Source: Acidimicrobium ferrooxidans (GTDB lineage Bacteria; Actinomycetota; Geothermincolia; Fen-727; Anoxymicrobiaceae). From it: DNA of 64,000 bases. Below are positions 1-64,000 of the stretch, one piece after another. Under the pieces are notes generated by a model. It did no database searches. It saw only the letters and a program-made list of their open reading frames with translations, and was not told the DNA's origin. Both the position numbers and the translations under genes were made by a program. The stretch covers positions 234,448 through 298,447 of the forward strand of contig DYIU01000004.1 of assembly GCA_020723485.1 (NCBI GenBank), read 5' to 3'. The first letter of the stretch is position 1. Each line of letters opens with the position of its first letter.

Positions 1-12
1 GGTCCTGACGCG

Positions 13-714
13 ATGCCGGACACCGGGGACAACCTGAACATCCTTTTCATCTGCGCGGGCAACATCATGCGCAGCGTGATATCCGAGTGCCTCCTTCTGG
101 CGCGGGCCTCGGAGCTGCTGGGACCCAACGCCTGCGTGATCACGTCCGAATCCTGCGGCCTCGAGGCCGAGCAGGACGCCCCGCCGCACGGCGACGCGCG
201 GATGGCTCTCGAATACCTGGGGGTGCCGATGCTCGACACCGCCGCGGCCCGGGCGGACGAGTACCACATGAGGCGCTGCGACCTCGCGGTCACCATGACG
301 CGCCAGCAGTCCTACATCCTCGCGAACAGGTTCGGCGAGCAGATGCGCAAGTACTTCTCTATGATGGAGATCAACGGGGCGATAGAGACGCTCCTCGAGC
401 TCAGGGGGGTCAGCCAGGGAGACCGGGACTGGGCGGCGGAGGCGCGCGGCCTTCCCCGCGAGGAGCTCGCGAGGAAGTTGAAGGGCGCGGCCGGGGCGCT
501 GCAGAGCGCGGAGCGAGTACTGATGAGGCCGCTCGCCGGGGTGCCGCTGAACATCGTGGAGCTCCTCACCCTGTTCTCACCGTGCTTCCACCAGGTGAGC
601 GGCGTACACGACCCCATAGGGGGCACCGCCGAGGAGACCTACCGCTGCGCGAGGTTACTGGACGAGCAGGTCACGCTCCTGCTCAACGGCCTCCTCGCCC
701 TCGCCCTGACCTGA
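13..714 (+). CDS. Low-molecular-weight protein tyrosine phosphatase family protein
   Basis: The N-terminus carries the LMW-PTP/arsenate reductase P-loop CAGNIMRS (CX5R-S) after a hydrophobic strand, and a DP dipeptide near residue 200 (VHDPIGG) fits the general-acid Asp of the family. At 233 aa it is clearly longer than the usual ~150 aa; the extra sequence is a mostly helical insertion at about residues 105-185. It should act in the cytoplasm as a phosphotyrosine (or related phosphoester) hydrolase; the substrate is unknown. The frame stays open to the window edge, so the true start could lie upstream; the ATG at 13 has no strong ribosome binding site. It converges on rdgB. Confidence 0.75.
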   Translation: MPDTGDNLNILFICAGNIMRSVISECLLLARASELLGPNACVITSESCGLEAEQDAPPHGDARMALEYLGVPMLDTAAARADEYHMRRCDLAVTMTRQQSYILANRFGEQMRKYFSMMEINGAIETLLELRGVSQGDRDWAAEARGLPREELARKLKGAAGALQSAERVLMRPLAGVPLNIVELLTLFSPCFHQVSGVHDPIGGTAEETYRCARLLDEQVTLLLNGLLALALT

Positions 715-740
715 CAATCGGGTCCTCACGAGTGTGTCGC

Positions 741-901
741 GCCGCAGGTTTGAATCACACTGGCAACAGTTGTTGACAGAAGTGGTCCCTGACCACGGAA
801 TTCACCCAAACCGGGGCACGAAAGCCGCAACGGGCGTTCCTCCTGTTGTTCTGAATAACATTTGATGAGTACTGTTAACTTTTGAGATTCAAACCTGCGG
901 C
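741..901. repeat. Inverted repeat, 16-bp arms
   Basis: Arms at 741-756 (GCCGCAGGTTTGAATC) and 886-901 are perfect reverse complements separated by 129 bp. They occupy the gap between the convergent phosphatase gene and rdgB, which holds no credible ORF. It may be a small non-autonomous element or a long-range transcript hairpin; no target duplication is evident. Confidence 0.6.
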
Positions 902-953
902 TCGTGTCCTTAATCGAGTTCACGCGTAATAAGATTAGGCTTGACCTCAATAT

Positions 954-1559
954 TCATTGCAGGACTTGTCCCCCTTCGTGCTCGAGGAACTGGCGCATCG
1001 CTCGGAGCGCCTTGCCGCGGTGGCTTATCGCGTTCTTCTCCTCCAGGGTGAGCTCGGCCATCGACCGTTCGAAGCCTGCAGGCAGGAATACGGGGTCGTA
1101 CCCAAAGCCTCCAGACCCCCGCCTCTCCTCGAGGATAACGCCTTCGCATTCACCGTGAGCCAGGCGCTCCTCACCGCCGGGGATCACCAGCGCTATGACG
1201 CAGGCGAACCGGGCGGTCCGTGCCGCCGCCGGGACGCCTTCGAGCTCGGAGAGCAGCCTGTCCATGTTGCGCTCCGGGTCGCCCTCGGGCCCCGCGTACC
1301 GCGAGGAGCTCACGCCCGGCCGGCCGCCGAGACGGTCCACCAGGAGTCCGGAGTCGTCCGCGAGCGCGGGGCTGCCGAAACGCTCCGCCACGGCGCGGGC
1401 CTTGATGAGGGCGTTCTCCTCGAGCGTCGCGCCGGTCTCCTCAGGCTCGGGGAACTCGTCGAAATCCTCGAAGTTGAGCAGCCGCAGGCCGGGCATCGAG
1501 AGCGCCTCTTCTATCTCGCGGATCTTTCCCTTGTTCCGCGTGGCTATGATCAGTTCCAT
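954..1559 (-). CDS. rdgB: XTP/dITP diphosphatase (HAM1/RdgB)
   Basis: This 201-aa protein opens with IIATRNKGKIREIEE, the HAM1/RdgB nucleotide-binding signature, and has the family's DDSGL motif near residue 68 and the FGYDPVF region near residue 150. The length matches the family. It hydrolyses non-canonical purine triphosphates (dITP, XTP) to monophosphates and so cleans the nucleotide pool. It is the last gene of a minus-strand run murI-MBL-rph-rdgB, 31 nt after rph; rph-rdgB adjacency is very common in bacteria. ATG start. Confidence 0.95.
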   Translation of the reverse strand: MELIIATRNKGKIREIEEALSMPGLRLLNFEDFDEFPEPEETGATLEENALIKARAVAERFGSPALADDSGLLVDRLGGRPGVSSSRYAGPEGDPERNMDRLLSELEGVPAAARTARFACVIALVIPGGEERLAHGECEGVILEERRGSGGFGYDPVFLPAGFERSMAELTLEEKNAISHRGKALRAMRQFLEHEGGQVLQ

Positions 1560-1590
1560 GAATCTGTCCGCGGGGTGGGCACGGCCCGGC

Positions 1591-2316
1591 TCATGCCTCG
1601 TCCGCCAGGAGCGTCTTCTGGTATTCGATTAGCTCCGAGATGCCCGAAAGACCCATTTCCACCATTGTTTCCAAGTCCGCGCGCTTCAGAGCCTTCCTCT
1701 CGGAGGTGCCCTGAATCTCGATGATCTCCCCGGAGTCGTTAGCTACCAGGTTGAGGTCCACCTCCGCGTGGAAGTCCTCCTCGAAGCACAGGTCCAGGCA
1801 CGGGACGCCGTTCAGCACCCCGACGCTGACCGCGGCCAGGTGGCCTGTTGCCGGGTCCGTAGAGATGGCGCCCTCGTCGATCATCGTCCGGAACGCGTCG
1901 CGAAGGGCGACGTAAGCCCCGGTAATGGCAGCGGTACGCGTGCCGCCGTCGGCCTCTATTACGTCGCAGTCCACCCAGAAAGTCCTGTCCGGGAAGGCGG
2001 AGAGGTCAGTGACGGCCCGGAGCGAGCGCCCTATCAGGCGCTGTATCTCCATGGTGCGACCCCCCTGCCGGCCCAGGACCGCCTCCCTCTTGCTGCGCTC
2101 GGAGGTGGCCCGCGGGAGCATTGAGTACTCTGCGGTCACCCAGCCGCTGCCAGTGCCCTTGCAGTGCGCGGGGACGTTCTCCTCGAAGGTGACCGCGCAC
2201 ACGACGCGGGTGCGACCGAGCTCCATCAGGACCGAACCCTCCGCGTGCGGAATGTAGTTCCTGGTCATCCTGACCTCTCTCATCTGGTCGGGCCGCCTGC
2301 CGTCCGTCCTTATCAA
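1591..2316 (-). CDS. rph: Ribonuclease PH
   Basis: This 241-aa protein begins RTDGRRPDQMREV, the hallmark N-terminus of RNase PH, followed by the conserved KGTGSGWVTAEYSMLPRAT region around residues 50-70 and the RIGRSLRAV-type segment (LIGRSLRAVTDL). It trims tRNA 3' ends phosphorolytically. The start is TTG, preceded by AAAGGGGA, and lies 15 nt after the upstream MBL hydrolase stop, so the genes are probably co-transcribed and followed by rdgB. Confidence 0.95.
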   Translation of the reverse strand: MIRTDGRRPDQMREVRMTRNYIPHAEGSVLMELGRTRVVCAVTFEENVPAHCKGTGSGWVTAEYSMLPRATSERSKREAVLGRQGGRTMEIQRLIGRSLRAVTDLSAFPDRTFWVDCDVIEADGGTRTAAITGAYVALRDAFRTMIDEGAISTDPATGHLAAVSVGVLNGVPCLDLCFEEDFHAEVDLNLVANDSGEIIEIQGTSERKALKRADLETMVEMGLSGISELIEYQKTLLADEA

Positions 2317-2331
2317 GGCATCCCCTTTCGA

Positions 2332-3105
2332 CTAGGTCGCGACCGGGTATGGCCCAACGTAGAGAGTGAGCCCTTCGGTCGCGAGGTCCACAGTTCCTCC
2401 GTACTCCGCGCCGGCGTCCTCCACCGCCCTGCCGCCGTCGAGAGTCGGCCACAGGTGCGTGAGCACCAGTGCGCCGACCCCCGCCTCCGCCGCTATCCGG
2501 CCCGCCTCCTTGCCCGAGAGGTGCCCCGGCAGCTTCACCGGCAGTTCGCTGGTGAACGTGGATTCGCAGATGAACAAGTCCGCCCCGGAGGCGAGCTCCA
2601 GGAGCGCATCGCTCTGGTCTGTGTCCCCCGAGTAGCACACCGAGCGGCCTTCCGCGCTCACCCGGAAGCCGAACGAGTTGTCTATGTGGCTGACCGGGAG
2701 GGACCTGACCTCGAAGCCCGCGAATTCCAGCTCTACGCCGGAGCCCATGTTGATTATCTCGAGCGTTTCCATGAACACCGGCCGGCTCTCCTCGTAGATG
2801 ACCATCCCGATGTGCTCGGCGGCACCGGGGGGCGCGAGGAGGGGCAGGGGCTCAAGCGGCCGCGGCCAGAACCTCCTGGCTGTCAGCAGCCCGTAGATGT
2901 CCATGTAGTGGTCGTAATGCAGGTGAGAGATGGCAAGGCCCCCGAGCGTGTCGGCGTCCCGGTACTTGAGCAGGTTGGAGAGGGCGCCCGACCCGAGGTC
3001 GAGAGCCAGCGAATGCTCCCCGCTTTCGAGCAGGTAGCTGCTGCACGCCTTGCCGGCCCCCGCATACCCGCCGGAACTGCCCAGTACTGTGACCTTAAAG
3101 CTCAT
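2332..3105 (-). CDS. MBL-fold metal-dependent hydrolase (RNase Z-like)
   Basis: This 257-aa protein has the metallo-beta-lactamase metal-binding motif SHLHYDHYMD (HxHxDH) at about residue 60 and a later D (YSGDTDQSD) and H (LTHLWP). The N-terminal strand MSFKVTVLGSSGGY matches the short RNase Z/phosphodiesterase-like MBL family. I chose the ATG at 3105 instead of an earlier in-frame start at 3144 because MSFKV is the natural family start and gives an 11-nt overlap with murI. The substrate (tRNA precursor, cyclic nucleotide or other phosphodiester) cannot be decided from sequence. Confidence 0.85.
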   Translation of the reverse strand: MSFKVTVLGSSGGYAGAGKACSSYLLESGEHSLALDLGSGALSNLLKYRDADTLGGLAISHLHYDHYMDIYGLLTARRFWPRPLEPLPLLAPPGAAEHIGMVIYEESRPVFMETLEIINMGSGVELEFAGFEVRSLPVSHIDNSFGFRVSAEGRSVCYSGDTDQSDALLELASGADLFICESTFTSELPVKLPGHLSGKEAGRIAAEAGVGALVLTHLWPTLDGGRAVEDAGAEYGGTVDLATEGLTLYVGPYPVAT

Positions 3106-3964
3106 CGCCCTCGACCCCCATAGACCCCTCGGGGGCCGGTTCAAGGTCCAGTTCCGGGTGCAGGTCGAAATCGAGGCTCACGTGACTGACGTCGCTCACC
3201 TCCGGCCCCAGGAACAGCCTCCCCAGCGTTACCGACTTCTCGACGTCCCCGGTCGTGAGGAAGACGTGCCGCCCCGGCCCGTCCTCCCTCAACCAGCCCA
3301 GCCGGTCCAGGATGTCCTCCACCTCCGAGGCGGTCTCGTCGGCGCTGCTTATGAGTATCACGTCCGGGCCCACCGCCTGGTGCAGCAGGCCCTCGAGCAG
3401 CGGGTAATGGGTACAGCCCATGATGAGCGTATCTATTCCCGACTCCAGCATCGGCTCCAGGTGACCCATCGCTATCTCCATGATATGGTCGCCGCTGACC
3501 TCACCGCGCTCGACGAACTCGACGAACTCGGGGCAGGCCCGGCTGAACACCCTCGCCCTGGAGTCGAGCCTGGCGATGGCGCGTTCGTACGACCCGCTCC
3601 CGATAGTGCACCTGGTGCCTATGACGCCGATGTTGAGCCGCCTGGACCGCCGGAGCGCCGCGCGCGCCCCGGGCGCAATCACGCCGACGACCGGGATGTT
3701 GTAGTCACGCTGGGCCTCCTCGAGAACGGCCGCGGTCGCCGAGTTACAGGCTATGACGACCATCTTCACGTCGAAGCCGAGCAGGTAATCGATTATCTCC
3801 CTGGCGAACCGGCGGACCTCGTCGATGTCCCTGGGCCCGTACGGCCCCCGGGCGTCGTCACCCAGGTAGATGACGTGCTCGCGCGGCAGTCTGTCGATGA
3901 CCGACCTCATCACGGTAAGGCCACCGAGGCCGCTGTCGAACATCCCTATCGGCCTGTCCTTCAT
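3095..3964 (-). CDS. murI: Glutamate racemase
   Basis: This 289-aa protein begins PIGMFDSGLGGLTV, the MurI signature, and contains the two catalytic cysteines in IACNSATAA (about residue 74) and MGCTHYPLL (about residue 188). It interconverts L- and D-glutamate, supplying D-Glu for peptidoglycan. Its end overlaps the MBL gene by 11 nt, and it heads the run murI-MBL-rph-rdgB. A C-terminal extension of about 25 acidic residues is not part of the catalytic core. Confidence 0.95.
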   Translation of the reverse strand: MKDRPIGMFDSGLGGLTVMRSVIDRLPREHVIYLGDDARGPYGPRDIDEVRRFAREIIDYLLGFDVKMVVIACNSATAAVLEEAQRDYNIPVVGVIAPGARAALRRSRRLNIGVIGTRCTIGSGSYERAIARLDSRARVFSRACPEFVEFVERGEVSGDHIMEIAMGHLEPMLESGIDTLIMGCTHYPLLEGLLHQAVGPDVILISSADETASEVEDILDRLGWLREDGPGRHVFLTTGDVEKSVTLGRLFLGPEVSDVSHVSLDFDLHPELDLEPAPEGSMGVEGDEL

Positions 3965-4040
3965 CTGCGCACCGCTCTCTAGAGATTCTCTGACGTTACG
4001 GAATGTCTATTATCGCCCAGAAAGAGCGGTGAGAGAAATA

Positions 4041-4067
4041 GAGGGCGGGCCCGGGGGCCCGCCCTCT
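4041..4067 (-). terminator. Terminator hairpin after the glutamine synthetase gene
   Basis: An 11-bp GC stem (GAGGGCGGGCC paired with its complement) with a short loop sits 29 nt beyond the glutamine synthetase stop. On the minus strand it is followed by a moderately T-rich stretch, consistent with intrinsic termination ahead of murI. Confidence 0.75.
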
Positions 4068-4095
4068 CACTCGTTGTCAGCCTGCGCACGGCGCG

Positions 4096-5592
4096 CTACG
4101 AGCAGTGCAGGTACTCCTCTACGAGCCTCTCGATCTCCTCGTCCTTGCCGTACAGCCGCTCGCTCAGGTCCTTGTCGTCGTAACTCTTAAGCATGTCCAC
4201 GACGCCGTCTATAAGTACCGGGGAGAAAACCCCGTCCGCCTCGTACACGGCCCTGTCTGCGAGCAGGCACTCGGCCGACTCCCAGCAGGAAGCGGGGAGC
4301 TGCGGCAGCCTGTCCCTGACGTCGCTGTGCTCGTCCTCGAAGATGTTCACGCCGGCGTACAGGTTGTTGGCATACTCGATAGCGTTCTCCATCTCCATGC
4401 CGTACTTCGCCGCCACCGCCAGGCCCGCCAGGAGGAAGTATATGTTCGCCGAGCCGTCCGGCGAGCGGAACTCCACGGTCTGGTTGTCGACCGCGGTCTC
4501 CAGGTCGTCGGTCTCCTGGGGGTTGGCGTCCTTTACCATGTCGCCCACGCCCAGCCAGCCCAGCGGAACCCTCACCAGCGTGGAGCGGTTCCTGTCGCCC
4601 CAGCAGATGTTGGTGGGAGCCTCCTGGTGCGGGACCAGGCGCAGGTACGAGAGCGGGACCGTGTTGCCGAACGCGGTCATCGACCTTGCCATGCTCAGGT
4701 AGCCCGCGATCATCCTCCTGGCCGTATCGCTCAGCCGGTGGCCATCCACCAGCACGTTCTGCTTGCCCTTCATAAGCTTGGAATGGATGTGCAGGCCGCT
4801 GCCGGCGTGGCCGACCACCACCTTAGGCGCGAAGCTTATGGGCACCTTGTGCTTGTAGCCGGTCATGCGCAGGATGTACTTGGCTATGACTATCTCGTCC
4901 GCGGCGTCCTCAAGCGGCACGGGGGTGAACTCTATCTCGTGCTGCTCCATGTCCTGGTACTCGCCGCTGATGAAGCCCACCTCGGTGTGGCCGTACTTGA
5001 TGGTCCCGCCGGACTGGGCGATGGTCTCCATCGCCTCGCGCCTCAGGAGCTCCCACTTCGAGAACGGGGAGGACTCGTGGTATCCCTTCTGCGGGTCGGG
5101 CGGGTAAACTTCCTGCTTGTCGGAGAAGACGTAGTACTCGAGCTCGCCCATCGCCTCAAGGCTCATCCCCGTCTTCTCCTTGAGCGCCTGGTGCGCCTTG
5201 CGCAGCACGCTCTCCGGGGAGCTCGGCAGGGGCTCGCCCTCGTTCGTGTAGTACGAGCAGAGGATGTCGAGCGCCGGGATGTTCGAGAACGGGTTCACGT
5301 ACGCGGTCTTGAACCGAGGTATGACGTAGAGGTCGCTCGAAGCGGCGTCTATGTAGGGGAAGAGGCTCGAGCCGTCCACCCTCTCCCCGACGGAGAGGAG
5401 GCTGTCGAGCTGGGCCTTGTTGTTGATGACGAAGTTGAGCTGCTTGAGCCTCCCGTCACCGCCCACGTAACGGAAGTTGACCATCCGTATCTCGTTCGCC
5501 TCGATGAAACGGATTATGTCCCTCTTGGTGAACTCGTAGGGAGGTTTGCCCAGGAACTGGACGAGCTTGTTCGGACTCATCTGAATCTCCAT
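4096..5592 (-). CDS. Glutamine synthetase family protein (type I-like)
   Basis: This 498-aa protein has the type I glutamine synthetase landmarks in order: DGSS near residue 74, metal ligand E in GELEYYVF, metal-site TEVG and EQHEIEF, HAGSGLHIH, the substrate/ATP arginines in RLVPHQEAPTNICWGDRNRS, and EFRSPDGSAN. About seven extra residues sit between TEVG and EQHEIEF, where the classic enzyme has a tight loop. NLYAGVN replaces the NLYDLPPEE adenylylation-site motif, so control by adenylylation is unlikely. It has its own promoter and terminator. It most likely ligates ammonia to glutamate, but a related gamma-glutamyl ligase role is possible. Confidence 0.85.
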   Translation of the reverse strand: MEIQMSPNKLVQFLGKPPYEFTKRDIIRFIEANEIRMVNFRYVGGDGRLKQLNFVINNKAQLDSLLSVGERVDGSSLFPYIDAASSDLYVIPRFKTAYVNPFSNIPALDILCSYYTNEGEPLPSSPESVLRKAHQALKEKTGMSLEAMGELEYYVFSDKQEVYPPDPQKGYHESSPFSKWELLRREAMETIAQSGGTIKYGHTEVGFISGEYQDMEQHEIEFTPVPLEDAADEIVIAKYILRMTGYKHKVPISFAPKVVVGHAGSGLHIHSKLMKGKQNVLVDGHRLSDTARRMIAGYLSMARSMTAFGNTVPLSYLRLVPHQEAPTNICWGDRNRSTLVRVPLGWLGVGDMVKDANPQETDDLETAVDNQTVEFRSPDGSANIYFLLAGLAVAAKYGMEMENAIEYANNLYAGVNIFEDEHSDVRDRLPQLPASCWESAECLLADRAVYEADGVFSPVLIDGVVDMLKSYDDKDLSERLYGKDEEIERLVEEYLHCS

Positions 5593-5691
5593 CGATTCCC
5601 CTCTCTTTCCACATTGAAAGTGGGTGCGCGGAACCCCTTTTCAGCATTAACGCCGTTGTTATCGCTGATTGCCCCGCCGTTGGTTGGAAGC

Positions 5692-5721
5692 ATTATAGGG
5701 GCAGCCGCCGCGGGCCTGCAA
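5692..5721 (-). promoter_or_regulatory. Sigma-70-type promoter of the glutamine synthetase gene
   Basis: On the minus strand a perfect TATAAT (5697-5692) lies 18 nt after TTGCAG (5721-5716). The predicted transcript has a 5' leader of about 90 nt. I found no clear match to the published glutamine-riboswitch core in it. Confidence 0.65.
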
Positions 5722-5843
5722 GCTTTTTCTGCGGCCGGTGTTGACCGGGACGGGTGAATGGCAAAGACTCTTAGTCGTCCGGGCCCTCGGCTCGCTCCGG
5801 GGCCCGACAGTCAATGTCACCGGCATCACGGGAGGTTTTCAGC

Positions 5844-6827
5844 ATGAAGGCACTGGTCACCGGCGCGGGAGGAATGATCGGGACCGCGCTGTGCAAGCGG
5901 CTCCTGGGGCGCGGCGACAAGGTCCGGGGGCTGTTCCTGCCGGACGAGACGGACCGCGGAGGTCTCTCGGAACTCGGCGTCGAGATTGTCAGGGGGAATA
6001 TCTGCACGCCCTCTACCATAGACGGGATGGCCGAGGGCTGTGACGTCGCCTTCCACCTCGCCGGGAGGGTAGAGGAGTGGGGACGGCGCAGCCTGTTCCG
6101 CGAATCGCACCTGGTGGGCACCACAAACGTGGTCCGCGAATGCGTGGGGAAGGTGGACCGGTTCGTGTACTTCAGCTCGATAGCTTACTACGGCCCCGCA
6201 CCCGCCGCCGGCAAGAAGGAGGACGCCGAGCCTGTGATGCCCGGGCTCCCGTACCCCGACATGAAGGCGGCATGCGAGCGCGTGGTGCGATACTACTCGG
6301 TGGAGCGCGGTCTCAAGTACACGATAATAAGGCCGGACAACGTCATCGGCCCGAGGAGCGCCCACATACGCAACGTGGTGGACAGCTTCCTCAAGGGGCC
6401 GGTCCCCCTGGTGGAAGGAGGCAGCGCCAACGCCAGCTTCGTCTACCTCGAGAACCTTGTGGACGGGGTGCTGCTCGCCGCCGACTCCGAGAAAGCGGTC
6501 AACCGCGCATACAACTTCGTGGACGACTTCGAGGTGACCTGGGGCGAGTACATGACGATGGTGGGAGCGCTTGTGGGCAAGAAGCCCATGTTCTCGCTCT
6601 CGTACAAGCAGGCTTACGCTATTGCGTGGCTGGCGGAGTACCTGTTCATGCCGTTCGGCAAGCGCCCCCCGTTCACGCGCTTCGCCGTGAGCATCATCGG
6701 CCAGGACAACCACGTGGACACCACCCGCGCCCGCGAGGAGCTCGGCTGGAAGACGCGGGTCCAGTGGCCGGAGGTCTGGGCGGAGCTCGAGGCGTGGGTG
6801 AAGAAGGAGTTTCCGGAGGCCTTGTAG
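5844..6827 (+). CDS. NAD-dependent epimerase/dehydratase (extended SDR)
   Basis: This 327-aa protein starts MKALVTGAGGMIGTALCKRL, with the GxxGxxG Rossmann motif of extended SDRs. The expected YxxxK is not cleanly present: the segment is SSIAYYGPAP followed by PYPDMKAACE, where Y-P-D-M-K supplies the Y-x3-K pair. The family includes sugar-nucleotide epimerases and 3-beta-hydroxysteroid dehydrogenase-like enzymes, and the late motif FAVSIIGQDNHVDTTRAREELGW resembles the latter. The ATG at 5844 follows GGGAGGTTTTCAGC. It is a single-gene plus-strand unit between glutamine synthetase and ssrA. Confidence 0.8.
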   Translation: MKALVTGAGGMIGTALCKRLLGRGDKVRGLFLPDETDRGGLSELGVEIVRGNICTPSTIDGMAEGCDVAFHLAGRVEEWGRRSLFRESHLVGTTNVVRECVGKVDRFVYFSSIAYYGPAPAAGKKEDAEPVMPGLPYPDMKAACERVVRYYSVERGLKYTIIRPDNVIGPRSAHIRNVVDSFLKGPVPLVEGGSANASFVYLENLVDGVLLAADSEKAVNRAYNFVDDFEVTWGEYMTMVGALVGKKPMFSLSYKQAYAIAWLAEYLFMPFGKRPPFTRFAVSIIGQDNHVDTTRAREELGWKTRVQWPEVWAELEAWVKKEFPEAL

Positions 6828-6872
6828 CGGAGTAAAACAGGTGCTTCGGTAAGTCACAGTCCACAGTGTGAC

Positions 6873-7110
6873 AGTCGAACCCCCGTCCGTCGCTGCGCTC
6901 CTCGCAGGGGCTCGTCGCTCCGCTTCCACAAGGGGGGACTCTCGTCCCCCCTAGTGCGCTCGCTATCGCTCGCTGTTACCCCCCTGATGTTGGATTGTGG
7001 GGGGGATACTCCCCCCACAAAAGAAGACCCCCCCTGACGGGGGTTCGACTCCCCCCCGGTAAGGGGATCGCTGAAGTATGGTGGAGGCGGGGGGAGTCGA
7101 ACCCCCGTCC
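6873..7110. repeat. Direct and inverted repeats of the ssrA 3' end
   Basis: The 16-mer AGTCGAACCCCCGTCC from the tmRNA T-arm (7095-7110) recurs as a direct repeat at 6873-6888, 222 bp away. A 21-bp copy in inverted orientation lies at 7036-7056. The stretch between them (6889-7035) is low-complexity GC sequence without an ORF. tmRNA 3' ends are common integrase targets, so this may be the remnant of an excised or decayed integrated element; it could also be local duplication. Confidence 0.6.
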
Positions 7111-7427
7111 AGAAGAGCCTCAGCCGTGGTCTCTACGAGCGTGTCCCGCGGTTTAAAGTCTCGCAGGCGGTCCGGCCCGCGGGCGGCCTCGCCGTCGCCA
7201 GTCCCGGAAAAGTTTCGCCCCCGCGCCGTCGGGACCCCGGCGCCGGGGCTATCCTGCTGACGTCGCCCTACCCGGGGCCGCAGGCACTCACCCGGGGGAC
7301 GTGGCTACCTAAGCAGCCAGAGCCAATTCAGAATCGGCGTTTGGTTTTTTCCAACAGTTTCACGAGATGTTGGAGCTCGACTCGCACCAGAGCCTCTAAT
7401 CACTCCTGTCGAAACCGTATCGCCCCC
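7079..7427 (-). ncRNA. ssrA: Transfer-messenger RNA (tmRNA)
   Basis: The 5' end GGGGGCGATACGGTTTCGAC pairs with the 3' end CGCCTCC-ACCA to form the tRNA-like acceptor stem, and the 3' domain carries the T-arm GGACGGGGGTTCGACTCC. CCA is encoded. The tag reading frame ends ADSELALAA then TAG (codons 7338-7312, stop 7311-7309), the usual hydrophobic degron; the exact resume codon upstream of this is not certain. Length is about 349 nt. It lies 54 nt downstream of smpB, its protein partner in rescue of stalled ribosomes. Confidence 0.95.
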
Positions 7428-7481
7428 ATGTTCTTCTTCGCGCCGAGGATCGGCACCCCGGCTCCAGTTCCAGTATAAACC

Positions 7482-7967
7482 CTATTCGGAGCCGCCGCCG
7501 CGACCCCTCTCGCGCACCGCCCGCTCCATCTCGCGGTCCGCGTCCTTCCGCGCGATGTCGCGGCGCTTATCGTACTTGCGCTTGCCCCGAGCCAGCCCCA
7601 GCTCGACCTTTGCCCTGCCGTCCTTGAGGTACAGCCTGAGCGCGACCAGCGTATACCCCTTCTCCGTTATCCTCCCGGTGAGCCGCTTTATCTGGTCCTT
7701 GTGCAGCAAGAGCTTGCGAGGTCGCCTCTCTTCGTGCCCGAAGTGCGATGCCTGGACATACGGCGATATGCTCATCTCGTAGAGCCATATCTCGCCTCCC
7801 TCAACCGTCGCGTACGCGTCGCGCATGGAGGCCCTTCCCTCACGTATAGACTTTATCTCGCTCCCGACCAGTACTATGCCCGCCTCCAGCTTCTCCTCTA
7901 CCTCGTAGTCGCGGAGAGCCTTGCGGTTGGTAGCCTTGACCTGAATCCCGGTCCTCTGAACTGCCAT
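7482..7967 (-). CDS. smpB: SsrA-binding protein SmpB
   Basis: This 161-aa protein has the canonical SmpB features: NRKALRDYEVEEKLEAGIVL, GSEIKSIREGRASMRDAY, and a basic C-terminal tail KRKYDKRRDIARKD that enters the ribosomal A site. It binds tmRNA for trans-translation. It directly precedes ssrA on the same strand. An extended -10 element ends 7 nt before the ATG, so the mRNA may be leaderless. Confidence 0.97.
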   Translation of the reverse strand: MAVQRTGIQVKATNRKALRDYEVEEKLEAGIVLVGSEIKSIREGRASMRDAYATVEGGEIWLYEMSISPYVQASHFGHEERRPRKLLLHKDQIKRLTGRITEKGYTLVALRLYLKDGRAKVELGLARGKRKYDKRRDIARKDADREMERAVRERGRGGGSE

Positions 7968-7973
7968 GCCCAG

Positions 7974-7982
7974 AGTATAGCA
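7974..7982 (-). promoter_or_regulatory. Extended -10 promoter of smpB, possibly leaderless
   Basis: TGCTATACT on the minus strand (7982-7974) is an extended -10 element with no good -35. Its usual +1 position coincides with the A of the smpB ATG at 7967, and no ribosome binding site precedes that ATG. Confidence 0.45.
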
Positions 7983-8036
7983 TTGAGGGAATGTGGTGAT
8001 TGACGGGAGTCAGTCACCGCGGCGCCTGCAGCGCCC

Positions 8037-8077
8037 ACTTGAATCTGCGGCCTGACCCCGGAAGTTAAGTGTCAGGC
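8037..8077. repeat. Degenerate CGGGGTCAGG palindromic element
   Basis: GCCTGAC (8050-8056) pairs with GTCAGGC (8071-8077), and the flanks ACTTGAATC and TTAAGT match the arms of the element at 41296-41380. It overlaps the stop codon of the ctp peptidase gene (8072-8074) and could act as its terminator hairpin. Confidence 0.5.
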
Positions 8078-9505
8078 GGCCAGCAGGTCCAGCTCGCCCG
8101 TGGGCGGCCTGCCCTGGATGATGTTGTTCAGGACCTCTTTGGCCTTGTCGAACTGCTGCTGCTGGGTCTGCTCGGGCTCGTCCTTTATCTCGGCTACCTC
8201 GATGTCCGGCTGGATGCCCTTGCCGTCGATGGACTCCCCGTTCGGGAGGTAGTAAAGAGCTATGGTGAGTTTGGCCGCGCCGCTGTTGTCCAGCTCGAAC
8301 ACCTTCTGGACCGAGCCCTTGCCGTAGGTCTTCGAGCCGACCAGTACCGCTCGCCCGCGGTCCTTGAGCGCGCCCGCCAGTATCTCCGATGAGCTGGCGC
8401 TCCCGCCGTTGGTGAGGACAACCAGGGGGAGGTTCGTCTCTGCGCCTCCGCTGGCGTTTTCCGTCACCTCTTTCTCACCCTTGGTCTGGTAGGAGACGAT
8501 AGGCCCGTCGTTGATGAAGACGCTCGCCGACTTGACCGCCTCGTCCAGCAGCCCGCCGGGGTCGTTGCGCACATCGAGTATGAACCCCTTTACGCCCTTC
8601 TGCTGCATGTCCCTGACCGCCGTGCGGAGCTTCTGGGACACCCCGTCGTTGAACTCGAGCAGGCGGAGCACCCCGATGTTGCCGTCGACTATCTCCGATT
8701 CAAAGTCGGGGACGTTTATCTTCTCCCGGGTCATGGTGAACGTCATGGGCTTGCCGTCACGCTGAACCTTTATCTTGACCTTGGTCCCCTTCTTGCCCCT
8801 GATGCGCAGCACGACCGCGTCGAGCGGCTCGCCCTTGGTGTCCTTTCCGTCCACGGACATGATGACGTCTTCTGGTTTTATCCCGGCTCGCTCGCTGGGG
8901 GAGTCCTTGATGATGGTGACCACCCTCGGCCTCTTCAGGTCCTCGTCGTTTCGCAGGGTGAACCCGACGCCGTAGAAGCTGCCGCTCAGGTCCTCTCCCA
9001 GCCGCCTGTTGACTGTCGGCGAAAGATAGCTGCTGTGCTGGTCGCCAAGCGCGTTCACCAGAGCCGTGAGACCCTCATCGAGGAGCTCGTCCGGGTCCTC
9101 CTCGCCCTTCTTCTCGGCCTTGGCCACGGCGTCATCGGCCGCCTTCACGATCTTTTCCTCTGAGTACTTCTTGTAGTAGTACTGCCTGATGTTGAAGAGA
9201 GCTTCCTGGTAGGTCGGCGATGATTCGAGGTCGAACTTCTCCGAGTCCTCGCTGAAAAGGACTTTGTCTATTACCAGGCCCGCGATGAGGAGCCCCGCCA
9301 GGAGCAGGAATACCACCACTACCGAGAGTATTATCTTGCCGCGCCGGGACATACCCCCGTTGTCGAGCGGCGGGAGGTCGTAGGGAGGCCCCCCCGTGCC
9401 GTACTGCCCGGGAGCGGCCGGTGGATACTGGTACTGCGGGGGCGCCTGGTCCGCGGGGTGACCGGGGCCGGGTGGAGCCTGCCCGCTGCCTGTCTGTTCG
9501 TCCAT
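8072..9505 (-). CDS. ctp: Carboxy-terminal processing protease (S41 family)
   Basis: This 477-aa protein has a proline/glutamine-rich cytoplasmic N-terminus, one transmembrane helix at about residues 56-80 and an extracytoplasmic S41 peptidase. A PDZ domain (YGVGFTLRNDED onward, GIKPEDVIMSVDG) precedes the catalytic Ser in GGSASSSEILAGAL and the Lys of GSKTYGKGS. Such proteases trim C-termini of envelope proteins, often peptidoglycan hydrolases. The position after ftsEX fits FtsEX-controlled cell-wall hydrolysis. Its stop codon lies in a degenerate palindromic repeat. Confidence 0.93.
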   Translation of the reverse strand: MDEQTGSGQAPPGPGHPADQAPPQYQYPPAAPGQYGTGGPPYDLPPLDNGGMSRRGKIILSVVVVFLLLAGLLIAGLVIDKVLFSEDSEKFDLESSPTYQEALFNIRQYYYKKYSEEKIVKAADDAVAKAEKKGEEDPDELLDEGLTALVNALGDQHSSYLSPTVNRRLGEDLSGSFYGVGFTLRNDEDLKRPRVVTIIKDSPSERAGIKPEDVIMSVDGKDTKGEPLDAVVLRIRGKKGTKVKIKVQRDGKPMTFTMTREKINVPDFESEIVDGNIGVLRLLEFNDGVSQKLRTAVRDMQQKGVKGFILDVRNDPGGLLDEAVKSASVFINDGPIVSYQTKGEKEVTENASGGAETNLPLVVLTNGGSASSSEILAGALKDRGRAVLVGSKTYGKGSVQKVFELDNSGAAKLTIALYYLPNGESIDGKGIQPDIEVAEIKDEPEQTQQQQFDKAKEVLNNIIQGRPPTGELDLLAA

Positions 9506-9616
9506 CAGGTGTCTTTCATGCCTGCCGTGGTTTTTCGCAGGCTCAATAATAACGCATATGCCGACTGGTATGACGCGTGCCGCCGGCCGCCGGTTCCACC
9601 GGGGCCGGGGCCCGGA

Positions 9617-10519
9617 CTAGACCTCGATGTACCTCCGCAGGGCGAAGGCGCTCCCGACGGCTCCTATGATTATCCCGAAGAAGACCAGCAGGAAAGCCAG
9701 GAGAGCCGTATAGCCGCCGGTGACGAGGTCTTCTATGCCCACCGCGCTGCCGAACTTCTCGATGAGGAATGAGTGGAGCAGGACGGTGACCAGTATCGCG
9801 ACCAGCGCGCCCAGGAAACCCTCGATGACCCCCTCCATCATGAACGGCCAGCGGATGAACCAGTTGGTGGCACCCACCAGCTTCATGATGCCTATCTCCT
9901 TGCGGCGCGAGTAGATGGCCATCCTGATGGTTATCGACACCAGGGATATGGCCACTATACCGAAGGCGATGACGACCACGAAGCCTATCTTCTGGACGAG
10001 CCCGGTCACCCTCAAGACCTTGCCGACCACGTCCTTCTCGTTCTTTATCTCGGGCTTGCCCGCAGCGTCCTTGCTGACCTCGGTACGCGTCTCGAGACGC
10101 TTGGCCACGGTGTTGTTGTACTTGGGGTCGGTCATGCGCACCCGGAACGACGCCGGCAGCGGGTTGCCCTCGATCTCGCGGAGCATGTCCTGCTGGTCCT
10201 TGAACATCTCCTTGTACTCCTCGAGAGCTTCGTCCTTGGAGATGTACTTTACGCTCTTGACCTCGTCCATCTTCTGGATGAAGGTCGTCATGCTCGCGAC
10301 TTCCTCGCTCGTGACGTCCTCTTTCAGGAACACCCGTATCTCGTCGACCCGCTGTTTCATGTCGGCGGCGATGCCGTTCCCGGTGTGGACCAGCATGCTG
10401 ACTATCCCGAGTATGATGAGCGACAGGCTGGTGACCATTATGGCGGCCACAGTGAGCGCCATGTTGCGGCGCATGCTCGAGGATGATTCTCTGAGGAAGT
10501 ACTTCCAGTTAACTGCCAT
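9617..10519 (-). CDS. ftsX: Cell division protein FtsX
   Basis: This 300-aa protein has one N-terminal transmembrane helix (about residues 20-45), a large extracellular loop, and three C-terminal helices, the FtsX/MacB-like permease layout. Motifs include RRNMALTVAAIMVTSLSL and YSRRKEIGIMKLVGA. It forms the FtsEX complex, which transmits ATP hydrolysis to cell-wall hydrolases at the septum. The ATG at 10519 follows GAGAGGGG and overlaps ftsE by 11 nt, so translation is probably coupled. Confidence 0.95.
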   Translation of the reverse strand: MAVNWKYFLRESSSSMRRNMALTVAAIMVTSLSLIILGIVSMLVHTGNGIAADMKQRVDEIRVFLKEDVTSEEVASMTTFIQKMDEVKSVKYISKDEALEEYKEMFKDQQDMLREIEGNPLPASFRVRMTDPKYNNTVAKRLETRTEVSKDAAGKPEIKNEKDVVGKVLRVTGLVQKIGFVVVIAFGIVAISLVSITIRMAIYSRRKEIGIMKLVGATNWFIRWPFMMEGVIEGFLGALVAILVTVLLHSFLIEKFGSAVGIEDLVTGGYTALLAFLLVFFGIIIGAVGSAFALRRYIEV

Positions 10520-11195
10520 ACCCGTAGACCCCTCTCGCCTGGTCACGGATGACCCGTCCGTCGCGCAGCTCGACCACCCTCTTCTTGAACGTGTTCACGA
10601 TGTCCTGGTCGTGGGTGGCCATGATGACGGTGGTGCCGGTGTTGTTTATCCTCTCGAGGAGCTTCACGATGCCCATGGACATCGACGGGTCCAGGTTCCC
10701 GGTCGGCTCGTCGGCGAGCAGTATCGGCGGGCGGTTGACGAACGCCCTGGCGATGGACACGCGCTGCTGCTCCCCTCCGGACATCTCGTCCGGGTAGGAA
10801 TCGAGCTTGTGAGATAGCCCGACCAGCCTCAGGACCTCCGGCACGTACGTCTCGATGACCCTCCTGGGGCGGCCGGTGACCTCGAGAGCGTAGGCGACGT
10901 TCTCGTAGACCGTCTTCTGCGGCAGGAGCTTGAAGTCCTGGAAGACGCACCCCACCTTGCGCCGCAGGTACGGTATCTTCCATTTCTTGATGTCCGAGAG
11001 GTTCGTGTCCGCTATGTAGAGCTGGCCGTTGGTGGGCTCCTCCTCCTTCAGCATGAGCTTGATGAAGGTGGACTTACCCGAGCCGCTCGGCCCCACGATG
11101 AACACGAACTCTTTCTTGGCTATGTCGACGGTCACGTCGTCCAGGGCGTAGATGTTGCCCTGGTAGACCTTTGTCACTCTCCTGAACTTAATCAA
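10509..11195 (-). CDS. ftsE: Cell division ATP-binding protein FtsE
   Basis: This protein of about 228 aa has Walker A GPSGSGKST, signature SGGEQQR and Walker B ILLADEP in the arrangement of FtsE, plus the FtsE-typical F-x-x-V-x-K-x-Y start (FRRVTKVYQG). The in-frame ATG at 11210 is itself part of the GGAGGGAG ribosome binding site, so the TTG at 11195 is the more likely start. It is the first gene of ftsE-ftsX-ctp and has a good promoter upstream. Confidence 0.95.
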   Translation of the reverse strand: MIKFRRVTKVYQGNIYALDDVTVDIAKKEFVFIVGPSGSGKSTFIKLMLKEEEPTNGQLYIADTNLSDIKKWKIPYLRRKVGCVFQDFKLLPQKTVYENVAYALEVTGRPRRVIETYVPEVLRLVGLSHKLDSYPDEMSGGEQQRVSIARAFVNRPPILLADEPTGNLDPSMSMGIVKLLERINNTGTTVIMATHDQDIVNTFKKRVVELRDGRVIRDQARGVYGYGS

Positions 11196-11230
11196 GAGTA
11201 CTCCCTCCAATACGCTCGTTCATGTTACTG

Positions 11231-11259
11231 ATGATAATTAATGTTGCACAAGTTTTCAA
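11231..11259 (-). promoter_or_regulatory. Sigma-70-type promoter of ftsEX
   Basis: On the minus strand TTGAAA (11259-11254) is separated by exactly 17 nt from TATCAT (11236-11231), about 35 nt before the ftsE start. The surrounding stretch 11211-11345 is unusually AT-rich for this genome and also contains a small AGCCAA/TTGGCT hairpin near 11280-11295. No gene is seen between 11211 and 11461. Confidence 0.65.
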
Positions 11260-11461
11260 GTGTTAACTCTTGACAAGAGCCAATGTGTTGGCTGTGTTGC
11301 GTAAGTTAAATTATGTTGATTTTGTATTATATTGTTTCTTCAGGTTCCACTTCCTCCGCCGGAGGCCACCGGCCTGAATACTAGAGCCGCGCAGGCAATC
11401 GACTGCGGGCGTGCCTGAAAGGCCCCGTTCCGTCACCCGGCCGGGGCTATATATATTTGGC

Positions 11462-12205
11462 TCACTCGAACGGTATATCCTTCTTCCCCCTCGAGCGCAG
11501 GAACTCAAGCACAGATTCGGCGTCCCTGTTCACTATCACGTCCTCCGGGACGCCCGCCTCGTCTATGAGCTCCAGGGCCCTGTCGAACACCCCCACCTGC
11601 GACGCGTCGTGAGCGTCGCTACCTACAACCAGCCTCGTCCCGTGTCGCATGGCTTCTCGCACCACGACCCGGCAGTTCTCGAGGCTGCCCTTGCGGACAT
11701 GGGTGAACGACGAGTTGTTGACCTCCATCAGCACGTTGTTTGACGCGGCCGCGGCGGCCACGGTTTCGTAGTCGAGAGGGTACCAGGGGTTGCCCGGGTG
11801 GACCATGATATCGACCAACCCGCTCTCGATCGCCGCGACGGCGGCCCTGGTGTTCTCCTCCACCGATCTTCCCTCGTAGCCGGTCGTCGGGTGGATCCCG
11901 GCATGGACCACGTCCAGCACACCCAGCACGCGCTCGTCCAGGTCGAGCCTGCCTTCGGCGTCGATGATGTTGCACTCGGCGCTGCGGAGGACCTTCACCC
12001 CGCTCAGCACGCGGGGCAGGACCACCAGGTTCGCGAAGTGATACGTGTGGGGGCCGCCGGGCATGGACGGTCCGTGGTCGGTCAGGGCCACCATCTCGAG
12101 CCCGCGGGAGGCCGCTTCTGCGCACACCTCCCTGATGGTCGAGTAGCCGTGGCCGCTCGAGACCGTGTGCACGTGGAGGTCCGTCCTTATGCGCGGGGCG
12201 GCCAT
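11462..12205 (-). CDS. PHP-domain metal-dependent phosphoesterase
   Basis: This 247-aa protein has the PHP metal-binding motifs in order: DLHVHT (residue 9), TDHGP (about 42), HPGNP (about 136) and SDAHD (about 196). It resembles the YcdX/HisK-like group of phosphatases, with an unknown substrate. The ATG at 12205 overlaps the prfB stop by one nucleotide (TGATG), which indicates coupled translation. A longer open frame upstream is just the shadow of prfB. Confidence 0.88.
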   Translation of the reverse strand: MAAPRIRTDLHVHTVSSGHGYSTIREVCAEAASRGLEMVALTDHGPSMPGGPHTYHFANLVVLPRVLSGVKVLRSAECNIIDAEGRLDLDERVLGVLDVVHAGIHPTTGYEGRSVEENTRAAVAAIESGLVDIMVHPGNPWYPLDYETVAAAAASNNVLMEVNNSSFTHVRKGSLENCRVVVREAMRHGTRLVVGSDAHDASQVGVFDRALELIDEAGVPEDVIVNRDAESVLEFLRSRGKKDIPFE

Positions 12206-13333
12206 CAGCCCGCCCCCTTCGCCGGCTCGGCCTCCTGCTTCTTCATCCACCGCAGGCCCTCCTCGATGAACTCGTCGATGCCGCCGTCCATGACCGCCTG
12301 GACGTTCCCCGTCTCGACGCCGGTCCTGTGGTCCTTGACGAGCTGGTAAGGATGGAAGACGTACGAGCGTATCTGGGAGCCCCAGCCTATGTCCTTGCGC
12401 TGGCCCCGTATCGCCTGTATCTCCTTCATCTTCTCCTGGCGCGCTATCTCGTAGAGGCGCGACTTCAGTATCTTCATGGCTATCGTCCTGTTGCTCATCT
12501 GGGAGCGCTCGTTCTGGCACTGCACCACTATGCCGGTGGGGACGTGGGTTATCCTCACCGCCGAGTCGGTGACGTTCACGTGCTGGCCTCCGGCCCCCGA
12601 GGAGCGGTAGGTGTCTATGCGCAGGTCCCTGGGGTCGACCTCGATGTCGATGTCCTCGCCTATCTCCGGTATCACGTCGAGCGACACGAAAGAAGTGTGG
12701 CGCCGCTTCGAGAAGTCGAACGGTGATATCCGCACCAGCCTGTGCACGCCCTTCTCGGGGGCCATGAGGCCGTAGGCGTTGCGGCCGCGCACCGTGAACG
12801 TCGCGCTCTTGATGCCCCCGCCGTCGCCCGGCTGCACGTCGTTCAGGTCCACCTCGAAGCCCCGGCTCTCCGCCCACCTCTGGTACATGCGCATGAGCAT
12901 CTCGGCCCAGTCCTGCGACTCGAGCCCGCCTGCGCCGGGGTGCAGGGAGACGATGGCGTTGCTCGAATCGAGCTCGCCCTGCAGGAGCGCCTCGTCCTCG
13001 ATGGCCCGCAGCTCCTTCTCGAGCTGCCCGAGCCCGGCCCGGATGTCACCCTCGAACGAGGGGTCGTCCTCGGCCAGGCCCATGGTGTTCATCTCCTCGA
13101 GCTCGGCCACCCGCTCCGCCGCCCGGTCGTACCGGGACACCTTCTCCTCCAGGCGTGAAAGGAGGGCCATGGTGTTCCTGGCCCTCTCCTGGTCGTCCCA
13201 GAAGCCGGGAGCGTTCGCCTCCCGGCGAAGCTTCTCTAGCTCGGTGCGCGATGTAGCCAGGTCAAAGGTAATCACCTATCTTCTCTAGCCTGTTGCGTAC
13301 GGACGCCACTTCGTCCTCGAAATCGACTACCAT
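12205..13333 (-). CDS. prfB: Peptide chain release factor 2, programmed +1 frameshift
   Basis: The downstream frame encodes the RF2 core with the stop-codon-reading SPF tripeptide (RISPFDF) and the catalytic GGQ (SSGAGGQHVNV). The true start is an ATG at 13333 after GGAGAGAG. It opens a 23-codon frame ending at an in-frame UGA (13264-13262) in the context CTT-TGA-C, preceded by AGGTGA. A +1 slip at CTT joins the frames and gives about 375 aa, the normal RF2 size. A start at GTG 13275 would lose the N-terminus. The frameshift lets RF2 sense its own level, since it terminates at UGA. Confidence 0.95.
13261..13280 (-). promoter_or_regulatory. prfB programmed frameshift site
   Basis: The minus-strand sequence AGGTGATTACCTTTGAC provides an SD-like AGGTGA, the slippery CTT codon, a zero-frame TGA stop at codon 24 and the following C, the classic RF2 autoregulatory arrangement. 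Confidence 0.93.
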
Positions 13334-13367
13334 CTCTCTCCTTAAGCCAGTTGAGTATTATTCTATT

Positions 13368-15968
<2,601 letters not shown>

Positions 15969-17614
15969 CGGGAGTCAACGCCTCCTTCGGTAACCTGGGG
16001 TAGACGCGCGCTATCGCGCGCAGGACCTTGCTGTCGTAACGAACGCCGCGCTCCAGGTTCATCTCGACGAGCGCCTCGTTCGCGGTGAGCGGCTCACGGG
16101 TCTCCCCGCCGCGCAGCAGGGACTCGAAGTCGTCCACCGCCCTAAGTATCCCGGCGCCGAGGCTGACGGCCCTGCGCTTGCCCACGTCTACCACGCGGTC
16201 GCGCAGGCCTTCCCTGCCGTGCAGTATCTCGGCGGCAACCTCAAGGTAGTCCACCTGGCCGAGTATGTCCACCCCGCCTGAGATGACCCCCTCGACCTCG
16301 GCGAGCTCCCTCTGGTCCTCGGCGCCCTTCCTGGTTATCGCGCCTATGTCGTGCAGGTACGCGGCGTACTCGACCTGCTTGACGTCCTCGGGCGAGAGGC
16401 CCAGCTCGCGGGCCACACCCTCGGACAGCCGTGCCACCCGCTCCCCGTGCCCCTGCTCCAGGAGCCCGGTCTTCTCGGGGATGGCGGACAGCACCCGGAC
16501 CGTCTCGATAAGGTCCTGGTCGGTCGCCGCTACGCGGTAATACGCGTACGCGATGACGGGCAGCACCGGGAGGACGAACAGCGTCGCCCACATCCCGATG
16601 CCGACGAATATCATCCCCATCAGGACGCCCAGGAAACCGAGCATGAGAAACGCGAACCATGACTTCCGCAGGACGCTCTGCAGGTAGAGCCCCGGGGAGA
16701 AGTAACCCTGCTCGGCCTGTATGTAGGCCGACCTGCCGAGGTAGAACACGTACAGCACGCCCGCGCAGATGCCGGCGGAGACCAGCAGCGCGGGCGTGTA
16801 GTGCCCGAGCAGGACCGGCTTCTGCGGAAGGATGGTCATGAGCCCGAAGAAGAGGAAAGCGGTGATGCCTACGCCGGTGAACTCCACCAGCATACCCACC
16901 ACGTCCTCTTTCTTGAGCTCGCCGAACATCCTGGTCACGAGCGTTACGATGGTCCCGAACAGGAATATCCAGATGACCTGGACGCAGCCCGCGGCCGTTA
17001 TCTTGTCGTACGGGATGGTGGGCAGCGCGACCGGGAGCGCGATGAGGGCCCCCAGCAAGGGAGCGAGGCCCACGTTGACGGTCCCCCCGCCCTTCAGGTC
17101 GAGCTGCAGGTGGGCGGCCAGCGTAAAGAGCACCAGCCAGAAGACGAAGTTGCCGTAGTCTATCTTCCCGAGCCTGGTGAACAGTATGGTCAGAACGAGC
17201 GTGGCGAGGGCCGCTGCTATGGCCAGCGGCAGCGCGAGGGGAATGCCCCGCCCCGCTCTCTCGCGGGGAGCCCTGGCCCCCCCGGAAGGGCCTCGCGTGC
17301 GTCTTGCGGGCAGGGCGAGGTCCTCCTCTTCGGGAACCGGTTCCTCGTCCTCGAAATCCGCCTCGACCTCGGGTGCCCCGGCGCGCTCGCGGGCCCTCGC
17401 CCGCGCCGGCGCCTCGGACTCGAAGCGCTCGAACTCGGCGTCCCTGGCCTCGAGAGCCTCTTCCGCAGGCTCCTCGAAGATCGACCCCTCTGCCTCGATC
17501 TTCTCGGCGGCCGCGACCGTGGCCTTGTAGGCGAGCTCTTCCTCGGTATCGGCCTCGGTGACGGTATCTTCCCAGGCGAGCTCCTCCTCGGCGTCGAGGA
17601 AGGTCGGCTTCTGC

Positions 17615-19249
17615 CTAGGAGTCTTCCTCTCGCGGCCCGGCGTCTTCCTCGCCCTTCTTCCTGCGGGAGGACGACCGCCTTTTCTGCTCTCTGGCCCCTC
17701 GTCTCGATCTCGCACTATCGGACCTCTCCCATTCGCGGATGTCCTTCTCTATTTCGCCTCTTACGTCTGTGTATTTGATGCCCTCGGCCGGCGTAGCCCC
17801 GGCGGGCGCCTCCTGCCCGGCCGGCACCTGGGCCGCATCCGTCAGCGAGGACTGCTGCCCCTCCGGGATGAGCCTCGGCTGCTCCTCAGTCACCCTGGCC
17901 TTAGGCATCTTCAGCCTGTCCCTGAGCGCTCCGGTCCAGAGCCCGCGGGCCGTGACCACCTTTATGAAGGCGTCAACCACCTCGGTGTCGAACTGGATGC
18001 CCTTGGCCTTTATCACCTCGGAAGCGGCCTGCTGCGCGTCCAGCGGCGGCCGGAAGGCCGTCGGCCGCTGCATCGCGTCGAAGCTGTCGGCCACCGACAG
18101 TATCCGGGCCCCCACCGGGATGGTCTCCCCGGCGAGGCCGTCCGGGTACCCGGCGCCGTCCGTCATCTCGTGGTGGTGCCTTATGGTGGGAGTCACCCTG
18201 GCGAATGACAGCTCGGTGGCCACCACCTCGGCAGATATCAGCGGGTGCTTCTTTATCTCCTCGTATTCCTCCGGCGTAAGCGGGCCCTCCTTGTTGACCA
18301 CATCCGGGTCGAGCGCCAGCCTGCCTACGTCGTGCAGCAGGGCGGCCTGCCTCAGGAAATGGAGGTCCTCCTCCGCGAAGTCCATCTCCTCGGCGATCGC
18401 GACGGCTATGTCGGCAACGCCGGTGCTGTGGCCTTCCTGGAACATCCCCCTGCTCTCCACCGCGCCCATGACTGCGAGCGTCGTGTCATCACAGACGTCG
18501 CGCATGGTGCCGTAGCGCGTGTAGACGACCCTGACCGCCAGCAGCGGCGCGAACAGCAGGATGACCGCCGGATATTCGAGCTTGACGTAGACTATCGCGG
18601 TCAGGAAACCGATGCCGCCGTAGAGCAGGTAGCCCGGGAACTTGGTGAGCAGGCGCCTCTCCCAGAAACGCACGAGCCTGCCGCCTTCGGGTGTGAGCAC
18701 CAGCGCGGCGAACACCGTGTTGATAACGAAGAACACCAGCAGAGCCAGTATCCACGGTATCACCAGCTGGCCGCCGTTCTTGAGCGCCGCGTCGATGGTC
18801 TCGCCCCCGGTGTGCCTGAACACCCAGGCCGAGGTCCCGGACGCGAGCACGAGCATGGTGGTGTTGAAGAGTATCCTGCGCACTCCCTGTTTGCCGCGCT
18901 CCATGTAGAAGACGGGGACGCCGAACAGGGCTACGACCGCCGCGCCCAGCGGCCCGGAGACCATCATCGCCATCACGACGGGCAGGAACGCGAGCGAGAG
19001 CCGCCCCCCGGCTTTCATGGGAAGCGCGAAGAACTCCGAGGCGAAGAACAGCACCCCGATCAGGGCCACTGCCCACCAGTTCTCTTTCTTGGCGGTGAGC
19101 ACCAGCAGGGCTATCATCGCCGCGGTGAGGACCAGCGCCACGGCCAGGGCGTTGTCGGCCCTGCCCCTGGGCAGCCTCGGCTGCTTCTCCCGGGGTTCCT
19201 TGCCCTCGAAGAGAGAGTCGTCCAGCTCGAGCCCGCCGCGCTTCACCAT
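17615..19249 (-). CDS. Membrane-anchored HD-GYP domain protein
   Basis: This 544-aa protein has multiple transmembrane helices in residues ~33-245, then an HD-GYP domain with HDVGR at 306-310 and HHHEMTDGAGYPDG at 358-371. The metal and GYP motifs needed for c-di-GMP hydrolysis therefore look intact. A basic/acidic C-terminal tail (RRGAREQKRRSSSRRKK) follows and is encoded in the region that overlaps the next HD gene. It probably links an envelope signal to cyclic-dinucleotide turnover; the input is unknown. ATG start after a possible 28-codon leader ORF. Confidence 0.82.
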   Translation of the reverse strand: MVKRGGLELDDSLFEGKEPREKQPRLPRGRADNALAVALVLTAAMIALLVLTAKKENWWAVALIGVLFFASEFFALPMKAGGRLSLAFLPVVMAMMVSGPLGAAVVALFGVPVFYMERGKQGVRRILFNTTMLVLASGTSAWVFRHTGGETIDAALKNGGQLVIPWILALLVFFVINTVFAALVLTPEGGRLVRFWERRLLTKFPGYLLYGGIGFLTAIVYVKLEYPAVILLFAPLLAVRVVYTRYGTMRDVCDDTTLAVMGAVESRGMFQEGHSTGVADIAVAIAEEMDFAEEDLHFLRQAALLHDVGRLALDPDVVNKEGPLTPEEYEEIKKHPLISAEVVATELSFARVTPTIRHHHEMTDGAGYPDGLAGETIPVGARILSVADSFDAMQRPTAFRPPLDAQQAASEVIKAKGIQFDTEVVDAFIKVVTARGLWTGALRDRLKMPKARVTEEQPRLIPEGQQSSLTDAAQVPAGQEAPAGATPAEGIKYTDVRGEIEKDIREWERSDSARSRRGAREQKRRSSSRRKKGEEDAGPREEDS

Positions 19250-19329
19250 CTTATCCCCGCACCCCCGGCGAGAAACACGTCCGCGATAAACCTGAGGACT
19301 CTTTTGGAGATGTCCAGTATCCCTGCCAC
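19243..19329 (-). CDS. Possible 28-aa leader ORF before the HD-GYP gene
   Basis: A GTG at 19329 follows GGAGGCGGGCA and opens 28 codons (begins VAGILDISKRVL) that end in a TGA at 19245-19243, overlapping the ATG of the HD-GYP gene. The amphipathic peptide and the stop/start overlap suggest translational coupling or a tiny protein. No family is recognised, and chance cannot be excluded. Confidence 0.35.
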   Translation of the reverse strand: MAGILDISKRVLRFIADVFLAGGAGIRW

Positions 19330-19339
19330 TGCCCGCCTC

Positions 19340-19888
19340 CTAGCGAGAGGTGTCTATCAGGCCGTAGTTCCCGTCGTTGCGCCTGTATACCACGTTGGTA
19401 TTGTCGGTCTCGGCGTTTGTGAACACGAAGAAGTCGTGGCCGAGCATCTCCATCTGGAGCGCGGCCTCCTCGGGGGTCATGGGCTTTAGCGCGATGGACT
19501 TTGTCTTGACAATGGCCTGCACGCCCTCGGGTGCCTCCTCCGGTGGAGTCGGACCACGCAGCGCGCTCTCCTGGGCCTGTGTCCTGTCTATCTGCTTTCC
19601 GTGGTACTTCTTTATCTGGCGCTGGAGCTTGGAGACCGCCTTGTCCACCGCGACGTACATGTCGCGGTCGCGCTCGGTAGCCCTCAGGATGCGCCCGTTA
19701 CGGTTGCCGAACAGGGTCAGCTCGGCAATCTGGTTCTCCTGAATGCTCGGGTTCTTCTCGACCACCAGCTTGACCTCGATCTCCTTGAAGCCGAGGTCGA
19801 GCTTCTCTATCTTCGAGACCTTCTGCCGGGCATGGTCCCGCAGAGCGTCTGTTACCTCGATGTTCTTTCCCTTGATCACAACCTGCAA
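19340..19888 (-). CDS. hpf: Ribosome hibernation promoting factor, long form
   Basis: This 182-aa protein has the N-terminal HPF/RaiA domain (MQVVIKGKNIEVTDALRDHA to about residue 100) and the C-terminal dimerisation domain ending VVYRRNDGNYGLIDTSR. That is the long HPF that dimerises 70S ribosomes into 100S particles in stationary phase. It follows cspA on the same strand; a hairpin (stem 19954-19961 with 19983-19990) lies between them. It precedes the HD genes and secA, a common Gram-positive neighbourhood. Confidence 0.95.
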   Translation of the reverse strand: MQVVIKGKNIEVTDALRDHARQKVSKIEKLDLGFKEIEVKLVVEKNPSIQENQIAELTLFGNRNGRILRATERDRDMYVAVDKAVSKLQRQIKKYHGKQIDRTQAQESALRGPTPPEEAPEGVQAIVKTKSIALKPMTPEEAALQMEMLGHDFFVFTNAETDNTNVVYRRNDGNYGLIDTSR

Positions 19889-19953
19889 CTGGCTACCTCC
19901 AGGAAACTGCTCACGTCACGGAGCGCCCGCCTGCGCGCTCACGAGCAAGAGTA

Positions 19954-19990
19954 CAACCCCACCTTGAACCTTATGGCAAGAATGGGGTTG
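19954..19990 (-). other. Hairpin between cspA and hpf
   Basis: CAACCCCA and TGGGGTTG form an 8-bp stem with an inner CTTG/CAAG helix. No T-tract follows on the minus strand, so it is more likely an mRNA processing or stability element than a terminator. Confidence 0.4.
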
Positions 19991-20012
19991 CAATAATTAA
20001 GCTCTTTTCGCG

Positions 20013-20216
20013 TTAGCTCTGCCTGGTGACGTTGGTCGCCTTCGGACCCCTGTCACCCTCTGCTACCTCGAACTGCACCGCTTCGCCCTCGTTCAGGGTG
20101 CGGTATCCGTCGGCCTGTATGTCGGAGAAGTGAACGAAGACGTCATCCCCGTTCTCGCGCTCGATGAAGCCGAACCCCTTCTCCGGGTTGAACCACTTTA
20201 CAACTCCTGATTCCAA
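20013..20216 (-). CDS. cspA: Cold shock protein
   Basis: From the TTG at 20216 (after GGGGGAG) the product is 67 aa, the standard CSP size, starting [17 protein letters not shown] with both RNA-binding motifs (KGFGFI and DVFVHF). It is a single-stranded nucleic-acid chaperone. The longer open frame to 20258 adds a non-homologous N-terminus and passes through the predicted promoter leader. It lies between the structured RNA candidate and hpf. Confidence 0.95.
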
Positions 20217-20248
20217 AGCACTCCCCCAGTCCGAAAACCGTTTTGGGT

Positions 20249-20277
20249 AGGGTACCATACGTGCCTGTCAGTGTCCA
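20249..20277 (-). promoter_or_regulatory. Candidate promoter of cspA
   Basis: On the minus strand TGGACA (20277-20272) and TACCCT (20254-20249) are separated by 17 nt and lie about 33 nt before the TTG start. Confidence 0.45.
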
Positions 20278-20372
20278 CCGAGAGCGGGCCCGCGGCAAGC
20301 CCCGAATCGCGGGTTTAAAGCCAAAATCACGGCACCCGGCGCGCGCGTTTCAACAGACGTCCGGTTGCTTTG

Positions 20373-20600
20373 AAAAAGAGCCCGGGCCCCGCTGACCTGG
20401 TCTTTGGCCCCACACTCGCCTGCGGAGAGTTTGCAGCCCCGTAACTCCGTTAACGGGACCACGCCCTCTTCTCCCCTTTTCGGAGGCAGGACTTACCCCT
20501 AAGCCGCACCATGCTCAGCAACCATTTGTTGCCTTACGTGGGTCGTTTCGCCTGCGACTGGCATCGACTTTCAACCACAGACCGGGACCCGGACAAAGCT
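20373..20600 (-). ncRNA. Structured non-coding RNA candidate, possibly the raiA motif
   Basis: The 482-nt gap between flgM and cspA has no gene but contains nested helices on the minus strand. A closing stem pairs 20575-20583 with 20399-20407 (GGTCT/AGACC core). Within it are a CCCAC/GTGGG helix (20538-20542 with 20409-20413), a two-part hairpin 20542-20568, a GCAAC/GTTGC hairpin near 20517-20532, a CCCGT/ACGGG stem at 20438-20457 and a CTGC/GCAG stem at 20420-20436. The loop of the last can pair with GGAGTT of the former. A GC-rich stretch and T5 (20377-20373) end it. The raiA motif occurs near hpf/raiA and comFC in Firmicutes and Actinobacteria, matching this context. Its identity is inference. 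Confidence 0.45.
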
Positions 20601-20635
20601 TAAACAAGAAGTACCTTGTTGATGTTAACGTGGGG

Positions 20636-20653
20636 GCTTGCCCGGGGGCAAGC
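20636..20653 (-). terminator. Hairpin after flgM
   Basis: A perfect 8-bp stem, GCTTGCCC with GGGCAAGC and a 2-nt apex, lies 46 nt beyond the flgM stop. No T-tract follows, so termination may be weak or it may belong to the RNA candidate downstream. Confidence 0.45.
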
Positions 20654-20698
20654 GGGAGGCTCGCGCCGGCGCTGCCACCGGCATCGAGCTCGGGGGCG

Positions 20699-20965
20699 TC
20701 AGTGGAGCTTGTCGGAGATGATGCGGCCGATGAGCTTCTTGGCCACGTCGTCGCCGGACACGTTGTAGCTCGAGCTCTCGAGCGCCTTGCGGACCTTCTC
20801 TACCCTGTCCTGCCGAACGGGCGGCATCTCGTCGATGCGCCGGACGACCTGCTGGATGCCGGCGATCTCCTCCGGGCTGAGCGCCTGAACCTCTTGCTCG
20901 CCCATGGACTCCTTCTTCTTGAGAAGGTCCAGCGTATTCTGAATTTCGCGGTCAGATAACTGCAT
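20699..20965 (-). CDS. flgM: FlgM-like anti-sigma-28 factor
   Basis: The 88-aa product has the FlgM C-terminal pattern VRQDRVEKVRKALESSSYNVSGDDVAKKLIG, which binds flagellar sigma factor SigD/FliA and holds it inactive. The ATG at 20965 follows AGGTGAG. It lies downstream of comFC, the same order as comFC-yvyF-flgM in Bacillus, but no flagellar structural gene follows here. It either regulates flagella encoded elsewhere or has been kept for another sigma factor. Confidence 0.8.
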   Translation of the reverse strand: MQLSDREIQNTLDLLKKKESMGEQEVQALSPEEIAGIQQVVRRIDEMPPVRQDRVEKVRKALESSSYNVSGDDVAKKLIGRIISDKLH

Positions 20966-21130
20966 AATCACTCACCTGCGAAAAGTTCGCTCTCGCGCTT
21001 TCCACTCTATATGAGTCTTGTATCGTCAGCTCGCGAACGAACCTGAAACCGCCTGCCTCAAACCGCACCTATAGGATACACCCTTATGCAGACACTTTTC
21101 ACAAATCCTGCCAAAAAAATCGTCAATTCG

Positions 21131-21173
21131 GGTGAGCCGGAGCCGTGTTCTTCGTGCCCGGAGGCCGCTCACC
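21131..21173 (-). terminator. Imperfect terminator hairpin after comFC
   Basis: GGTGAGC and GCTCACC (21167-21173 and 21131-21137) form a 7-bp outer stem of a GC-rich hairpin. A run of seven T on the minus strand lies 11 nt farther on (21119-21113), so it is an imperfect intrinsic terminator at best. Confidence 0.4.
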
Positions 21174-21196
21174 GGTACTTTAGGGGGATTTTAGTA

Positions 21197-21898
21197 CTAT
21201 TTCGCGGGCTCCTCTTGCGTGAGGTGCCCCCGGCGCAGGGACGCGGCCGCCGCGACGAGCACGTGCACCGATCCGGCGCCGCCCTCAACGAGCGCGCGCG
21301 CGCAGTTCTCGACCGTGGCGCCCGTCGTCAGCACGTCGTCGACCAGGAGCACTTTCGCACCGCCCATGTTTCCCCTCTTCGGGCGGAACACACCCTCCAC
21401 GTTGAGCCACCTCATCCTGCCGCTCACGCTGTCCTGGTCCAGGGTCGACCTGGTCTTCTCGAGGAGGTCGCAGAGCGGCCTCCCCACGAGCGAAGCCACC
21501 TGTTGAGCCAGGAGCCCGGCCGGGTTGAAGCCCCTCTCGGCGACCCTGGCGCGCTCTGACGGGACGAAGCAGACGACGTCGGCGCCGACATAGTCGGGGT
21601 GGTTCCCCGCCGCGGCCGCCATCAGGCTGCCCAGCGGCGCCGCGAACGGCCTGGCGGATGACTTCAGGCGCAGGACCATATCGCGCATCACGCCATCGTA
21701 GGTGCCCGCCGCGCGGGCCTCGCTGACAGACGCGGCGCCTGTGCCGCGAGGTCTGTGGATCCGCTCCCCGTTCCCCGAATCCGCGGCAAGCGCGGTGAGA
21801 CAGCCCCGGCACAGGCAGGCGCCCGGGGCTCCGCAGCCCAGGCACTCCGCCGGGTAGAGCAGGTCGAGCAGTTCCTCCTTGAGCGATGCGAGTCTCAC
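21197..21898 (-). CDS. comFC: ComF family phosphoribosyltransferase-like protein
   Basis: This 233-aa protein has an N-terminal four-cysteine zinc site (ECLGCGAPGACLCRGC) and a C-terminal type I phosphoribosyltransferase domain with the PRPP-binding loop VLLVDDVLTTGAT. That is the ComFC architecture, required for DNA uptake in naturally competent bacteria, with an unknown exact role. The ATG at 21898 gives the normal N-terminus. It is followed by flgM, a conserved pairing. Confidence 0.92.
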   Translation of the reverse strand: MRLASLKEELLDLLYPAECLGCGAPGACLCRGCLTALAADSGNGERIHRPRGTGAASVSEARAAGTYDGVMRDMVLRLKSSARPFAAPLGSLMAAAAGNHPDYVGADVVCFVPSERARVAERGFNPAGLLAQQVASLVGRPLCDLLEKTRSTLDQDSVSGRMRWLNVEGVFRPKRGNMGGAKVLLVDDVLTTGATVENCARALVEGGAGSVHVLVAAAASLRRGHLTQEEPAK

Positions 21899-21964
21899 TC
21901 CTGACCTCCGGGAACACGTTCCGGCTGAGGGCCGGGGAGAGTGGCTGTCAGCTTTCCGCGCGGT

Positions 21965-23029
21965 CTACCTGAAGACCTGGAGGGTCTTCTCGTACGGCGG
22001 GCGGAGCACGCCCTTCTCGGTGACCAGGGCTTCGATGTATCCGGCCGGGGTCACGTCGAAGGCGGGGTTGTAGACGGGCGCGCTCCTGGGGGCCGTGGGC
22101 TGGCCGCCGCAGTACCTCACCTCGCCGGGCGAGCGCTCCTCGATGACTATCTCGTCGCCGGAGGGGCAGGCGAGGTCGACAGTGGAACCCGGTGCGGCGA
22201 TGTAGAACGGCAGGCCATGCGCGCGGGCCAGGACCGCCACGCCGTAAGTACCTATCTTGTTGGCCGCGTCGCCGTTCGCCGCTATCCTGTCCGCCCCGGT
22301 CATCACCGCGTCGATCATCCCCTGCTTCATCACGAAGCCTGCCGCGTTGTCGGGTATGACGGTGTAGGGCACGCCGGCGGTGCTGAGCTCCCAGGCGGTG
22401 AGCCTCGAGCCCTGCAGGAGGGGTCGCGTCTCATCGACGTAGACGTGGATGCCCTTGCCCAGGCGGTGCGCCTCGATCAGGACCCCGAGGGCCGACCCGT
22501 AGCGCAGCGCGGCGAGCGGCCCGGAATTGCAGTGGGTGAGGACCCGCATTCCTTCACCGATGAGCTCCTGGCCCGCTTCCACCAGCAGGCGGTTTGTCTC
22601 GATGGTCTCCAGTGCTATCTCGTCCGCGCGGTCGTGGAGCCTTCCGACCAGCTCGTCGGCGGAGCCCGCTGCGCCCTCGGCGAGCGCCTGCTCCATCCTC
22701 TCGAGCGCCCAGAACAGGTTGCGTGCCGTGGGCCGCGACGCGCCGATGGAGGCGATCGCATCCCTCGCGGCATCCGCGACAGCTTCGGCGCCTTTCCCGC
22801 GGGCTGAGAGCGCCCCGAGGAGGACGCCGTAGGCGCCGGCGACCCCGATGGCCATCGCGCCGCGGACTGCCAGGCGTTTTATCGACTCTATTACCTCTTC
22901 GGGGGTGGTGTGCTCGATGAAGACGGTGAGCGCGGGCAAGGCGGTCTGGTCGAGCATGAAGAGCGTGCCGTCCTGGAAGAATATCGAGTCGCCGGGCTTG
23001 CAGATCGGTTCGGGCCCGGACTCCGGCAT
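21965..23029 (-). CDS. mtnA: S-methyl-5-thioribose-1-phosphate isomerase
   Basis: This 354-aa protein matches MtnA throughout: RLAVRGAMAIGVAGAYG, RPTARNL, the catalytic Cys in THCNSGPLA, DETRPLLQGSRLTAWEL, and GADRIAANGDAANKIGTYG with the catalytic Asp. It isomerises methylthioribose-1-phosphate to methylthioribulose-1-phosphate in MTA salvage. Its ATG overlaps the stop of the upstream aldolase-like gene by one base (TGATG). It resembles eIF2B-alpha, but the MtnA-specific residues favour MtnA. Position 76 is MAIG instead of the usual PAIG, a mild deviation. Confidence 0.93.
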   Translation of the reverse strand: MPESGPEPICKPGDSIFFQDGTLFMLDQTALPALTVFIEHTTPEEVIESIKRLAVRGAMAIGVAGAYGVLLGALSARGKGAEAVADAARDAIASIGASRPTARNLFWALERMEQALAEGAAGSADELVGRLHDRADEIALETIETNRLLVEAGQELIGEGMRVLTHCNSGPLAALRYGSALGVLIEAHRLGKGIHVYVDETRPLLQGSRLTAWELSTAGVPYTVIPDNAAGFVMKQGMIDAVMTGADRIAANGDAANKIGTYGVAVLARAHGLPFYIAAPGSTVDLACPSGDEIVIEERSPGEVRYCGGQPTAPRSAPVYNPAFDVTPAGYIEALVTEKGVLRPPYEKTLQVFR

Positions 23030-23610
23030 CAGCGCTCTCCCCCGTCGAGTATGAATATCACCCTGGCCGCGGCCTCCAGGGCCTCGGCGAGGTCGACGGC
23101 GTCATCGACGTCAGTCCCCCACACGACCGGGCCCTGCGCCTCGACCACCGCCACCCGGTTGTCACGGAGCGCGTCCGCGACGGCCCCGGCGAGACCAGCC
23201 GTCCCGGGGCGGTAATAGGGTACGAACGCCACCCCGCCCAGGCCCTCGAGGAGGGTCTCTGACTCCTCGAGCAGCCGCCGGCCGCGGTGAGCGAGAGCGG
23301 TGGCATAAGGGGAACACGCGCGTACTATCGAGCCTGCCTCGGGCTGCGCCTCCAGCGCAGCGGCCAGGACACCGGCGTCGGCGCACGGCTCGCGGCCGTT
23401 ACTGCTCACGGGGCGTCGGTTGCCGTCGAGGACGATGAGGTCTCCTCCGTCGATGAAGCCCAGCCTGGCCCCGGCGGCCGTCACCGCGACCGTGCCGTCT
23501 CCAAGTCTCATTCCTATCGCGCCCATGGTCCCGGTGGAGAGGCCGCCCGCGTACATGCGCCTGCCGGCGGCCCTGAGCCTCTCGAGTTCAGTATGACTGA
23601 TCGGGGCCAT
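23029..23610 (-). CDS. Class II aldolase/adducin-like protein lacking metal-ligand histidines
   Basis: The 193-aa sequence follows the class II aldolase fold (GGLSTGTMGAIGMRL; SPYATALA; GPVVWG). Canonical members have a VHxHSPYATA zinc motif and a later HHG/NHG histidine; here these are VRACSPYATA (Arg97, Cys99) and EAQGPVVWG (Gln159). With all three zinc histidines gone, ordinary aldolase or MtnB dehydratase activity is unlikely. It lies between ahcY (1-nt gap) and mtnA (1-nt overlap), so a role linked to MtnA is plausible, as a scaffold, regulator or remodelled enzyme. The reading frame is intact, which argues against simple decay. Confidence 0.75.
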   Translation of the reverse strand: MAPISHTELERLRAAGRRMYAGGLSTGTMGAIGMRLGDGTVAVTAAGARLGFIDGGDLIVLDGNRRPVSSNGREPCADAGVLAAALEAQPEAGSIVRACSPYATALAHRGRRLLEESETLLEGLGGVAFVPYYRPGTAGLAGAVADALRDNRVAVVEAQGPVVWGTDVDDAVDLAEALEAAARVIFILDGGER

Positions 23611-23611
23611 A

Positions 23612-24868
<1,257 letters not shown>

Positions 24869-24908
24869 TTAACGGGTGCTCCTTTCGGTTTCTTCATCGT
24901 GAGTCCAA

Positions 24909-25748
24909 CTACCTTACCATATCCGCCCTGGCAGCGAGGTTTTCGAGAAAGCCCGTGAGCCCCCCGGCGGTCCTGCGCACGGTTTCCAGCACGTCACGGT
25001 GCGACGGCGGCACGCCCGGCGGCGGTATGAGGGAGTTCGAGATGCAGACCAGGGCTGCGGTCTCGAGCCCTAGATACCGCGCGGTGAGGGCCTCGGGGGC
25101 TGTGGACATACCCACCGCGTCGGCCCCGGCGACGCGGAGCAGCGTGGCCTCAGCGCCGCTCTCGTAGCTCGGGCCGGTCACGTAAGCATACACGCCGCGC
25201 TCGCACCTCGCCTCAGGCGGCAGGCAGAGCTTCAGGGCGTCCTGCCAGGCGGCGGAGTAGATGCCCTGCCCAGGCACGAAGCGGTTGCGGCCCTCGGACA
25301 CGGGGAGCCCGACGAGCGGGTTCTCCCCGAACAGCATGATGTGGTCGGAGACTATCATGAGGTCGCCGGGCAGGAACGCCGGGTTGAGGCCGCCGGCGGC
25401 ACTGAGCTGGACCAGGACCCTGACCCCGAGTTCGGCGTAAGCCCAGACGGGAAAGCACGCCTCGAGTGCGGTGACTCCCTCGTAGCAGTGCAGGCGCCCC
25501 TCCTGGAGCAGGAGGTCTACGCCTCCCGCCCTGGCCGCTCTGACAGTACCGCCGTGACCGTCGACACCCGGGACGGCGAAGCCGGGGATGGAGTCGAACC
25601 CCAGCGGCTCGCCGCCCTCCAGGCCGCCGGCAAGGGCGTCCCAGCCGGACCCAAGGACAACCGCGACCGCGGGCGCCGCTCCTAGTCGTTCGCGCAGTAG
25701 ATCGGCGGCCCGTGCCGCTGTTTCGGATACATCGTAGGGGGATATCAT
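24909..25748 (-). CDS. Purine-nucleoside phosphorylase family protein
   Basis: This 279-aa protein has the family's LGSGWDALAGGL, EGRLHCYEGV, AAGGLNPAFLPGDLM, SDHIMLFGENPL and a late GADAVGMSTAPE motif (trimeric PNP/MTAP type). The base-contact region is CISNSLI, not the usual TN-type segment of guanosine/inosine enzymes, so specificity is open; MTA or adenosine would fit its neighbours ahcY and mtnA. The ATG at 25748 starts MISPYDVSE; the longer frame upstream is the shadow of the next gene. Confidence 0.85.
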   Translation of the reverse strand: MISPYDVSETAARAADLLRERLGAAPAVAVVLGSGWDALAGGLEGGEPLGFDSIPGFAVPGVDGHGGTVRAARAGGVDLLLQEGRLHCYEGVTALEACFPVWAYAELGVRVLVQLSAAGGLNPAFLPGDLMIVSDHIMLFGENPLVGLPVSEGRNRFVPGQGIYSAAWQDALKLCLPPEARCERGVYAYVTGPSYESGAEATLLRVAGADAVGMSTAPEALTARYLGLETAALVCISNSLIPPPGVPPSHRDVLETVRRTAGGLTGFLENLAARADMVR

Positions 25749-25768
25749 CAGTGTCACTCCAGTCCGCG

Positions 25769-26842
25769 CTACCCGGCGAGCCTCTTCTTGAGCTCCTCGA
25801 TGCGCCTCACCGGGGTAGGGTCCTGCCCGAGTGCGAGCGCGAGATAGACGCTCGTGAAGTCGCCGAAGTACATGAGGTCGAGCAGCCTCTCGACAGGGTT
25901 CTCTCCCCGGGCGCAGACCTGGGCCGTGTGCCCGATGCTCCCGCTCAGGAGGTCCAGGGTTATGTCTATCCTCTTTTCCACCCTGGGATGCTCGCCGCGC
26001 TCGCGGAGCACCACAAGGTGGCAGGACGAGCCGAACTCCTCGAGGTTCTGCCAGCCGACCGTCTCGTTGTGGTTGAGCTCGGGGAACGAGTTGTGAAAGG
26101 CGGGCACTTTCGCGTTCTCGTTGAGCTGCGCCTTCCACCGCAGGGCCGCCACCGACAGCGGGCCTTCGGAGCCGTAGATCACGGGCACGTAGCCGGCCAG
26201 GTCCTTTGCGAGCCTCTTGGTCGGGTTGGAGTCGAGCCCCGAGTCTCGTCCGAACTCGCTGCTGCGCTCGTCGAGCATCCCGGCGGCGCCCGCGAGCGCG
26301 GCGGTGGTCCCCTCGACGATTCCCATGCCCTCCAGGCAGCACAGTATCGGGACGAACAGGTATCCGAGCGACGCGCGCGGCTGCATCCCGCCCGGTATCC
26401 TGAAGGTGGTGATGCCGCTTTCGCCGGCGAGCTCCGCCAGCCTCCCGCCGCTCGTCACTGCGACCAGTCTGGCCCCGGCCTCTGCCGCCTGGTCAAAGCA
26501 GTCGAGGGTCTCTTCGGTGTTGCCTGAGTAACTCACCGCGAACACCAGGGTGCTGGAATCAACCCAGGAAGGAAGCGAGTAGCCTTTGACGGTCACGACC
26601 GGCGCCCTGAGCCCCGCCGGCGGGGCCAGCACCGAAACGACGTCTCCGGAGATGCCCGAGCCGCCCATGCCGAGCACGACCACCGCGTGGAGGCCTTCCG
26701 CAGGCGGCAGGTCCGCTACGGAGCGCCCTATGGAGAGCGCCTCGCGCACCTGGTCGCCGAACCTCTCGACGGCACCGAGCATGTCCGAGGGATCGACCGC
26801 GGCGAAACCGGCCGGGTCCTCCAGGTCGAGTTTAAGCTCCAT
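25769..26842 (-). CDS. Bifunctional phosphoglucose/phosphomannose isomerase
   Basis: This 357-aa protein has two SIS folds with VLGMGGSGISGDV at about residue 55, SYSGNTEETL at about 103 and the C-terminal FPELNHNETVGW segment with the catalytic E and H of the archaeal/actinobacterial PGI/PMI family. It interconverts fructose-6-phosphate with glucose-6- and mannose-6-phosphate and feeds the phosphomannomutase and GDP-mannose genes downstream. ATG after GGGAGAGAG. Confidence 0.9.
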   Translation of the reverse strand: MELKLDLEDPAGFAAVDPSDMLGAVERFGDQVREALSIGRSVADLPPAEGLHAVVVLGMGGSGISGDVVSVLAPPAGLRAPVVTVKGYSLPSWVDSSTLVFAVSYSGNTEETLDCFDQAAEAGARLVAVTSGGRLAELAGESGITTFRIPGGMQPRASLGYLFVPILCCLEGMGIVEGTTAALAGAAGMLDERSSEFGRDSGLDSNPTKRLAKDLAGYVPVIYGSEGPLSVAALRWKAQLNENAKVPAFHNSFPELNHNETVGWQNLEEFGSSCHLVVLRERGEHPRVEKRIDITLDLLSGSIGHTAQVCARGENPVERLLDLMYFGDFTSVYLALALGQDPTPVRRIEELKKRLAG

Positions 26843-26854
26843 GACTCTCTCCCG

Positions 26855-28294
26855 TCATCCTGCCGGCGCCACGGTGTTGATGAGGTCCACCCCCCGGTCG
26901 ACCAGCTCGTCGACCGCCTGCTCGCTGGTGGCCTCGGCGTAGACCCTCACCACCGCCTCGGTACCGGAAACCCTGAGCATCACCCAGGAGCCGTCCTCCC
27001 GGTGGAACTTGAGCCCGTCGATGGTCTCGACCTGCACCACCTTGAGCCCGCCGATCTCCGCGGGCTTGAGCTCTCCCAGGTTGTCGAGCAGCGCCTGCTT
27101 GTGCGCCTGGGTGAGCTCTATGTCGCGCCTCAGGTAGACGAAACGCTGGCCGAGCTCGTCCATAAGCTCGTCAATAAGCTGCCCCAGCGTCTTGCCGTGC
27201 GTGGCCATTATCTCGACGAGCAGAAGCCCGATGAGTACTCCGTCCCGCTCGGGTATGTGGTTCTTTATGCCCGTGCCGCCGCTCTCCTCCCCGCCGATAA
27301 GGATGTCCTCCTCGAGCATCAGGTCGGCAATGTACTTGAACCCGACCGGGACTATGTAGAGCTTGCGCCCGTACCTGTCGCACAGCCTGTCTATCATGGT
27401 GGTGGTGGAGACGGTCTTCACCACGTCGCCGCTCCAGCCGCGCACCTCGACCAGGTGCCTGAGCAGCAGCGCGAAGACCATGTGAGAGTTTATGAACCTC
27501 CCGGTGGCGTCTATGGCGGTGACGCGGTCCGCGTCACCGTCCACGGCGACGCCCACGTGGTATCCCCCGGCGGTCACCGCCTCGCGAAGCTCGTCGAGGT
27601 TGCTCCCGATGGGCTCGGGCATCAAGCCCGGGAAGAGCGGGTTGTGCACCCCGTGTATCTCGCCGCACTCCATTCCGAGCTCGGCGAGGACCCGGGCGAA
27701 CAGGCCCTGGCCGGCGCCGTACAGGGGGTCGTACATGACCTTGATGCCGGTGGCGGGGAACACGCTCCGGTCAACAAGCGACAGCACCTTCTCCAGGTAG
27801 CGCGGGACCGGGTCAAAACTCTCGATGCCGCCTGCCGCCGCCGCGTCCTCGAACAGCACGTCGGGCCTGGGTGGCGGGTCCGCCTCGACCTTCCGCAGCT
27901 CGCGCTCTATGTCCGCCGTTATCGTGGTGGACGCCGAGCCGCCGTAAGGGGCTTTGAACTTGATGCCGTCGTAGCGGGCCGGGTTGTGGCTCGCGGTTAT
28001 CATTATCGCGCCGTCGGCCTCGAGGTCGACGGTGGCATAGGAGATGGATGGCGTAGGGACGAACTTCCCGGCTATCTTGACCTTCAGGCCCATCGTCGAG
28101 GCCGCCACCGCGCACAGCTGCGCGAAGCGGTCGGAGTTGAACCTGGTGTCGTAACCGATGAGCAGCAGGGGCTCTTTTCCCCGGGCACAGTCGGCAACGT
28201 ACCGCGCTATCGCGCAGGCGACGAGCCAGAGCCGGTCGAAGGTAAAATCGTCGGCTATGACGCCGCGCCAGCCGTCGGTCCCGAACTTGATCAT
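26855..28294 (-). CDS. Phosphoglucomutase/phosphomannomutase family protein
   Basis: This 479-aa protein begins IKFGTDGWRGVIADDFT and carries the active serine in ITASHNPARYDGIKFK, the metal loop VDGDADRV and the C-terminal phosphate-binding RVSGTEAVVRVYAE. It moves phosphate between C6 and C1 of hexoses, here most likely mannose or glucose for nucleotide-sugar synthesis. It overlaps none of its neighbours, and its start faces the palindromic repeat at 28309-28405. Confidence 0.93.
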   Translation of the reverse strand: MIKFGTDGWRGVIADDFTFDRLWLVACAIARYVADCARGKEPLLLIGYDTRFNSDRFAQLCAVAASTMGLKVKIAGKFVPTPSISYATVDLEADGAIMITASHNPARYDGIKFKAPYGGSASTTITADIERELRKVEADPPPRPDVLFEDAAAAGGIESFDPVPRYLEKVLSLVDRSVFPATGIKVMYDPLYGAGQGLFARVLAELGMECGEIHGVHNPLFPGLMPEPIGSNLDELREAVTAGGYHVGVAVDGDADRVTAIDATGRFINSHMVFALLLRHLVEVRGWSGDVVKTVSTTTMIDRLCDRYGRKLYIVPVGFKYIADLMLEEDILIGGEESGGTGIKNHIPERDGVLIGLLLVEIMATHGKTLGQLIDELMDELGQRFVYLRRDIELTQAHKQALLDNLGELKPAEIGGLKVVQVETIDGLKFHREDGSWVMLRVSGTEAVVRVYAEATSEQAVDELVDRGVDLINTVAPAG

Positions 28295-28308
28295 TGCCGT
28301 CTCCTCGG

Positions 28309-28405
28309 CGCAACATCGGGGTCAGGTCACTTTGTTGCGTTCATTCTCGTACTCTTATCGAGCCCCCTGGAAAACGCAACAAAGTGACCTGACCCCGATG
28401 TTGCG
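28309..28405. repeat. CGGGGTCAGGTC palindromic element, copy 1
   Basis: Two perfect inverted 31-bp arms (28309-28339 and 28375-28405) flank a 35-bp spacer. Each arm is itself bounded by CGCAACA and TGTTGCG, giving a nested palindrome. The right arm ends one base before the TAA of the downstream SDR gene. The arms are identical to those of the copy at 45561-45655 while the spacers differ, the mark of a dispersed REP-like family. Confidence 0.9.
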
Positions 28406-29359
28406 TTATACGCGCTCGCGCCAGTAGTTCAGGAGGTCCTCGAGCGTCTTCTCGAGGGGTATCTCGGGCTTCCAGCCGGTGAGCCCGCAGAACTTGGTGT
28501 TGTCCGCGCGCAGGACCTCGACGTCCGAGGGCCTCATCCTCTCCGGGTCCTGCCTGACCTCGATTTCGAGCGTGCTGAACCCGAGGAGGATGTCGAGCAT
28601 CTCGCGGATGGTGACGTCCTTGCCGCTTCCTATGTTGTAGACCTCGCCGGGCTCGCCCTTCTCGAGGGCCAGCCAGTACCCTTTTATCATGTCGCGCACG
28701 TCCGTGAAGTCGCGCCTGGCCTCGAGGTTGCCGACTTTGAGCACCGGCTCCTGCCTGCCCTTCTCTATCATGGCTATCTGCTTGGAGAAGTTGCTCGAGA
28801 CGAAGACGTCGCCGCGCCGGGGCCCGGTATGGTTGAAGCCCCTGGTGCGGACCGCGAAGAGCCCGTAGCTCTGGTGGTACTGGTATCCCAGCAGGTCCTG
28901 CGCGACCTTGCTCACCCCGTACGGGGAGAGGGGCCTGAGCGGGTTCGACTCGCTTATGGGTATCTCGTCCTCGTAGACCATGCCGTACTCCTCGCTGGAG
29001 CAGGCCAGCTGTATGCGGGAATCGAGCTTGAGCTCGCGTATCCCCTCGAAGATGTTGAGCTGGCCGACCACGTTCGTGACCATCGTCTCGATGGGCGCCT
29101 TCCACGAAGTCGGTACGAAGCTCTGCGCGGCGAGGTGGAAGATGTACTCGGGCTTTACCTCGAGCAGGCAGTGACGCACCGCGACCGCGTCCTTGAGGTC
29201 ACAGTCCAGGAGGGTGATATCGTCAACGATGCCGGAGACGTTGTCCATCCGTGAGCGCCACCGGGCGGTCCCAAAGACCTCGACGTCACCCCTGTCCAGG
29301 CAGTACTCGGCCAGGTGGCTGCCCGCGAACCCGGTTATCCCGGTGATAAGTACTCGCAA
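28406..29359 (-). CDS. GDP-mannose 4,6-dehydratase-like extended SDR
   Basis: The 317-aa product starts RVLITGITGFAGSHLAEY and has SSEEYG and YGVSK catalytic motifs plus NHTGPRRG, all typical of GDP-mannose dehydratase/reductase (GMD/RMD) enzymes. The start is the TTG at 29359, preceded by GGAGGTGCAAG; the longer open frame adds an unrelated N-terminus. Within the cluster it would act on GDP-mannose or its 4-keto derivative. It is clearly paralogous to the SDR at 30512-31480 (both have NLEARRDFTDVRD). Confidence 0.85.
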   Translation of the reverse strand: MRVLITGITGFAGSHLAEYCLDRGDVEVFGTARWRSRMDNVSGIVDDITLLDCDLKDAVAVRHCLLEVKPEYIFHLAAQSFVPTSWKAPIETMVTNVVGQLNIFEGIRELKLDSRIQLACSSEEYGMVYEDEIPISESNPLRPLSPYGVSKVAQDLLGYQYHQSYGLFAVRTRGFNHTGPRRGDVFVSSNFSKQIAMIEKGRQEPVLKVGNLEARRDFTDVRDMIKGYWLALEKGEPGEVYNIGSGKDVTIREMLDILLGFSTLEIEVRQDPERMRPSDVEVLRADNTKFCGLTGWKPEIPLEKTLEDLLNYWRERV

Positions 29360-29399
29360 CTTGCACCTCCGCAATGCGCTTCTGCCCTTCGGGCAGGCG

Positions 29400-30515
29400 C
29401 TAAAACCTGATAGTTTCTTCCTCAATAACAGCAGAAGGCCAGATACGAATCCCTTTACAGAACTCGTTCTCGCCGCCTGCCCGGATATTATCGCCCAACA
29501 CCGAGCGCTCCGCAACGCGGACGCCGCGTCCCAGCACGGTGCCTTTTCCGATTATGCTGTGCTCTATCGAGCACGCCTCCCCGATTTCCGCCTCGTCGAG
29601 GATGACTGAGCCGTCGACGTGCGATTCGGCCCCTATGACGACCCCCGCCCCGAGGCACGTCTGTCCTCCGACCCGGGCCCCCGGGCCTATGCGGACCCCG
29701 TCCCCGATGAGCACGGGGCCGTATACGTGCGCGGTCTCGTCGACCTCGACACCCTCGCCGATGAATACCCGGTCGCCCCGGTCGTTGCCCCTGATGGGGA
29801 CATCTATCTCGCCGTCGAGGATATCGTGGTGGGCGGACAGGTACTTCTCGGGCGTGCCAAGGTCGAGCCAGTAAGAATCGGAGGGAAAGCCGTAGAGCGG
29901 TTCGCCCTGCTCGAGCAGGTCGGGGAACAACTGCCGCTCGAACGAGTAGTTCTCACCGGGGGGGACCTGCTCGAGCACGCGTGGGTCGAGCACGTAAGTG
30001 CCGGCGTTGATGAGGTCGGTCACGACCTGGTCCCAGGAGGGTTTCTCCAGGAACTCCTTGATGCGCCCGTCCTCGTCGAGCGGCACCAGGCCGTAGGCCG
30101 TGGGGTCCTCCACGGGCGTCAGCGTGATGGTAACCGCTGCGCCCTTCTCGCGGTGGTAGGAGACCAGGGCGCCGATGTCGAGGTCGGTCAGGATGTCACC
30201 GTTGCAGACTATCACCGGGTCGGTGCCCAGGTGCTCCGCGACGTTCTTTATGGCGCCGCAGGTGCCGAGCGGCTCGTCCTCAGTCACGTGGATGAGCTTC
30301 ATCCCCAGGCGAGACCCGTCGCCGAAGTACTGGTCGAAGACGGCCGGCAGGTACCCGGTCGAGAGCACGACCTCGTCAACCCCGTACTGCCTGAGGTGCA
30401 GCAGTTCGATCTCCAGGAAAGGCGTGTTGACGAGCGGGAGCATCGGCTTGGGGGTTGTGAGCGTAAGCGGCCGCAGCCTTGTGCCGAAGCCTCCCACGAG
30501 CATGGCGCCCTTCAA
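29400..30515 (-). CDS. NDP-sugar pyrophosphorylase, GDP-mannose type
   Basis: This 371-aa protein has an N-terminal nucleotidyltransferase domain (GGFGTRLRPLT, KPMLPLVN, EDEPLGTCGA, NGDILTDLD) and C-terminal left-handed beta-helix hexapeptide repeats from about residue 245. The closest family is mannose-1-phosphate guanylyltransferase, which makes GDP-mannose for the two adjacent SDRs. It overlaps the next upstream gene by 4 nt. Glucose-1-phosphate use cannot be excluded. Confidence 0.85.
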   Translation of the reverse strand: MKGAMLVGGFGTRLRPLTLTTPKPMLPLVNTPFLEIELLHLRQYGVDEVVLSTGYLPAVFDQYFGDGSRLGMKLIHVTEDEPLGTCGAIKNVAEHLGTDPVIVCNGDILTDLDIGALVSYHREKGAAVTITLTPVEDPTAYGLVPLDEDGRIKEFLEKPSWDQVVTDLINAGTYVLDPRVLEQVPPGENYSFERQLFPDLLEQGEPLYGFPSDSYWLDLGTPEKYLSAHHDILDGEIDVPIRGNDRGDRVFIGEGVEVDETAHVYGPVLIGDGVRIGPGARVGGQTCLGAGVVIGAESHVDGSVILDEAEIGEACSIEHSIIGKGTVLGRGVRVAERSVLGDNIRAGGENEFCKGIRIWPSAVIEEETIRF

Positions 30516-31480
30516 TTCTCCACCTCCACTTCGCCTGAGACCTCTCTCCGCCAGTGATCGAGGGTGTCCCTGAGTGTCTGCTCTAGCGAGATGAGCGGTT
30601 CCCAGCCCGTCTCCTCGCGAAGCCTCGTGTTATCGCCTACCATGACCGGGATGTCGCTCGGCCTCTGGCGCTCAGGGTCGCGCTCGACGCCGATGGCGGC
30701 CTCCGAGAGCGACAGCAGTATCTCAAGTACCTCGGAGACCGGGTACGCCGTCCCGCTGCAGACGTTGTATGTGCCGCCGGCGCTCCCCTTCTCCATGACC
30801 ATCCTGTATGCCCGCACCGTATCCCGCACGTCGGTGAAATCCCTTCGTGCCTCGAGGTTCCCAACCTTCAGGACCGGCTCGCAGCGGCCCGCCTCGATCA
30901 GGGCCACCTGCCGCGCAAAAGACGAGACCACGAAATCGGAAGACTGACCAGGGCCTACCTGGTTGAAGCCCCTTGTGACGAGCACCCTCCAGCCGAACGC
31001 CTGGAAGTACATGAGCCCGAGGGTCTCCTGAGCGACCTTGCTCACCGCGTAGTGGCTGCACGGGTTGAACGGCGCGCCCTCGTCCAGGGGCATCCGATCG
31101 GGGGGCACCTTGCCGTACTCCTCGCTGGAACAGGCGATGTGGACCGAGGCGTCGAGCCCGAGCCTGCGGAGGCCCTCCATCAGGTTGACCTGGCCCAGGA
31201 GGTTCACCCGGTAGGTGGTCCACGGGTCCTCCCAGGAGAGGTGCACCGACGGCTGCGCCGCCAGGTGGAAGACCGCGTCCGGCCGCCACGTGTCAAGGAC
31301 GTCCATCACGAGCTCGTAGTCCGTGAGGTCCGCCACCCGGTACTCGAGGCCGTCCTCCGTGCACGAGGGCCCGGGCTTGAGGCCGATGCCCCTTACCCGC
31401 CAATCGGTCCGGCGCAGGAGCTCGCCTGCCAGGTGCGACGCTATGAACCCGTCCGCCCCGGTTATGAGAACGCTCTCCAT
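30512..31480 (-). CDS. GDP-mannose dehydratase/reductase-like extended SDR
   Basis: This 322-aa protein begins ESVLITGADGFIASHLAGEL and has SSEEYG, YAVSK and NQVGPGQ motifs of the GMD/RMD family. It shares long identical blocks with the SDR at 28406-29359, so one may form GDP-4-keto-6-deoxymannose and the other reduce it, giving GDP-rhamnose or a related sugar. The ATG at 31480 overlaps the glycosyltransferase stop by one base (TGATG); the preceding GTG at 31483 is a weaker alternative. Confidence 0.85.
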   Translation of the reverse strand: MESVLITGADGFIASHLAGELLRRTDWRVRGIGLKPGPSCTEDGLEYRVADLTDYELVMDVLDTWRPDAVFHLAAQPSVHLSWEDPWTTYRVNLLGQVNLMEGLRRLGLDASVHIACSSEEYGKVPPDRMPLDEGAPFNPCSHYAVSKVAQETLGLMYFQAFGWRVLVTRGFNQVGPGQSSDFVVSSFARQVALIEAGRCEPVLKVGNLEARRDFTDVRDTVRAYRMVMEKGSAGGTYNVCSGTAYPVSEVLEILLSLSEAAIGVERDPERQRPSDIPVMVGDNTRLREETGWEPLISLEQTLRDTLDHWRREVSGEVEVEN

Positions 31481-32388
31481 CACTGTCTCCCCGGCATTAT
31501 CACTCTTCTTACCCCGCCCAGCGCCGCCCTGAACCGGTAGAAGGTGTTGAGGGCCGTGATGAGCAGGAACCTCGCCGCTATGCCCGCCGTCACCGCCGCA
31601 TTCACCAGCGCCCGCGCCCGGCCCCGGTAAGTCTTACGGTTGAAGCGTAGCATACTGGCGTGGTGGTGGAACACCATCCTCGTGGGCACCGCCTGGCTGC
31701 TCATCCCTATGTAGTGGTAGACCTGGGCCCGTGGCACGTAGCGTACCTTCCAACCGGCTTCGCGCGCCCGCCAGCAGAGGTCGACGTCCTCCACGTACAT
31801 GTAGTAACCCTCGTCGAACCCACCGATGGAACGGAACGCGTCGGCCCTCATGGCCATGAAGCACCCTGAGACCCAGTCGACCTCCGAGACCTCGTCGTGG
31901 GACCAGCCGGTCTTCTTGTACCGGGCGCTCGCGGCGTTATCGGCGCTGAAGAGCCCGACGAACGCATGCAGGAAGGCGTCGCCGAGGGACGGGAACTCCC
32001 TGCACGAGTACTGCAGGGAGCCGTCCGCGTTGAGCACCCTGGGGCCGGCAATCGCGGTTTCCGGGTCGCTCTCGAAGAAGTCCACCAGCTCACGCACGGT
32101 TCCGGGCTCGAGCACGGTGTCGCTGTTCATGAAGAAGAGGTAAGGCTCGGAGGCGTGGCGCGCCCCCTGGTTGCACGCCCTGGCGTAGCCGACGTTGCCG
32201 TCGTTCACCACCAGGTTGACGCCGGGGAACTCGCTGAGCACCATCCCGGGGCTCCCATCGGTCGAGCCGTTGTCCACGACCCAGACGGAGACGCCTCCCT
32301 CGATATCCTGCGACCCGATGGACTCCAGGCACGAGCGCAGGAACTCCCTGGTGTTCCTGTTAATCACTATCGCGGCCGCGCGTCTCAC
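31480..32388 (-). CDS. Glycosyltransferase family 2
   Basis: The 302-aa product has the GT-A fold motifs AAIVINRNTREFLRSC, DNGSTDGS, FFMNSDT (the DxD-equivalent) and a late DVDLCWRAREAGW, as in rhamnosyltransferase-like GT2 enzymes. The GTG start at 32388 overlaps the upstream gene stop by 4 nt; the longer open frame to 32925 is the shadow of that gene. It probably extends a cell-surface glycan. Confidence 0.88.
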   Translation of the reverse strand: MRRAAAIVINRNTREFLRSCLESIGSQDIEGGVSVWVVDNGSTDGSPGMVLSEFPGVNLVVNDGNVGYARACNQGARHASEPYLFFMNSDTVLEPGTVRELVDFFESDPETAIAGPRVLNADGSLQYSCREFPSLGDAFLHAFVGLFSADNAASARYKKTGWSHDEVSEVDWVSGCFMAMRADAFRSIGGFDEGYYMYVEDVDLCWRAREAGWKVRYVPRAQVYHYIGMSSQAVPTRMVFHHHASMLRFNRKTYRGRARALVNAAVTAGIAARFLLITALNTFYRFRAALGGVRRVIMPGRQ

Positions 32389-33449
32389 CGGCGGTCCCTC
32401 TCGCCCTCGATTATCATCTCTCCCCTGTTCAGGATGTGGCGCCTCATCCACCGGCGGTAACCGAACGGCTCGAACCACTGCTCGAGCTCGACCGCGGGTA
32501 CCGTCCTGCGCGACTGTATGACCCTGCGCTTGGCGAGCATGAGCGGCGTAAGCCTCGCGACCTCGGCCAGCGCCAGCAGCGCTCGCGGGCAGCGGACGAG
32601 CAGCGCCCCGCCCTTGAGCACCTCTGTCAGGAGTATCCCCGGGAGGTTCAGCAGGTAGAAGAGCGGTGAGTCGTTCTTGATGAGCATGAGCAGGCGGTTC
32701 TTGTAGTTGTGGTACTCCACCAGCAGGGACTTCCTGTAACCGGCCCCGCCCCTGCGGTGCCACCCCAGCGCCAGCGGGTTGTACAGGCATTTCCAGCCCC
32801 TGGTGTGCGCGCGCCAGTCGATATCGACGTCCTCCCAGAACGCGAAGAACTCCTCGTCGAAGTACTCCCCGTCCACGGCGACGTCCTCGAGCATCTGGCG
32901 CCTGTAAAGCGCCGCGGCCCCGCACGTGCCGAAGACCTCCGCGGGCTCGTTGAAAGCCGAGGACCCGGGCTGGCCCTCGCCGCGGTTCTCCGCGAGCCTG
33001 TTGCGGAATATCACGTGCCCCGCCGAGTCGATCGGGTTGTCGCGCCCGAACGCTGGGAACCGCAGGAGCTTCCCGGAGGCGCTCCCGGCGCGCGGGTCCT
33101 CCTCGAGCGAGCGCACCAGCTCCGAGACGAACGTAGCGTCCAGGACCACGTCCGTATTGAGGGGCATCACGTAGTCCCCGTGCGACTCCCGTATGCCCTG
33201 GTTGAGGGCGGGGCTGAAGCCCGCGTTCTCGGTGTTGGCGACGAGCCTCGGGGACCCGGCGGCGAACCTCCCGCGGTTGGCCTGTTCCTCCGAGTACTCC
33301 TTCAGGAACCCGGAAGAGCCGTCGTCGGAACAGTTGTCGAACAGGATGAGCTCTATCTCGGGGTAATCCTGGCCGCGCAGGGACTCAAGGCATGCCGGCA
33401 GGTCGGCCAGGCCGTTGAAGTTTATGACGATTATCGAGACAGGTTTCAT
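32385..33449 (-). CDS. Glycosyltransferase family 2
   Basis: This 354-aa protein starts VSIIVINFNGLADLPACLESL with DNCSDDGS, MPLNTDVVLD and FAFWEDVDIDWRAH motifs of rhamnosyltransferase-type GT2 enzymes. A hydrophobic stretch near residues 265-290 may associate with the membrane. It overlaps genes on both sides by 4 nt, so it is translated in a coupled block with the GT2 downstream and the small transporter upstream. Confidence 0.9.
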   Translation of the reverse strand: MKPVSIIVINFNGLADLPACLESLRGQDYPEIELILFDNCSDDGSSGFLKEYSEEQANRGRFAAGSPRLVANTENAGFSPALNQGIRESHGDYVMPLNTDVVLDATFVSELVRSLEEDPRAGSASGKLLRFPAFGRDNPIDSAGHVIFRNRLAENRGEGQPGSSAFNEPAEVFGTCGAAALYRRQMLEDVAVDGEYFDEEFFAFWEDVDIDWRAHTRGWKCLYNPLALGWHRRGGAGYRKSLLVEYHNYKNRLLMLIKNDSPLFYLLNLPGILLTEVLKGGALLVRCPRALLALAEVARLTPLMLAKRRVIQSRRTVPAVELEQWFEPFGYRRWMRRHILNRGEMIIEGERDRR

Positions 33450-33943
33450 CTTTCATCGGTGGCGCCGCCGGGAGCCTGGATGCGGCTCACCGCCTGGTTG
33501 GGCGGCCTGCGGTAACCCTCGCTGTCATCCTTGTCGTTGGACTTCAGACCTTGAGCCGTGATGGCCACCCCCAGGACGATGAAGGCGAGCCCGACCCATG
33601 CTATCCACTTCACCGGCTCGTCGAAGACGAAGTAGGAGTAGAGGACCACCACCACGTATCCCACGGCCACCATCGGGTACGCCACCGACAGCGGGACCCT
33701 GGACAGGACGATGAGCCAGAACAGCGCCGATATCGCGTAGAGGATGATGCCCCCTATGGCCCAGGGGCCTTCCCTGAACATCCTGCCGATGAGCGAGAAG
33801 GGATGCTTAAGGTCCTCGACCTGGAGAGGGTTCTCCCCCTTGTCGGTCACGTTCTCCATGCCTGCTTTCATCGCGAGCTGCCCGGCGACCGCGAGCCCGA
33901 TGCTTATCACCAGGAGGACCACGTTTACCACTGTCTTAGACAT
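33446..33943 (-). CDS. Small EamA/DMT-type membrane protein, flippase-like
   Basis: This 165-aa protein has four transmembrane helices (about residues 7-26, 62-83, 90-110 and 117-135) with RVPLSVAYPMVAVGYV, typical of EamA/SMR half-size transporters such as ArnE/ArnF. A hydrophilic C-terminal tail of about 35 residues is unusual. Among glycosyltransferases and next to a dolichyl-phosphate-mannose-synthase-like gene, it could flip a lipid-linked sugar. Confidence 0.75.
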   Translation of the reverse strand: MSKTVVNVVLLVISIGLAVAGQLAMKAGMENVTDKGENPLQVEDLKHPFSLIGRMFREGPWAIGGIILYAISALFWLIVLSRVPLSVAYPMVAVGYVVVVLYSYFVFDEPVKWIAWVGLAFIVLGVAITAQGLKSNDKDDSEGYRRPPNQAVSRIQAPGGATDER

Positions 33944-33966
33944 CTACCGACCTCCGCTGCTCGAAC

Positions 33967-34653
33967 TCAGTTGGTGAACCGGTACTTGACCAGCGCCCAC
34001 AGGGCGGAGAACCCGTCCCTCCAGGTTATCTTCTTGCCTTCCTCGAACTCCCGTCCAGCGTAGGAGATCGGGACCTCGTATATCCGTATCTTCTTCTTGA
34101 GCACCTTCGCGGTTATCTCCGGCTCGAAGTTGAACCTGTTCGACTTTATCTCAATCCCATCCAGCGCCCCGCGCGTGAAGAGCTTGTAGCAGGTCTCCAT
34201 GTCAGAGAGCGTGGTGTTATAGAGGACGTTCGTGACAAGGGAAAGGAACTTGTTGCCGACCGAGTGCCAGAACAGCATGTCCCGGTGCTCGCCGGTGAAG
34301 CGCGAGCCGTAGACGACCTCAGCCTTCTTCTTGAGTACCGGCGCGAGCAGGGTGCGGTAATCGTCGGGATCGTACTCCAGGTCCGCGTCCTGGATGATGA
34401 TGAAATCGCCGGTGGCGTGCGGGAGCCCTGTCTTTATCGCGGCGCCCTTGCCCTGGTTCACCGCGTGGCGCAGCACCTTTACCGTCGAGTCCTCTTCCAG
34501 CTTGAGGATGTCCGGGGTGCCGTCCGTGGAGCCGTCGTCCACTACTATGATCTCTTTGGCTATCTCCCCGATGTCCACCGAGCGGACCCTCCTCAAGATC
34601 TCCTGGACGGTGTTGCGCTCGTTGTAGACCGGGACGATGACGGACAGCTTCAT
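33967..34653 (-). CDS. Glycosyltransferase family 2, polyprenyl-phosphate type
   Basis: This 228-aa protein has LSVIVPVYNERNTVQEIL, DDGSTDGT and IQDADLEYDPDDY (DxD) with no C-terminal membrane helices, as in dolichyl-phosphate mannose/glucose synthase-like GT2 proteins. It would charge polyprenyl phosphate with a sugar from a nucleotide donor. The small flippase-like gene lies 23 nt downstream, the usual pairing for such enzymes. Confidence 0.88.
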   Translation of the reverse strand: MKLSVIVPVYNERNTVQEILRRVRSVDIGEIAKEIIVVDDGSTDGTPDILKLEEDSTVKVLRHAVNQGKGAAIKTGLPHATGDFIIIQDADLEYDPDDYRTLLAPVLKKKAEVVYGSRFTGEHRDMLFWHSVGNKFLSLVTNVLYNTTLSDMETCYKLFTRGALDGIEIKSNRFNFEPEITAKVLKKKIRIYEVPISYAGREFEEGKKITWRDGFSALWALVKYRFTN

Positions 34654-34663
34654 CCAAGTGCTC

Positions 34664-35953
34664 CTATCTGCCTACTCCTTCATACGTGAAGCCCAGCTTT
34701 CTCAGTACAGTCGGGTCCAGGCAGTTCCTGGTGTCCACTATGCTCGGACAATCCATCAGCTGCATCACGCGCGCGTAGTCGAGCCACTTGAACTCGTCCC
34801 ACTCGGTGAGCAGCACCAGCACCTGGGCCCCGGCGGCTGCCTGGTAGGCATCCTCCGCGAACCCGGCGCCCTCGAGCTCAGGGCGGGCCGTGTCCATCGC
34901 CTGCGGGTCGTAGACGGTGACGCTCGCCCCCTTCTCTATCAACTGCCTTACGACATACAGGGCGGGAGACTCCCTTACGTCGTCCGTGTTCGCCTTGAAC
35001 GCGAGGCCCAGGACGCCTATCCTGGCGCCCTCCAGGCCCCCCGCGGCGCGCTCGACTTTTTCCACCATCTTCTCGTGCTGCTCCTGGTTCACCTTTATCA
35101 CGCCCTCGAGCAGCTCGAAATGGTACCCGTGGTCCCTTGCGATGGCGAGGAGCGCCCTGCAGTCCTTCGGAAAGCACGAGCCGCCGTATCCCGGGCCGGC
35201 CTTCAGGAACTCGAAACCTATCCTGTCGTCGTATCCCATTCCCAGGGAGACCTCGCGGACATCGGCGCCGACCGCTTCGCAGAGGTTGGCCACGGCGTTG
35301 ATGAAAGAGACCTTGGAGGCGAGAAAGGCGTTGGAGGCGTACTTGATCATCTCAGCGCTCACCGGGTCCGTCACGAGAATCGGCGCGTTGAGTCCCCGGT
35401 ACAGCTCGGTCATCCTCATTATCGCCTTCTGCGAGTCGCTGCCGATTACTATGCGTGAGGGCTTCATGAAGTCGAGCACAGCGGTGCCCTCACGGAGGAA
35501 CTCGGGATTGGAGACCACGTCGAACTCGTGGTACTCCTCCATGCTCTCCTCGATGACCCTCTGGACCCTCTTGGTGCTTCCCACCGGAACGGTGCTCTTG
35601 TTTATCACGACTTTGTAGCCCTCGATCGCGGCTGCGATCTCGCGGGCCACTTCGTCCACCTGCGTGAGGTCAGCCTTGCCGTCGATGTCCGACGGGGTGC
35701 CAACCGTGATGAACACGAACTCGCTTTCCGACACGGCGCGGTGGATATCGGTGGTGAAGTTCAGGTTGCCGCTCTCGAGGTTCCCGGCCACGAGGCTTTC
35801 GAGCTCGGCCTCGTATATCGGGACGTGCCCCTCCGAGAGCATCTCTATCTTCCGGGCGTCCGTGTCCGCGCCGACGACCGTGTGGCCGAGTTCGGCCAGG
35901 CACGCCCCGGTCACCAGCCCCACGTATCCGGTTCCTATCACGCAGCAGTTCAT
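34664..35953 (-). CDS. ugd: UDP-glucose 6-dehydrogenase family protein
   Basis: This 429-aa protein starts with NAD-binding GTGYVGLVTGACLAELGH and has the catalytic cysteine in GYGGSCFPKDC (about residue 263) and the INKSTVPVGSTK loop. It oxidises UDP-glucose to UDP-glucuronate in two NAD-dependent steps; GDP-mannose is a possible alternative substrate given the cluster. It is the most upstream gene of the glycan cluster. ATG start, 10 nt before the GT2 gene. Confidence 0.92.
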   Translation of the reverse strand: MNCCVIGTGYVGLVTGACLAELGHTVVGADTDARKIEMLSEGHVPIYEAELESLVAGNLESGNLNFTTDIHRAVSESEFVFITVGTPSDIDGKADLTQVDEVAREIAAAIEGYKVVINKSTVPVGSTKRVQRVIEESMEEYHEFDVVSNPEFLREGTAVLDFMKPSRIVIGSDSQKAIMRMTELYRGLNAPILVTDPVSAEMIKYASNAFLASKVSFINAVANLCEAVGADVREVSLGMGYDDRIGFEFLKAGPGYGGSCFPKDCRALLAIARDHGYHFELLEGVIKVNQEQHEKMVEKVERAAGGLEGARIGVLGLAFKANTDDVRESPALYVVRQLIEKGASVTVYDPQAMDTARPELEGAGFAEDAYQAAAGAQVLVLLTEWDEFKWLDYARVMQLMDCPSIVDTRNCLDPTVLRKLGFTYEGVGR

Positions 35954-36010
35954 GTCCGTCGTTCAGTCCTCGAATCCCCACCGGCGCGGCTCGCGGAAGG
36001 GGTTGTCACT

Positions 36011-36502
36011 CTAGAAAAGGGCATCGTCTTCAGGGTCGCGCACCGGCTCCAGCATGCCGGCAAGCCCCTCGTCGATGGCGCGGTTGGCCAGCCGGTCACA
36101 CTCGTAATTCTTCGCCCTGGGGATATGCTCCACCTGCACCTGCCTGTACGCCTCGAACAGGCCTTTGACCCGCGCCGCCAGCGGCTTCAGGGCCTCGCTC
36201 TTCACCTTGAAGCCGCCTGTCACCTGGTTGGCGAGCAGCTCGCTGTCGGTGTGCACCTCGAGGCAGCGGTAGCCCAGGCCCGCCGCGGCCTCGAGCGTCC
36301 TGATGAGGGCCCGGTACTCGGCTACGTTGTTGGTGGCCTCTCCGAGGTACTCGTGGAGCTCCAGCAGCAGCTCCCCGTCCGGCCCGCGGGCCTGGCCGCC
36401 TATTCCGGCGGGTCCGGGGTTACCGCGCGCCGCCCCGTCGCTGTAAACTTGCAGGCAGCCCTCGGGGAGAGCCCCGGGGCCGCTGTCATCCGGTCCGTTC
36501 AC
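36011..36502 (-). CDS. rnhA: Ribonuclease HI family protein
   Basis: This 163-aa protein has the DEDD catalytic set: YSDGAARGNPG, NNVAEYRAL, HTDSELL and CDRLANRA. The N-terminal ~15 residues are a low-complexity extension before the fold. It would cleave RNA in RNA-DNA hybrids. The GTG start overlaps the zinc-ribbon gene stop by 4 nt, a frequent actinobacterial pairing. Confidence 0.9.
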   Translation of the reverse strand: MNGPDDSGPGALPEGCLQVYSDGAARGNPGPAGIGGQARGPDGELLLELHEYLGEATNNVAEYRALIRTLEAAAGLGYRCLEVHTDSELLANQVTGGFKVKSEALKPLAARVKGLFEAYRQVQVEHIPRAKNYECDRLANRAIDEGLAGMLEPVRDPEDDALF

Positions 36503-37227
36503 TTCACCAGCATCCTGCGGCAGTATTCGCAGCGGAACACGCCTTCCTCGTGCTGGAACCTGTCTATCTGGGTCCGGCTGAACTCGATATGGCAGCCGCC
36601 ACAGCTCCTGCCCTGCACGATCTGCACCACCGCGAGCCCGTCTTTCGTGGAAAGGAGCTTCTCGTACGCCTCGACGGTATCCTCGTCGAGCCCTTTCTTG
36701 AGCTCGTCCCTCTCGGCCTCCAGCCGCGCGACCTCGGCCTCCTTCTCGGCCAGCTCGGCCTCGTATGCGCGCACGGCCTCGCTCTCCTCAGTGGTGACCT
36801 CCTCCACGGCCTTCCCGGCCGCCTCCAGGGCCGCCCTCAGGTCGTCGATGGCCTCCATCTCCTCGAGGTCCTCGGTCTCCATCTCGTCGCGCTTCTTGCG
36901 GAGCGAGAAAATCTCCTGCTGTATCGACTGGAGCTCCTTGGGATTCATGATGGTGCCCGACATCATGCGGGCCTCTTCCTTCTCTATCTTCTGGGAGAGA
37001 AGGTCGACCTCCCCGTCGAGCTTGAGCTGCTTGTGCTTTATCTCGTCCAGGTCGGCCTCGAGCCCTTCCCGGGATGCCTTCGCCTTCTCGAGCTCCTCCC
37101 GGAGCTCCGGCAGGTGGTGGGTGTCGGCCAGGCCCTCTATCCCGCGCTTGAGCGCGAGGATCCTCGTGTCAAACTCCTGCACGTCTTTCAGCGTCCTGGC
37201 TGTTTCCTCGGGCTCTATCGGGCTCAC
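36499..37227 (-). CDS. Coiled-coil protein with C-terminal C4 zinc ribbon (CdsZ-like)
   Basis: This 242-aa protein is mostly a long alpha-helical coiled coil rich in Glu/Lys (residues ~10-185) ending in a zinc ribbon with CGGC and CEYC pairs (residues ~210-237). It matches the bacterial zf-C4 coiled-coil family named CdsZ. No catalytic role is established. It is translationally coupled to rnhA. Confidence 0.85.
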   Translation of the reverse strand: MSPIEPEETARTLKDVQEFDTRILALKRGIEGLADTHHLPELREELEKAKASREGLEADLDEIKHKQLKLDGEVDLLSQKIEKEEARMMSGTIMNPKELQSIQQEIFSLRKKRDEMETEDLEEMEAIDDLRAALEAAGKAVEEVTTEESEAVRAYEAELAEKEAEVARLEAERDELKKGLDEDTVEAYEKLLSTKDGLAVVQIVQGRSCGGCHIEFSRTQIDRFQHEEGVFRCEYCRRMLVK

Positions 37228-37295
37228 CCCCGGCTCGATGCTTGTCTATGTGTTTTCGAGGTCCGGCCCGCGACCGTCTCGCCCGGCCGGTCCCA

Positions 37296-37826
37296 TCAGC
37301 CTCCCACGAACAGCTTCCAGATGAAGCTGTCCTGGCCCACGAAGGCCACGACGGCGGTCACGGCCACCGCCGCTCCGAGCACTCCCACGAATATCCAGAA
37401 GAGCGCTTTCTTGAATGGTATATCAAAAAGGAACGCGGCGACCGCCCCGGACCACGCGCCGGTGAGCGGCAGCGGTATCGCCACGAAGACCGCGAGAGCT
37501 ATCTCGGCATAGAGCTCGTACTGCTTCTCCAGCTTGCGTCGCGTCCGCGCGAACAGCCAGTTGAAGAAGCGCTCCATCACCTTCGAATGCTTCATGAGCC
37601 ATTCGGAGGCCGGCCCCAGGAGCAGGAGTATGAACGGTATCGGGATCATGTTGCCGATGACGGCGCAGATGAAAGCCTGCCAGAGAGGCATGTGGAACGC
37701 CTGGCTGGCGATGGGGATGGCGCCCCTGAGCTCCGCGAGCGGGATCATGGCGAGCAGCATCGTCGCCAGGTATCGGTTCATGTGCGAGAACCAGCCTGCC
37801 CAGTTCAGGGCATACAGCTGAATCAT
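37296..37826 (-). CDS. Small multidrug-export-type membrane protein (COG2426)
   Basis: The 176-aa product from the ATG at 37826 (after GGAGGAGCAGGA) has about four transmembrane helices and the motif PLAELRGAIPIASQAFHMPLW with GNMIPIPFILLLLGP and IPLPLTGAWSGAVAA, the conserved signature of this putative export family. The longer open frame to 37910 adds a non-conserved leader. The substrate is unknown. Confidence 0.8.
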   Translation of the reverse strand: MIQLYALNWAGWFSHMNRYLATMLLAMIPLAELRGAIPIASQAFHMPLWQAFICAVIGNMIPIPFILLLLGPASEWLMKHSKVMERFFNWLFARTRRKLEKQYELYAEIALAVFVAIPLPLTGAWSGAVAAFLFDIPFKKALFWIFVGVLGAAVAVTAVVAFVGQDSFIWKLFVGG

Positions 37827-37938
37827 TCCTGCTCCTCCGGGAAATCCTCTCGAAAGTGGGCCGTGCCATCCCTCGGACAATGGAGCAATAATACTGAATG
37901 GGTATGGCAAAGTCGAGGTCGGGTCCGGCGCGCGGGAG

Positions 37939-40050
37939 CTACAAACGGGCGAGGCGGCAGAGTGAGCTGCGCAGCGGCTCGGAACCGGTGTCGGGGTCGT
38001 ATTCAGTGTCCCCGAACAGCAGGTTCACGCTGGACTTCTTCCAGCCGTATTCCGGGGGCCCCTCCTCCGGGTACCACCACGCGTGCTGCGCGCTGACGAC
38101 CTGCGGCGCCACTCCGTCAAAGAGCCTGGCCTTCATGGTGACGGCGGCCTGCGGGGTCTCGATGCGCACCCAGTCCCCGTCCGCGATGCCGAGCGCCGCG
38201 GCGGTATCGGGGTGGACCTCGACAAGCGGGTCGGGATTCGCCCGGCGCAGCCTCTCCACCTGCCTGCCCTCGCTGTGGAAGAAGCCCCGGATCTTCGCGC
38301 CCGTGGTCAGTATGAGCGGATACTCAGCCGCCAGCCCGGGAGCGGAAGCGGGCGTCATGGGAGGCTCCCGGTACACAGGGAGGGGCTCTACCCCCATCTG
38401 GCTCGACAGCCCTGAGAGTATCTCGAACTTGCCGGAAGGGGTGCCGAACCCCTCGGTCACGTACTTCCGGTACCTCATCTTGCCGGTCAGTATCCCAACC
38501 TCGCAGAACTGCTCGAAGTCCATCCCCGCGTCCTCGAGCACCCAGTCGAGATACTCACGGTAGTCGCTCCAGGGATAAGCCTCGTCCAGGCCCAGCCGGT
38601 GCGCCATCTCGAAGATGACCTCCCTGTCGTCCCTTGCCTCTCCGACCTGCGCCACCTTCTTCCTGGCCAGCACGCACCATATCTTGTGGAGGTTGACCAC
38701 GTCGTCCTGCTCCAGCCAGGTCGCCGCCGGCAGGACCAGGTCGGCGAGCTGGGCGGTCGGGGTCATGAAGAAGTCCGAGACGACCGTGAACTCGAGCAGG
38801 CGGAGGGCCTGCTCGATCTCGAGGGAGTGTGTCATGGTGACTAGCGGGTTCGAGCCCATTATCCACATGGCCTTCATGCGGTACGGATCCCCGGTGACGA
38901 TCGAACGCCAGAACGCGGGAGGGTGCGTCGAAGTGCACAGTGGGAACCTGCCGCCGTCGACGGCATCCGCTGTGCCGCCGGGCCTGAGATGGAGGCCGGG
39001 CACCTCCAGGTTCATGAAGAGCGAACGCTGGCGAACCCCCTCGGGGGCGACCCACAGGACGTCGCCCCCCGGGACGTCCAGGTTCCCCGTGAGAGCCCTG
39101 AGTATGAGGAGCGAACGCGCCGTCTGGTAGTTGCACGAGCTCATGTCCACCGCGTTTCCCCACTGGATGCAGCCCGGCCTGGTGGTGGCGTAAGTCCGGG
39201 CGGCCGCGCGGATGTCATCCGCCGCGAGCCCCGTGACGTCGGAGGCCCATTCGGGTGTGCAGCTCCTCACGTGTTCCGCCAGCTCCTCGTAGCCGACGGT
39301 GTATCCGTCCACGAACTCGCGGTCCACCAGGCCTTCCTCTACGATGACGTTTATCATCGCGAGGGCGAGGGCCCCGTCAGTACCAGGTCTCAGCTGGAGC
39401 CAGTGGTCGGCGCGCTCGGCGGGCCTGATGCGCCGCGGGTCTACTACGATGACCTTCTCGGCCGCGTCCAGCGCCGACTGGACCATGCCTCCGCACATAC
39501 CGTCCGACGCCCCGGTGCCGGTCACGTTGCAGCCCCAGATCACCACGCAGGCGGGCGTCCTGCCGCCGAAACCGTACACGTCGCATATCGGGAGCTGGCC
39601 GAGGGTATAGAGGCTGGCTATCCAGCGCGGGAAATAGCACAGGTGAGCGACACCGGTGAAGTTGGGCGTGCCGAAGGCGTTTCCGAATCGGCTGGTGAAT
39701 CCTGTGTACGGGCGCCCGGTCCCCTGCATCATCCCGAAGTATTCCGGGCCGTTCTGGCGCCTGACCGCGTCGAGCCGCTCGGCCATCTCGGAGAGCGCGT
39801 CGTCCCAGGACACGCGCTCCCAGCGGTTCTCCCCCCGGGCCCCCGCCCGCCGCAGCGGGTAGAGAAGCCGTTCCGGGTGATAGAGAAGGTCCGGTGAGGC
39901 GGCGCCCTTGGGGCACAGGTACCCCCTGCTCGTCGGGCTATCCGGGTCGCCGGTCACCTTGACCACCCTGCCGTCGCGCACATGCACCAGCACCTGGCAG
40001 ACCCCGTGGCACATGCGGCAGGCCGATCGAACGACGCTCGTCTCATCCAT
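37939..40050 (-). CDS. Molybdopterin-dependent oxidoreductase, DMSO reductase superfamily
   Basis: The product of about 703 aa has an N-terminal [4Fe-4S] site (CRMCHGVC and, after 27 residues, CPKG), the bis-MGD-binding core and a C-terminal molydopterin dinucleotide-binding domain (HPDTAAALGIADGDWVRIE). A conserved Cys in HLCYFPRW could be the Mo/W ligand. There is no Tat signal, so it is probably cytoplasmic. No iron-sulfur or membrane subunit gene lies beside it. Hydratase- or hydroxytransferase-like members also act alone, so redox chemistry is not certain. The ATG at 40050 follows AGGGGG. Confidence 0.88.
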   Translation of the reverse strand: MDETSVVRSACRMCHGVCQVLVHVRDGRVVKVTGDPDSPTSRGYLCPKGAASPDLLYHPERLLYPLRRAGARGENRWERVSWDDALSEMAERLDAVRRQNGPEYFGMMQGTGRPYTGFTSRFGNAFGTPNFTGVAHLCYFPRWIASLYTLGQLPICDVYGFGGRTPACVVIWGCNVTGTGASDGMCGGMVQSALDAAEKVIVVDPRRIRPAERADHWLQLRPGTDGALALAMINVIVEEGLVDREFVDGYTVGYEELAEHVRSCTPEWASDVTGLAADDIRAAARTYATTRPGCIQWGNAVDMSSCNYQTARSLLILRALTGNLDVPGGDVLWVAPEGVRQRSLFMNLEVPGLHLRPGGTADAVDGGRFPLCTSTHPPAFWRSIVTGDPYRMKAMWIMGSNPLVTMTHSLEIEQALRLLEFTVVSDFFMTPTAQLADLVLPAATWLEQDDVVNLHKIWCVLARKKVAQVGEARDDREVIFEMAHRLGLDEAYPWSDYREYLDWVLEDAGMDFEQFCEVGILTGKMRYRKYVTEGFGTPSGKFEILSGLSSQMGVEPLPVYREPPMTPASAPGLAAEYPLILTTGAKIRGFFHSEGRQVERLRRANPDPLVEVHPDTAAALGIADGDWVRIETPQAAVTMKARLFDGVAPQVVSAQHAWWYPEEGPPEYGWKKSSVNLLFGDTEYDPDTGSEPLRSSLCRLARL

Positions 40051-40231
40051 TTGCATCCCCCTGACTACACGAGGTTGAGACCACTATGGTGTCCCCGGGC
40101 GGGCCGGTCAAGTGCACAAGAACTCGGCAGTCCCTCGACAGTGCGCCGTTCGGCGGCACTCTTTTCAAGCCGCGGATTTACCGATACTCTATGTGTCACG
40201 CTCTTGGTCGAAACGATTCCCGGAGGTAGCG

Positions 40232-41296
40232 ATGGCGCGCGATGACTGCGGCAGCTGCAGGCTTCCGAAGTATTTCAGATTACTGGTGAAGTGGAACGAC
40301 AACGGCACCATCGGCCTCGGCCCGAGCCCCCTGCACAGGGTTGTCCTTGTCGAGTCAGACCTGCTGGAGGAAACATACCAGCGGATAGAAGCCCTCGTGG
40401 GTACTTCGATAAGGCACATAGTCTTTGAGGCCGAGCGCGCAGCGGCGAAGGCGACAATAGACGCGCTGGTACCGGGGCCGCTCTGGCCGCTGGTGCGCAA
40501 CAGAATAGTGATGCACCCGGGGAGCAAGGGCCTCCAGCACCTGGCGCGCTTCGCGGGACTGGCGAACGCTCACACCATCTTCTACCATGTCTTCCGCGGC
40601 TCGATGGCGAGCGTTGAGAACCCGATGAACCGCGACATCTTCGCGGCTATGGTGGTCGGCGCTTTCGAAAGCGCGGAGGGCCTGCCCCACGACTACGACT
40701 GGGCGGAGGTCGGTGGCAAGCTCTACCTGATAATCATGCCCGCCGAGAAAAAGCCGGACATCGCCGGGCGGATGGTCCCGGAGGTCATCCCGCCCCTGCC
40801 CGGGAACCTCAGGCTTGAGAGGTGCCCCAGGTGCAACATACCCGCGGCACTGAGCCACCTGAGCTGGGACCTCCCGAACGCAGTCATCACCGACACCAGG
40901 CGGGGTGTGCGGATGAGCTTTATCGACGGATACGCCTTCTCGACTGTGTTCCGTGAGCTCATCGCGGAGCTGGGAGAGGATATCGTCCCCGTGATCGTCG
41001 AAGCCTCGCGCGAGCACACGCAGCGCATGATGGAAGAGACCGAGTTCATGTCCTCGGCGACGGGGCCGGAAGATGCCTTCAACGTCTTCCTCGACCTGAT
41101 GCCTGTATACGGACAGGGCAACCCGGTCGCCCGTGACTACTCCGAGGGCTCCATCTCGGTCAGCATCGAGAACCCGTACAGCGTCCACCTGCTCGCCGGG
41201 CAGATGCTCGCCCTGCACCAGGGCATGAGGGGTACCCCGGGCACGGTGAGCATCGACGAGTACGCTCTTCAGAAGGTCCGCATCACCGTCGAATGA
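40232..41296 (+). CDS. Protein of unknown function with two CxxC pairs
   Basis: I do not recognise this 354-aa protein. From the ATG at 40232 (after CGGAGG) it has CGSC at residues 6-9 and CPRC at 198-201, which together could bind Zn or an Fe-S cluster. The C-terminal part (SVSIENPYSVHLLAGQMLAL, then alternating strands) loosely resembles V4R-like ligand-binding domains. No signal peptide or transmembrane segment is seen. It is divergent from the orphan molybdopterin enzyme, and its stop touches the palindromic element at 41296-41380. Confidence 0.65.
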   Translation: MARDDCGSCRLPKYFRLLVKWNDNGTIGLGPSPLHRVVLVESDLLEETYQRIEALVGTSIRHIVFEAERAAAKATIDALVPGPLWPLVRNRIVMHPGSKGLQHLARFAGLANAHTIFYHVFRGSMASVENPMNRDIFAAMVVGAFESAEGLPHDYDWAEVGGKLYLIIMPAEKKPDIAGRMVPEVIPPLPGNLRLERCPRCNIPAALSHLSWDLPNAVITDTRRGVRMSFIDGYAFSTVFRELIAELGEDIVPVIVEASREHTQRMMEETEFMSSATGPEDAFNVFLDLMPVYGQGNPVARDYSEGSISVSIENPYSVHLLAGQMLALHQGMRGTPGTVSIDEYALQKVRITVE

Positions 41297-41380
41297 CTTG
41301 AATCGGGGTCAGGCCTGGATCAAGCGGGAGCAATCCCGTACCTTCGCGGGCTTTAATCCAGGCCTGACCCCGATTTAAGT
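41296..41380. repeat. CGGGGTCAGGCC palindromic element
   Basis: The left arm ACTTGAATCGGGGTCAGGCC (41296-41315, pairing on to about 41323) and the right arm ending at 41380 are near-perfect inverted copies, with an inner GCGGGAG/CCCG stem. It is a variant of the 28309 and 45561 elements. The right arm is translated as the C-terminus of the sugar-isomerase-like gene and includes its TAA stop. Confidence 0.85.
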
Positions 41381-42504
41381 TCGTCGAAGTGCGCAATCGC
41401 GCTCGCGACAGCGGAGCGCATGATGTCTTCGGCCTTCGCGGTCCGGCGCGCCTCGAGCAGGGCGAAGAGCTCCTCGTAGTCCACCTCACGCTCCGCACGC
41501 TCGCAGGCCTCCCAGCTCAGGATGCTCCTGACCACACGGTCGATACCCTGGGGGGCGCTGTCGTAGGGGCGGACCTGTATGTCATGGCCTTTCCAGCGGC
41601 GGTAACCGGCTTGCCGTACAAGACCCGCAATGGCGACGTTCATGCCGTTGACGCGCACGCCGTGGTCGATGTCGAAGCGGCCCGGGCCGCCCAGGATGAG
41701 TCCGTCGTTGTAGCCCTGGCTGTTCAGGTGCATATGGACGAGCATGCCGCAGGCCGCCTCCTCGACCGTGTCATACACATGGTCGAGGCCGATCATCTCC
41801 GAGTGCCCGAACTCCTTGTTGATTCCCTTTCTCTCGAGGGAGACGCCGTGCGCCTTCTCCAGCCTGTTCCAGAACACGATAGCGCTCGCGACCGTGGGCA
41901 GGAGCATAGCCGGGTGACCCTCGTTGGGCTTTGGCTCAATCGCCACGAACAGCTCTCCCCCGCTCTGCGCTTCGGCGCGGCAGAGCCCCGCCACGCTCTC
42001 CTGGAGGTTCTCGTACATGCGGGCCACGCCGACGGTGGCGAGGTCGTAACCGAAAGACCCGTTCCATATCACGAACGACGGGTAGAGGCTCTCGTCCTCA
42101 TGCCACGCTTCCCTGAGCGGCCCGTAGGCGAGCGCCAGGGCCCGGCCGCTGAACTCCTCCGCCGCCTTCCGCTCTCCGGGATCGAGTGATGCGATACCCC
42201 CGTACGCGAAGTGCCGGTGCGCCCCGGGCGTGACGAGCGCGAGGGACATGCCGCTCGACGCCAGCGCGTCTGCCACCTCCGCGGCATTGTCCTCGTTCAC
42301 CTCGTAGTCGAAGTGGAGCTCGATGCCAAGGCGGATGTTCTCCGGCAGTCGCGGAGCGACCTCGTCGCGCACCAGCTCGACCATCCCAACCGTGTCGAGG
42401 TTCTCCGCGGACCACTCGGGGATCATGTCCGGTGGGACGAACCCGCCCTTGCCGGAATGAAAAGTCCACCTGCATACGCTGTGATAGGAGTAATCTGCCA
42501 CCAC
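41353..42504 (-). CDS. Xylose-isomerase-like TIM-barrel protein
   Basis: The product of about 383 aa has TIM-barrel motifs LRLGIELHFDYE, VAIEPKPNEGHPAM, GHSEMIGLDHV, VHMHLNSQGYND and DIDHGVRVNG, with acidic and His metal ligands in the order seen in xylose/rhamnose isomerase-like enzymes. The exact sugar is unknown. The GTG-GTG start (42504 or 42501) follows GGGGGAGGTGC. The last residues, KSGSGLD, are encoded by the right arm of a palindromic repeat, so the native C-terminus was probably replaced by repeat insertion. It is divergent from the VOC gene. Confidence 0.75.
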   Translation of the reverse strand: MVADYSYHSVCRWTFHSGKGGFVPPDMIPEWSAENLDTVGMVELVRDEVAPRLPENIRLGIELHFDYEVNEDNAAEVADALASSGMSLALVTPGAHRHFAYGGIASLDPGERKAAEEFSGRALALAYGPLREAWHEDESLYPSFVIWNGSFGYDLATVGVARMYENLQESVAGLCRAEAQSGGELFVAIEPKPNEGHPAMLLPTVASAIVFWNRLEKAHGVSLERKGINKEFGHSEMIGLDHVYDTVEEAACGMLVHMHLNSQGYNDGLILGGPGRFDIDHGVRVNGMNVAIAGLVRQAGYRRWKGHDIQVRPYDSAPQGIDRVVRSILSWEACERAEREVDYEELFALLEARRTAKAEDIMRSAVASAIAHFDELKSGSGLD

Positions 42505-42610
42505 GCACCTCCCCCTCGTTGTGGCGCGTCCTGTCTTCATGTAAGAACATATACATGGGGACGCCGCCGGGCAACCTCCCGGCGGACGCAGTATAGGGAA
42601 AGGACACGGG

Positions 42611-43099
42611 ATGTCGCTCACATTCGAGGCATCGGTTGTCTTCGTGGCCGACATGGCGGCCTCGAGGGAGTTTTACGAGGGTGTGCTGGGCAGGACCCTG
42701 ATGGCGGACCACGGCGAGAACGTGGTCTACGTCGGTGGCCTCTCACTCTGGCAGGCCGAGCGCGCCAGCGCCATAGTGTTCGGCAGGAAGAGGAGCAGGA
42801 AGCAGTGGGGCGCCGACAACCTGGAGCTCTACTTCGAAAGCGACGACCTGGACGCGGAGTTCGAGGCGTTCGACCGGGCGGGAGTCCGTCTCATCCACCA
42901 CATCCACGAGGAGCCGTGGGGCCAGCGCACGTTCCGGTGCTGGGATCCCGACGGCCACATAATAGAGGTAGCCGAGCCCATGACTCAGGTGATATCGAGG
43001 CTTTTCGCCCAGGGTTACGAGCCCGATGACATTGCGAGCCGCACATCGATGCCGATGGAGCTCGTGCTCCAGACCATCGGATACCCCCGCTTCTGCTGA
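42611..43099 (+). CDS. VOC superfamily (glyoxalase/bleomycin resistance) protein
   Basis: This 162-aa protein has the paired beta-alpha-beta-beta-beta units of the VOC fold: SLTFEASVVFVADMAASREFYEGVLG at the start and RTFRCWDPDGHIIEVAEP near residue 120, the usual metal-Glu strand. About 40 extra C-terminal residues follow. Its reaction is unknown. ATG after GGAAAGGA; a bidirectional terminator follows. Confidence 0.85.
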   Translation: MSLTFEASVVFVADMAASREFYEGVLGRTLMADHGENVVYVGGLSLWQAERASAIVFGRKRSRKQWGADNLELYFESDDLDAEFEAFDRAGVRLIHHIHEEPWGQRTFRCWDPDGHIIEVAEPMTQVISRLFAQGYEPDDIASRTSMPMELVLQTIGYPRFC

Positions 43100-43121
43100 G
43101 CCGCGTCCCTTGTTTACGCAG

Positions 43122-43147
43122 AAGGGGCGCGGCATGCCGCGCCCCTT
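43122..43147. terminator. Bidirectional terminator
   Basis: AAGGGGCGCGG and CCGCGCCCCTT form an 11-bp stem with a CATG loop between the convergent VOC and NHL-propeller genes. Confidence 0.8.
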
Positions 43148-43168
43148 CGGTCCGTCCGACCGTTTCCG

Positions 43169-45412
43169 CTATTCGCTGAAGCCCATGGTGTTGCTGCTGC
43201 CGGCGGTGTCGCCGAACTTGAAGTAGATGGGCCTCTCTATGACGACCGGCTGCGACGACTCGATGGCCAGCGACACATCGAGACCGGCCGGCACGTACGC
43301 GTTCACAGAGATGGTCGACCTGCAGTGGGCGCCGACCGTCACCGGCTGCTCCATCGTGGTCCCGTCGGAGAACATGTAGGTTATGTTCACCGCGGCGGCC
43401 TCGTCACCGGGGTTCAGTACGCATATCCACTCCTCGAAGCCGGGCCGGGTGGTCCCCTCCGCGAAGTAGAACGTGGTCCCCGGGTCCGTTGTGGCTATCA
43501 CGTTGTGGCCCCCGAAGATGAGGCCCCTGTAGACGAAGTACATCGGCCTCTCTACCACGATAGGCTCGTCTGAGATTATCTCGAGGGCGACGTCCTTCTC
43601 AGGCCCGACGTCCTCGTTGACGTTCACGGTGTAGCGGGAAGTAGCGTCCACAGTGACAGTCTTCTCTATGATGGTGCCGTCGGTGAGCATGTACCGGAGC
43701 GTGACGGTCGCCGGCGACTCGCCGGGGTTGAGCAGGCAGACGTACGTAGTGAAGCCGCCTCGCGTGGTCCCCTCGGCCAGGTAGAAGTGGGTGTCAGGCT
43801 CGGTGGCCCCGATTACCACGTGGCCCCCTGTCTTCTTGCCATCGGTCTTGAAGTACATCGGCCGCTCGGCGACTATCGGTATGTCGCTCTTCACCACCAT
43901 GGACAGGTCCCTGTCCGGGCCCACCACCTCGTTGACGTGTATGGTCTGCCGCGAGTGCGGGCCTATGACCACCTGCTGCTCCTGGGTGGTGCTGTCCGAG
44001 AACAGGTAGGTCACCGTCACGTGGGCCTCGTCGCCGTTGGGGTTCTGCATGCAGAGGTATGTCTCAAACCCCTTGCGCGTGGTGCCCTCGGCGAAGAAGA
44101 ACTCGAGGTCGAGCTCCGGTTTCCCCATCACGACGTGGCCTCCCGGCCAGCGCTTGCCGTAGCGGAAGTACATGGGCCTTTCCACGATCACTGGCTGCTC
44201 GGACCATACCCTTATGGAGAGGTCTCTGCCCTCGCCCACCTCCTCGTTGACGTTGATGGTGTACCGGGAGTGGGCTATCACCTCGACCTTCTGGTCCTGC
44301 TGGCTGCCGTCGCTCATCAGGTAGCGGACGTTTACCAGCGCGTCAACATCGCCCGGGTTGCAGATGGTAAGGTACATCTTGAACTCGGAGCGCGTGGTGC
44401 CCTCGGCGAAGAACCAGACGTACGGCTTCCACTTGATGCCGAGGCTCTGCCACCCCGAGCCGTCCATGCCGGTGGCGACAATGCGGTCGTTGAAGGTGTC
44501 GGCAACGTACACCGTGCCCGCAGCCGGGTCTAGTGAGATGCCTCGGGGATAGAAGAACTCGCCCACTCCGCCGCCGAACGACCCGTAGGAGGTCCAGCCG
44601 CTTCCGTCCATCTTCGACGAGACTATCCTGTTGTTGCTCTGGTCCGCCACGTAGACGGTGTCGGAGTCCGCGTCGTAGTGGAGCCCCCGCGGCCACTTGA
44701 ACTCCTTCTCTCCCGCGCCGTAGGAGCCCAGCGCGGTCCAGTCGCTACCATCCCACGCGCAGCGCACTATCCTGCTGTTGCCGGTGTCGGCAACGTACAG
44801 CAGGCCGGAGTCCGCGTCGTACTGCACTCCCCTCGGGGTCAGGAACTGGCCCGGGCCGCGGCCCTCGCTCCCGAGCACCTCCCAGCCGCCGCCGTCCATG
44901 CGGGTCCTGACGATGCGGTGGTTCGACGTGTCCGGGACGTAGACCAGCTCGGTAGCGGGATCGTACCAGATGCCCCGCGGGTAGTAGAACTCCCCTACGC
45001 CTTCGCCCTGGGACCCGAGCGTCTGCCAGTCCGACCCGTCCATCTTCGTCCTGACTATCCGGTGGTTTCCGGTGTCGGTGACGAACACGTACCCGGTGGC
45101 GCTGTCGTAGTAGATGCCGCGCGGGTCGTTGAACTGGCCTTCCCCCTTACCGAGTGTCCCGAGCGTAGCCCAGCCGCTCCCGTCCATGTGGGTCCTCACT
45201 ATGCGGTTGTACCTCGAGTCGGAGACGTACACGTCACCGGACGCCTCGTCGTAGAAGATGCCGAACTCCCGGTGGAAGCTCGGGTCTCTCGGGACGGGCA
45301 TGCCGTTGCCCGACTCCTCTGACGCGAAAGCGATGCCTGCGAATCCGGTAAGGACGAGCGCGACCACAAGCAGCAACGCCGCCCCTCTTGTCATTGGCTT
45401 CCTCAACTTCAT
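43169..45412 (-). CDS. Secreted NHL beta-propeller protein with four AEGTTR repeats
   Basis: This 747-aa protein has a signal peptide (basic MKLRKPMTR, hydrophobic core, cleavage near AFA-SEES), then six NHL-type blades (NRIVRT/NHRIVRT...FYYPRGIWYD; residues ~50-325) that should close a six-bladed propeller. Four tandem repeats of about 105 residues follow, each starting F-x-AEGTTR and ending in VERPMYF-type motifs. No sorting signal or C-terminal anchor is seen. Propellers of this type usually bind ligands or proteins; the tail looks like a stack of beta-sandwich modules. A related tail occurs in the protein at 57775-60369. Confidence 0.8.
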   Translation of the reverse strand: MKLRKPMTRGAALLLVVALVLTGFAGIAFASEESGNGMPVPRDPSFHREFGIFYDEASGDVYVSDSRYNRIVRTHMDGSGWATLGTLGKGEGQFNDPRGIYYDSATGYVFVTDTGNHRIVRTKMDGSDWQTLGSQGEGVGEFYYPRGIWYDPATELVYVPDTSNHRIVRTRMDGGGWEVLGSEGRGPGQFLTPRGVQYDADSGLLYVADTGNSRIVRCAWDGSDWTALGSYGAGEKEFKWPRGLHYDADSDTVYVADQSNNRIVSSKMDGSGWTSYGSFGGGVGEFFYPRGISLDPAAGTVYVADTFNDRIVATGMDGSGWQSLGIKWKPYVWFFAEGTTRSEFKMYLTICNPGDVDALVNVRYLMSDGSQQDQKVEVIAHSRYTINVNEEVGEGRDLSIRVWSEQPVIVERPMYFRYGKRWPGGHVVMGKPELDLEFFFAEGTTRKGFETYLCMQNPNGDEAHVTVTYLFSDSTTQEQQVVIGPHSRQTIHVNEVVGPDRDLSMVVKSDIPIVAERPMYFKTDGKKTGGHVVIGATEPDTHFYLAEGTTRGGFTTYVCLLNPGESPATVTLRYMLTDGTIIEKTVTVDATSRYTVNVNEDVGPEKDVALEIISDEPIVVERPMYFVYRGLIFGGHNVIATTDPGTTFYFAEGTTRPGFEEWICVLNPGDEAAAVNITYMFSDGTTMEQPVTVGAHCRSTISVNAYVPAGLDVSLAIESSQPVVIERPIYFKFGDTAGSSNTMGFSE

Positions 45413-45560
45413 CCCCCCTTCGGTCCGCCGCGGGCGAGAAGCCCGTAGCTGTCCCTGCCTGCCGTCTGAGCGGAACAGGCCGTCCGGCCTGGAATCTCGA
45501 CCGTATTATCGGGGGGGCAGGTATATGTGGAATTAACCGCGCGTTAAATGCCTGTTAAAA

Positions 45561-45655
45561 CGCAACATCGGGGTCAGGTCACTTTGTTGCGTTTCGTTCA
45601 GGCTTTCCAGATTATCGGTAGAAATGCAACAAAGTGACCTGACCCCGATGTTGCG
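45561..45655. repeat. CGGGGTCAGGTC palindromic element, copy 2
   Basis: The arms at 45561-45591 and 45625-45655 are inverted copies with one mismatch at the outermost base and are the same 31-bp sequence as at 28309-28405; the 33-bp spacer is different. It ends 5 nt before the stop codon of the hotdog thioesterase gene. The rest of 45413-45560 is the leader of the propeller gene, with two short GC hairpins and a GATAAT box but no gene. Confidence 0.9.
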
Positions 45656-45660
45656 CTCGG

Positions 45661-46116
45661 CTACTTGTCGAGGTCGGGGTAGTCGGCCATGCGGACGTCG
45701 CCGGGAGCGCATATGAGCTGAGTGGACATGCCGACGGCGATGAGGTTTCCGTCCGCGTCCCGGACCTCGGCCTCGGCGACACCGGTCTGCTTGCCCTTGT
45801 GGATCACTCGCCCCTCCGCGATGAGGGTGCCCTCCTTCAAGTTGGAGATGTAGTTGATCCGCAGATCGACCGTCACGCACATCTCGCCCGGCTCGAGCAT
45901 AGTGCCCACCGCTATGCCGCAGGCGGAATCGACTATCGTGGCCGCCGCTCCCCCGTGGAGCATGCCGTAGAGGCTGTGCAGATCCGAGCACGCCACCATC
46001 TCGAGCCTCGAGCGGCCTTCGCCCGCGTCGACAACCCGCATCTGCATGTGCTGGTACATCGGCGAGCTGTTCAGGATGTTCCGGAAGTTCTCCCTCACGC
46101 TCTCGTCGAGCTCCAT
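45661..46116 (-). CDS. Hotdog-fold thioesterase (PaaI-like)
   Basis: This 151-aa protein has the hotdog signature SDLHSLYGMLHGGAAATIVDSACGIAV, with HGG and the catalytic acidic residue region, and DLRINYISNLKEGTLIAEG. It should hydrolyse acyl- or aryl-CoA thioesters. ATG after GGAGGT, 56 nt downstream of the tetR gene, so the two are probably co-transcribed in the lipid-metabolism group. Confidence 0.88.
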   Translation of the reverse strand: MELDESVRENFRNILNSSPMYQHMQMRVVDAGEGRSRLEMVACSDLHSLYGMLHGGAAATIVDSACGIAVGTMLEPGEMCVTVDLRINYISNLKEGTLIAEGRVIHKGKQTGVAEAEVRDADGNLIAVGMSTQLICAPGDVRMADYPDLDK

Positions 46117-46172
46117 TTGTACCTCCGCTCAACCTGGACTGGAAACGAGACCCCGCACACCCGGCACCCGGC

Positions 46173-46823
46173 TCAGACGCCCCCCTCCGGCTGCAGGAAC
46201 AGCTCGATCGGAGCGAGCGCTTTCACCTGGTTCATTGCGAGCTCCGTGGCCAGGGTCTCGAGGTCGTCGGTGCCCCTTCGCACGATGTACTCAAGCGTAA
46301 GGAAGACCGTCGCGCCTGTTATGATGGTCGCGATGAGGCTGGTGTCACACGTCTTGATGAGCCCCCTGCCAACCATCTCGTCCAGGTCCCTGGCTATCCA
46401 CGTGGTCCCCAGGTCGGCCAGCTCGTCCACCCTGAAGGAGAAATGCTCGTCGAGGCTCATCGCCTCCCTGTAAATGAGCAGCGTCAGCTTGGGATTCTCA
46501 CTGTGAAAACGGAACACGCCGAGCGCGTAGTCCTTCCAGGCGTCGAACACGTTCGCGCCCTCGTCCAGGGCCGCGACGAGCCTGTCGTGGCAGTCCTCGA
46601 GCACCAGCTCGAACTCCGAGAAGTAGAACTCGATGAGCTCGAGAAAAGCTTCCTTTTTCGAGTCGAAGTAGTGGTAGAACGTGCCGCGCGCAATGCCCGC
46701 CGCCTCCAGGATGTCATTCACCGACGCTACCCTGTAGCCCTTCGCGGAAAAGACCTCTGTCGCCGCGGTCAGTATCTCCCGCTTCCTCTCGTCGGGAGGC
46801 AGGACCCTTCTCTTCCGAGCCAA
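46173..46823 (-). CDS. TetR family transcriptional regulator
   Basis: This 216-aa protein has an N-terminal TetR HTH (REILTAATEVFSAKGYRVASVNDILEAAGIARGTFYHYF), split here into ILTAATEVFSAKGY and GIARGTFYHYFDSKKE for clarity, followed by an all-helical ligand domain. The start is TTG at 46823. It is divergent from an SCP2/acyl-CoA synthetase operon whose promoter is overlapped by a perfect 26-bp palindrome, its likely operator, so it probably represses fatty-acid genes and senses an acyl-CoA. Confidence 0.9.
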   Translation of the reverse strand: MARKRRVLPPDERKREILTAATEVFSAKGYRVASVNDILEAAGIARGTFYHYFDSKKEAFLELIEFYFSEFELVLEDCHDRLVAALDEGANVFDAWKDYALGVFRFHSENPKLTLLIYREAMSLDEHFSFRVDELADLGTTWIARDLDEMVGRGLIKTCDTSLIATIITGATVFLTLEYIVRRGTDDLETLATELAMNQVKALAPIELFLQPEGGV

Positions 46824-46931
46824 TCCATCACCACCGTGTTCATCGAGCCGCCTATAATTATAACCGCGCCCCGCCTGCTTTGCGCCCCGGCACCCGAATG
46901 CCCTTTCCCCTGAACCGTATCCGGGCTATTA

Positions 46932-46961
46932 TTGACATCATTGTCAGTACCATCCTACAAT
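46932..46961 (+). promoter_or_regulatory. Sigma-70-type promoter of the SCP2/acyl-CoA synthetase genes
   Basis: TTGACA (46932-46937) and TACAAT (46956-46961) are separated by 18 nt. The -10 box overlaps the left edge of the palindrome at 46958-46983. Confidence 0.7.
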
Positions 46962-46983
46962 AGACCGACATGTCGGTCTATTG
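46958..46983. promoter_or_regulatory. Perfect 26-bp palindromic operator
   Basis: The half-site CAATAGACCGACA is followed directly by its exact reverse complement. It overlaps the -10 and start region of the SCP2 promoter and lies in the gap shared with the divergent tetR gene. The form and placement fit a TetR-family operator. Confidence 0.85.
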
Positions 46984-47015
46984 CTTGAGGGGAACCAGAC
47001 ACAAGGAGGTTGGCA

Positions 47016-47555
47016 ATGCCCGAAGCCACGATGGAGATCCAGGAGTACCTCGAGACATACGTCCCGGAGCTGGTGGGCGGCTACCTGGCGGAGAAGCCCG
47101 TACCGGGCATGGAGGGCACCGTCTTCACCGTCGAGGTGACCGTCAAGGGCGATAAGTCGCTCGTGTTCGGCATCACCATCGAGGACGCGTGCAAGATCAA
47201 GTTGCACCCCGGCGGCGTCGAGAACCCGATGGTGTCCGTGACGATCCCCGAGGACCTGATGCGCAACATCACCAGGCAGGTCTCGGCCTTTACCGGCCGG
47301 AAGATGTACGACGGGGCGAGCGGCGCCAAGGGCTCCCTTGACATAGAGATGTCGATGCCGGGAGACTGGGTGATGCCGTTGAACATCACCTTCAACGGGG
47401 CAGCGGAGCCGAAGGCGACGATAAGGGGAGACGCCGAGACTCTCACCAGGGTGATGACGGGCGAGCTCAACGGGCCTCAGACCTTCATCGAGGGCAAGAT
47501 AAAGATGGACGGCGACATGATGTTCCTGATGTCGCTCTCCAGCATGCTTTTCTGA
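47016..47555 (+). CDS. SCP2 sterol-carrier-like lipid-binding protein
   Basis: The 179-aa product from the ATG at 47016 (after AAGGAGG) fits the SCP2 fold: an N-terminal helix, strands including GTVFTVEVTVKGDKSLVFG, and a C-terminal amphipathic helix (TFIEGKIKMDGDMMFLMSLSS) that covers the lipid tunnel. Bacterial SCP2 proteins bind acyl-CoA or other lipids. It is co-directional with the acyl-CoA synthetase and probably controlled by the TetR operator upstream. Confidence 0.8.
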   Translation: MPEATMEIQEYLETYVPELVGGYLAEKPVPGMEGTVFTVEVTVKGDKSLVFGITIEDACKIKLHPGGVENPMVSVTIPEDLMRNITRQVSAFTGRKMYDGASGAKGSLDIEMSMPGDWVMPLNITFNGAAEPKATIRGDAETLTRVMTGELNGPQTFIEGKIKMDGDMMFLMSLSSMLF

Positions 47556-47609
47556 GAACGTCCGTATAGTCGCCATATGACGTCGCTTACTAGCACCGGA
47601 GGGTGTCGT

Positions 47610-49451
47610 ATGGAGTACCCGTGGTTCGGCGTATACAAGACATGCGGAATCCCGTTCTCGATGGAGCCGTATCCCGACGAGCCCTCACACTGGTTCGTAG
47701 ACCGCGCGGCACGGGAGTTCCCGAAGATGGGATGCGTCCAGCTGGGGCTGGACCTCTCCTACCGGGAGATCAAGGAGCTGGCTGACAGGCTCGCGAACGC
47801 GCTGGCCGGGATGGGGATACGCAAGGGGGACCGCGTTGCTACGCTCCTGCCCACCTCCATCCAGTTCGTGCTCGCGGATACTGCGATATCAAAGGCGGGC
47901 GCCGTGCACGTGCCGTGCAGCTTCCTCGAATCGGTCGAGAACCTGGCCCGCAAGTTCGCCGAGAGCACCCCGGGGGCCATCATATGCCTGGACGAGCATC
48001 TGGGCGTCGCCGGCCAGCTCATGGAGCACATGGAGAGCGGGAACATAATCGCGAGCAACCTCTACGACTTCTCCTCAAGGCCGCCTCGCAGAAATCGCCT
48101 CGAGGGTGCAGCCCAGATGGTCGACCTCATAGAACAGGCAGGCCCGAGCGCGCCTGTGGTGAGCTTCGAGCCGGCGCGCGACCTGGAGACACTGCTCTTC
48201 ACCGGGGGCACCACCGGGGTCGCCAAGGGGTGCATGCTCACACACCGCAACGTTGTGGCCAACGCCGTCCAGAACCCGGTGGTTTTCGGCCCGGCCGGCA
48301 ACACCTTCAGGGGCAACATGTCCGTGATGATGGGCAACCCGTTCTTCCACTCCTACGGTCACTCGATGTTCCACACCATGTCGCAGATGTGCTTCAACCT
48401 GCTGCTCCTGCCGGACCCCAGGGACTACAAGATGATGCTCTCGATGGTCCGTGAGTATCACCCTGTCCTGCAGGTAGGCGTGCCCACGCAGTTCATGAAC
48501 CTCCTGGACGAGGACACGAAGAAAGCGCGTGTGATCGGCGTCTCCGGGTCGGCGCCCCTGCGGCCGAACACCCAGGAATCCTTCGAGGAGCAGGGCGCGG
48601 GGGTCGTCACCGAAGGCTACGGCCTCTCCGAGCTCACGGCCGTCTCCCATTTCAACGTCTCGGCGCTCATCCGCCTGATGGGCGGGCGCAAGATGCTGAG
48701 GCTACTGAACGCCACGATATTCGGAAAGCTCGGGACACCGGTCCAGAGGACGTTCGCGAAGGTCATCGGCCCGAAGCGGTTCGGCCAGCTCTTCATGGGC
48801 ATCGTGGACGTCTTCTCGAAGGTGACCAGGCGGCTGGCCGGGGTGAAGAGTGAGGAGAGGCGCGCGACAATCGGCATACCTCTTCCCGATACCGAGGTGC
48901 GCGTCCTCGACGTAAAGACCGGTGAGCCTGTCGAGCTCGAGAAGCTCGCAAGGGACGACCTGTCCGGGGAGCTCATAATCCGCGGCCCGCAGACCATGCT
49001 GGGATACTGGCCCGACGCGGGCAAGGGGCTCGACGAGGAGGGCTTCGTCCACACCGGGGACGTGGTGAAGATGGACGCGAGCGGGTACTTCTCCGTAGTC
49101 GACCGGACCAAGGACATGGTCATCGTGTCCGGCTTCAAGGTCTACACGCGTGAGATAGACGACATGCTCCACGAGCACCCCGCCACCGAGATGGCCGCGA
49201 CTATCGGCATCCCGGACCCGTCGAAGCCCGGGAGCGAGCAGGTGGTCGTCTTCATCCAGCTGACGGAGGATTCCCTCGGCAAGGTGACGGAGGACGACTA
49301 CGTGGAGTTCATCAGGAACAAGGTCGCGAAGTACGCCGTCCCGCGCGCGGTGATATTCCTGGACGAGATGCCCGTGACCGAGGTGTTCAAGATAAAGAAG
49401 AACGAGCTCCGCGAGATAGCACAGGAACGCCTGGCGGTGACCCAGGCTTAG
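47610..49451 (+). CDS. Long-chain acyl-CoA synthetase-like AMP-binding enzyme
   Basis: This 613-aa protein has the adenylate-forming motifs LLFTGGTTGVAKGC (P-loop), TEGYGLSE, HTGDVVKMDASGYFSVVDR and SGFKVYTREID, with the catalytic Lys in KIKKNELRE near the end. It activates a carboxylic acid to its CoA thioester, most likely a fatty acid. ATG at 47610 after CCGGAGGG. It is 54 nt downstream of the SCP2 gene and convergent with the GMC oxidoreductase. Confidence 0.92.
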   Translation: MEYPWFGVYKTCGIPFSMEPYPDEPSHWFVDRAAREFPKMGCVQLGLDLSYREIKELADRLANALAGMGIRKGDRVATLLPTSIQFVLADTAISKAGAVHVPCSFLESVENLARKFAESTPGAIICLDEHLGVAGQLMEHMESGNIIASNLYDFSSRPPRRNRLEGAAQMVDLIEQAGPSAPVVSFEPARDLETLLFTGGTTGVAKGCMLTHRNVVANAVQNPVVFGPAGNTFRGNMSVMMGNPFFHSYGHSMFHTMSQMCFNLLLLPDPRDYKMMLSMVREYHPVLQVGVPTQFMNLLDEDTKKARVIGVSGSAPLRPNTQESFEEQGAGVVTEGYGLSELTAVSHFNVSALIRLMGGRKMLRLLNATIFGKLGTPVQRTFAKVIGPKRFGQLFMGIVDVFSKVTRRLAGVKSEERRATIGIPLPDTEVRVLDVKTGEPVELEKLARDDLSGELIIRGPQTMLGYWPDAGKGLDEEGFVHTGDVVKMDASGYFSVVDRTKDMVIVSGFKVYTREIDDMLHEHPATEMAATIGIPDPSKPGSEQVVVFIQLTEDSLGKVTEDDYVEFIRNKVAKYAVPRAVIFLDEMPVTEVFKIKKNELREIAQERLAVTQA

Positions 49452-49460
49452 CCGGGCGCC

Positions 49461-51053
49461 TCAGGCCGCGGCCGTGCCGGAGCCGGCCTGCTCGTCGTCC
49501 TCGGGAACCGAGTCGCGCTCCCCGTCCCCGCTCAACCTCTCGTCGACGAAGCCCGCGCAGCGCACCGAGAGCGCCATGATGGTGAGCTGCGGGTTCACCC
49601 CGAGCGAGGTCGGGAAGATGCTCCCGTCGCAGATGAAGAGGTTCCTCACGTCCCAGGTCTCCCCGGTGTGTTTCGCCACGGACCACTCCGGGTCGCCGCC
49701 CATGCGGCAGGTGCCCATCGGGTGCCAGCCGGTCATCGCGAAGTACTGCCTAGCATTAATGCGGGCGTTCTTCAGCCGGTTCAGGTCCCTGGCGCTCGAG
49801 ATCCTGCTGTGGCCCGCGATCATCGTGTAGACGCTCTTCGCCCCCGCGGCGAACGCTATCTCGGCCGCGACGACGTTGCCGAGCGTCATGCGCTTCAGGT
49901 CCTCCCCGCCTATCTGGTACATGAGCGCGCTGCGCCTCCCGGGACGCGGGATTATGCGGCCGCTCGACGAGTCCTTGATCATGATGCCGAACAGGCCGGT
50001 ATACGGGTACTGTGACATTATCGCCGCGTGCTCCCTGGAGGCGTGCGGGATGGACATCGAGAGCATGTCCGGTGGGAGGACGGTGGTCTCGAGGCTTATG
50101 CCCTGGTTGAGGAAATCGTGTACCCACGCGCTCTGCGAGATGCCCCTGTGGGGATCTATCCTCTCCTCGAAGACCGGCACCACCTGCGTACACGGGTGCA
50201 CGCGGTAGTTCCTGCCGACCTGTCCGCTCGAGTTCGCCAGCCGGCTGCGCGCGAGCACCAGGGGCGTCCCGAGCGTCCCGCAGGCCAACACGACTGCCTT
50301 AGCGCGCACCGTGACGCGCGGGCCCTTCTCCCCCGTGTCGTGTTTCACGAACCTGCCCGTCACGCCGGTCGCTCGCCCGTCGTCCACCAGGACCCTCTCG
50401 ACGGCGCAGTCCGCGAAGACCTCGGCCCCTTTCTTCACGGCCTCGGGTATATAGGAGACGTTGGTGCTCTGCTTGGCGCCCGTGGGACAGCCGAAACAGC
50501 AGACCCCGTAGCCCTCGCAGTCCTTCGCGTTCCGCGGCAGGTACTCGCCCTTGAATCCCAGACGCTTCGAACCCTCCAGGAACTTGGCTGCGTTGAGCCC
50601 GGCTACCTCGGGGTCGGGCTTGGAGACGTACAGGAACTCCTCGACGGCGCTGTAGTAGAGGTTGAGCTCGTCGCGGGAGAGGTCGCGAAGGCCGTAGCCT
50701 GTCCGCCACTCGGCGAGCACGTGGGGCGGCATCCGGAGAGCCGTCCCCTGGTTGATGGTGGTGGTGCCCCCTATTGTCTTTCCGACGGGGCATAGCGTGA
50801 TGGGCATGCCGAGGGCGAACGTGAGGCCCCCGTCCCTGTACATCTTGAGGACGGCCTCGCGGCAGTTGAATCGGAATGATTCCGTCGGGAAGTACCCACC
50901 CTCCTCGAGGACCGTGACCGAATACCCCTCGGCGCTCAGCTCGTAGGCGAGCGGCGCGCCGCCGGCGCCCGAGCCAACCACCACGACGTCAGACTCGAGC
51001 TCTACTTCTCCTGACTTTGCGAGGAGCCCGAGACTCTCCCAGGTATGCAGCAT
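49461..51053 (-). CDS. GMC-family FAD oxidoreductase, long-chain alcohol oxidase-like
   Basis: This 530-aa protein has an FAD-binding GSGAGGAP at residues 27-34, a cysteine cluster CCFGCPTGAK at 185-194 and the C-terminal GWHPMGTCRMGG catalytic His region of GMC oxidoreductases. The cysteine-rich segment occurs in the fatty-alcohol-oxidase subgroup. It lies next to acyl-CoA synthetase and SCP2 genes, consistent with oxidising a lipid alcohol. An acidic 20-residue C-terminal tail is variable. The upstream 172-aa gene, 31 nt away, is probably its partner. Confidence 0.85.
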   Translation of the reverse strand: MLHTWESLGLLAKSGEVELESDVVVVGSGAGGAPLAYELSAEGYSVTVLEEGGYFPTESFRFNCREAVLKMYRDGGLTFALGMPITLCPVGKTIGGTTTINQGTALRMPPHVLAEWRTGYGLRDLSRDELNLYYSAVEEFLYVSKPDPEVAGLNAAKFLEGSKRLGFKGEYLPRNAKDCEGYGVCCFGCPTGAKQSTNVSYIPEAVKKGAEVFADCAVERVLVDDGRATGVTGRFVKHDTGEKGPRVTVRAKAVVLACGTLGTPLVLARSRLANSSGQVGRNYRVHPCTQVVPVFEERIDPHRGISQSAWVHDFLNQGISLETTVLPPDMLSMSIPHASREHAAIMSQYPYTGLFGIMIKDSSSGRIIPRPGRRSALMYQIGGEDLKRMTLGNVVAAEIAFAAGAKSVYTMIAGHSRISSARDLNRLKNARINARQYFAMTGWHPMGTCRMGGDPEWSVAKHTGETWDVRNLFICDGSIFPTSLGVNPQLTIMALSVRCAGFVDERLSGDGERDSVPEDDEQAGSGTAAA

Positions 51054-51084
51054 CTACCCGCCTCTCTTACGATTATCGCGCTGT

Positions 51085-51603
51085 CTATAGACCACGTGTC
51101 ACCTGGTGTTTCAATGCGTCCTCTATGAGCAGGCACCTGTCATAACCGAGCTCCCGGCAAACATCGTCGGTGTTGTAGTAAGCGACCTTCAAGGGCAACC
51201 CCACTATGACGCCTGCGCCGCGGAGCAGGAACAACCGGCTGTTGAAGGCCCGCGACAGCACTTTCGCCTGGGAGTCGGGATCGAGTGATTTGAGCAGCCT
51301 CCCCTTAGTAAGGACGGCAAGCAGGTTCAGGGTGATGATGCCTGATACGACCGTGAGGAACGCTTCGAGAGGGCCGCCGCATATCATCTCGGATGCGCCG
51401 TCGGCCGCGGCCCTGGAGTCGACCTCGGGTAGTCCCCCCGACTCGCCCACGAGGGCCGGGGCAATGGGCCTGAGGAGCCAGGCGAGGAAGCGCTGCCTGA
51501 TGCCGTGGGAACGCCCCGCTTCGTCGGTCGGCGCCCCCGCAGCCGCGTCGTCTTCGCCGGACGATCTCCTGGAACTCGGCCAGAGCCGGAACTTCGCCCT
51601 CAT
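51085..51603 (-). CDS. Small protein upstream of the GMC oxidoreductase
   Basis: This 172-aa protein is not a clear family member. It has a basic N-terminus, one hydrophobic segment (residues ~80-98, LEAFLTVVSGIITLNLLAVL) and a C-terminal block RLFLLRGAGVIVGLPLKVAYYN. Small subunits of this kind (gluconate-dehydrogenase subunit 3 or the N-terminal part of fatty-alcohol oxidases) often precede GMC enzymes, so it may be a helper subunit or membrane anchor. ATG after GGGAG. Confidence 0.6.
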   Translation of the reverse strand: MRAKFRLWPSSRRSSGEDDAAAGAPTDEAGRSHGIRQRFLAWLLRPIAPALVGESGGLPEVDSRAAADGASEMICGGPLEAFLTVVSGIITLNLLAVLTKGRLLKSLDPDSQAKVLSRAFNSRLFLLRGAGVIVGLPLKVAYYNTDDVCRELGYDRCLLIEDALKHQVTRGL

Positions 51604-51683
51604 CGCCAGTCAGTCTCCCTTCACCCTCTTATCCCTGACCACGGGATATCGGCAGGGACCACCTCGCCAGATTCCTCTCATCA

Positions 51684-51711
51684 AGGATAGCACCGCTCGG
51701 GGAAGTTTCAA
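51684..51711 (-). promoter_or_regulatory. Promoter of the GMC oxidoreductase operon
   Basis: On the minus strand TTGAAA (51711-51706) and TATCCT (51689-51684) are 16 nt apart, and a TGC directly before TATCCT makes an extended -10. It lies about 80 nt before the 172-aa gene. Confidence 0.55.
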
Positions 51712-51787
51712 ACAGTGTTAGAAAAAGCATTAAGTGAGAGTCACCTGGTCAAACCCGTACACTCGGACCTTCTGACTGGTGAGAAGG

Positions 51788-52144
51788 TCAGCCGAGTATC
51801 ACCGCCTTCTGCGCTGAGAACTCCTCCTCAGTGAGGATTCCCTGGGCCTTCAGTTGTCCGAGCCGCTCCAGTTGAGCCAGCTTATCGTCGATTGCATTCT
51901 CTTGCGGCGCTCGGGCTTGAGGCGGTGGCGGAACGACCATGCCGATGTTGGGAGTACCTGGCGGTATCTGCTGTGGCACGACCATGCGCCCGGGAGGGGG
52001 CTGCTGCGCGTAGACCTGCTGCCCCGCCTGCTCGTAGGCCGCGACGTTCCTCTGCGCCTGCCGTCGGTTGACCGCGTTTGCTGTCGCCGTCGCCGTGCCA
52101 GCTACCACGGCGGTCCTGGCCATCCCCCTCAGAAGTCCTGGCAT
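51788..52144 (-). CDS. SHOCT-domain protein
   Basis: This 118-aa protein ends in a SHOCT domain (KLAQLERLGQLKAQGILTEEEFSAQK, shown here in two parts as KLAQLERLGQL and GILTEEEFSAQK), preceded by a Pro/Gln-rich linker and an Ala/Thr-rich N-terminus. SHOCT domains are short oligomerisation modules of unknown function. It is a single gene between the GMC operon and tRNA-Val. A GACCTTCT/AGAAGGTC hairpin (51766-51789) overlaps its stop. Confidence 0.8.
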   Translation of the reverse strand: MPGLLRGMARTAVVAGTATATANAVNRRQAQRNVAAYEQAGQQVYAQQPPPGRMVVPQQIPPGTPNIGMVVPPPPQARAPQENAIDDKLAQLERLGQLKAQGILTEEEFSAQKAVILG

Positions 52145-52193
52145 TCCGAAAACCCCCTACCGGCTTCCTTCCAGTTCGCTGGGGCCGAGTGAT

Positions 52194-52268
52194 TGGTGGG
52201 CGTTACTGGATTTGAACCAGTGACCTCCAGTTTGTAAGACTGGCGCTCTCCCGCTGAGCTAAACGCCC
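52194..52268 (-). tRNA. tRNA-Val (UAC anticodon)
   Basis: The 75-nt gene folds fully: acceptor GGGCGTT/AACGCCC, D-arm GCTC-AGCGGGA-GAGC, anticodon stem CCAGT/ACTGG with loop CTTACAA (anticodon TAC), and T-arm ACTGG-TTCAAAT-CCAGT. CCA is encoded at the 3' end. Confidence 0.97.
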
Positions 52269-52362
52269 TCAAAGCCGCCTTGGAGCAAGGCGCGCAGGAT
52301 TATGTTAGGCGAAAGGCCCATGTCTAACAAGGTGATGATATGTCGCGACGAAAACGCCGGTC

Positions 52363-52542
52363 TTACTTCTTGAGCATCGGGGTGCGTTCGCTCTCTATGA
52401 CTGCTTCGAACGCCTGCGAATACGACTTCAGGAGCACGGTGAAATCCGGCTTGTCGCCCGGCAGAAGAAAACCGGTGTTGGCGCCGAGCTTCACCAGCTC
52501 GAGAGCGACCTCGCGGCGGTCCATTTCCGGCCTTCGGTCCAC
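52363..52542 (-). CDS. Small hypothetical protein
   Basis: This 59-aa ORF (GTG at 52542, seven bases after AAGGAGG; ATG at 52548 is too close to it) encodes a mixed acidic/helical peptide with EVALELVKLGANTGFLLPGD. No family is recognised. The good ribosome binding site supports expression. It is divergent from the glycyl radical enzyme gene. Confidence 0.5.
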   Translation of the reverse strand: MDRRPEMDRREVALELVKLGANTGFLLPGDKPDFTVLLKSYSQAFEAVIESERTPMLKK

Positions 52543-52668
52543 GTCCATTCCTCCTTCATCCCCTCTTTTCCACGCCCTTCCAGACGCTGGACTCGGGTTG
52601 GCATCAGTCCTTCGTCATCTTTTATACGACCCGGGCCCCGTAAACCCTGTCATTCCCGCGCGTGTCAT

Positions 52669-52696
52669 TTGCAAATCCGCCGCTCTGGGATACCCT
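52669..52696 (+). promoter_or_regulatory. Candidate promoter of the glycyl radical enzyme gene
   Basis: TTGCAA (52669-52674) and TACCCT (52691-52696) are 16 nt apart and lie about 70 nt before the ATG. Confidence 0.45.
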
Positions 52697-52767
52697 ATAC
52701 CCAGGCTGCGCCGTCCGGCTGGAGGGCGGAAAGGCGGGGCCGGCTTCGACCGTTGATGGGAGGGCGA

Positions 52768-55092
52768 ATGGACCGCATCGAGACCATCAGGCAGGACCTC
52801 ATCGGCACCCAGATCCACCTCTGCCCCGAGCGGGCGTACCTCATCACCGAGTTCTTCCGCGAGCACGACGACCCGACGGAGCCCCTGCCGGTGCGGAAAG
52901 CCAGGGCGCTCGAGTACATGCTCGCCAACAAGGAGGTAGCTATCTTCGACGGCGAGCGGATAGTGGGCAACGCGGGGACGCGCAGGAAGGTCTGCCTGAT
53001 GCAGCCGGAGCTCGCGAGCGCCTTCATGTCGCAGGAGATACTGTGGATGGACAGGCGGAAGAACAATCCGTTCCAGATTTCGTGGCGAGACCGCCTCAAG
53101 CTGGTGACCCGCGTGCTGCCCTACTGGCTGCGCAAGAGCATGCCGGCGCGGATGTTCCCGAGCCTCGCCAGGCAGGCTGCCTACATGATGCACCAGCTCA
53201 AGCCGGCCTACTACCTGATAAACGAGGCCGGCGGGATAGGCCACTTCCTCCCGGACTACGAGAAGATGATACGCATAGGCACCAGCGGGTACCGGAAGGA
53301 GCTCGAGCAGGGTTCCGGCCCGCTCCGGGAGGCCGGCCTCATCGTCTGCAAAGCGCTCGAGACCTGGGCTGACAGGCTCGCCGACAGGGCGGCGGTCATG
53401 GCCGCTGGAGAGCGGGACGAGGAGCGGAGGTCCGAGCTCGAGGAGATAGCCCGCATCTGCCGCAAGGTGCCTCGCGAGCCGGCGGACAGCTTCCACGAGG
53501 CCCTCCAATCGCTCTGGCTGACCCACATGGCGGTCATGCTGGAGAGCCTCAACTCGGCGGTCTCTTTCGGGAGGATCGACCAGTACCTCCACCCCTACTA
53601 CCAGAGAGACATCGACGAGGGCCGCTTGACGCGAGAAGAAGCCATCGAGCTACTGCTGCTGTTCAGCGCCAAGGCGACCGAGCACGTCCTGCTCCTCAGC
53701 CAGGCGATAACCCAGTACCACGGCGGGTATCTCGTGGTACAGGCGGCGATAGTGGGAGGAGAGGACGCGGACGGGAATGACGTGACGAACGAGCTCACCT
53801 ACACGATGCTCGACGTTATGGAGCGCCACCGCATGAGGGACCCGAACTACCAGGCGCGCGTCCACGCCGGCTCTCCGCCCGAGTACCTGAGGCGCGCACT
53901 GCAGGTCGCGAGGGAGGGAGGCGGCTCCCCGGCGCTTTTCAACGACGAGGCGGTGGTCCCGGCGCTGGTAGCCCACGGCATCCCGCTAGCCGACGCCCGC
54001 GGCTATGGCATCGTCGGCTGCGTCGAGCCTTCGATCCCCGGGAAGAGCTTCCTCTCCACGGACGCGGGGCTATTCAACCTCCCCATCTGCCTGGAGCTTG
54101 CCCTTAACCGCGGCCGGCGCTGGAATGGAAAGGTCAGGGTCGGAGCCCGCACCCCGGACCCGGCCTCCTTCAAGAGCATCGACGATGTGATCGAGGCGTT
54201 CCGCGCCCAGGTCGACCACCGGGTGGACCGCATGATAGATGACTTCCACATGGTCGAGAAGGGCAACATGGATTACCACCCCACCCCGCTGTCAAGCATG
54301 CTGGTGGAGGGCTGCATGGAGTCCGGCATGGACCTGACGCAGGGCGGAGCGGTCTACAACTCGAGCGGCATACAGGGGGTGGGGGTCGCTGACGTTGCCG
54401 ACTCCCTTGCGGCTCTTGACACCCTTGTGTTCAGGGAGAACAAGCTCTCAATGCCCCAGGTCGTGGAGGCTCTCCGCTCGGACTTCGCCGGACACGAGGC
54501 GGTGCGGAAGGCCCTCGAGCGGGCGCCCAAGTACGGAAACGACCTTCCCCTGCCGGACGGCTACGCGGACCTGGCCGTCCTTATCTGGCACGACTCGCTG
54601 GCCAGGCACAGGAGCCTGCGCGGCGGCGCCTACGTGCCGGGCTACTACTCAGTGACCTGCCACGTGGCGTTCGGCGCGCTCACGGGGGCACTCCCCTCCG
54701 GGCGCAGGGCAAGAGAGCCGTTCGCCTCGGGCGTGGGGGCCGCGTGTGGAGCGGACAGGGGCGGCCCCACCGCACTGCTCAACTCGGTCTCGTCGCTCGA
54801 CTCGAGCCGAATGGCGAACGGCAACGCGCTCAACCTTCGGTTCGATCCCGCGGACATCGAGGGCGAGAAAGGCCTGGACATCCTGGTCGGGCTCACCAGG
54901 GGCTTCTTCGAGCGCGGGGGAATGGAGATACAGCTGAACGTGCTGGACCCGGAGATGCTGGAGGACGCGCGCGCCAACCCCGGGAAGTACCCGGAGCTCG
55001 TGGTGCGGGTCGCCGGGTACTGCGCCTGCTTCGACGACCTGCCGGACGAGTCCAAGGCGGAGATCATAAAGAGGACCAGGCTCAAGGTCTGA
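52768..55092 (+). CDS. Glycyl radical enzyme of the PFL/dehydratase superfamily
   Basis: This 774-aa protein has the active-site Cys418 in GIVGCVEP, the form found in glycerol dehydratase- and C-N/C-C lyase-type glycyl radical enzymes and not in pyruvate formate-lyase. The radical Gly750 is in VRVAGYCACF, 24 residues from the C-terminus, and GGAVYNSSGIQGVGVADVADSL (in part GGAVYN...GVADVADSL) is the conserved loop. ATG at 52768 follows GGGAGGG. The substrate is unknown. No activating radical-SAM enzyme is near; the gene is alone between a small ORF and ssb. Such enzymes are oxygen-sensitive, so the host probably grows anaerobically. Confidence 0.85.
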   Translation: MDRIETIRQDLIGTQIHLCPERAYLITEFFREHDDPTEPLPVRKARALEYMLANKEVAIFDGERIVGNAGTRRKVCLMQPELASAFMSQEILWMDRRKNNPFQISWRDRLKLVTRVLPYWLRKSMPARMFPSLARQAAYMMHQLKPAYYLINEAGGIGHFLPDYEKMIRIGTSGYRKELEQGSGPLREAGLIVCKALETWADRLADRAAVMAAGERDEERRSELEEIARICRKVPREPADSFHEALQSLWLTHMAVMLESLNSAVSFGRIDQYLHPYYQRDIDEGRLTREEAIELLLLFSAKATEHVLLLSQAITQYHGGYLVVQAAIVGGEDADGNDVTNELTYTMLDVMERHRMRDPNYQARVHAGSPPEYLRRALQVAREGGGSPALFNDEAVVPALVAHGIPLADARGYGIVGCVEPSIPGKSFLSTDAGLFNLPICLELALNRGRRWNGKVRVGARTPDPASFKSIDDVIEAFRAQVDHRVDRMIDDFHMVEKGNMDYHPTPLSSMLVEGCMESGMDLTQGGAVYNSSGIQGVGVADVADSLAALDTLVFRENKLSMPQVVEALRSDFAGHEAVRKALERAPKYGNDLPLPDGYADLAVLIWHDSLARHRSLRGGAYVPGYYSVTCHVAFGALTGALPSGRRAREPFASGVGAACGADRGGPTALLNSVSSLDSSRMANGNALNLRFDPADIEGEKGLDILVGLTRGFFERGGMEIQLNVLDPEMLEDARANPGKYPELVVRVAGYCACFDDLPDESKAEIIKRTRLKV

Positions 55093-55100
55093 GGCGCCCT

Positions 55101-55355
55101 TCAGATTCCGCTGAAGAAGTCCTCGGGCTCGACGTGGTAGATCTTTGACAGGGCGAGTAGCTCGCGAGTGCCGGGGTGGGCTTTTCCGAGCTCCCAGTTC
55201 TTCAACGTGTTGTAGTGAACGCCAAGCCGTTTTGCCACCCAGTCGCGCTTGAGGCCCCTGTCGTCCCGCAGAGACTTCATCCTCGAGGCAAAGGCTCTGT
55301 CGTATTTCTTTACCTCTTCGTCCGGTACGTCTATCTTGCTCTCACTCTGTTTCAA
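55101..55355 (-). CDS. HTH (Xre-type) transcriptional regulator
   Basis: The 84-aa product from the TTG at 55355 (after GGAGG) has a helix-turn-helix in RDWVAKRLGVHYNTLKNWELGK, followed by a capping helix. An ATG at 55433 in the same frame would add 26 residues but has no ribosome binding site and would cover the ssb promoter. It is divergent from ssb, whose promoter lies just upstream, so it may control ssb and itself. It is close to and convergent with the glycyl radical enzyme gene. Confidence 0.7.
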   Translation of the reverse strand: MKQSESKIDVPDEEVKKYDRAFASRMKSLRDDRGLKRDWVAKRLGVHYNTLKNWELGKAHPGTRELLALSKIYHVEPEDFFSGI

Positions 55356-55360
55356 GGCGG

Positions 55361-55389
55361 TTGACACCTCCGAACCTTTGTGCTTAAAT
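55361..55389 (+). promoter_or_regulatory. Promoter of ssb
   Basis: TTGACA (55361-55366) and TTAAAT (55384-55389) are separated by 17 nt, placing transcription start about 115 nt before the ssb GTG. Confidence 0.55.
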
Positions 55390-55511
55390 AGACAACATTC
55401 TTGTCCCATAAGGGATATCACATAAAGCTTCATAATGATACCAATAGTTACTACGAGAAGTCAATATCGGTGTTCAACAACCGGGGCGCGCCCCGGGAGA
55501 AGGGAGGAGCG

Positions 55512-55859
55512 GTGTACGTCAACAGCGTCATGGTCGTGGGTAACCTGACGTCGGACCCCCGCATGGGAGAGGCCGACGGCAAGGTGGTCAACTTCCGCCT
55601 GGCGGTAAACCGCTGGCGGCGGCCCGGCCAGGACCCGGAGGAGGAGGTCAAGGAGCGTACCGAGTTCATCGACGTCGAGTGCTGGGGCTCGCAGGCCGAG
55701 AACGTTGCCTCTTCTCTTAAGCGCGGCGACAGGGCGATAGTGGCGGGCCAGCTCAAGCTCGACCAGTGGACGGACGAGAACGGGGACAACCACAGCCGCC
55801 TCCGGATAAAGGCCCTGGCGGTGGGCCACTCGCTCGAGTTCCAGGCCGTGGGCGCCTGA
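55512..55859 (+). CDS. ssb: Single-stranded DNA-binding protein, short form without acidic tail
   Basis: This 115-aa protein is an OB fold with NSVMVVGNLTSDPRM, VVNFRLAVNRW, TEFIDVECWG and GDRAIVAGQLKLDQWTDENG, a clear bacterial SSB. It ends right after the fold (FQAVGA) without the Gly/Pro linker and acidic DDDIPF-type tip that recruits repair proteins, so it is probably a second, specialised SSB. The GTG at 55512 follows GGGAGGAG. A 90-aa gene follows at 43 nt. Confidence 0.88.
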   Translation: MYVNSVMVVGNLTSDPRMGEADGKVVNFRLAVNRWRRPGQDPEEEVKERTEFIDVECWGSQAENVASSLKRGDRAIVAGQLKLDQWTDENGDNHSRLRIKALAVGHSLEFQAVGA

Positions 55860-55902
55860 GGTATTCCCCTGCGGCGCAGCCCGCCCTTCCGAAGGAGGAA
55901 AG

Positions 55903-56175
55903 ATGCCGATAACCGATCTCTCTTCATTCACATCCAAGCAGGGAGTCACAACGGCCGTCTGGAGGTACGACGAGGCCGACACCTACGTCGTGCAGCACGA
56001 CTTCATGCACCTGTCTTTCTACAAGGAGGATTTCCGCGAGTTCGTAGACACGCTCATGGTCGCCCTCAGGCAGGTCGAGAGCTCCGAGAGCCCCATCAGG
56101 CACATCCACCCGGTGGTCCTGCGCGAGGGCTCCGCGGGCGAGCCCGGGGCGCTCCCTGGCGACCCGGGCAGCTGA
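55903..56175 (+). CDS. Small hypothetical protein downstream of ssb
   Basis: This 90-aa protein starts after AAGGAGGAAAG. Residues 1-70 look like a small alpha/beta domain (TTAVWRYDEADTYVVQHDFMHLSF; in part AVWRYDEADTYVVQ, then FREFVDTLMVALRQV); the C-terminal 20 residues are Gly/Pro-rich. No family is recognised. It is probably co-transcribed with ssb and ends before a strong bidirectional terminator. Confidence 0.6.
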   Translation: MPITDLSSFTSKQGVTTAVWRYDEADTYVVQHDFMHLSFYKEDFREFVDTLMVALRQVESSESPIRHIHPVVLREGSAGEPGALPGDPGS

Positions 56176-56226
56176 GTTTCAACCAAGCCCCCCAAGTCGG
56201 CATCCCCGCCGCACGCTGCCATAGCC

Positions 56227-56256
56227 GAAGGGCCCCTCCCCGGGGAGGGGCCCTTC
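56227..56256. terminator. Bidirectional terminator
   Basis: A perfect 30-bp palindrome (GAAGGGCCCCTCCCC and its complement) lies between the plus-strand ssb pair and the minus-strand lipoprotein gene. Confidence 0.8.
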
Positions 56257-56322
56257 AACCCTTCGGGAATCGCTACATCAATAAGAACCGCTCAACCGCA
56301 CTAGATCCGCCATGCGCCGCTG

Positions 56323-57744
56323 CTACGGTTTCTTGCTGAACTTTATCGCTCTGTCGAAGTACAGCTCGGTGGCCACGGGTCCCGTCCTGGTCTCTTTCTC
56401 GAGATACGTGCGAAAACCGACGAATATCGGTTGATCGAGGTCGACGCCGTAGACTCCCTTGTTGAAAGGTACTTCGGTAGTATGAGCATCGCCGCCTGAA
56501 CTCCTGGCGATCTTCCAGACGTAGAGGTATTTCGCGTCGGGATCGCCGGGGAGATATTCCTCGGCGGTGCCGGTATAGTCCCCATTCCAGGCGCTCGCCA
56601 CACCGTTTTTCTGCAGGTCTCCGTAGACCACCAGGCTGGAATACGTTGCCTTGCCGAATGCGGCATGGTTGACACCGTATACGACTGCGAACTCGTCAGG
56701 ATCGTTGGCAAGTGTAAACTGGGTGGTCTCCAGGTACTGGGCATCCCGTCCGGGGCCGTATACATCCTGCATCTCCTGGATACCATCGAGCCCGTCCGGA
56801 CCGAAGGGGCTGGTAGTGCACTCCTGGGATACCAGGTTCCCGTACTTCTTCAGAATCGACTTCCTCAGTTCATCGACCTTGGGGCTCAGGGCGAGTTCGT
56901 CGTAGTTTCCGGTCCCCCGCACGCGGCCCGTGGGCATCTCATACAGATCCGGTTTCGGAGGGGTCTTCGGGGTGACACGGAATACGCTCATGGTAGGGTT
57001 GGCGGTGTAGTCGTCGCCTGCTTTCGTGTCGGCCGGATAGGCGAACCTGTGCAGAACGGTCAGGGTATCGGATTCCTGGTCGAGCCCCAGCCTGAGCAGT
57101 TGGGAGGGAATCGGGTACTCGTTGATCATGTCTTCCGAGTACCCCGCGCCGCCTGAAGCCTCTGTGATCCTTGAGTAGACACCCTTGTCCGCGGTCATGA
57201 CTATCATCGTGTTACGTTCATACGGATCGTCCTCGGGCCCGTCGGTCCTGATGACCAGGGGATTGATGGCGTCACCGTAGTTGCCGAACAGAACCGTGGG
57301 CTTCCCGGTGAGCTCGTTCCACCTGGTCACGATATTCGCGTCATAACCGAAATAGGCGCACTTGGGGGGAGTCTTACCCGCCAGTACGATTGCCTCGTCC
57401 GGCTGTATCCGGTAGTCGATGAACAGGCCCTGGTCCGCAGGCTCGATCACAGCGTCACTGAATGTGCCGGGAGCGGTCTGGCCGGGCGCCGGGGGTAGCT
57501 TGGGGGTCATGTAGGCGGCGCCGGCGTTCTGGTAGTTGCAGTTCGCGAATACCCCCGCCTGTACCAGGGCGAATATGTCGACCGGTCCGAATTTCCCTTC
57601 CTGAACGGAAAACCCGGCTTCCTCGAGGGCATCTTTTAAATCACCGGCTGAAGGAGCCTTCGCCGTGCCGCAAGAGATCGGCAGCAGCAGCGCGCATAAA
57701 AGTAGAAATGCGGAAAGCAAGACATGAATAACCCTCCCTCTCAT
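56323..57744 (-). CDS. Predicted lipoprotein of unknown function
   Basis: This 473-aa protein from the ATG at 57744 (after GAGGGGG) has a lipoprotein signal peptide with lipobox LPISC, so it should be lipid-anchored outside the membrane. After that come ~450 residues rich in Asp/Gly/Tyr/Pro with short beta-strands and four cysteines; no known domain is recognised. It is 30 nt downstream of the large propeller protein on the same strand and may be its partner. Its start MRGRVIHVLL resembles the MRGRLAISIL start of that neighbour. Confidence 0.7.
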   Translation of the reverse strand: MRGRVIHVLLSAFLLLCALLLPISCGTAKAPSAGDLKDALEEAGFSVQEGKFGPVDIFALVQAGVFANCNYQNAGAAYMTPKLPPAPGQTAPGTFSDAVIEPADQGLFIDYRIQPDEAIVLAGKTPPKCAYFGYDANIVTRWNELTGKPTVLFGNYGDAINPLVIRTDGPEDDPYERNTMIVMTADKGVYSRITEASGGAGYSEDMINEYPIPSQLLRLGLDQESDTLTVLHRFAYPADTKAGDDYTANPTMSVFRVTPKTPPKPDLYEMPTGRVRGTGNYDELALSPKVDELRKSILKKYGNLVSQECTTSPFGPDGLDGIQEMQDVYGPGRDAQYLETTQFTLANDPDEFAVVYGVNHAAFGKATYSSLVVYGDLQKNGVASAWNGDYTGTAEEYLPGDPDAKYLYVWKIARSSGGDAHTTEVPFNKGVYGVDLDQPIFVGFRTYLEKETRTGPVATELYFDRAIKFSKKP

Positions 57745-57774
57745 GTTGCACCCCCTCATCAATGGACATCCTCC

Positions 57775-60369
57775 CTAATTGAAGTCGGAGTACCCCCCGA
57801 TAGTGCTGCTGCCGCCGGCCTGGGAGTTCCAGTACATGGCGCGCTCAACGATGACGGGGCGCGCGCCGTCGAGCGACTGTACCAGTATAGAGGCACGGCC
57901 TGCCGGGAGCCTGTCGGCCATGTTGTAGGTCCGTCGGATGCCCTGCGGTATCTCGTCGGTAAAGGTGATCGACTCACCGCCCCCCTGGGGAAGACAGGTC
58001 ACACGGACAGTGACCGAACCCGGGTTGGGGTTGGCCACCGTTGTCCAGGTCTCGCAGCCGTTAGACGACTGACCGTCAGGGAGCAAGAATGACATATGGG
58101 GAGCGGAAAGTCCCACAGACGCGTGGAATGCCTCCCCGGTTCCGTTGTCCCAGTACATGGCGCGCTCCGCCACCAGGGGCTTCGTGCCGCGAACATGGGT
58201 GGACACATTGGTATCGGGAGGAAGCTGGTCGTTGAGCCTTACCGTCTTCCGGGAATTCGGGGCCATGGTGAAAGTGGGTCCGGCAACCTCCCCTGACTGC
58301 GTCTGGTAGGTAAGCGCCACGTCGTTTGCGGCGTCCTGAGGGTTCTGCACAAGCACGTAGGTTGTAAAGCCCGCCGCGTATCCCGTTGCCCCCTCCGCCA
58401 GGAAGTAATCCGCCGCCGGAAGCGAGGACCCGACGGAGCAGGAACCCTCCCTGCGGCCGTTCCTGTACATGGAGCGCTCGGCCACCACCGCCCGGTCACT
58501 CTCTACCTTGATGGACGCGTCGCTCGCCCCCGCGTCCGTCGACATGGAGAACGTAGCGCGCGAATTCGCAGGTACGACCTTGTTCGAGATCACCGGGCCC
58601 ATGTCTTCTGTCATGTACGTGATGGTGACGTTGGCCTGCTCCGGGTTGGGGTTCAAGACCAGGGTCCAGGTCTCGAATCCCCAGGCGCTTGACCCCTCCG
58701 GCAGGTACCAGGTCCGTGACGGCGCGATTGCTCCGATCGAAGAATGGTAGCCCGGAACCGCGGCGCCCTCGCCAGTCCAGAACATGGTGCGGTCCACCGC
58801 TATGGGCTTGCCCTGGAGACACTCCACCTTCGTGGAGAAATCGACGCTCCCGATGTCCGGCTCCGATGAGACGGACGTCTGCGAAAGAGGGGGCAGGGTC
58901 ACTGTGCGCGTGGCCACTATTCCGTTCCCCGTGGCGGGAGGGTTCGGGTTCATGTACGTGAGCTTCGCCGTCAGCTGCTGGTTGTTCGGGTTCTCGAGTG
59001 TGATGTAGGTATTAAAGCCCCAGGCGTTGGTACCTTCAGCGAGGTACCAGGTGGACAAAGTGGACCGCTCGGTCACGGTGAAACCGTCGACGAGCCTGTT
59101 CGTCTTATCGCTGCCGGTCTTCACCCATACATTCCTCGGGCCGAGATACGTGTCAGGTTCGATCGTGACGTTCGCCCTTACTCTGCCCGCACTCATGAGC
59201 GTGGTCGAGTTTACGTTGACGCCGTCTCCCGAGAATACGGCCTCGCTGGCCGCGGTAAAGGGGGCGCCTGTCGCGGAGATCTCCACGTCCAGGGTCTGCC
59301 CCTGCCCTCCTGAGGACGGGGCCAGCGACGTGACGGCCGGGATGCCCTGGCTGTATACCTGTCCGTCATTAGACCCGCAGTAGAGCGTCGCGTCACCGGG
59401 ATCGTACTGGAGGCCCAGATTGTACTGGGTGTTCTCACTAACGAGGCCGATATCTATCCAGGTGCTTCCGGTGGACGCGTTGCAGTTCTTGTAGACGTGG
59501 CCGTCCCATGCGAGCGCGTACAGTGTGTCGTTGACCTCGTCCACGGCAAGGGAGTATATCTCGGGACCGCCGCAGAGCGTGCCTATCCCCACCCAGTCGC
59601 CGCCGGCGCCGACGTTCCTCCTGAAGACGTTCACCTCGCCGGTCTGGTCACCGACGTATATCCCGGCGTACAGGATATTCCTGGTCGAGTCCAGCGTCAT
59701 GGAACGAACGGATTTGGCGTAGGTGCCGAAGTCGCTGCCGAAGGACGTCCAGCTCACGCCGTCGTACCTCGAGACCGCCGCATCTGGGGGCCAAGCGGTG
59801 CCCAGGGAGCCGCCCGCATACAGGACGTGCCGTTCGGTATCCATCTTCAGGCACTGAATGCCATCCAGCGGATCGCCGATGCTTGCCCATGGTCCGGGCG
59901 CGGACTGGTAATCGTAAACCCAGGTCGCCCCGCCGTAGGTGGCGGCGTAGAGCTTCTTCTGCGCGCCGTCCGACGCGACCGAGCCGGGGTTGTCGTTTCC
60001 GACCGTGCCGTTGGTCAAAGACCAGGCGCCCCCCTCCTGATAGGTCCAGACCTGGAAGCTGCTGTCTACGTAAAGGGCGGCAACGAGGGTGTTACTCACC
60101 GGGTCGTACTCTATGTCGTTTATCCTTGTCTGCGCCGAGGGCCCGCCGGTTGAGCTCCATGCCCCCGCCTGGTACCTGTATACCTCACCGGTGTCCGCTC
60201 CCGCGTAGAGGATGCCGTGCGCCTCATCCAGGGTCAGGCACGTCACGGGATTGCCGCTTACCGGGGGGCCGCCCGTGGGCTCCCAGGCGTAGGCGGCGCT
60301 CGCCGCCGCTGGAAGGAACAGGACAAGTCCCAGGATAAGAAGGATTGAAATCGCCAGCCTGCCTCTCAT
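57775..60369 (-). CDS. Secreted propeller, IPT/TIG and AEGT-repeat protein
   Basis: This 864-aa protein from the ATG at 60369 (after GGAGGAG) has a signal peptide (MRGRLAISILLILGLVLF). An N-terminal WD/YVTN-like beta-propeller (repeats of the form LDSTRNILYAGI, DEVNDTLYALAWDG) is followed by an IPT/TIG-like domain (VTSLAPSSGGQGQTLDVEI) and four C-terminal modules of about 105 residues starting WYLAEGTNAWGF, WYLPEGSSAWGF, YFLAEGATG and FLLPDGQSS. The tail modules are related to those of the protein at 43169-45412. It is probably a cell-surface or secreted binding protein. No anchor motif is seen. Confidence 0.78.
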   Translation of the reverse strand: MRGRLAISILLILGLVLFLPAAASAAYAWEPTGGPPVSGNPVTCLTLDEAHGILYAGADTGEVYRYQAGAWSSTGGPSAQTRINDIEYDPVSNTLVAALYVDSSFQVWTYQEGGAWSLTNGTVGNDNPGSVASDGAQKKLYAATYGGATWVYDYQSAPGPWASIGDPLDGIQCLKMDTERHVLYAGGSLGTAWPPDAAVSRYDGVSWTSFGSDFGTYAKSVRSMTLDSTRNILYAGIYVGDQTGEVNVFRRNVGAGGDWVGIGTLCGGPEIYSLAVDEVNDTLYALAWDGHVYKNCNASTGSTWIDIGLVSENTQYNLGLQYDPGDATLYCGSNDGQVYSQGIPAVTSLAPSSGGQGQTLDVEISATGAPFTAASEAVFSGDGVNVNSTTLMSAGRVRANVTIEPDTYLGPRNVWVKTGSDKTNRLVDGFTVTERSTLSTWYLAEGTNAWGFNTYITLENPNNQQLTAKLTYMNPNPPATGNGIVATRTVTLPPLSQTSVSSEPDIGSVDFSTKVECLQGKPIAVDRTMFWTGEGAAVPGYHSSIGAIAPSRTWYLPEGSSAWGFETWTLVLNPNPEQANVTITYMTEDMGPVISNKVVPANSRATFSMSTDAGASDASIKVESDRAVVAERSMYRNGRREGSCSVGSSLPAADYFLAEGATGYAAGFTTYVLVQNPQDAANDVALTYQTQSGEVAGPTFTMAPNSRKTVRLNDQLPPDTNVSTHVRGTKPLVAERAMYWDNGTGEAFHASVGLSAPHMSFLLPDGQSSNGCETWTTVANPNPGSVTVRVTCLPQGGGESITFTDEIPQGIRRTYNMADRLPAGRASILVQSLDGARPVIVERAMYWNSQAGGSSTIGGYSDFN

Positions 60370-60483
60370 TACTCCTCCTCGTAGCTCGAAACACGATATG
60401 AGTCGATATAATTGTCGTACATCGGTGCGGCAATGTTTAGCAGGACAACGCTGGGTGCGGCGTTCGGTCAAGGGGGGATCGAA

Positions 60484-61290
60484 ATGGACAGTGCAAGATC
60501 CGGCTGCAAAATGAAAGAGGTCGAGATGCTCACGCCAAGCCGAGATCTGACATTGTCAACGAGCTGGCCGGTCTTGAAGGCCCTGACCAGGTCGCTATTT
60601 CGAGAGATCGGGATCCTGAGGGGGTCCGAGGTCCTGCTCAGGTCGAATACAGTCGGCATGCTTTTCGACAAGCCCAAATGGCACCCTGAGCATTTCGAGT
60701 TCAGTAACCGGCGGGAAGAAAGCGCGTTCAAGGAGTTATTCGACATACTTGCCCCGACGATCGTCCTCTACAACGACCTCAAGAAGCACTTCGGAGGATA
60801 CCTGGCAGACGAGATAACCGCGAACATGGCTTTCCCCCTGCAGCTGGCTCTCTATCCGCAGTTCGGGTGGATACCCGATGACCCCGCTGACATCGACCAG
60901 TGGAGACAGTGCACGGCCGACGCCTGGGGGAGCGGAGCCTGGGAGTTCAAGGAATGGGTATCAGAGGATGACACCGAATACCGTATGCGCTTCACGAAGT
61001 GCGCGCCGGTGATGATACTCAAGGCATATGGTATGCATGCCTACGCTGAGAACATATGCATGACAGACCACGTCGTAATGGACTGCCTGGTGCCCGAGGT
61101 CATCTTCAGCAGGACGTGCGCGATCGGTGTCGGGGATCCTTACTGCGACCACACGGTCAGGCTGCCTGTGAGCGACGAAGACACGAAAAAGGAAGAAGAC
61201 TACGCCGACTGCAACAAGGCGCGATTCGGAGGCAGGGAAGCAGTGCGCCACTGGGAGGAAGTCTACAAGAGGTCTGGGAAGTTCATGTGA
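60484..61290 (+). CDS. ATC hydrolase-like protein (L-2-amino-thiazoline-4-carboxylate hydrolase family)
   Basis: The 268-aa protein from the ATG at 60484 (after GGGGGG) carries the family's C-terminal pattern ICMTDHVVMDCLVPEVIFSRTCAIGVGDPYCDH (seen as ICMTDHVVMDCL and GVGDPYCDHTVRL), with the conserved D and C residues. The named enzyme opens a thiazoline ring to form cysteine precursors, but most bacterial members are uncharacterised. Its stop codon is followed closely by, or overlaps, the gene for a cysteine-rich membrane protein, suggesting a functional pair. Confidence 0.7.
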   Translation: MDSARSGCKMKEVEMLTPSRDLTLSTSWPVLKALTRSLFREIGILRGSEVLLRSNTVGMLFDKPKWHPEHFEFSNRREESAFKELFDILAPTIVLYNDLKKHFGGYLADEITANMAFPLQLALYPQFGWIPDDPADIDQWRQCTADAWGSGAWEFKEWVSEDDTEYRMRFTKCAPVMILKAYGMHAYAENICMTDHVVMDCLVPEVIFSRTCAIGVGDPYCDHTVRLPVSDEDTKKEEDYADCNKARFGGREAVRHWEEVYKRSGKFM

Positions 61291-61313
61291 AAGACAGGAT
61301 TGAAGAGGGGGAA

Positions 61314-61829
61314 ATGCAGGAAGACCGCTGCTTCGAGAGCTACCCGTGGTGGATTGTGGTCGTATGCAACCTCGTTTCGCTGGCCGTCTACGGCCTGGGG
61401 GCCTACATCGTATACGGCGTGAGCTGGATATTCACTGTCGCCTACCTCGCCTTCGTTCTGGTCCTCGAGGTACGGCTCCTGCGGGGTCACTGCGTCGACT
61501 GCTACTACTACGGCCGGGCCTGCGCGTTCGGCAAGGGCCGGCTCAGCGAGGTCTTCTTCAAGCGCGGCGAACCGGAGCGCTTCAACCGTAAGAGCATGAG
61601 CTGGTGGGACATGGTGCCCGACATGCTGGTCGCCCTGGTGCCGGTCGTGACCGGCATCGTCCTGCTCGTTCTGGACTTCTCCTGGGCCGTGCTTGCAGCG
61701 GTCGTGTGCCTGGTGCTGCTGGCGACCCTCGGAAACGCCGCCGTGCGCAGCTCGCTGGCCTGCAGGCACTGCGCTCAGCGCGAGCTCGGGTGTCCGGCGG
61801 AGAGGCTCTTCCAGACGCCGGCGAGCTGA
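61314..61829 (+). CDS. Membrane protein with a CxxCYYYGRxC motif
   Basis: The 171-aa product has about four transmembrane helices (residues ~10-30, 32-50, 105-125 and 127-150) and a Cys-rich loop HCVDCYYYGRACAFGKGR after the second helix, then CRHCAQRELGC near the C-terminus. That makes six or seven cysteines that could bind metal or do disulfide chemistry. The ATG at 61314 follows GAGGGGGAA; a GTG at 61287 overlapping the upstream gene by 4 nt is the alternative. I recognise no family. It is coupled to the ATC-hydrolase-like gene. Confidence 0.6.
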   Translation: MQEDRCFESYPWWIVVVCNLVSLAVYGLGAYIVYGVSWIFTVAYLAFVLVLEVRLLRGHCVDCYYYGRACAFGKGRLSEVFFKRGEPERFNRKSMSWWDMVPDMLVALVPVVTGIVLLVLDFSWAVLAAVVCLVLLATLGNAAVRSSLACRHCAQRELGCPAERLFQTPAS

Positions 61830-61870
61830 CATGACCTCTGTCCGACATCAATCACAGGCGATGAAATGCT

Positions 61871-61879
61871 TGCTATAAT
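61871..61879 (+). promoter_or_regulatory. Extended -10 promoter of sufCB
   Basis: TGCTATAAT (61871-61879) is a perfect TATAAT with the TGn extension and no clear -35, about 36 nt before the sufC ATG. Confidence 0.65.
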
Positions 61880-61914
61880 AGCTCGACCTTCAGGCTGAAC
61901 AAGGCGGTGTGCCG

Positions 61915-62637
61915 ATGCTGGAAATCGAGAACCTCTCGGTGTCGATCGAGGGAAAGACCCTCCTCAAGGACATAAGCCTCCATATCGAGGAGGGCGAGAC
62001 CCGGATGCTGTTCGGCGAGAACGGCTCAGGCAAGACCTCGCTGCTGATGGCCATAATGGGCCTTGGGAAGTACAGGGTGGACAGCGGCAGGATACTGTTC
62101 AAGGGCGAGGACATAACGCGACTCACGACGGACGAGCGGGCGAAGCGCGGAATCGGCATAATGTTCCAGCGCCCGCCGACCATCCGGGGCCTGAAGGTCG
62201 AGGACATGCTCGAGCTAATCAAGGCCCAGGGGCTCGACCCGGAGGAGCTCGCCGCCGAGCTCAACTTCACCGAGTTCCTCCACCGCGACCTCAACCTGGG
62301 CTTCTCCGGAGGCGAGATCAAGCGGGCCGAGCTGCTCCAGCTCCTCGCCCAGGACCCGGACCTGGTCCTGCTCGATGAGCCGGAATCCGGGGTCGACCTT
62401 GTGAACATCAGCGTCATCGGGAACGCAATCCGCAGGCTCCTGCAGAAGGACGTCCACAGGAACCGCAGGAAAGCAGGGCTCATAATCACCCACTCCGGCT
62501 ACATCCTCGACTACGTAGAGGCGGACAAAGGGTGCGTACTCGTCAACGAGACGATCTGGTGCACCGGTAATCCTCACGAGATACTGAACGGCATACGCGA
62601 GCACGGATACGAGGGGTGTCTGACTTGTCAGAGATAA
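61915..62637 (+). CDS. sufC: Fe-S cluster assembly ATPase SufC (SmsC-type)
   Basis: This 240-aa ABC ATPase has Walker A GENGSGKTS, a FQRPPTIRG Q-loop, signature FSGGEIKR and Walker B LVLLDEPESGVD, typical of SufC rather than transporter ATPases. The ATG at 61915 follows AAGGCGG; a GTG at 61909 is possible. It overlaps sufB by up to 22 nt and has an extended -10 promoter. With SufB alone it would form the minimal SMS-type assembly machine. Confidence 0.92.
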   Translation: MLEIENLSVSIEGKTLLKDISLHIEEGETRMLFGENGSGKTSLLMAIMGLGKYRVDSGRILFKGEDITRLTTDERAKRGIGIMFQRPPTIRGLKVEDMLELIKAQGLDPEELAAELNFTEFLHRDLNLGFSGGEIKRAELLQLLAQDPDLVLLDEPESGVDLVNISVIGNAIRRLLQKDVHRNRRKAGLIITHSGYILDYVEADKGCVLVNETIWCTGNPHEILNGIREHGYEGCLTCQR

Positions 62638-63836
62638 CGAAGAAGGCGCAGGCGGCCAGGGACAAGCCAGCGAAGTTCGGGCCGGATATCAAGCTCGACG
62701 AGTACACCCTGGAGGCGCCCGAGTACCAGGAGAAAAAGCTCGAGGACATCGACGTGGTCGACAGGGAGAGGCTCTTGAACGCCGGCGTCGACATCTCCGG
62801 CAAAGAGCGCTCCGGGTCGTTCATACAGGTCGACCGCACGGTCATCCATGCCGCTCCCACCCAGGAGGGTATAGAGGTCACCTCGACCAGGGAGGCCCTG
62901 GAGAAGTACGACTGGCTGGAGGAGTACCTGTGGCAGCTGGTGCAGGTGGACGCGGACAAGTACACCGCGAGCGCCGAGCTCAACTTCCAGGACGGGTATT
63001 TCGTGAGGGCGATGCCCGGGGCGAGCACCGTCTTCCCGGTCCAGGCCTGCCTGTACCTGAAGTCGGAGGATATAAGCCAGAACGTCCACAACATCATAAT
63101 CGCCGAGGAAGGCTCCGAGCTCCACATCATCACCGGCTGCGCCACCGATTCTCCGGAGTCGCGCGGCCTGCACGTGGGCATCAGCGAGTTCTACGTCAAG
63201 AAGAACGCGAAGATAACATTCTCGATGATCCACAACTGGGCAGAGAACGTAGCGGTGCGCCCGCGCAGCGCCATCCGCATCGAGGAGGGCGGAGTCTTCC
63301 TCAACAACTACATCTGCCTCCACCCGGTCGAGTCTCTACAGCTCTACCCGAGCGCGTTCCTCGTGGGTGAGGGCGCGACCGCGCGCTTCAACTCGGTCCT
63401 GATGGCGCCCGAGGGCTCGCACATGGACGTCGGCTCTAGGGCCGTGCTCTCGGCCCCGGAGACCCGCTGCGAGATAATCGCGCGGGCGATCACCACCGGT
63501 GGCGAGGTCATAAACCGAGGCCTGCTGGTGGGTGAGGTCCCCGGGGTGAAGGCCCACCTCGAGTGCCGCGGGATGATCCTCAAGGGCGGCGGGAGGATCT
63601 ACGCGATCCCTGAACTCGACGGCCAGGTCGAAGGCGTGGACATGTCGCACGAGGCGGCGGTCGGCAAGATAGCGCAGGAGGAGGTCGAGTACCTCATGGC
63701 CCGCGGGCTGACCGAGGACGAGGCTGTGGCCACGATCGTGCGCGGCTTCATGCACGTGGATATCGAGGGCCTCCCCCCCGTGCTAAAGGAGCAGATCGAC
63801 CACGCCATCGAGCTCTCCGAGAAATCGCTGTTCTGA
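62616..63836 (+). CDS. sufB: Fe-S cluster scaffold SufB/SufD family protein (SmsB-type)
   Basis: The product of about 406 aa has the SufB beta-helix core, including SEFYVKKNAKITFSMIHNWAENV (in part KNAKITFSMIHNW), ECRGMILKGGGRIYAIPEL and SHEAAVGKIAQEEVEYLMARGL, which hold the C-terminal Fe-S-assembly residues. Length and form fit the short archaeal/SMS SufB. The start is GTG at 62616 or TTG at 62625 (better spaced from GAGGGG). It overlaps sufC. No sufD, sufS or sufU follows; the next gene is convergent. Confidence 0.9.
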   Translation: MSDLSEITKKAQAARDKPAKFGPDIKLDEYTLEAPEYQEKKLEDIDVVDRERLLNAGVDISGKERSGSFIQVDRTVIHAAPTQEGIEVTSTREALEKYDWLEEYLWQLVQVDADKYTASAELNFQDGYFVRAMPGASTVFPVQACLYLKSEDISQNVHNIIIAEEGSELHIITGCATDSPESRGLHVGISEFYVKKNAKITFSMIHNWAENVAVRPRSAIRIEEGGVFLNNYICLHPVESLQLYPSAFLVGEGATARFNSVLMAPEGSHMDVGSRAVLSAPETRCEIIARAITTGGEVINRGLLVGEVPGVKAHLECRGMILKGGGRIYAIPELDGQVEGVDMSHEAAVGKIAQEEVEYLMARGLTEDEAVATIVRGFMHVDIEGLPPVLKEQIDHAIELSEKSLF

Positions 63837-63856
63837 ACAGTGACCCGGGCTGCGCC

Positions 63857-64000
63857 TCAAGCCTGCAGCCGGTCGAGGAGCCTCGCAAGCTCCCGGTCCG
63901 GGGGAAGCAGGTCATAACCATCCAGCTCGTCGGTGGTCACCCACTCGTGAGAAGAGCAGCCCACGTCGGCCGGTACACCTCCTGTAATCCGGCACCGGAA
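63857..64000 (-). CDS. C-terminal fragment of a NUDIX (MutT-like) hydrolase, partial at the window edge
   Basis: The frame runs off the window edge and ends at a TGA (63859-63857). The 47 residues include HEWVTTDELDGYDLLPPDRE and LARLLDRL, the usual end of MutT/NUDIX proteins where the W-x-x-x-x-EL and final helix follow the beta-strand. The NUDIX box itself would lie outside the window. It is convergent with sufB. Confidence 0.6.
   Translation of the reverse strand, partial: FRCRITGGVPADVGCSSHEWVTTDELDGYDLLPPDRELARLLDRLQA

Follow-up and report, generated by a model that had tools for sequence, protein, structure and literature searches.

The 482-nt gap between an flgM-like gene and cspA in the window (the whole 64,000-nt stretch of DNA analysed here) holds a raiA (ModT) noncoding RNA, a standard representative of that established family, on the minus strand at 20383-20591. 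When the window was searched against Rfam 15, the raiA covariance model (RF03072) matched the 209-nt core at 20591-20383 (-) over model positions 1-209 of 209, with a score of 169.6 bits where the cut-off is 101.3 (E 7.4e-43). The RNA is present in a single copy in the genome. An earlier note on this DNA had guessed its identity from the neighbourhood and the helices, and had proposed this model search; the full-length, minus-strand match, far above the curated cut-off, bears the guess out. The extent of the gap, from the flgM end at 20699 to the TTG start of cspA at 20216, is as that note gave it, and so is the setting between comFC-flgM and cspA-hpf, with comFC upstream and hpf downstream of raiA.

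The minus strand, to which the folded element had been assigned, gives a minimum free energy of -89.2 kcal/mol (z -2.9), and 1 of 200 shuffles was equally stable. Because this energy lies only moderately below that of shuffles, it is the model match and the covariation that carry the case. A chance fold within a GC-rich gap would agree with the moderate excess of stability (z -2.9), but is refuted by the model match (E 7e-43) together with covariation in 29 sequences, and its probability is practically nil.

Fold and covariation of the RNA

The homologous gaps of relatives, which the earlier note had suggested comparing, hold raiA with covarying pairs. In an alignment of 29 raiA sequences, the 57 pairs of the known fold were paired in 90.8% of cells, versus 22-44% (at most 43.5%) after sliding by 1 to 3 columns. 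Both sides had changed in 26 of the 57 pairs, against 16.4 in shuffles, and the covariation score was 0.231 against 0.110; none of 500 shuffles attained the observed values, although the shuffles ignore relatedness, so that these figures are not probabilities. Judged on this alignment the raiA fold is strongly covarying, one pseudoknot pair included. Unpaired bases are densely conserved as well.

The closing helix P1 pairs 20583-20591 with 20383-20391 in its outer part, where all 9 pairs form a covarying arm in the class, and 20578-20580 with 20392-20394 and 20573-20577 with 20398-20402 in its inner parts. A 3-bp extension past the Rfam model takes the outer arm to 20583-20594 (5' strand) and 20380-20391 (3' strand). 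The long-range closing stem drawn in the earlier note (20575-20583 with 20399-20407) is off by one in register: one of its positions is unpaired throughout, a second lacks a partner in 18 of the 29 relatives, and it does not covary. The loop-loop contact proposed there, GGAGTT with AACTC, is likewise not conserved, with covariation no higher than in shuffles and better pairing after a slide of +1; these bases are part of stems P7 and P8, both of which covary. The genuine long-range loop contact is pk-1, in which the P3 loop AGUCGCA (20553-20559) forms seven pairs with UGCGGCU (20502-20508). All seven are standard pairs in 29 of 29 sequences, and one varies between C-G, U-G and U-A. A pk-1 of seven pairs that joins the P3 loop to the P5-P6 junction has been described for raiA (PMC11751092).

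The P7/P8 arm, at 20426-20469 on the minus strand, is shortened in the order of the window. By MAFFT alignment it is about 11 columns shorter on its 5' side in 12 of 12 order members relative to sister families, and P8 still folds in each of the 12. Within the raiA family, P5, P7 and P8 differ from member to member (PMC11706538).

Transcription and gene neighbourhood

Four neighbouring genes of raiA in the window lie on its strand. Upstream are comFC, with a phosphoribosyltransferase domain (21197-21898; Pfam PF00156, E 1e-8), and the flgM-like gene (20699-20971; PF04316, E 5e-11). Downstream are cspA, encoding a cold-shock protein (20013-20216; PF00313, E 6e-30), and hpf (19340-19888; PF02482 and PF16321), whose product, protein RaiA, is the long-form ribosome hibernation factor. 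The comFC gene was tried as a raiA-linked marker and set aside, since TIGR00201 matched in 58 of 59 genomes whether or not they carried raiA, none over the cut-off, and thus does not discriminate. A cspA thermoregulator (RF01766) over the cspA gene region was also rejected, at 25.3 bits against a cut-off of 78. Further along the minus strand (8072-15968), going by their translations, the order hpf, secA, prfB continues with genes resembling ftsE and ftsX and one for a C-terminal protease. This order recalls that of B. subtilis, which has flagellar genes in the place of raiA and cspA. A tmRNA gene (RF00023) lies at 7079-7427 (-), with an smpB-like gene upstream (7482-7967).

Of 17 class members from outside the order of the window, 15 have a perfect TATAAT box whose distance from raiA is nearly constant. 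The window's own family has a weaker -10 box than these relatives, and a consensus promoter scan found none for the window's raiA copy. The best match by our own scoring is a weak candidate promoter, TTAACA - 18 nt - TTTAAG, at 20599-20628 (-), whose -10 box matches 4/6 and whose position is homologous to that of the TATAAT boxes. Within its spacer, just upstream of raiA, is a perfect inverted repeat, AACAAG-GTACTT-CTTGTT (20603-20620, minus strand), which was not seen in the nearest relative. At the other end, the T-run remarked on earlier is TCTTTTT at 20379-20373, directly 3' of P1, and is the likely end of the transcript. Across 40 genomes the first 12 nt past P1 contain a mean of 4.95 T versus 2.63 in downstream background (Mann-Whitney p about 1e-11, with genomes that are not independent of one another). 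Between raiA and cspA, conservation among 11 order members is confined to two blocks, TRGACA and TANNCT, spaced by about 17 nt, which form a promoter of cspA; in the window they read TGGACA - 17 nt - TACCCT (20249-20277, minus strand). The TATAAT boxes, the U-rich tail and a promoter belonging to cspA itself suggest that raiA and cspA are two separate transcription units. Transcription of raiA would start at the 5' strand of P1 and end in the U-tract past P1, so that both ends of the RNA would be clamped in that helix.

The hpf gene is preceded by hairpins of its own. One between cspA and hpf (19951-19992, minus strand; GCAACCCCATT...TGGGGTTG, also given as GCAACCYCATT...TGGGGTTG) is single copy and conserved in sequence in 7 genomes, with a T-run in loci L008 and L011. 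In the sister family (hpf loci L005, L007, L009, L013, L018-L020, L025-L027 and L029) a different hairpin, GCCCATACC...GGTATGGGC, stands just 5' of the hpf ribosome site, followed in most by a T-run; hpf there also has a promoter, TTGGCA-17-TAGGCT. These hairpins may be terminators or attenuators in front of hpf. An Rfam search of the hpf-upstream hairpin region gave no match to a family of the raiA-hairpin type.

Two other accounts of the transcript have been weighed. The RNA could be a processed 3' part of a comFC-flgM mRNA with no start of its own, and the weak raiA promoter of the window would suit this, as would the constancy of comFC, which in almost every locus that includes it precedes raiA on the same strand, even where hpf is reversed. 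Set against these points are the fixed-distance TATAAT boxes of the class relatives, a locus (L050) where, of comFC, raiA and cspA in that order, only raiA is turned round, and the one SigA start site reported in C. difficile (PMC11706538), and on balance we consider processing unlikely.

The type given to RF03072 in Rfam, 'Cis-reg; riboswitch', would instead make raiA a cis-acting riboswitch in the cspA-hpf leader, and in most class members raiA is indeed upstream of hpf or of cspA-hpf on the same strand. This type clashes with complementation of clostridial raiA in trans (PMC11706538) and with the reversed copies found here. In eight Aquicultor-type loci (L053, L054, L056, L058, L059, L060, L062 and L070) comFC and raiA are on the strand opposite cspA-hpf, and with L050 a total of 9 loci have raiA pointing away from hpf, which departs from a fixed same-strand leader position and is hard to square with control of hpf by a cis riboswitch. 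The literature, too, describes raiA in opposite orientations and acting in trans (PMC11477304, PMC11706538). In addition, a U-rich tract follows P1, and downstream of raiA there is a conserved promoter belonging to cspA. The changes in orientation and the separate cspA promoter thus argue against the riboswitch type, which is left with very little probability.

Distribution and function

The protein encoded by hpf has its nearest named matches in Actinomycetota metagenome-assembled genomes, namely Ca. Geohydrothermomicrobium daggyaiense (71% identity) and isolate fen_727 (84%). These matches, and the taxonomy of Ca. Geohydrothermomicrobium, would place the genome in or near Ca. Geothermincolia. 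The raiA model matches 40 of 59 genomes of the phylum and 29 of the 31 of the class, the window's own included. The two exceptions, G002 and G019, matched neither raiA nor the hpf of the window in searches that for hpf had no positive control there, and the G019 contig stops soon after comFC and flgM; the raiA locus is therefore probably missing from these assemblies rather than lost.

The earlier description of raiA as a conserved RNA of unknown function is partly outdated, now that raiA knock-outs have been phenotyped (PMC11706538) and structures of the RNA solved by cryo-EM (PMC11751092, PMC12286853). In C. difficile the RNA is abundant, stable, present as two isoforms and trans-acting; cells that lose it are slower to pass into stationary phase, contain more c-di-GMP and sporulate less (PMC11706538). 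In clostridia generally, loss affects growth transition, sporulation or aggregation and is complemented in trans; an ortholog from A. arabaticum, there called actinomycetal, complemented only partly (PMC11706538). Functional work on raiA is limited to clostridia, which counts against its transfer to this organism.

Sporulation is unlikely to be the core role of raiA. Spo0A_C was found in none of the 59 phylum genomes, and SpoIVA gave no match above cut-off in the same set and one weak match below it, while B. subtilis, the control, did give a match; absence of these two leaves other forms of sporulation possible. Endospore genes, tried as raiA partners, were thus not found in these 59 genomes. 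That nearly every genome of this uncultured class of actinobacteria carries raiA, and that neither of two key sporulation genes was found there, supports a basic role other than sporulation. A route through c-di-GMP is possible, given eight GGDEF proteins in the genome. Behind hpf, at 15922-19249 (-), are two HD-domain proteins of membrane type. The first has a legible HD-GYP signature, HHE..DG.GYP, of the c-di-GMP phosphodiesterase type, whereas the second looks degenerate. Across the phylum, HD-GYP showed no association with raiA (motif search, Fisher p 0.44), the link being confined to the order of the window.

We regard it as likely that raiA (ModT) is here an independently transcribed, compact, trans-acting RNA of about 210 nt that belongs to the growth transition. 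Trans action has been demonstrated in C. difficile and C. acetobutylicum; here too the RNA would act in this way and may help cells to move from growth to stationary phase, possibly via c-di-GMP; because spo0A and spoIVA were not found, this role would not be expected to need sporulation. That the molecular activity is catalytic, raiA being a trans-acting ribozyme, has been proposed (PMC11751092) and discussed (PMC11706538), and the densely conserved unpaired bases and compact, pseudoknotted fold fit it. Catalytic activity is not reported in the cited raiA literature, and a ribozyme would refine the explanation just given rather than replace it; we hold it doubtful, slightly more so than processing from the comFC-flgM mRNA.

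The flgM-like gene next to raiA raises a further idea. Of 30 relatives, 25 gave a match to FlgM (PF04316) and 7 to FlhA (PF00771), all seven FlgM-positive, so that 18 of 30 have FlgM and no FlhA match, some from incomplete assemblies; the window genome itself matched neither flagellin nor FlhA. In nearly all FlgM-positive genomes flgM is within about 0.5 kb upstream of raiA. By sequence comparison of nine order members that have no FlhA match, flgM is under purifying selection (mean pN/pS 0.29 vs 0.34 for hpf, with synonymous sites near saturation). The raiA RNA of Ca. Geothermincolia might conceivably work with the upstream FlgM-like protein, which would then have been recruited from flagella into growth control linked to raiA, a proposal that we consider improbable, more so than a ribozyme, and a little less so than the riboswitch.

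Comparison with known systems

The raiA-hairpin motif, a cis-acting element reported in Streptomyces (PMC8388888), is different from the raiA RNA. Its name implies a hairpin tied to raiA (hpf) genes, and the window also has a hairpin before hpf.

The closest comparison is the RF03072 RNA of Clostridium acetobutylicum (structures 9CXF and 9ELY), with which the RNA of the window shares the core, P1, P3, pk-1 and P4, as well as the comFC / hpf neighbourhood. It differs from known raiA RNA in the P7/P8 arm, which is without the approximately 11 columns that sister families have, and from known raiA hosts in that the two sporulation marker genes were not found in its group. Relative to known raiA loci, the window has two interposed genes, flgM on the comFC side of raiA and cspA on the hpf side.
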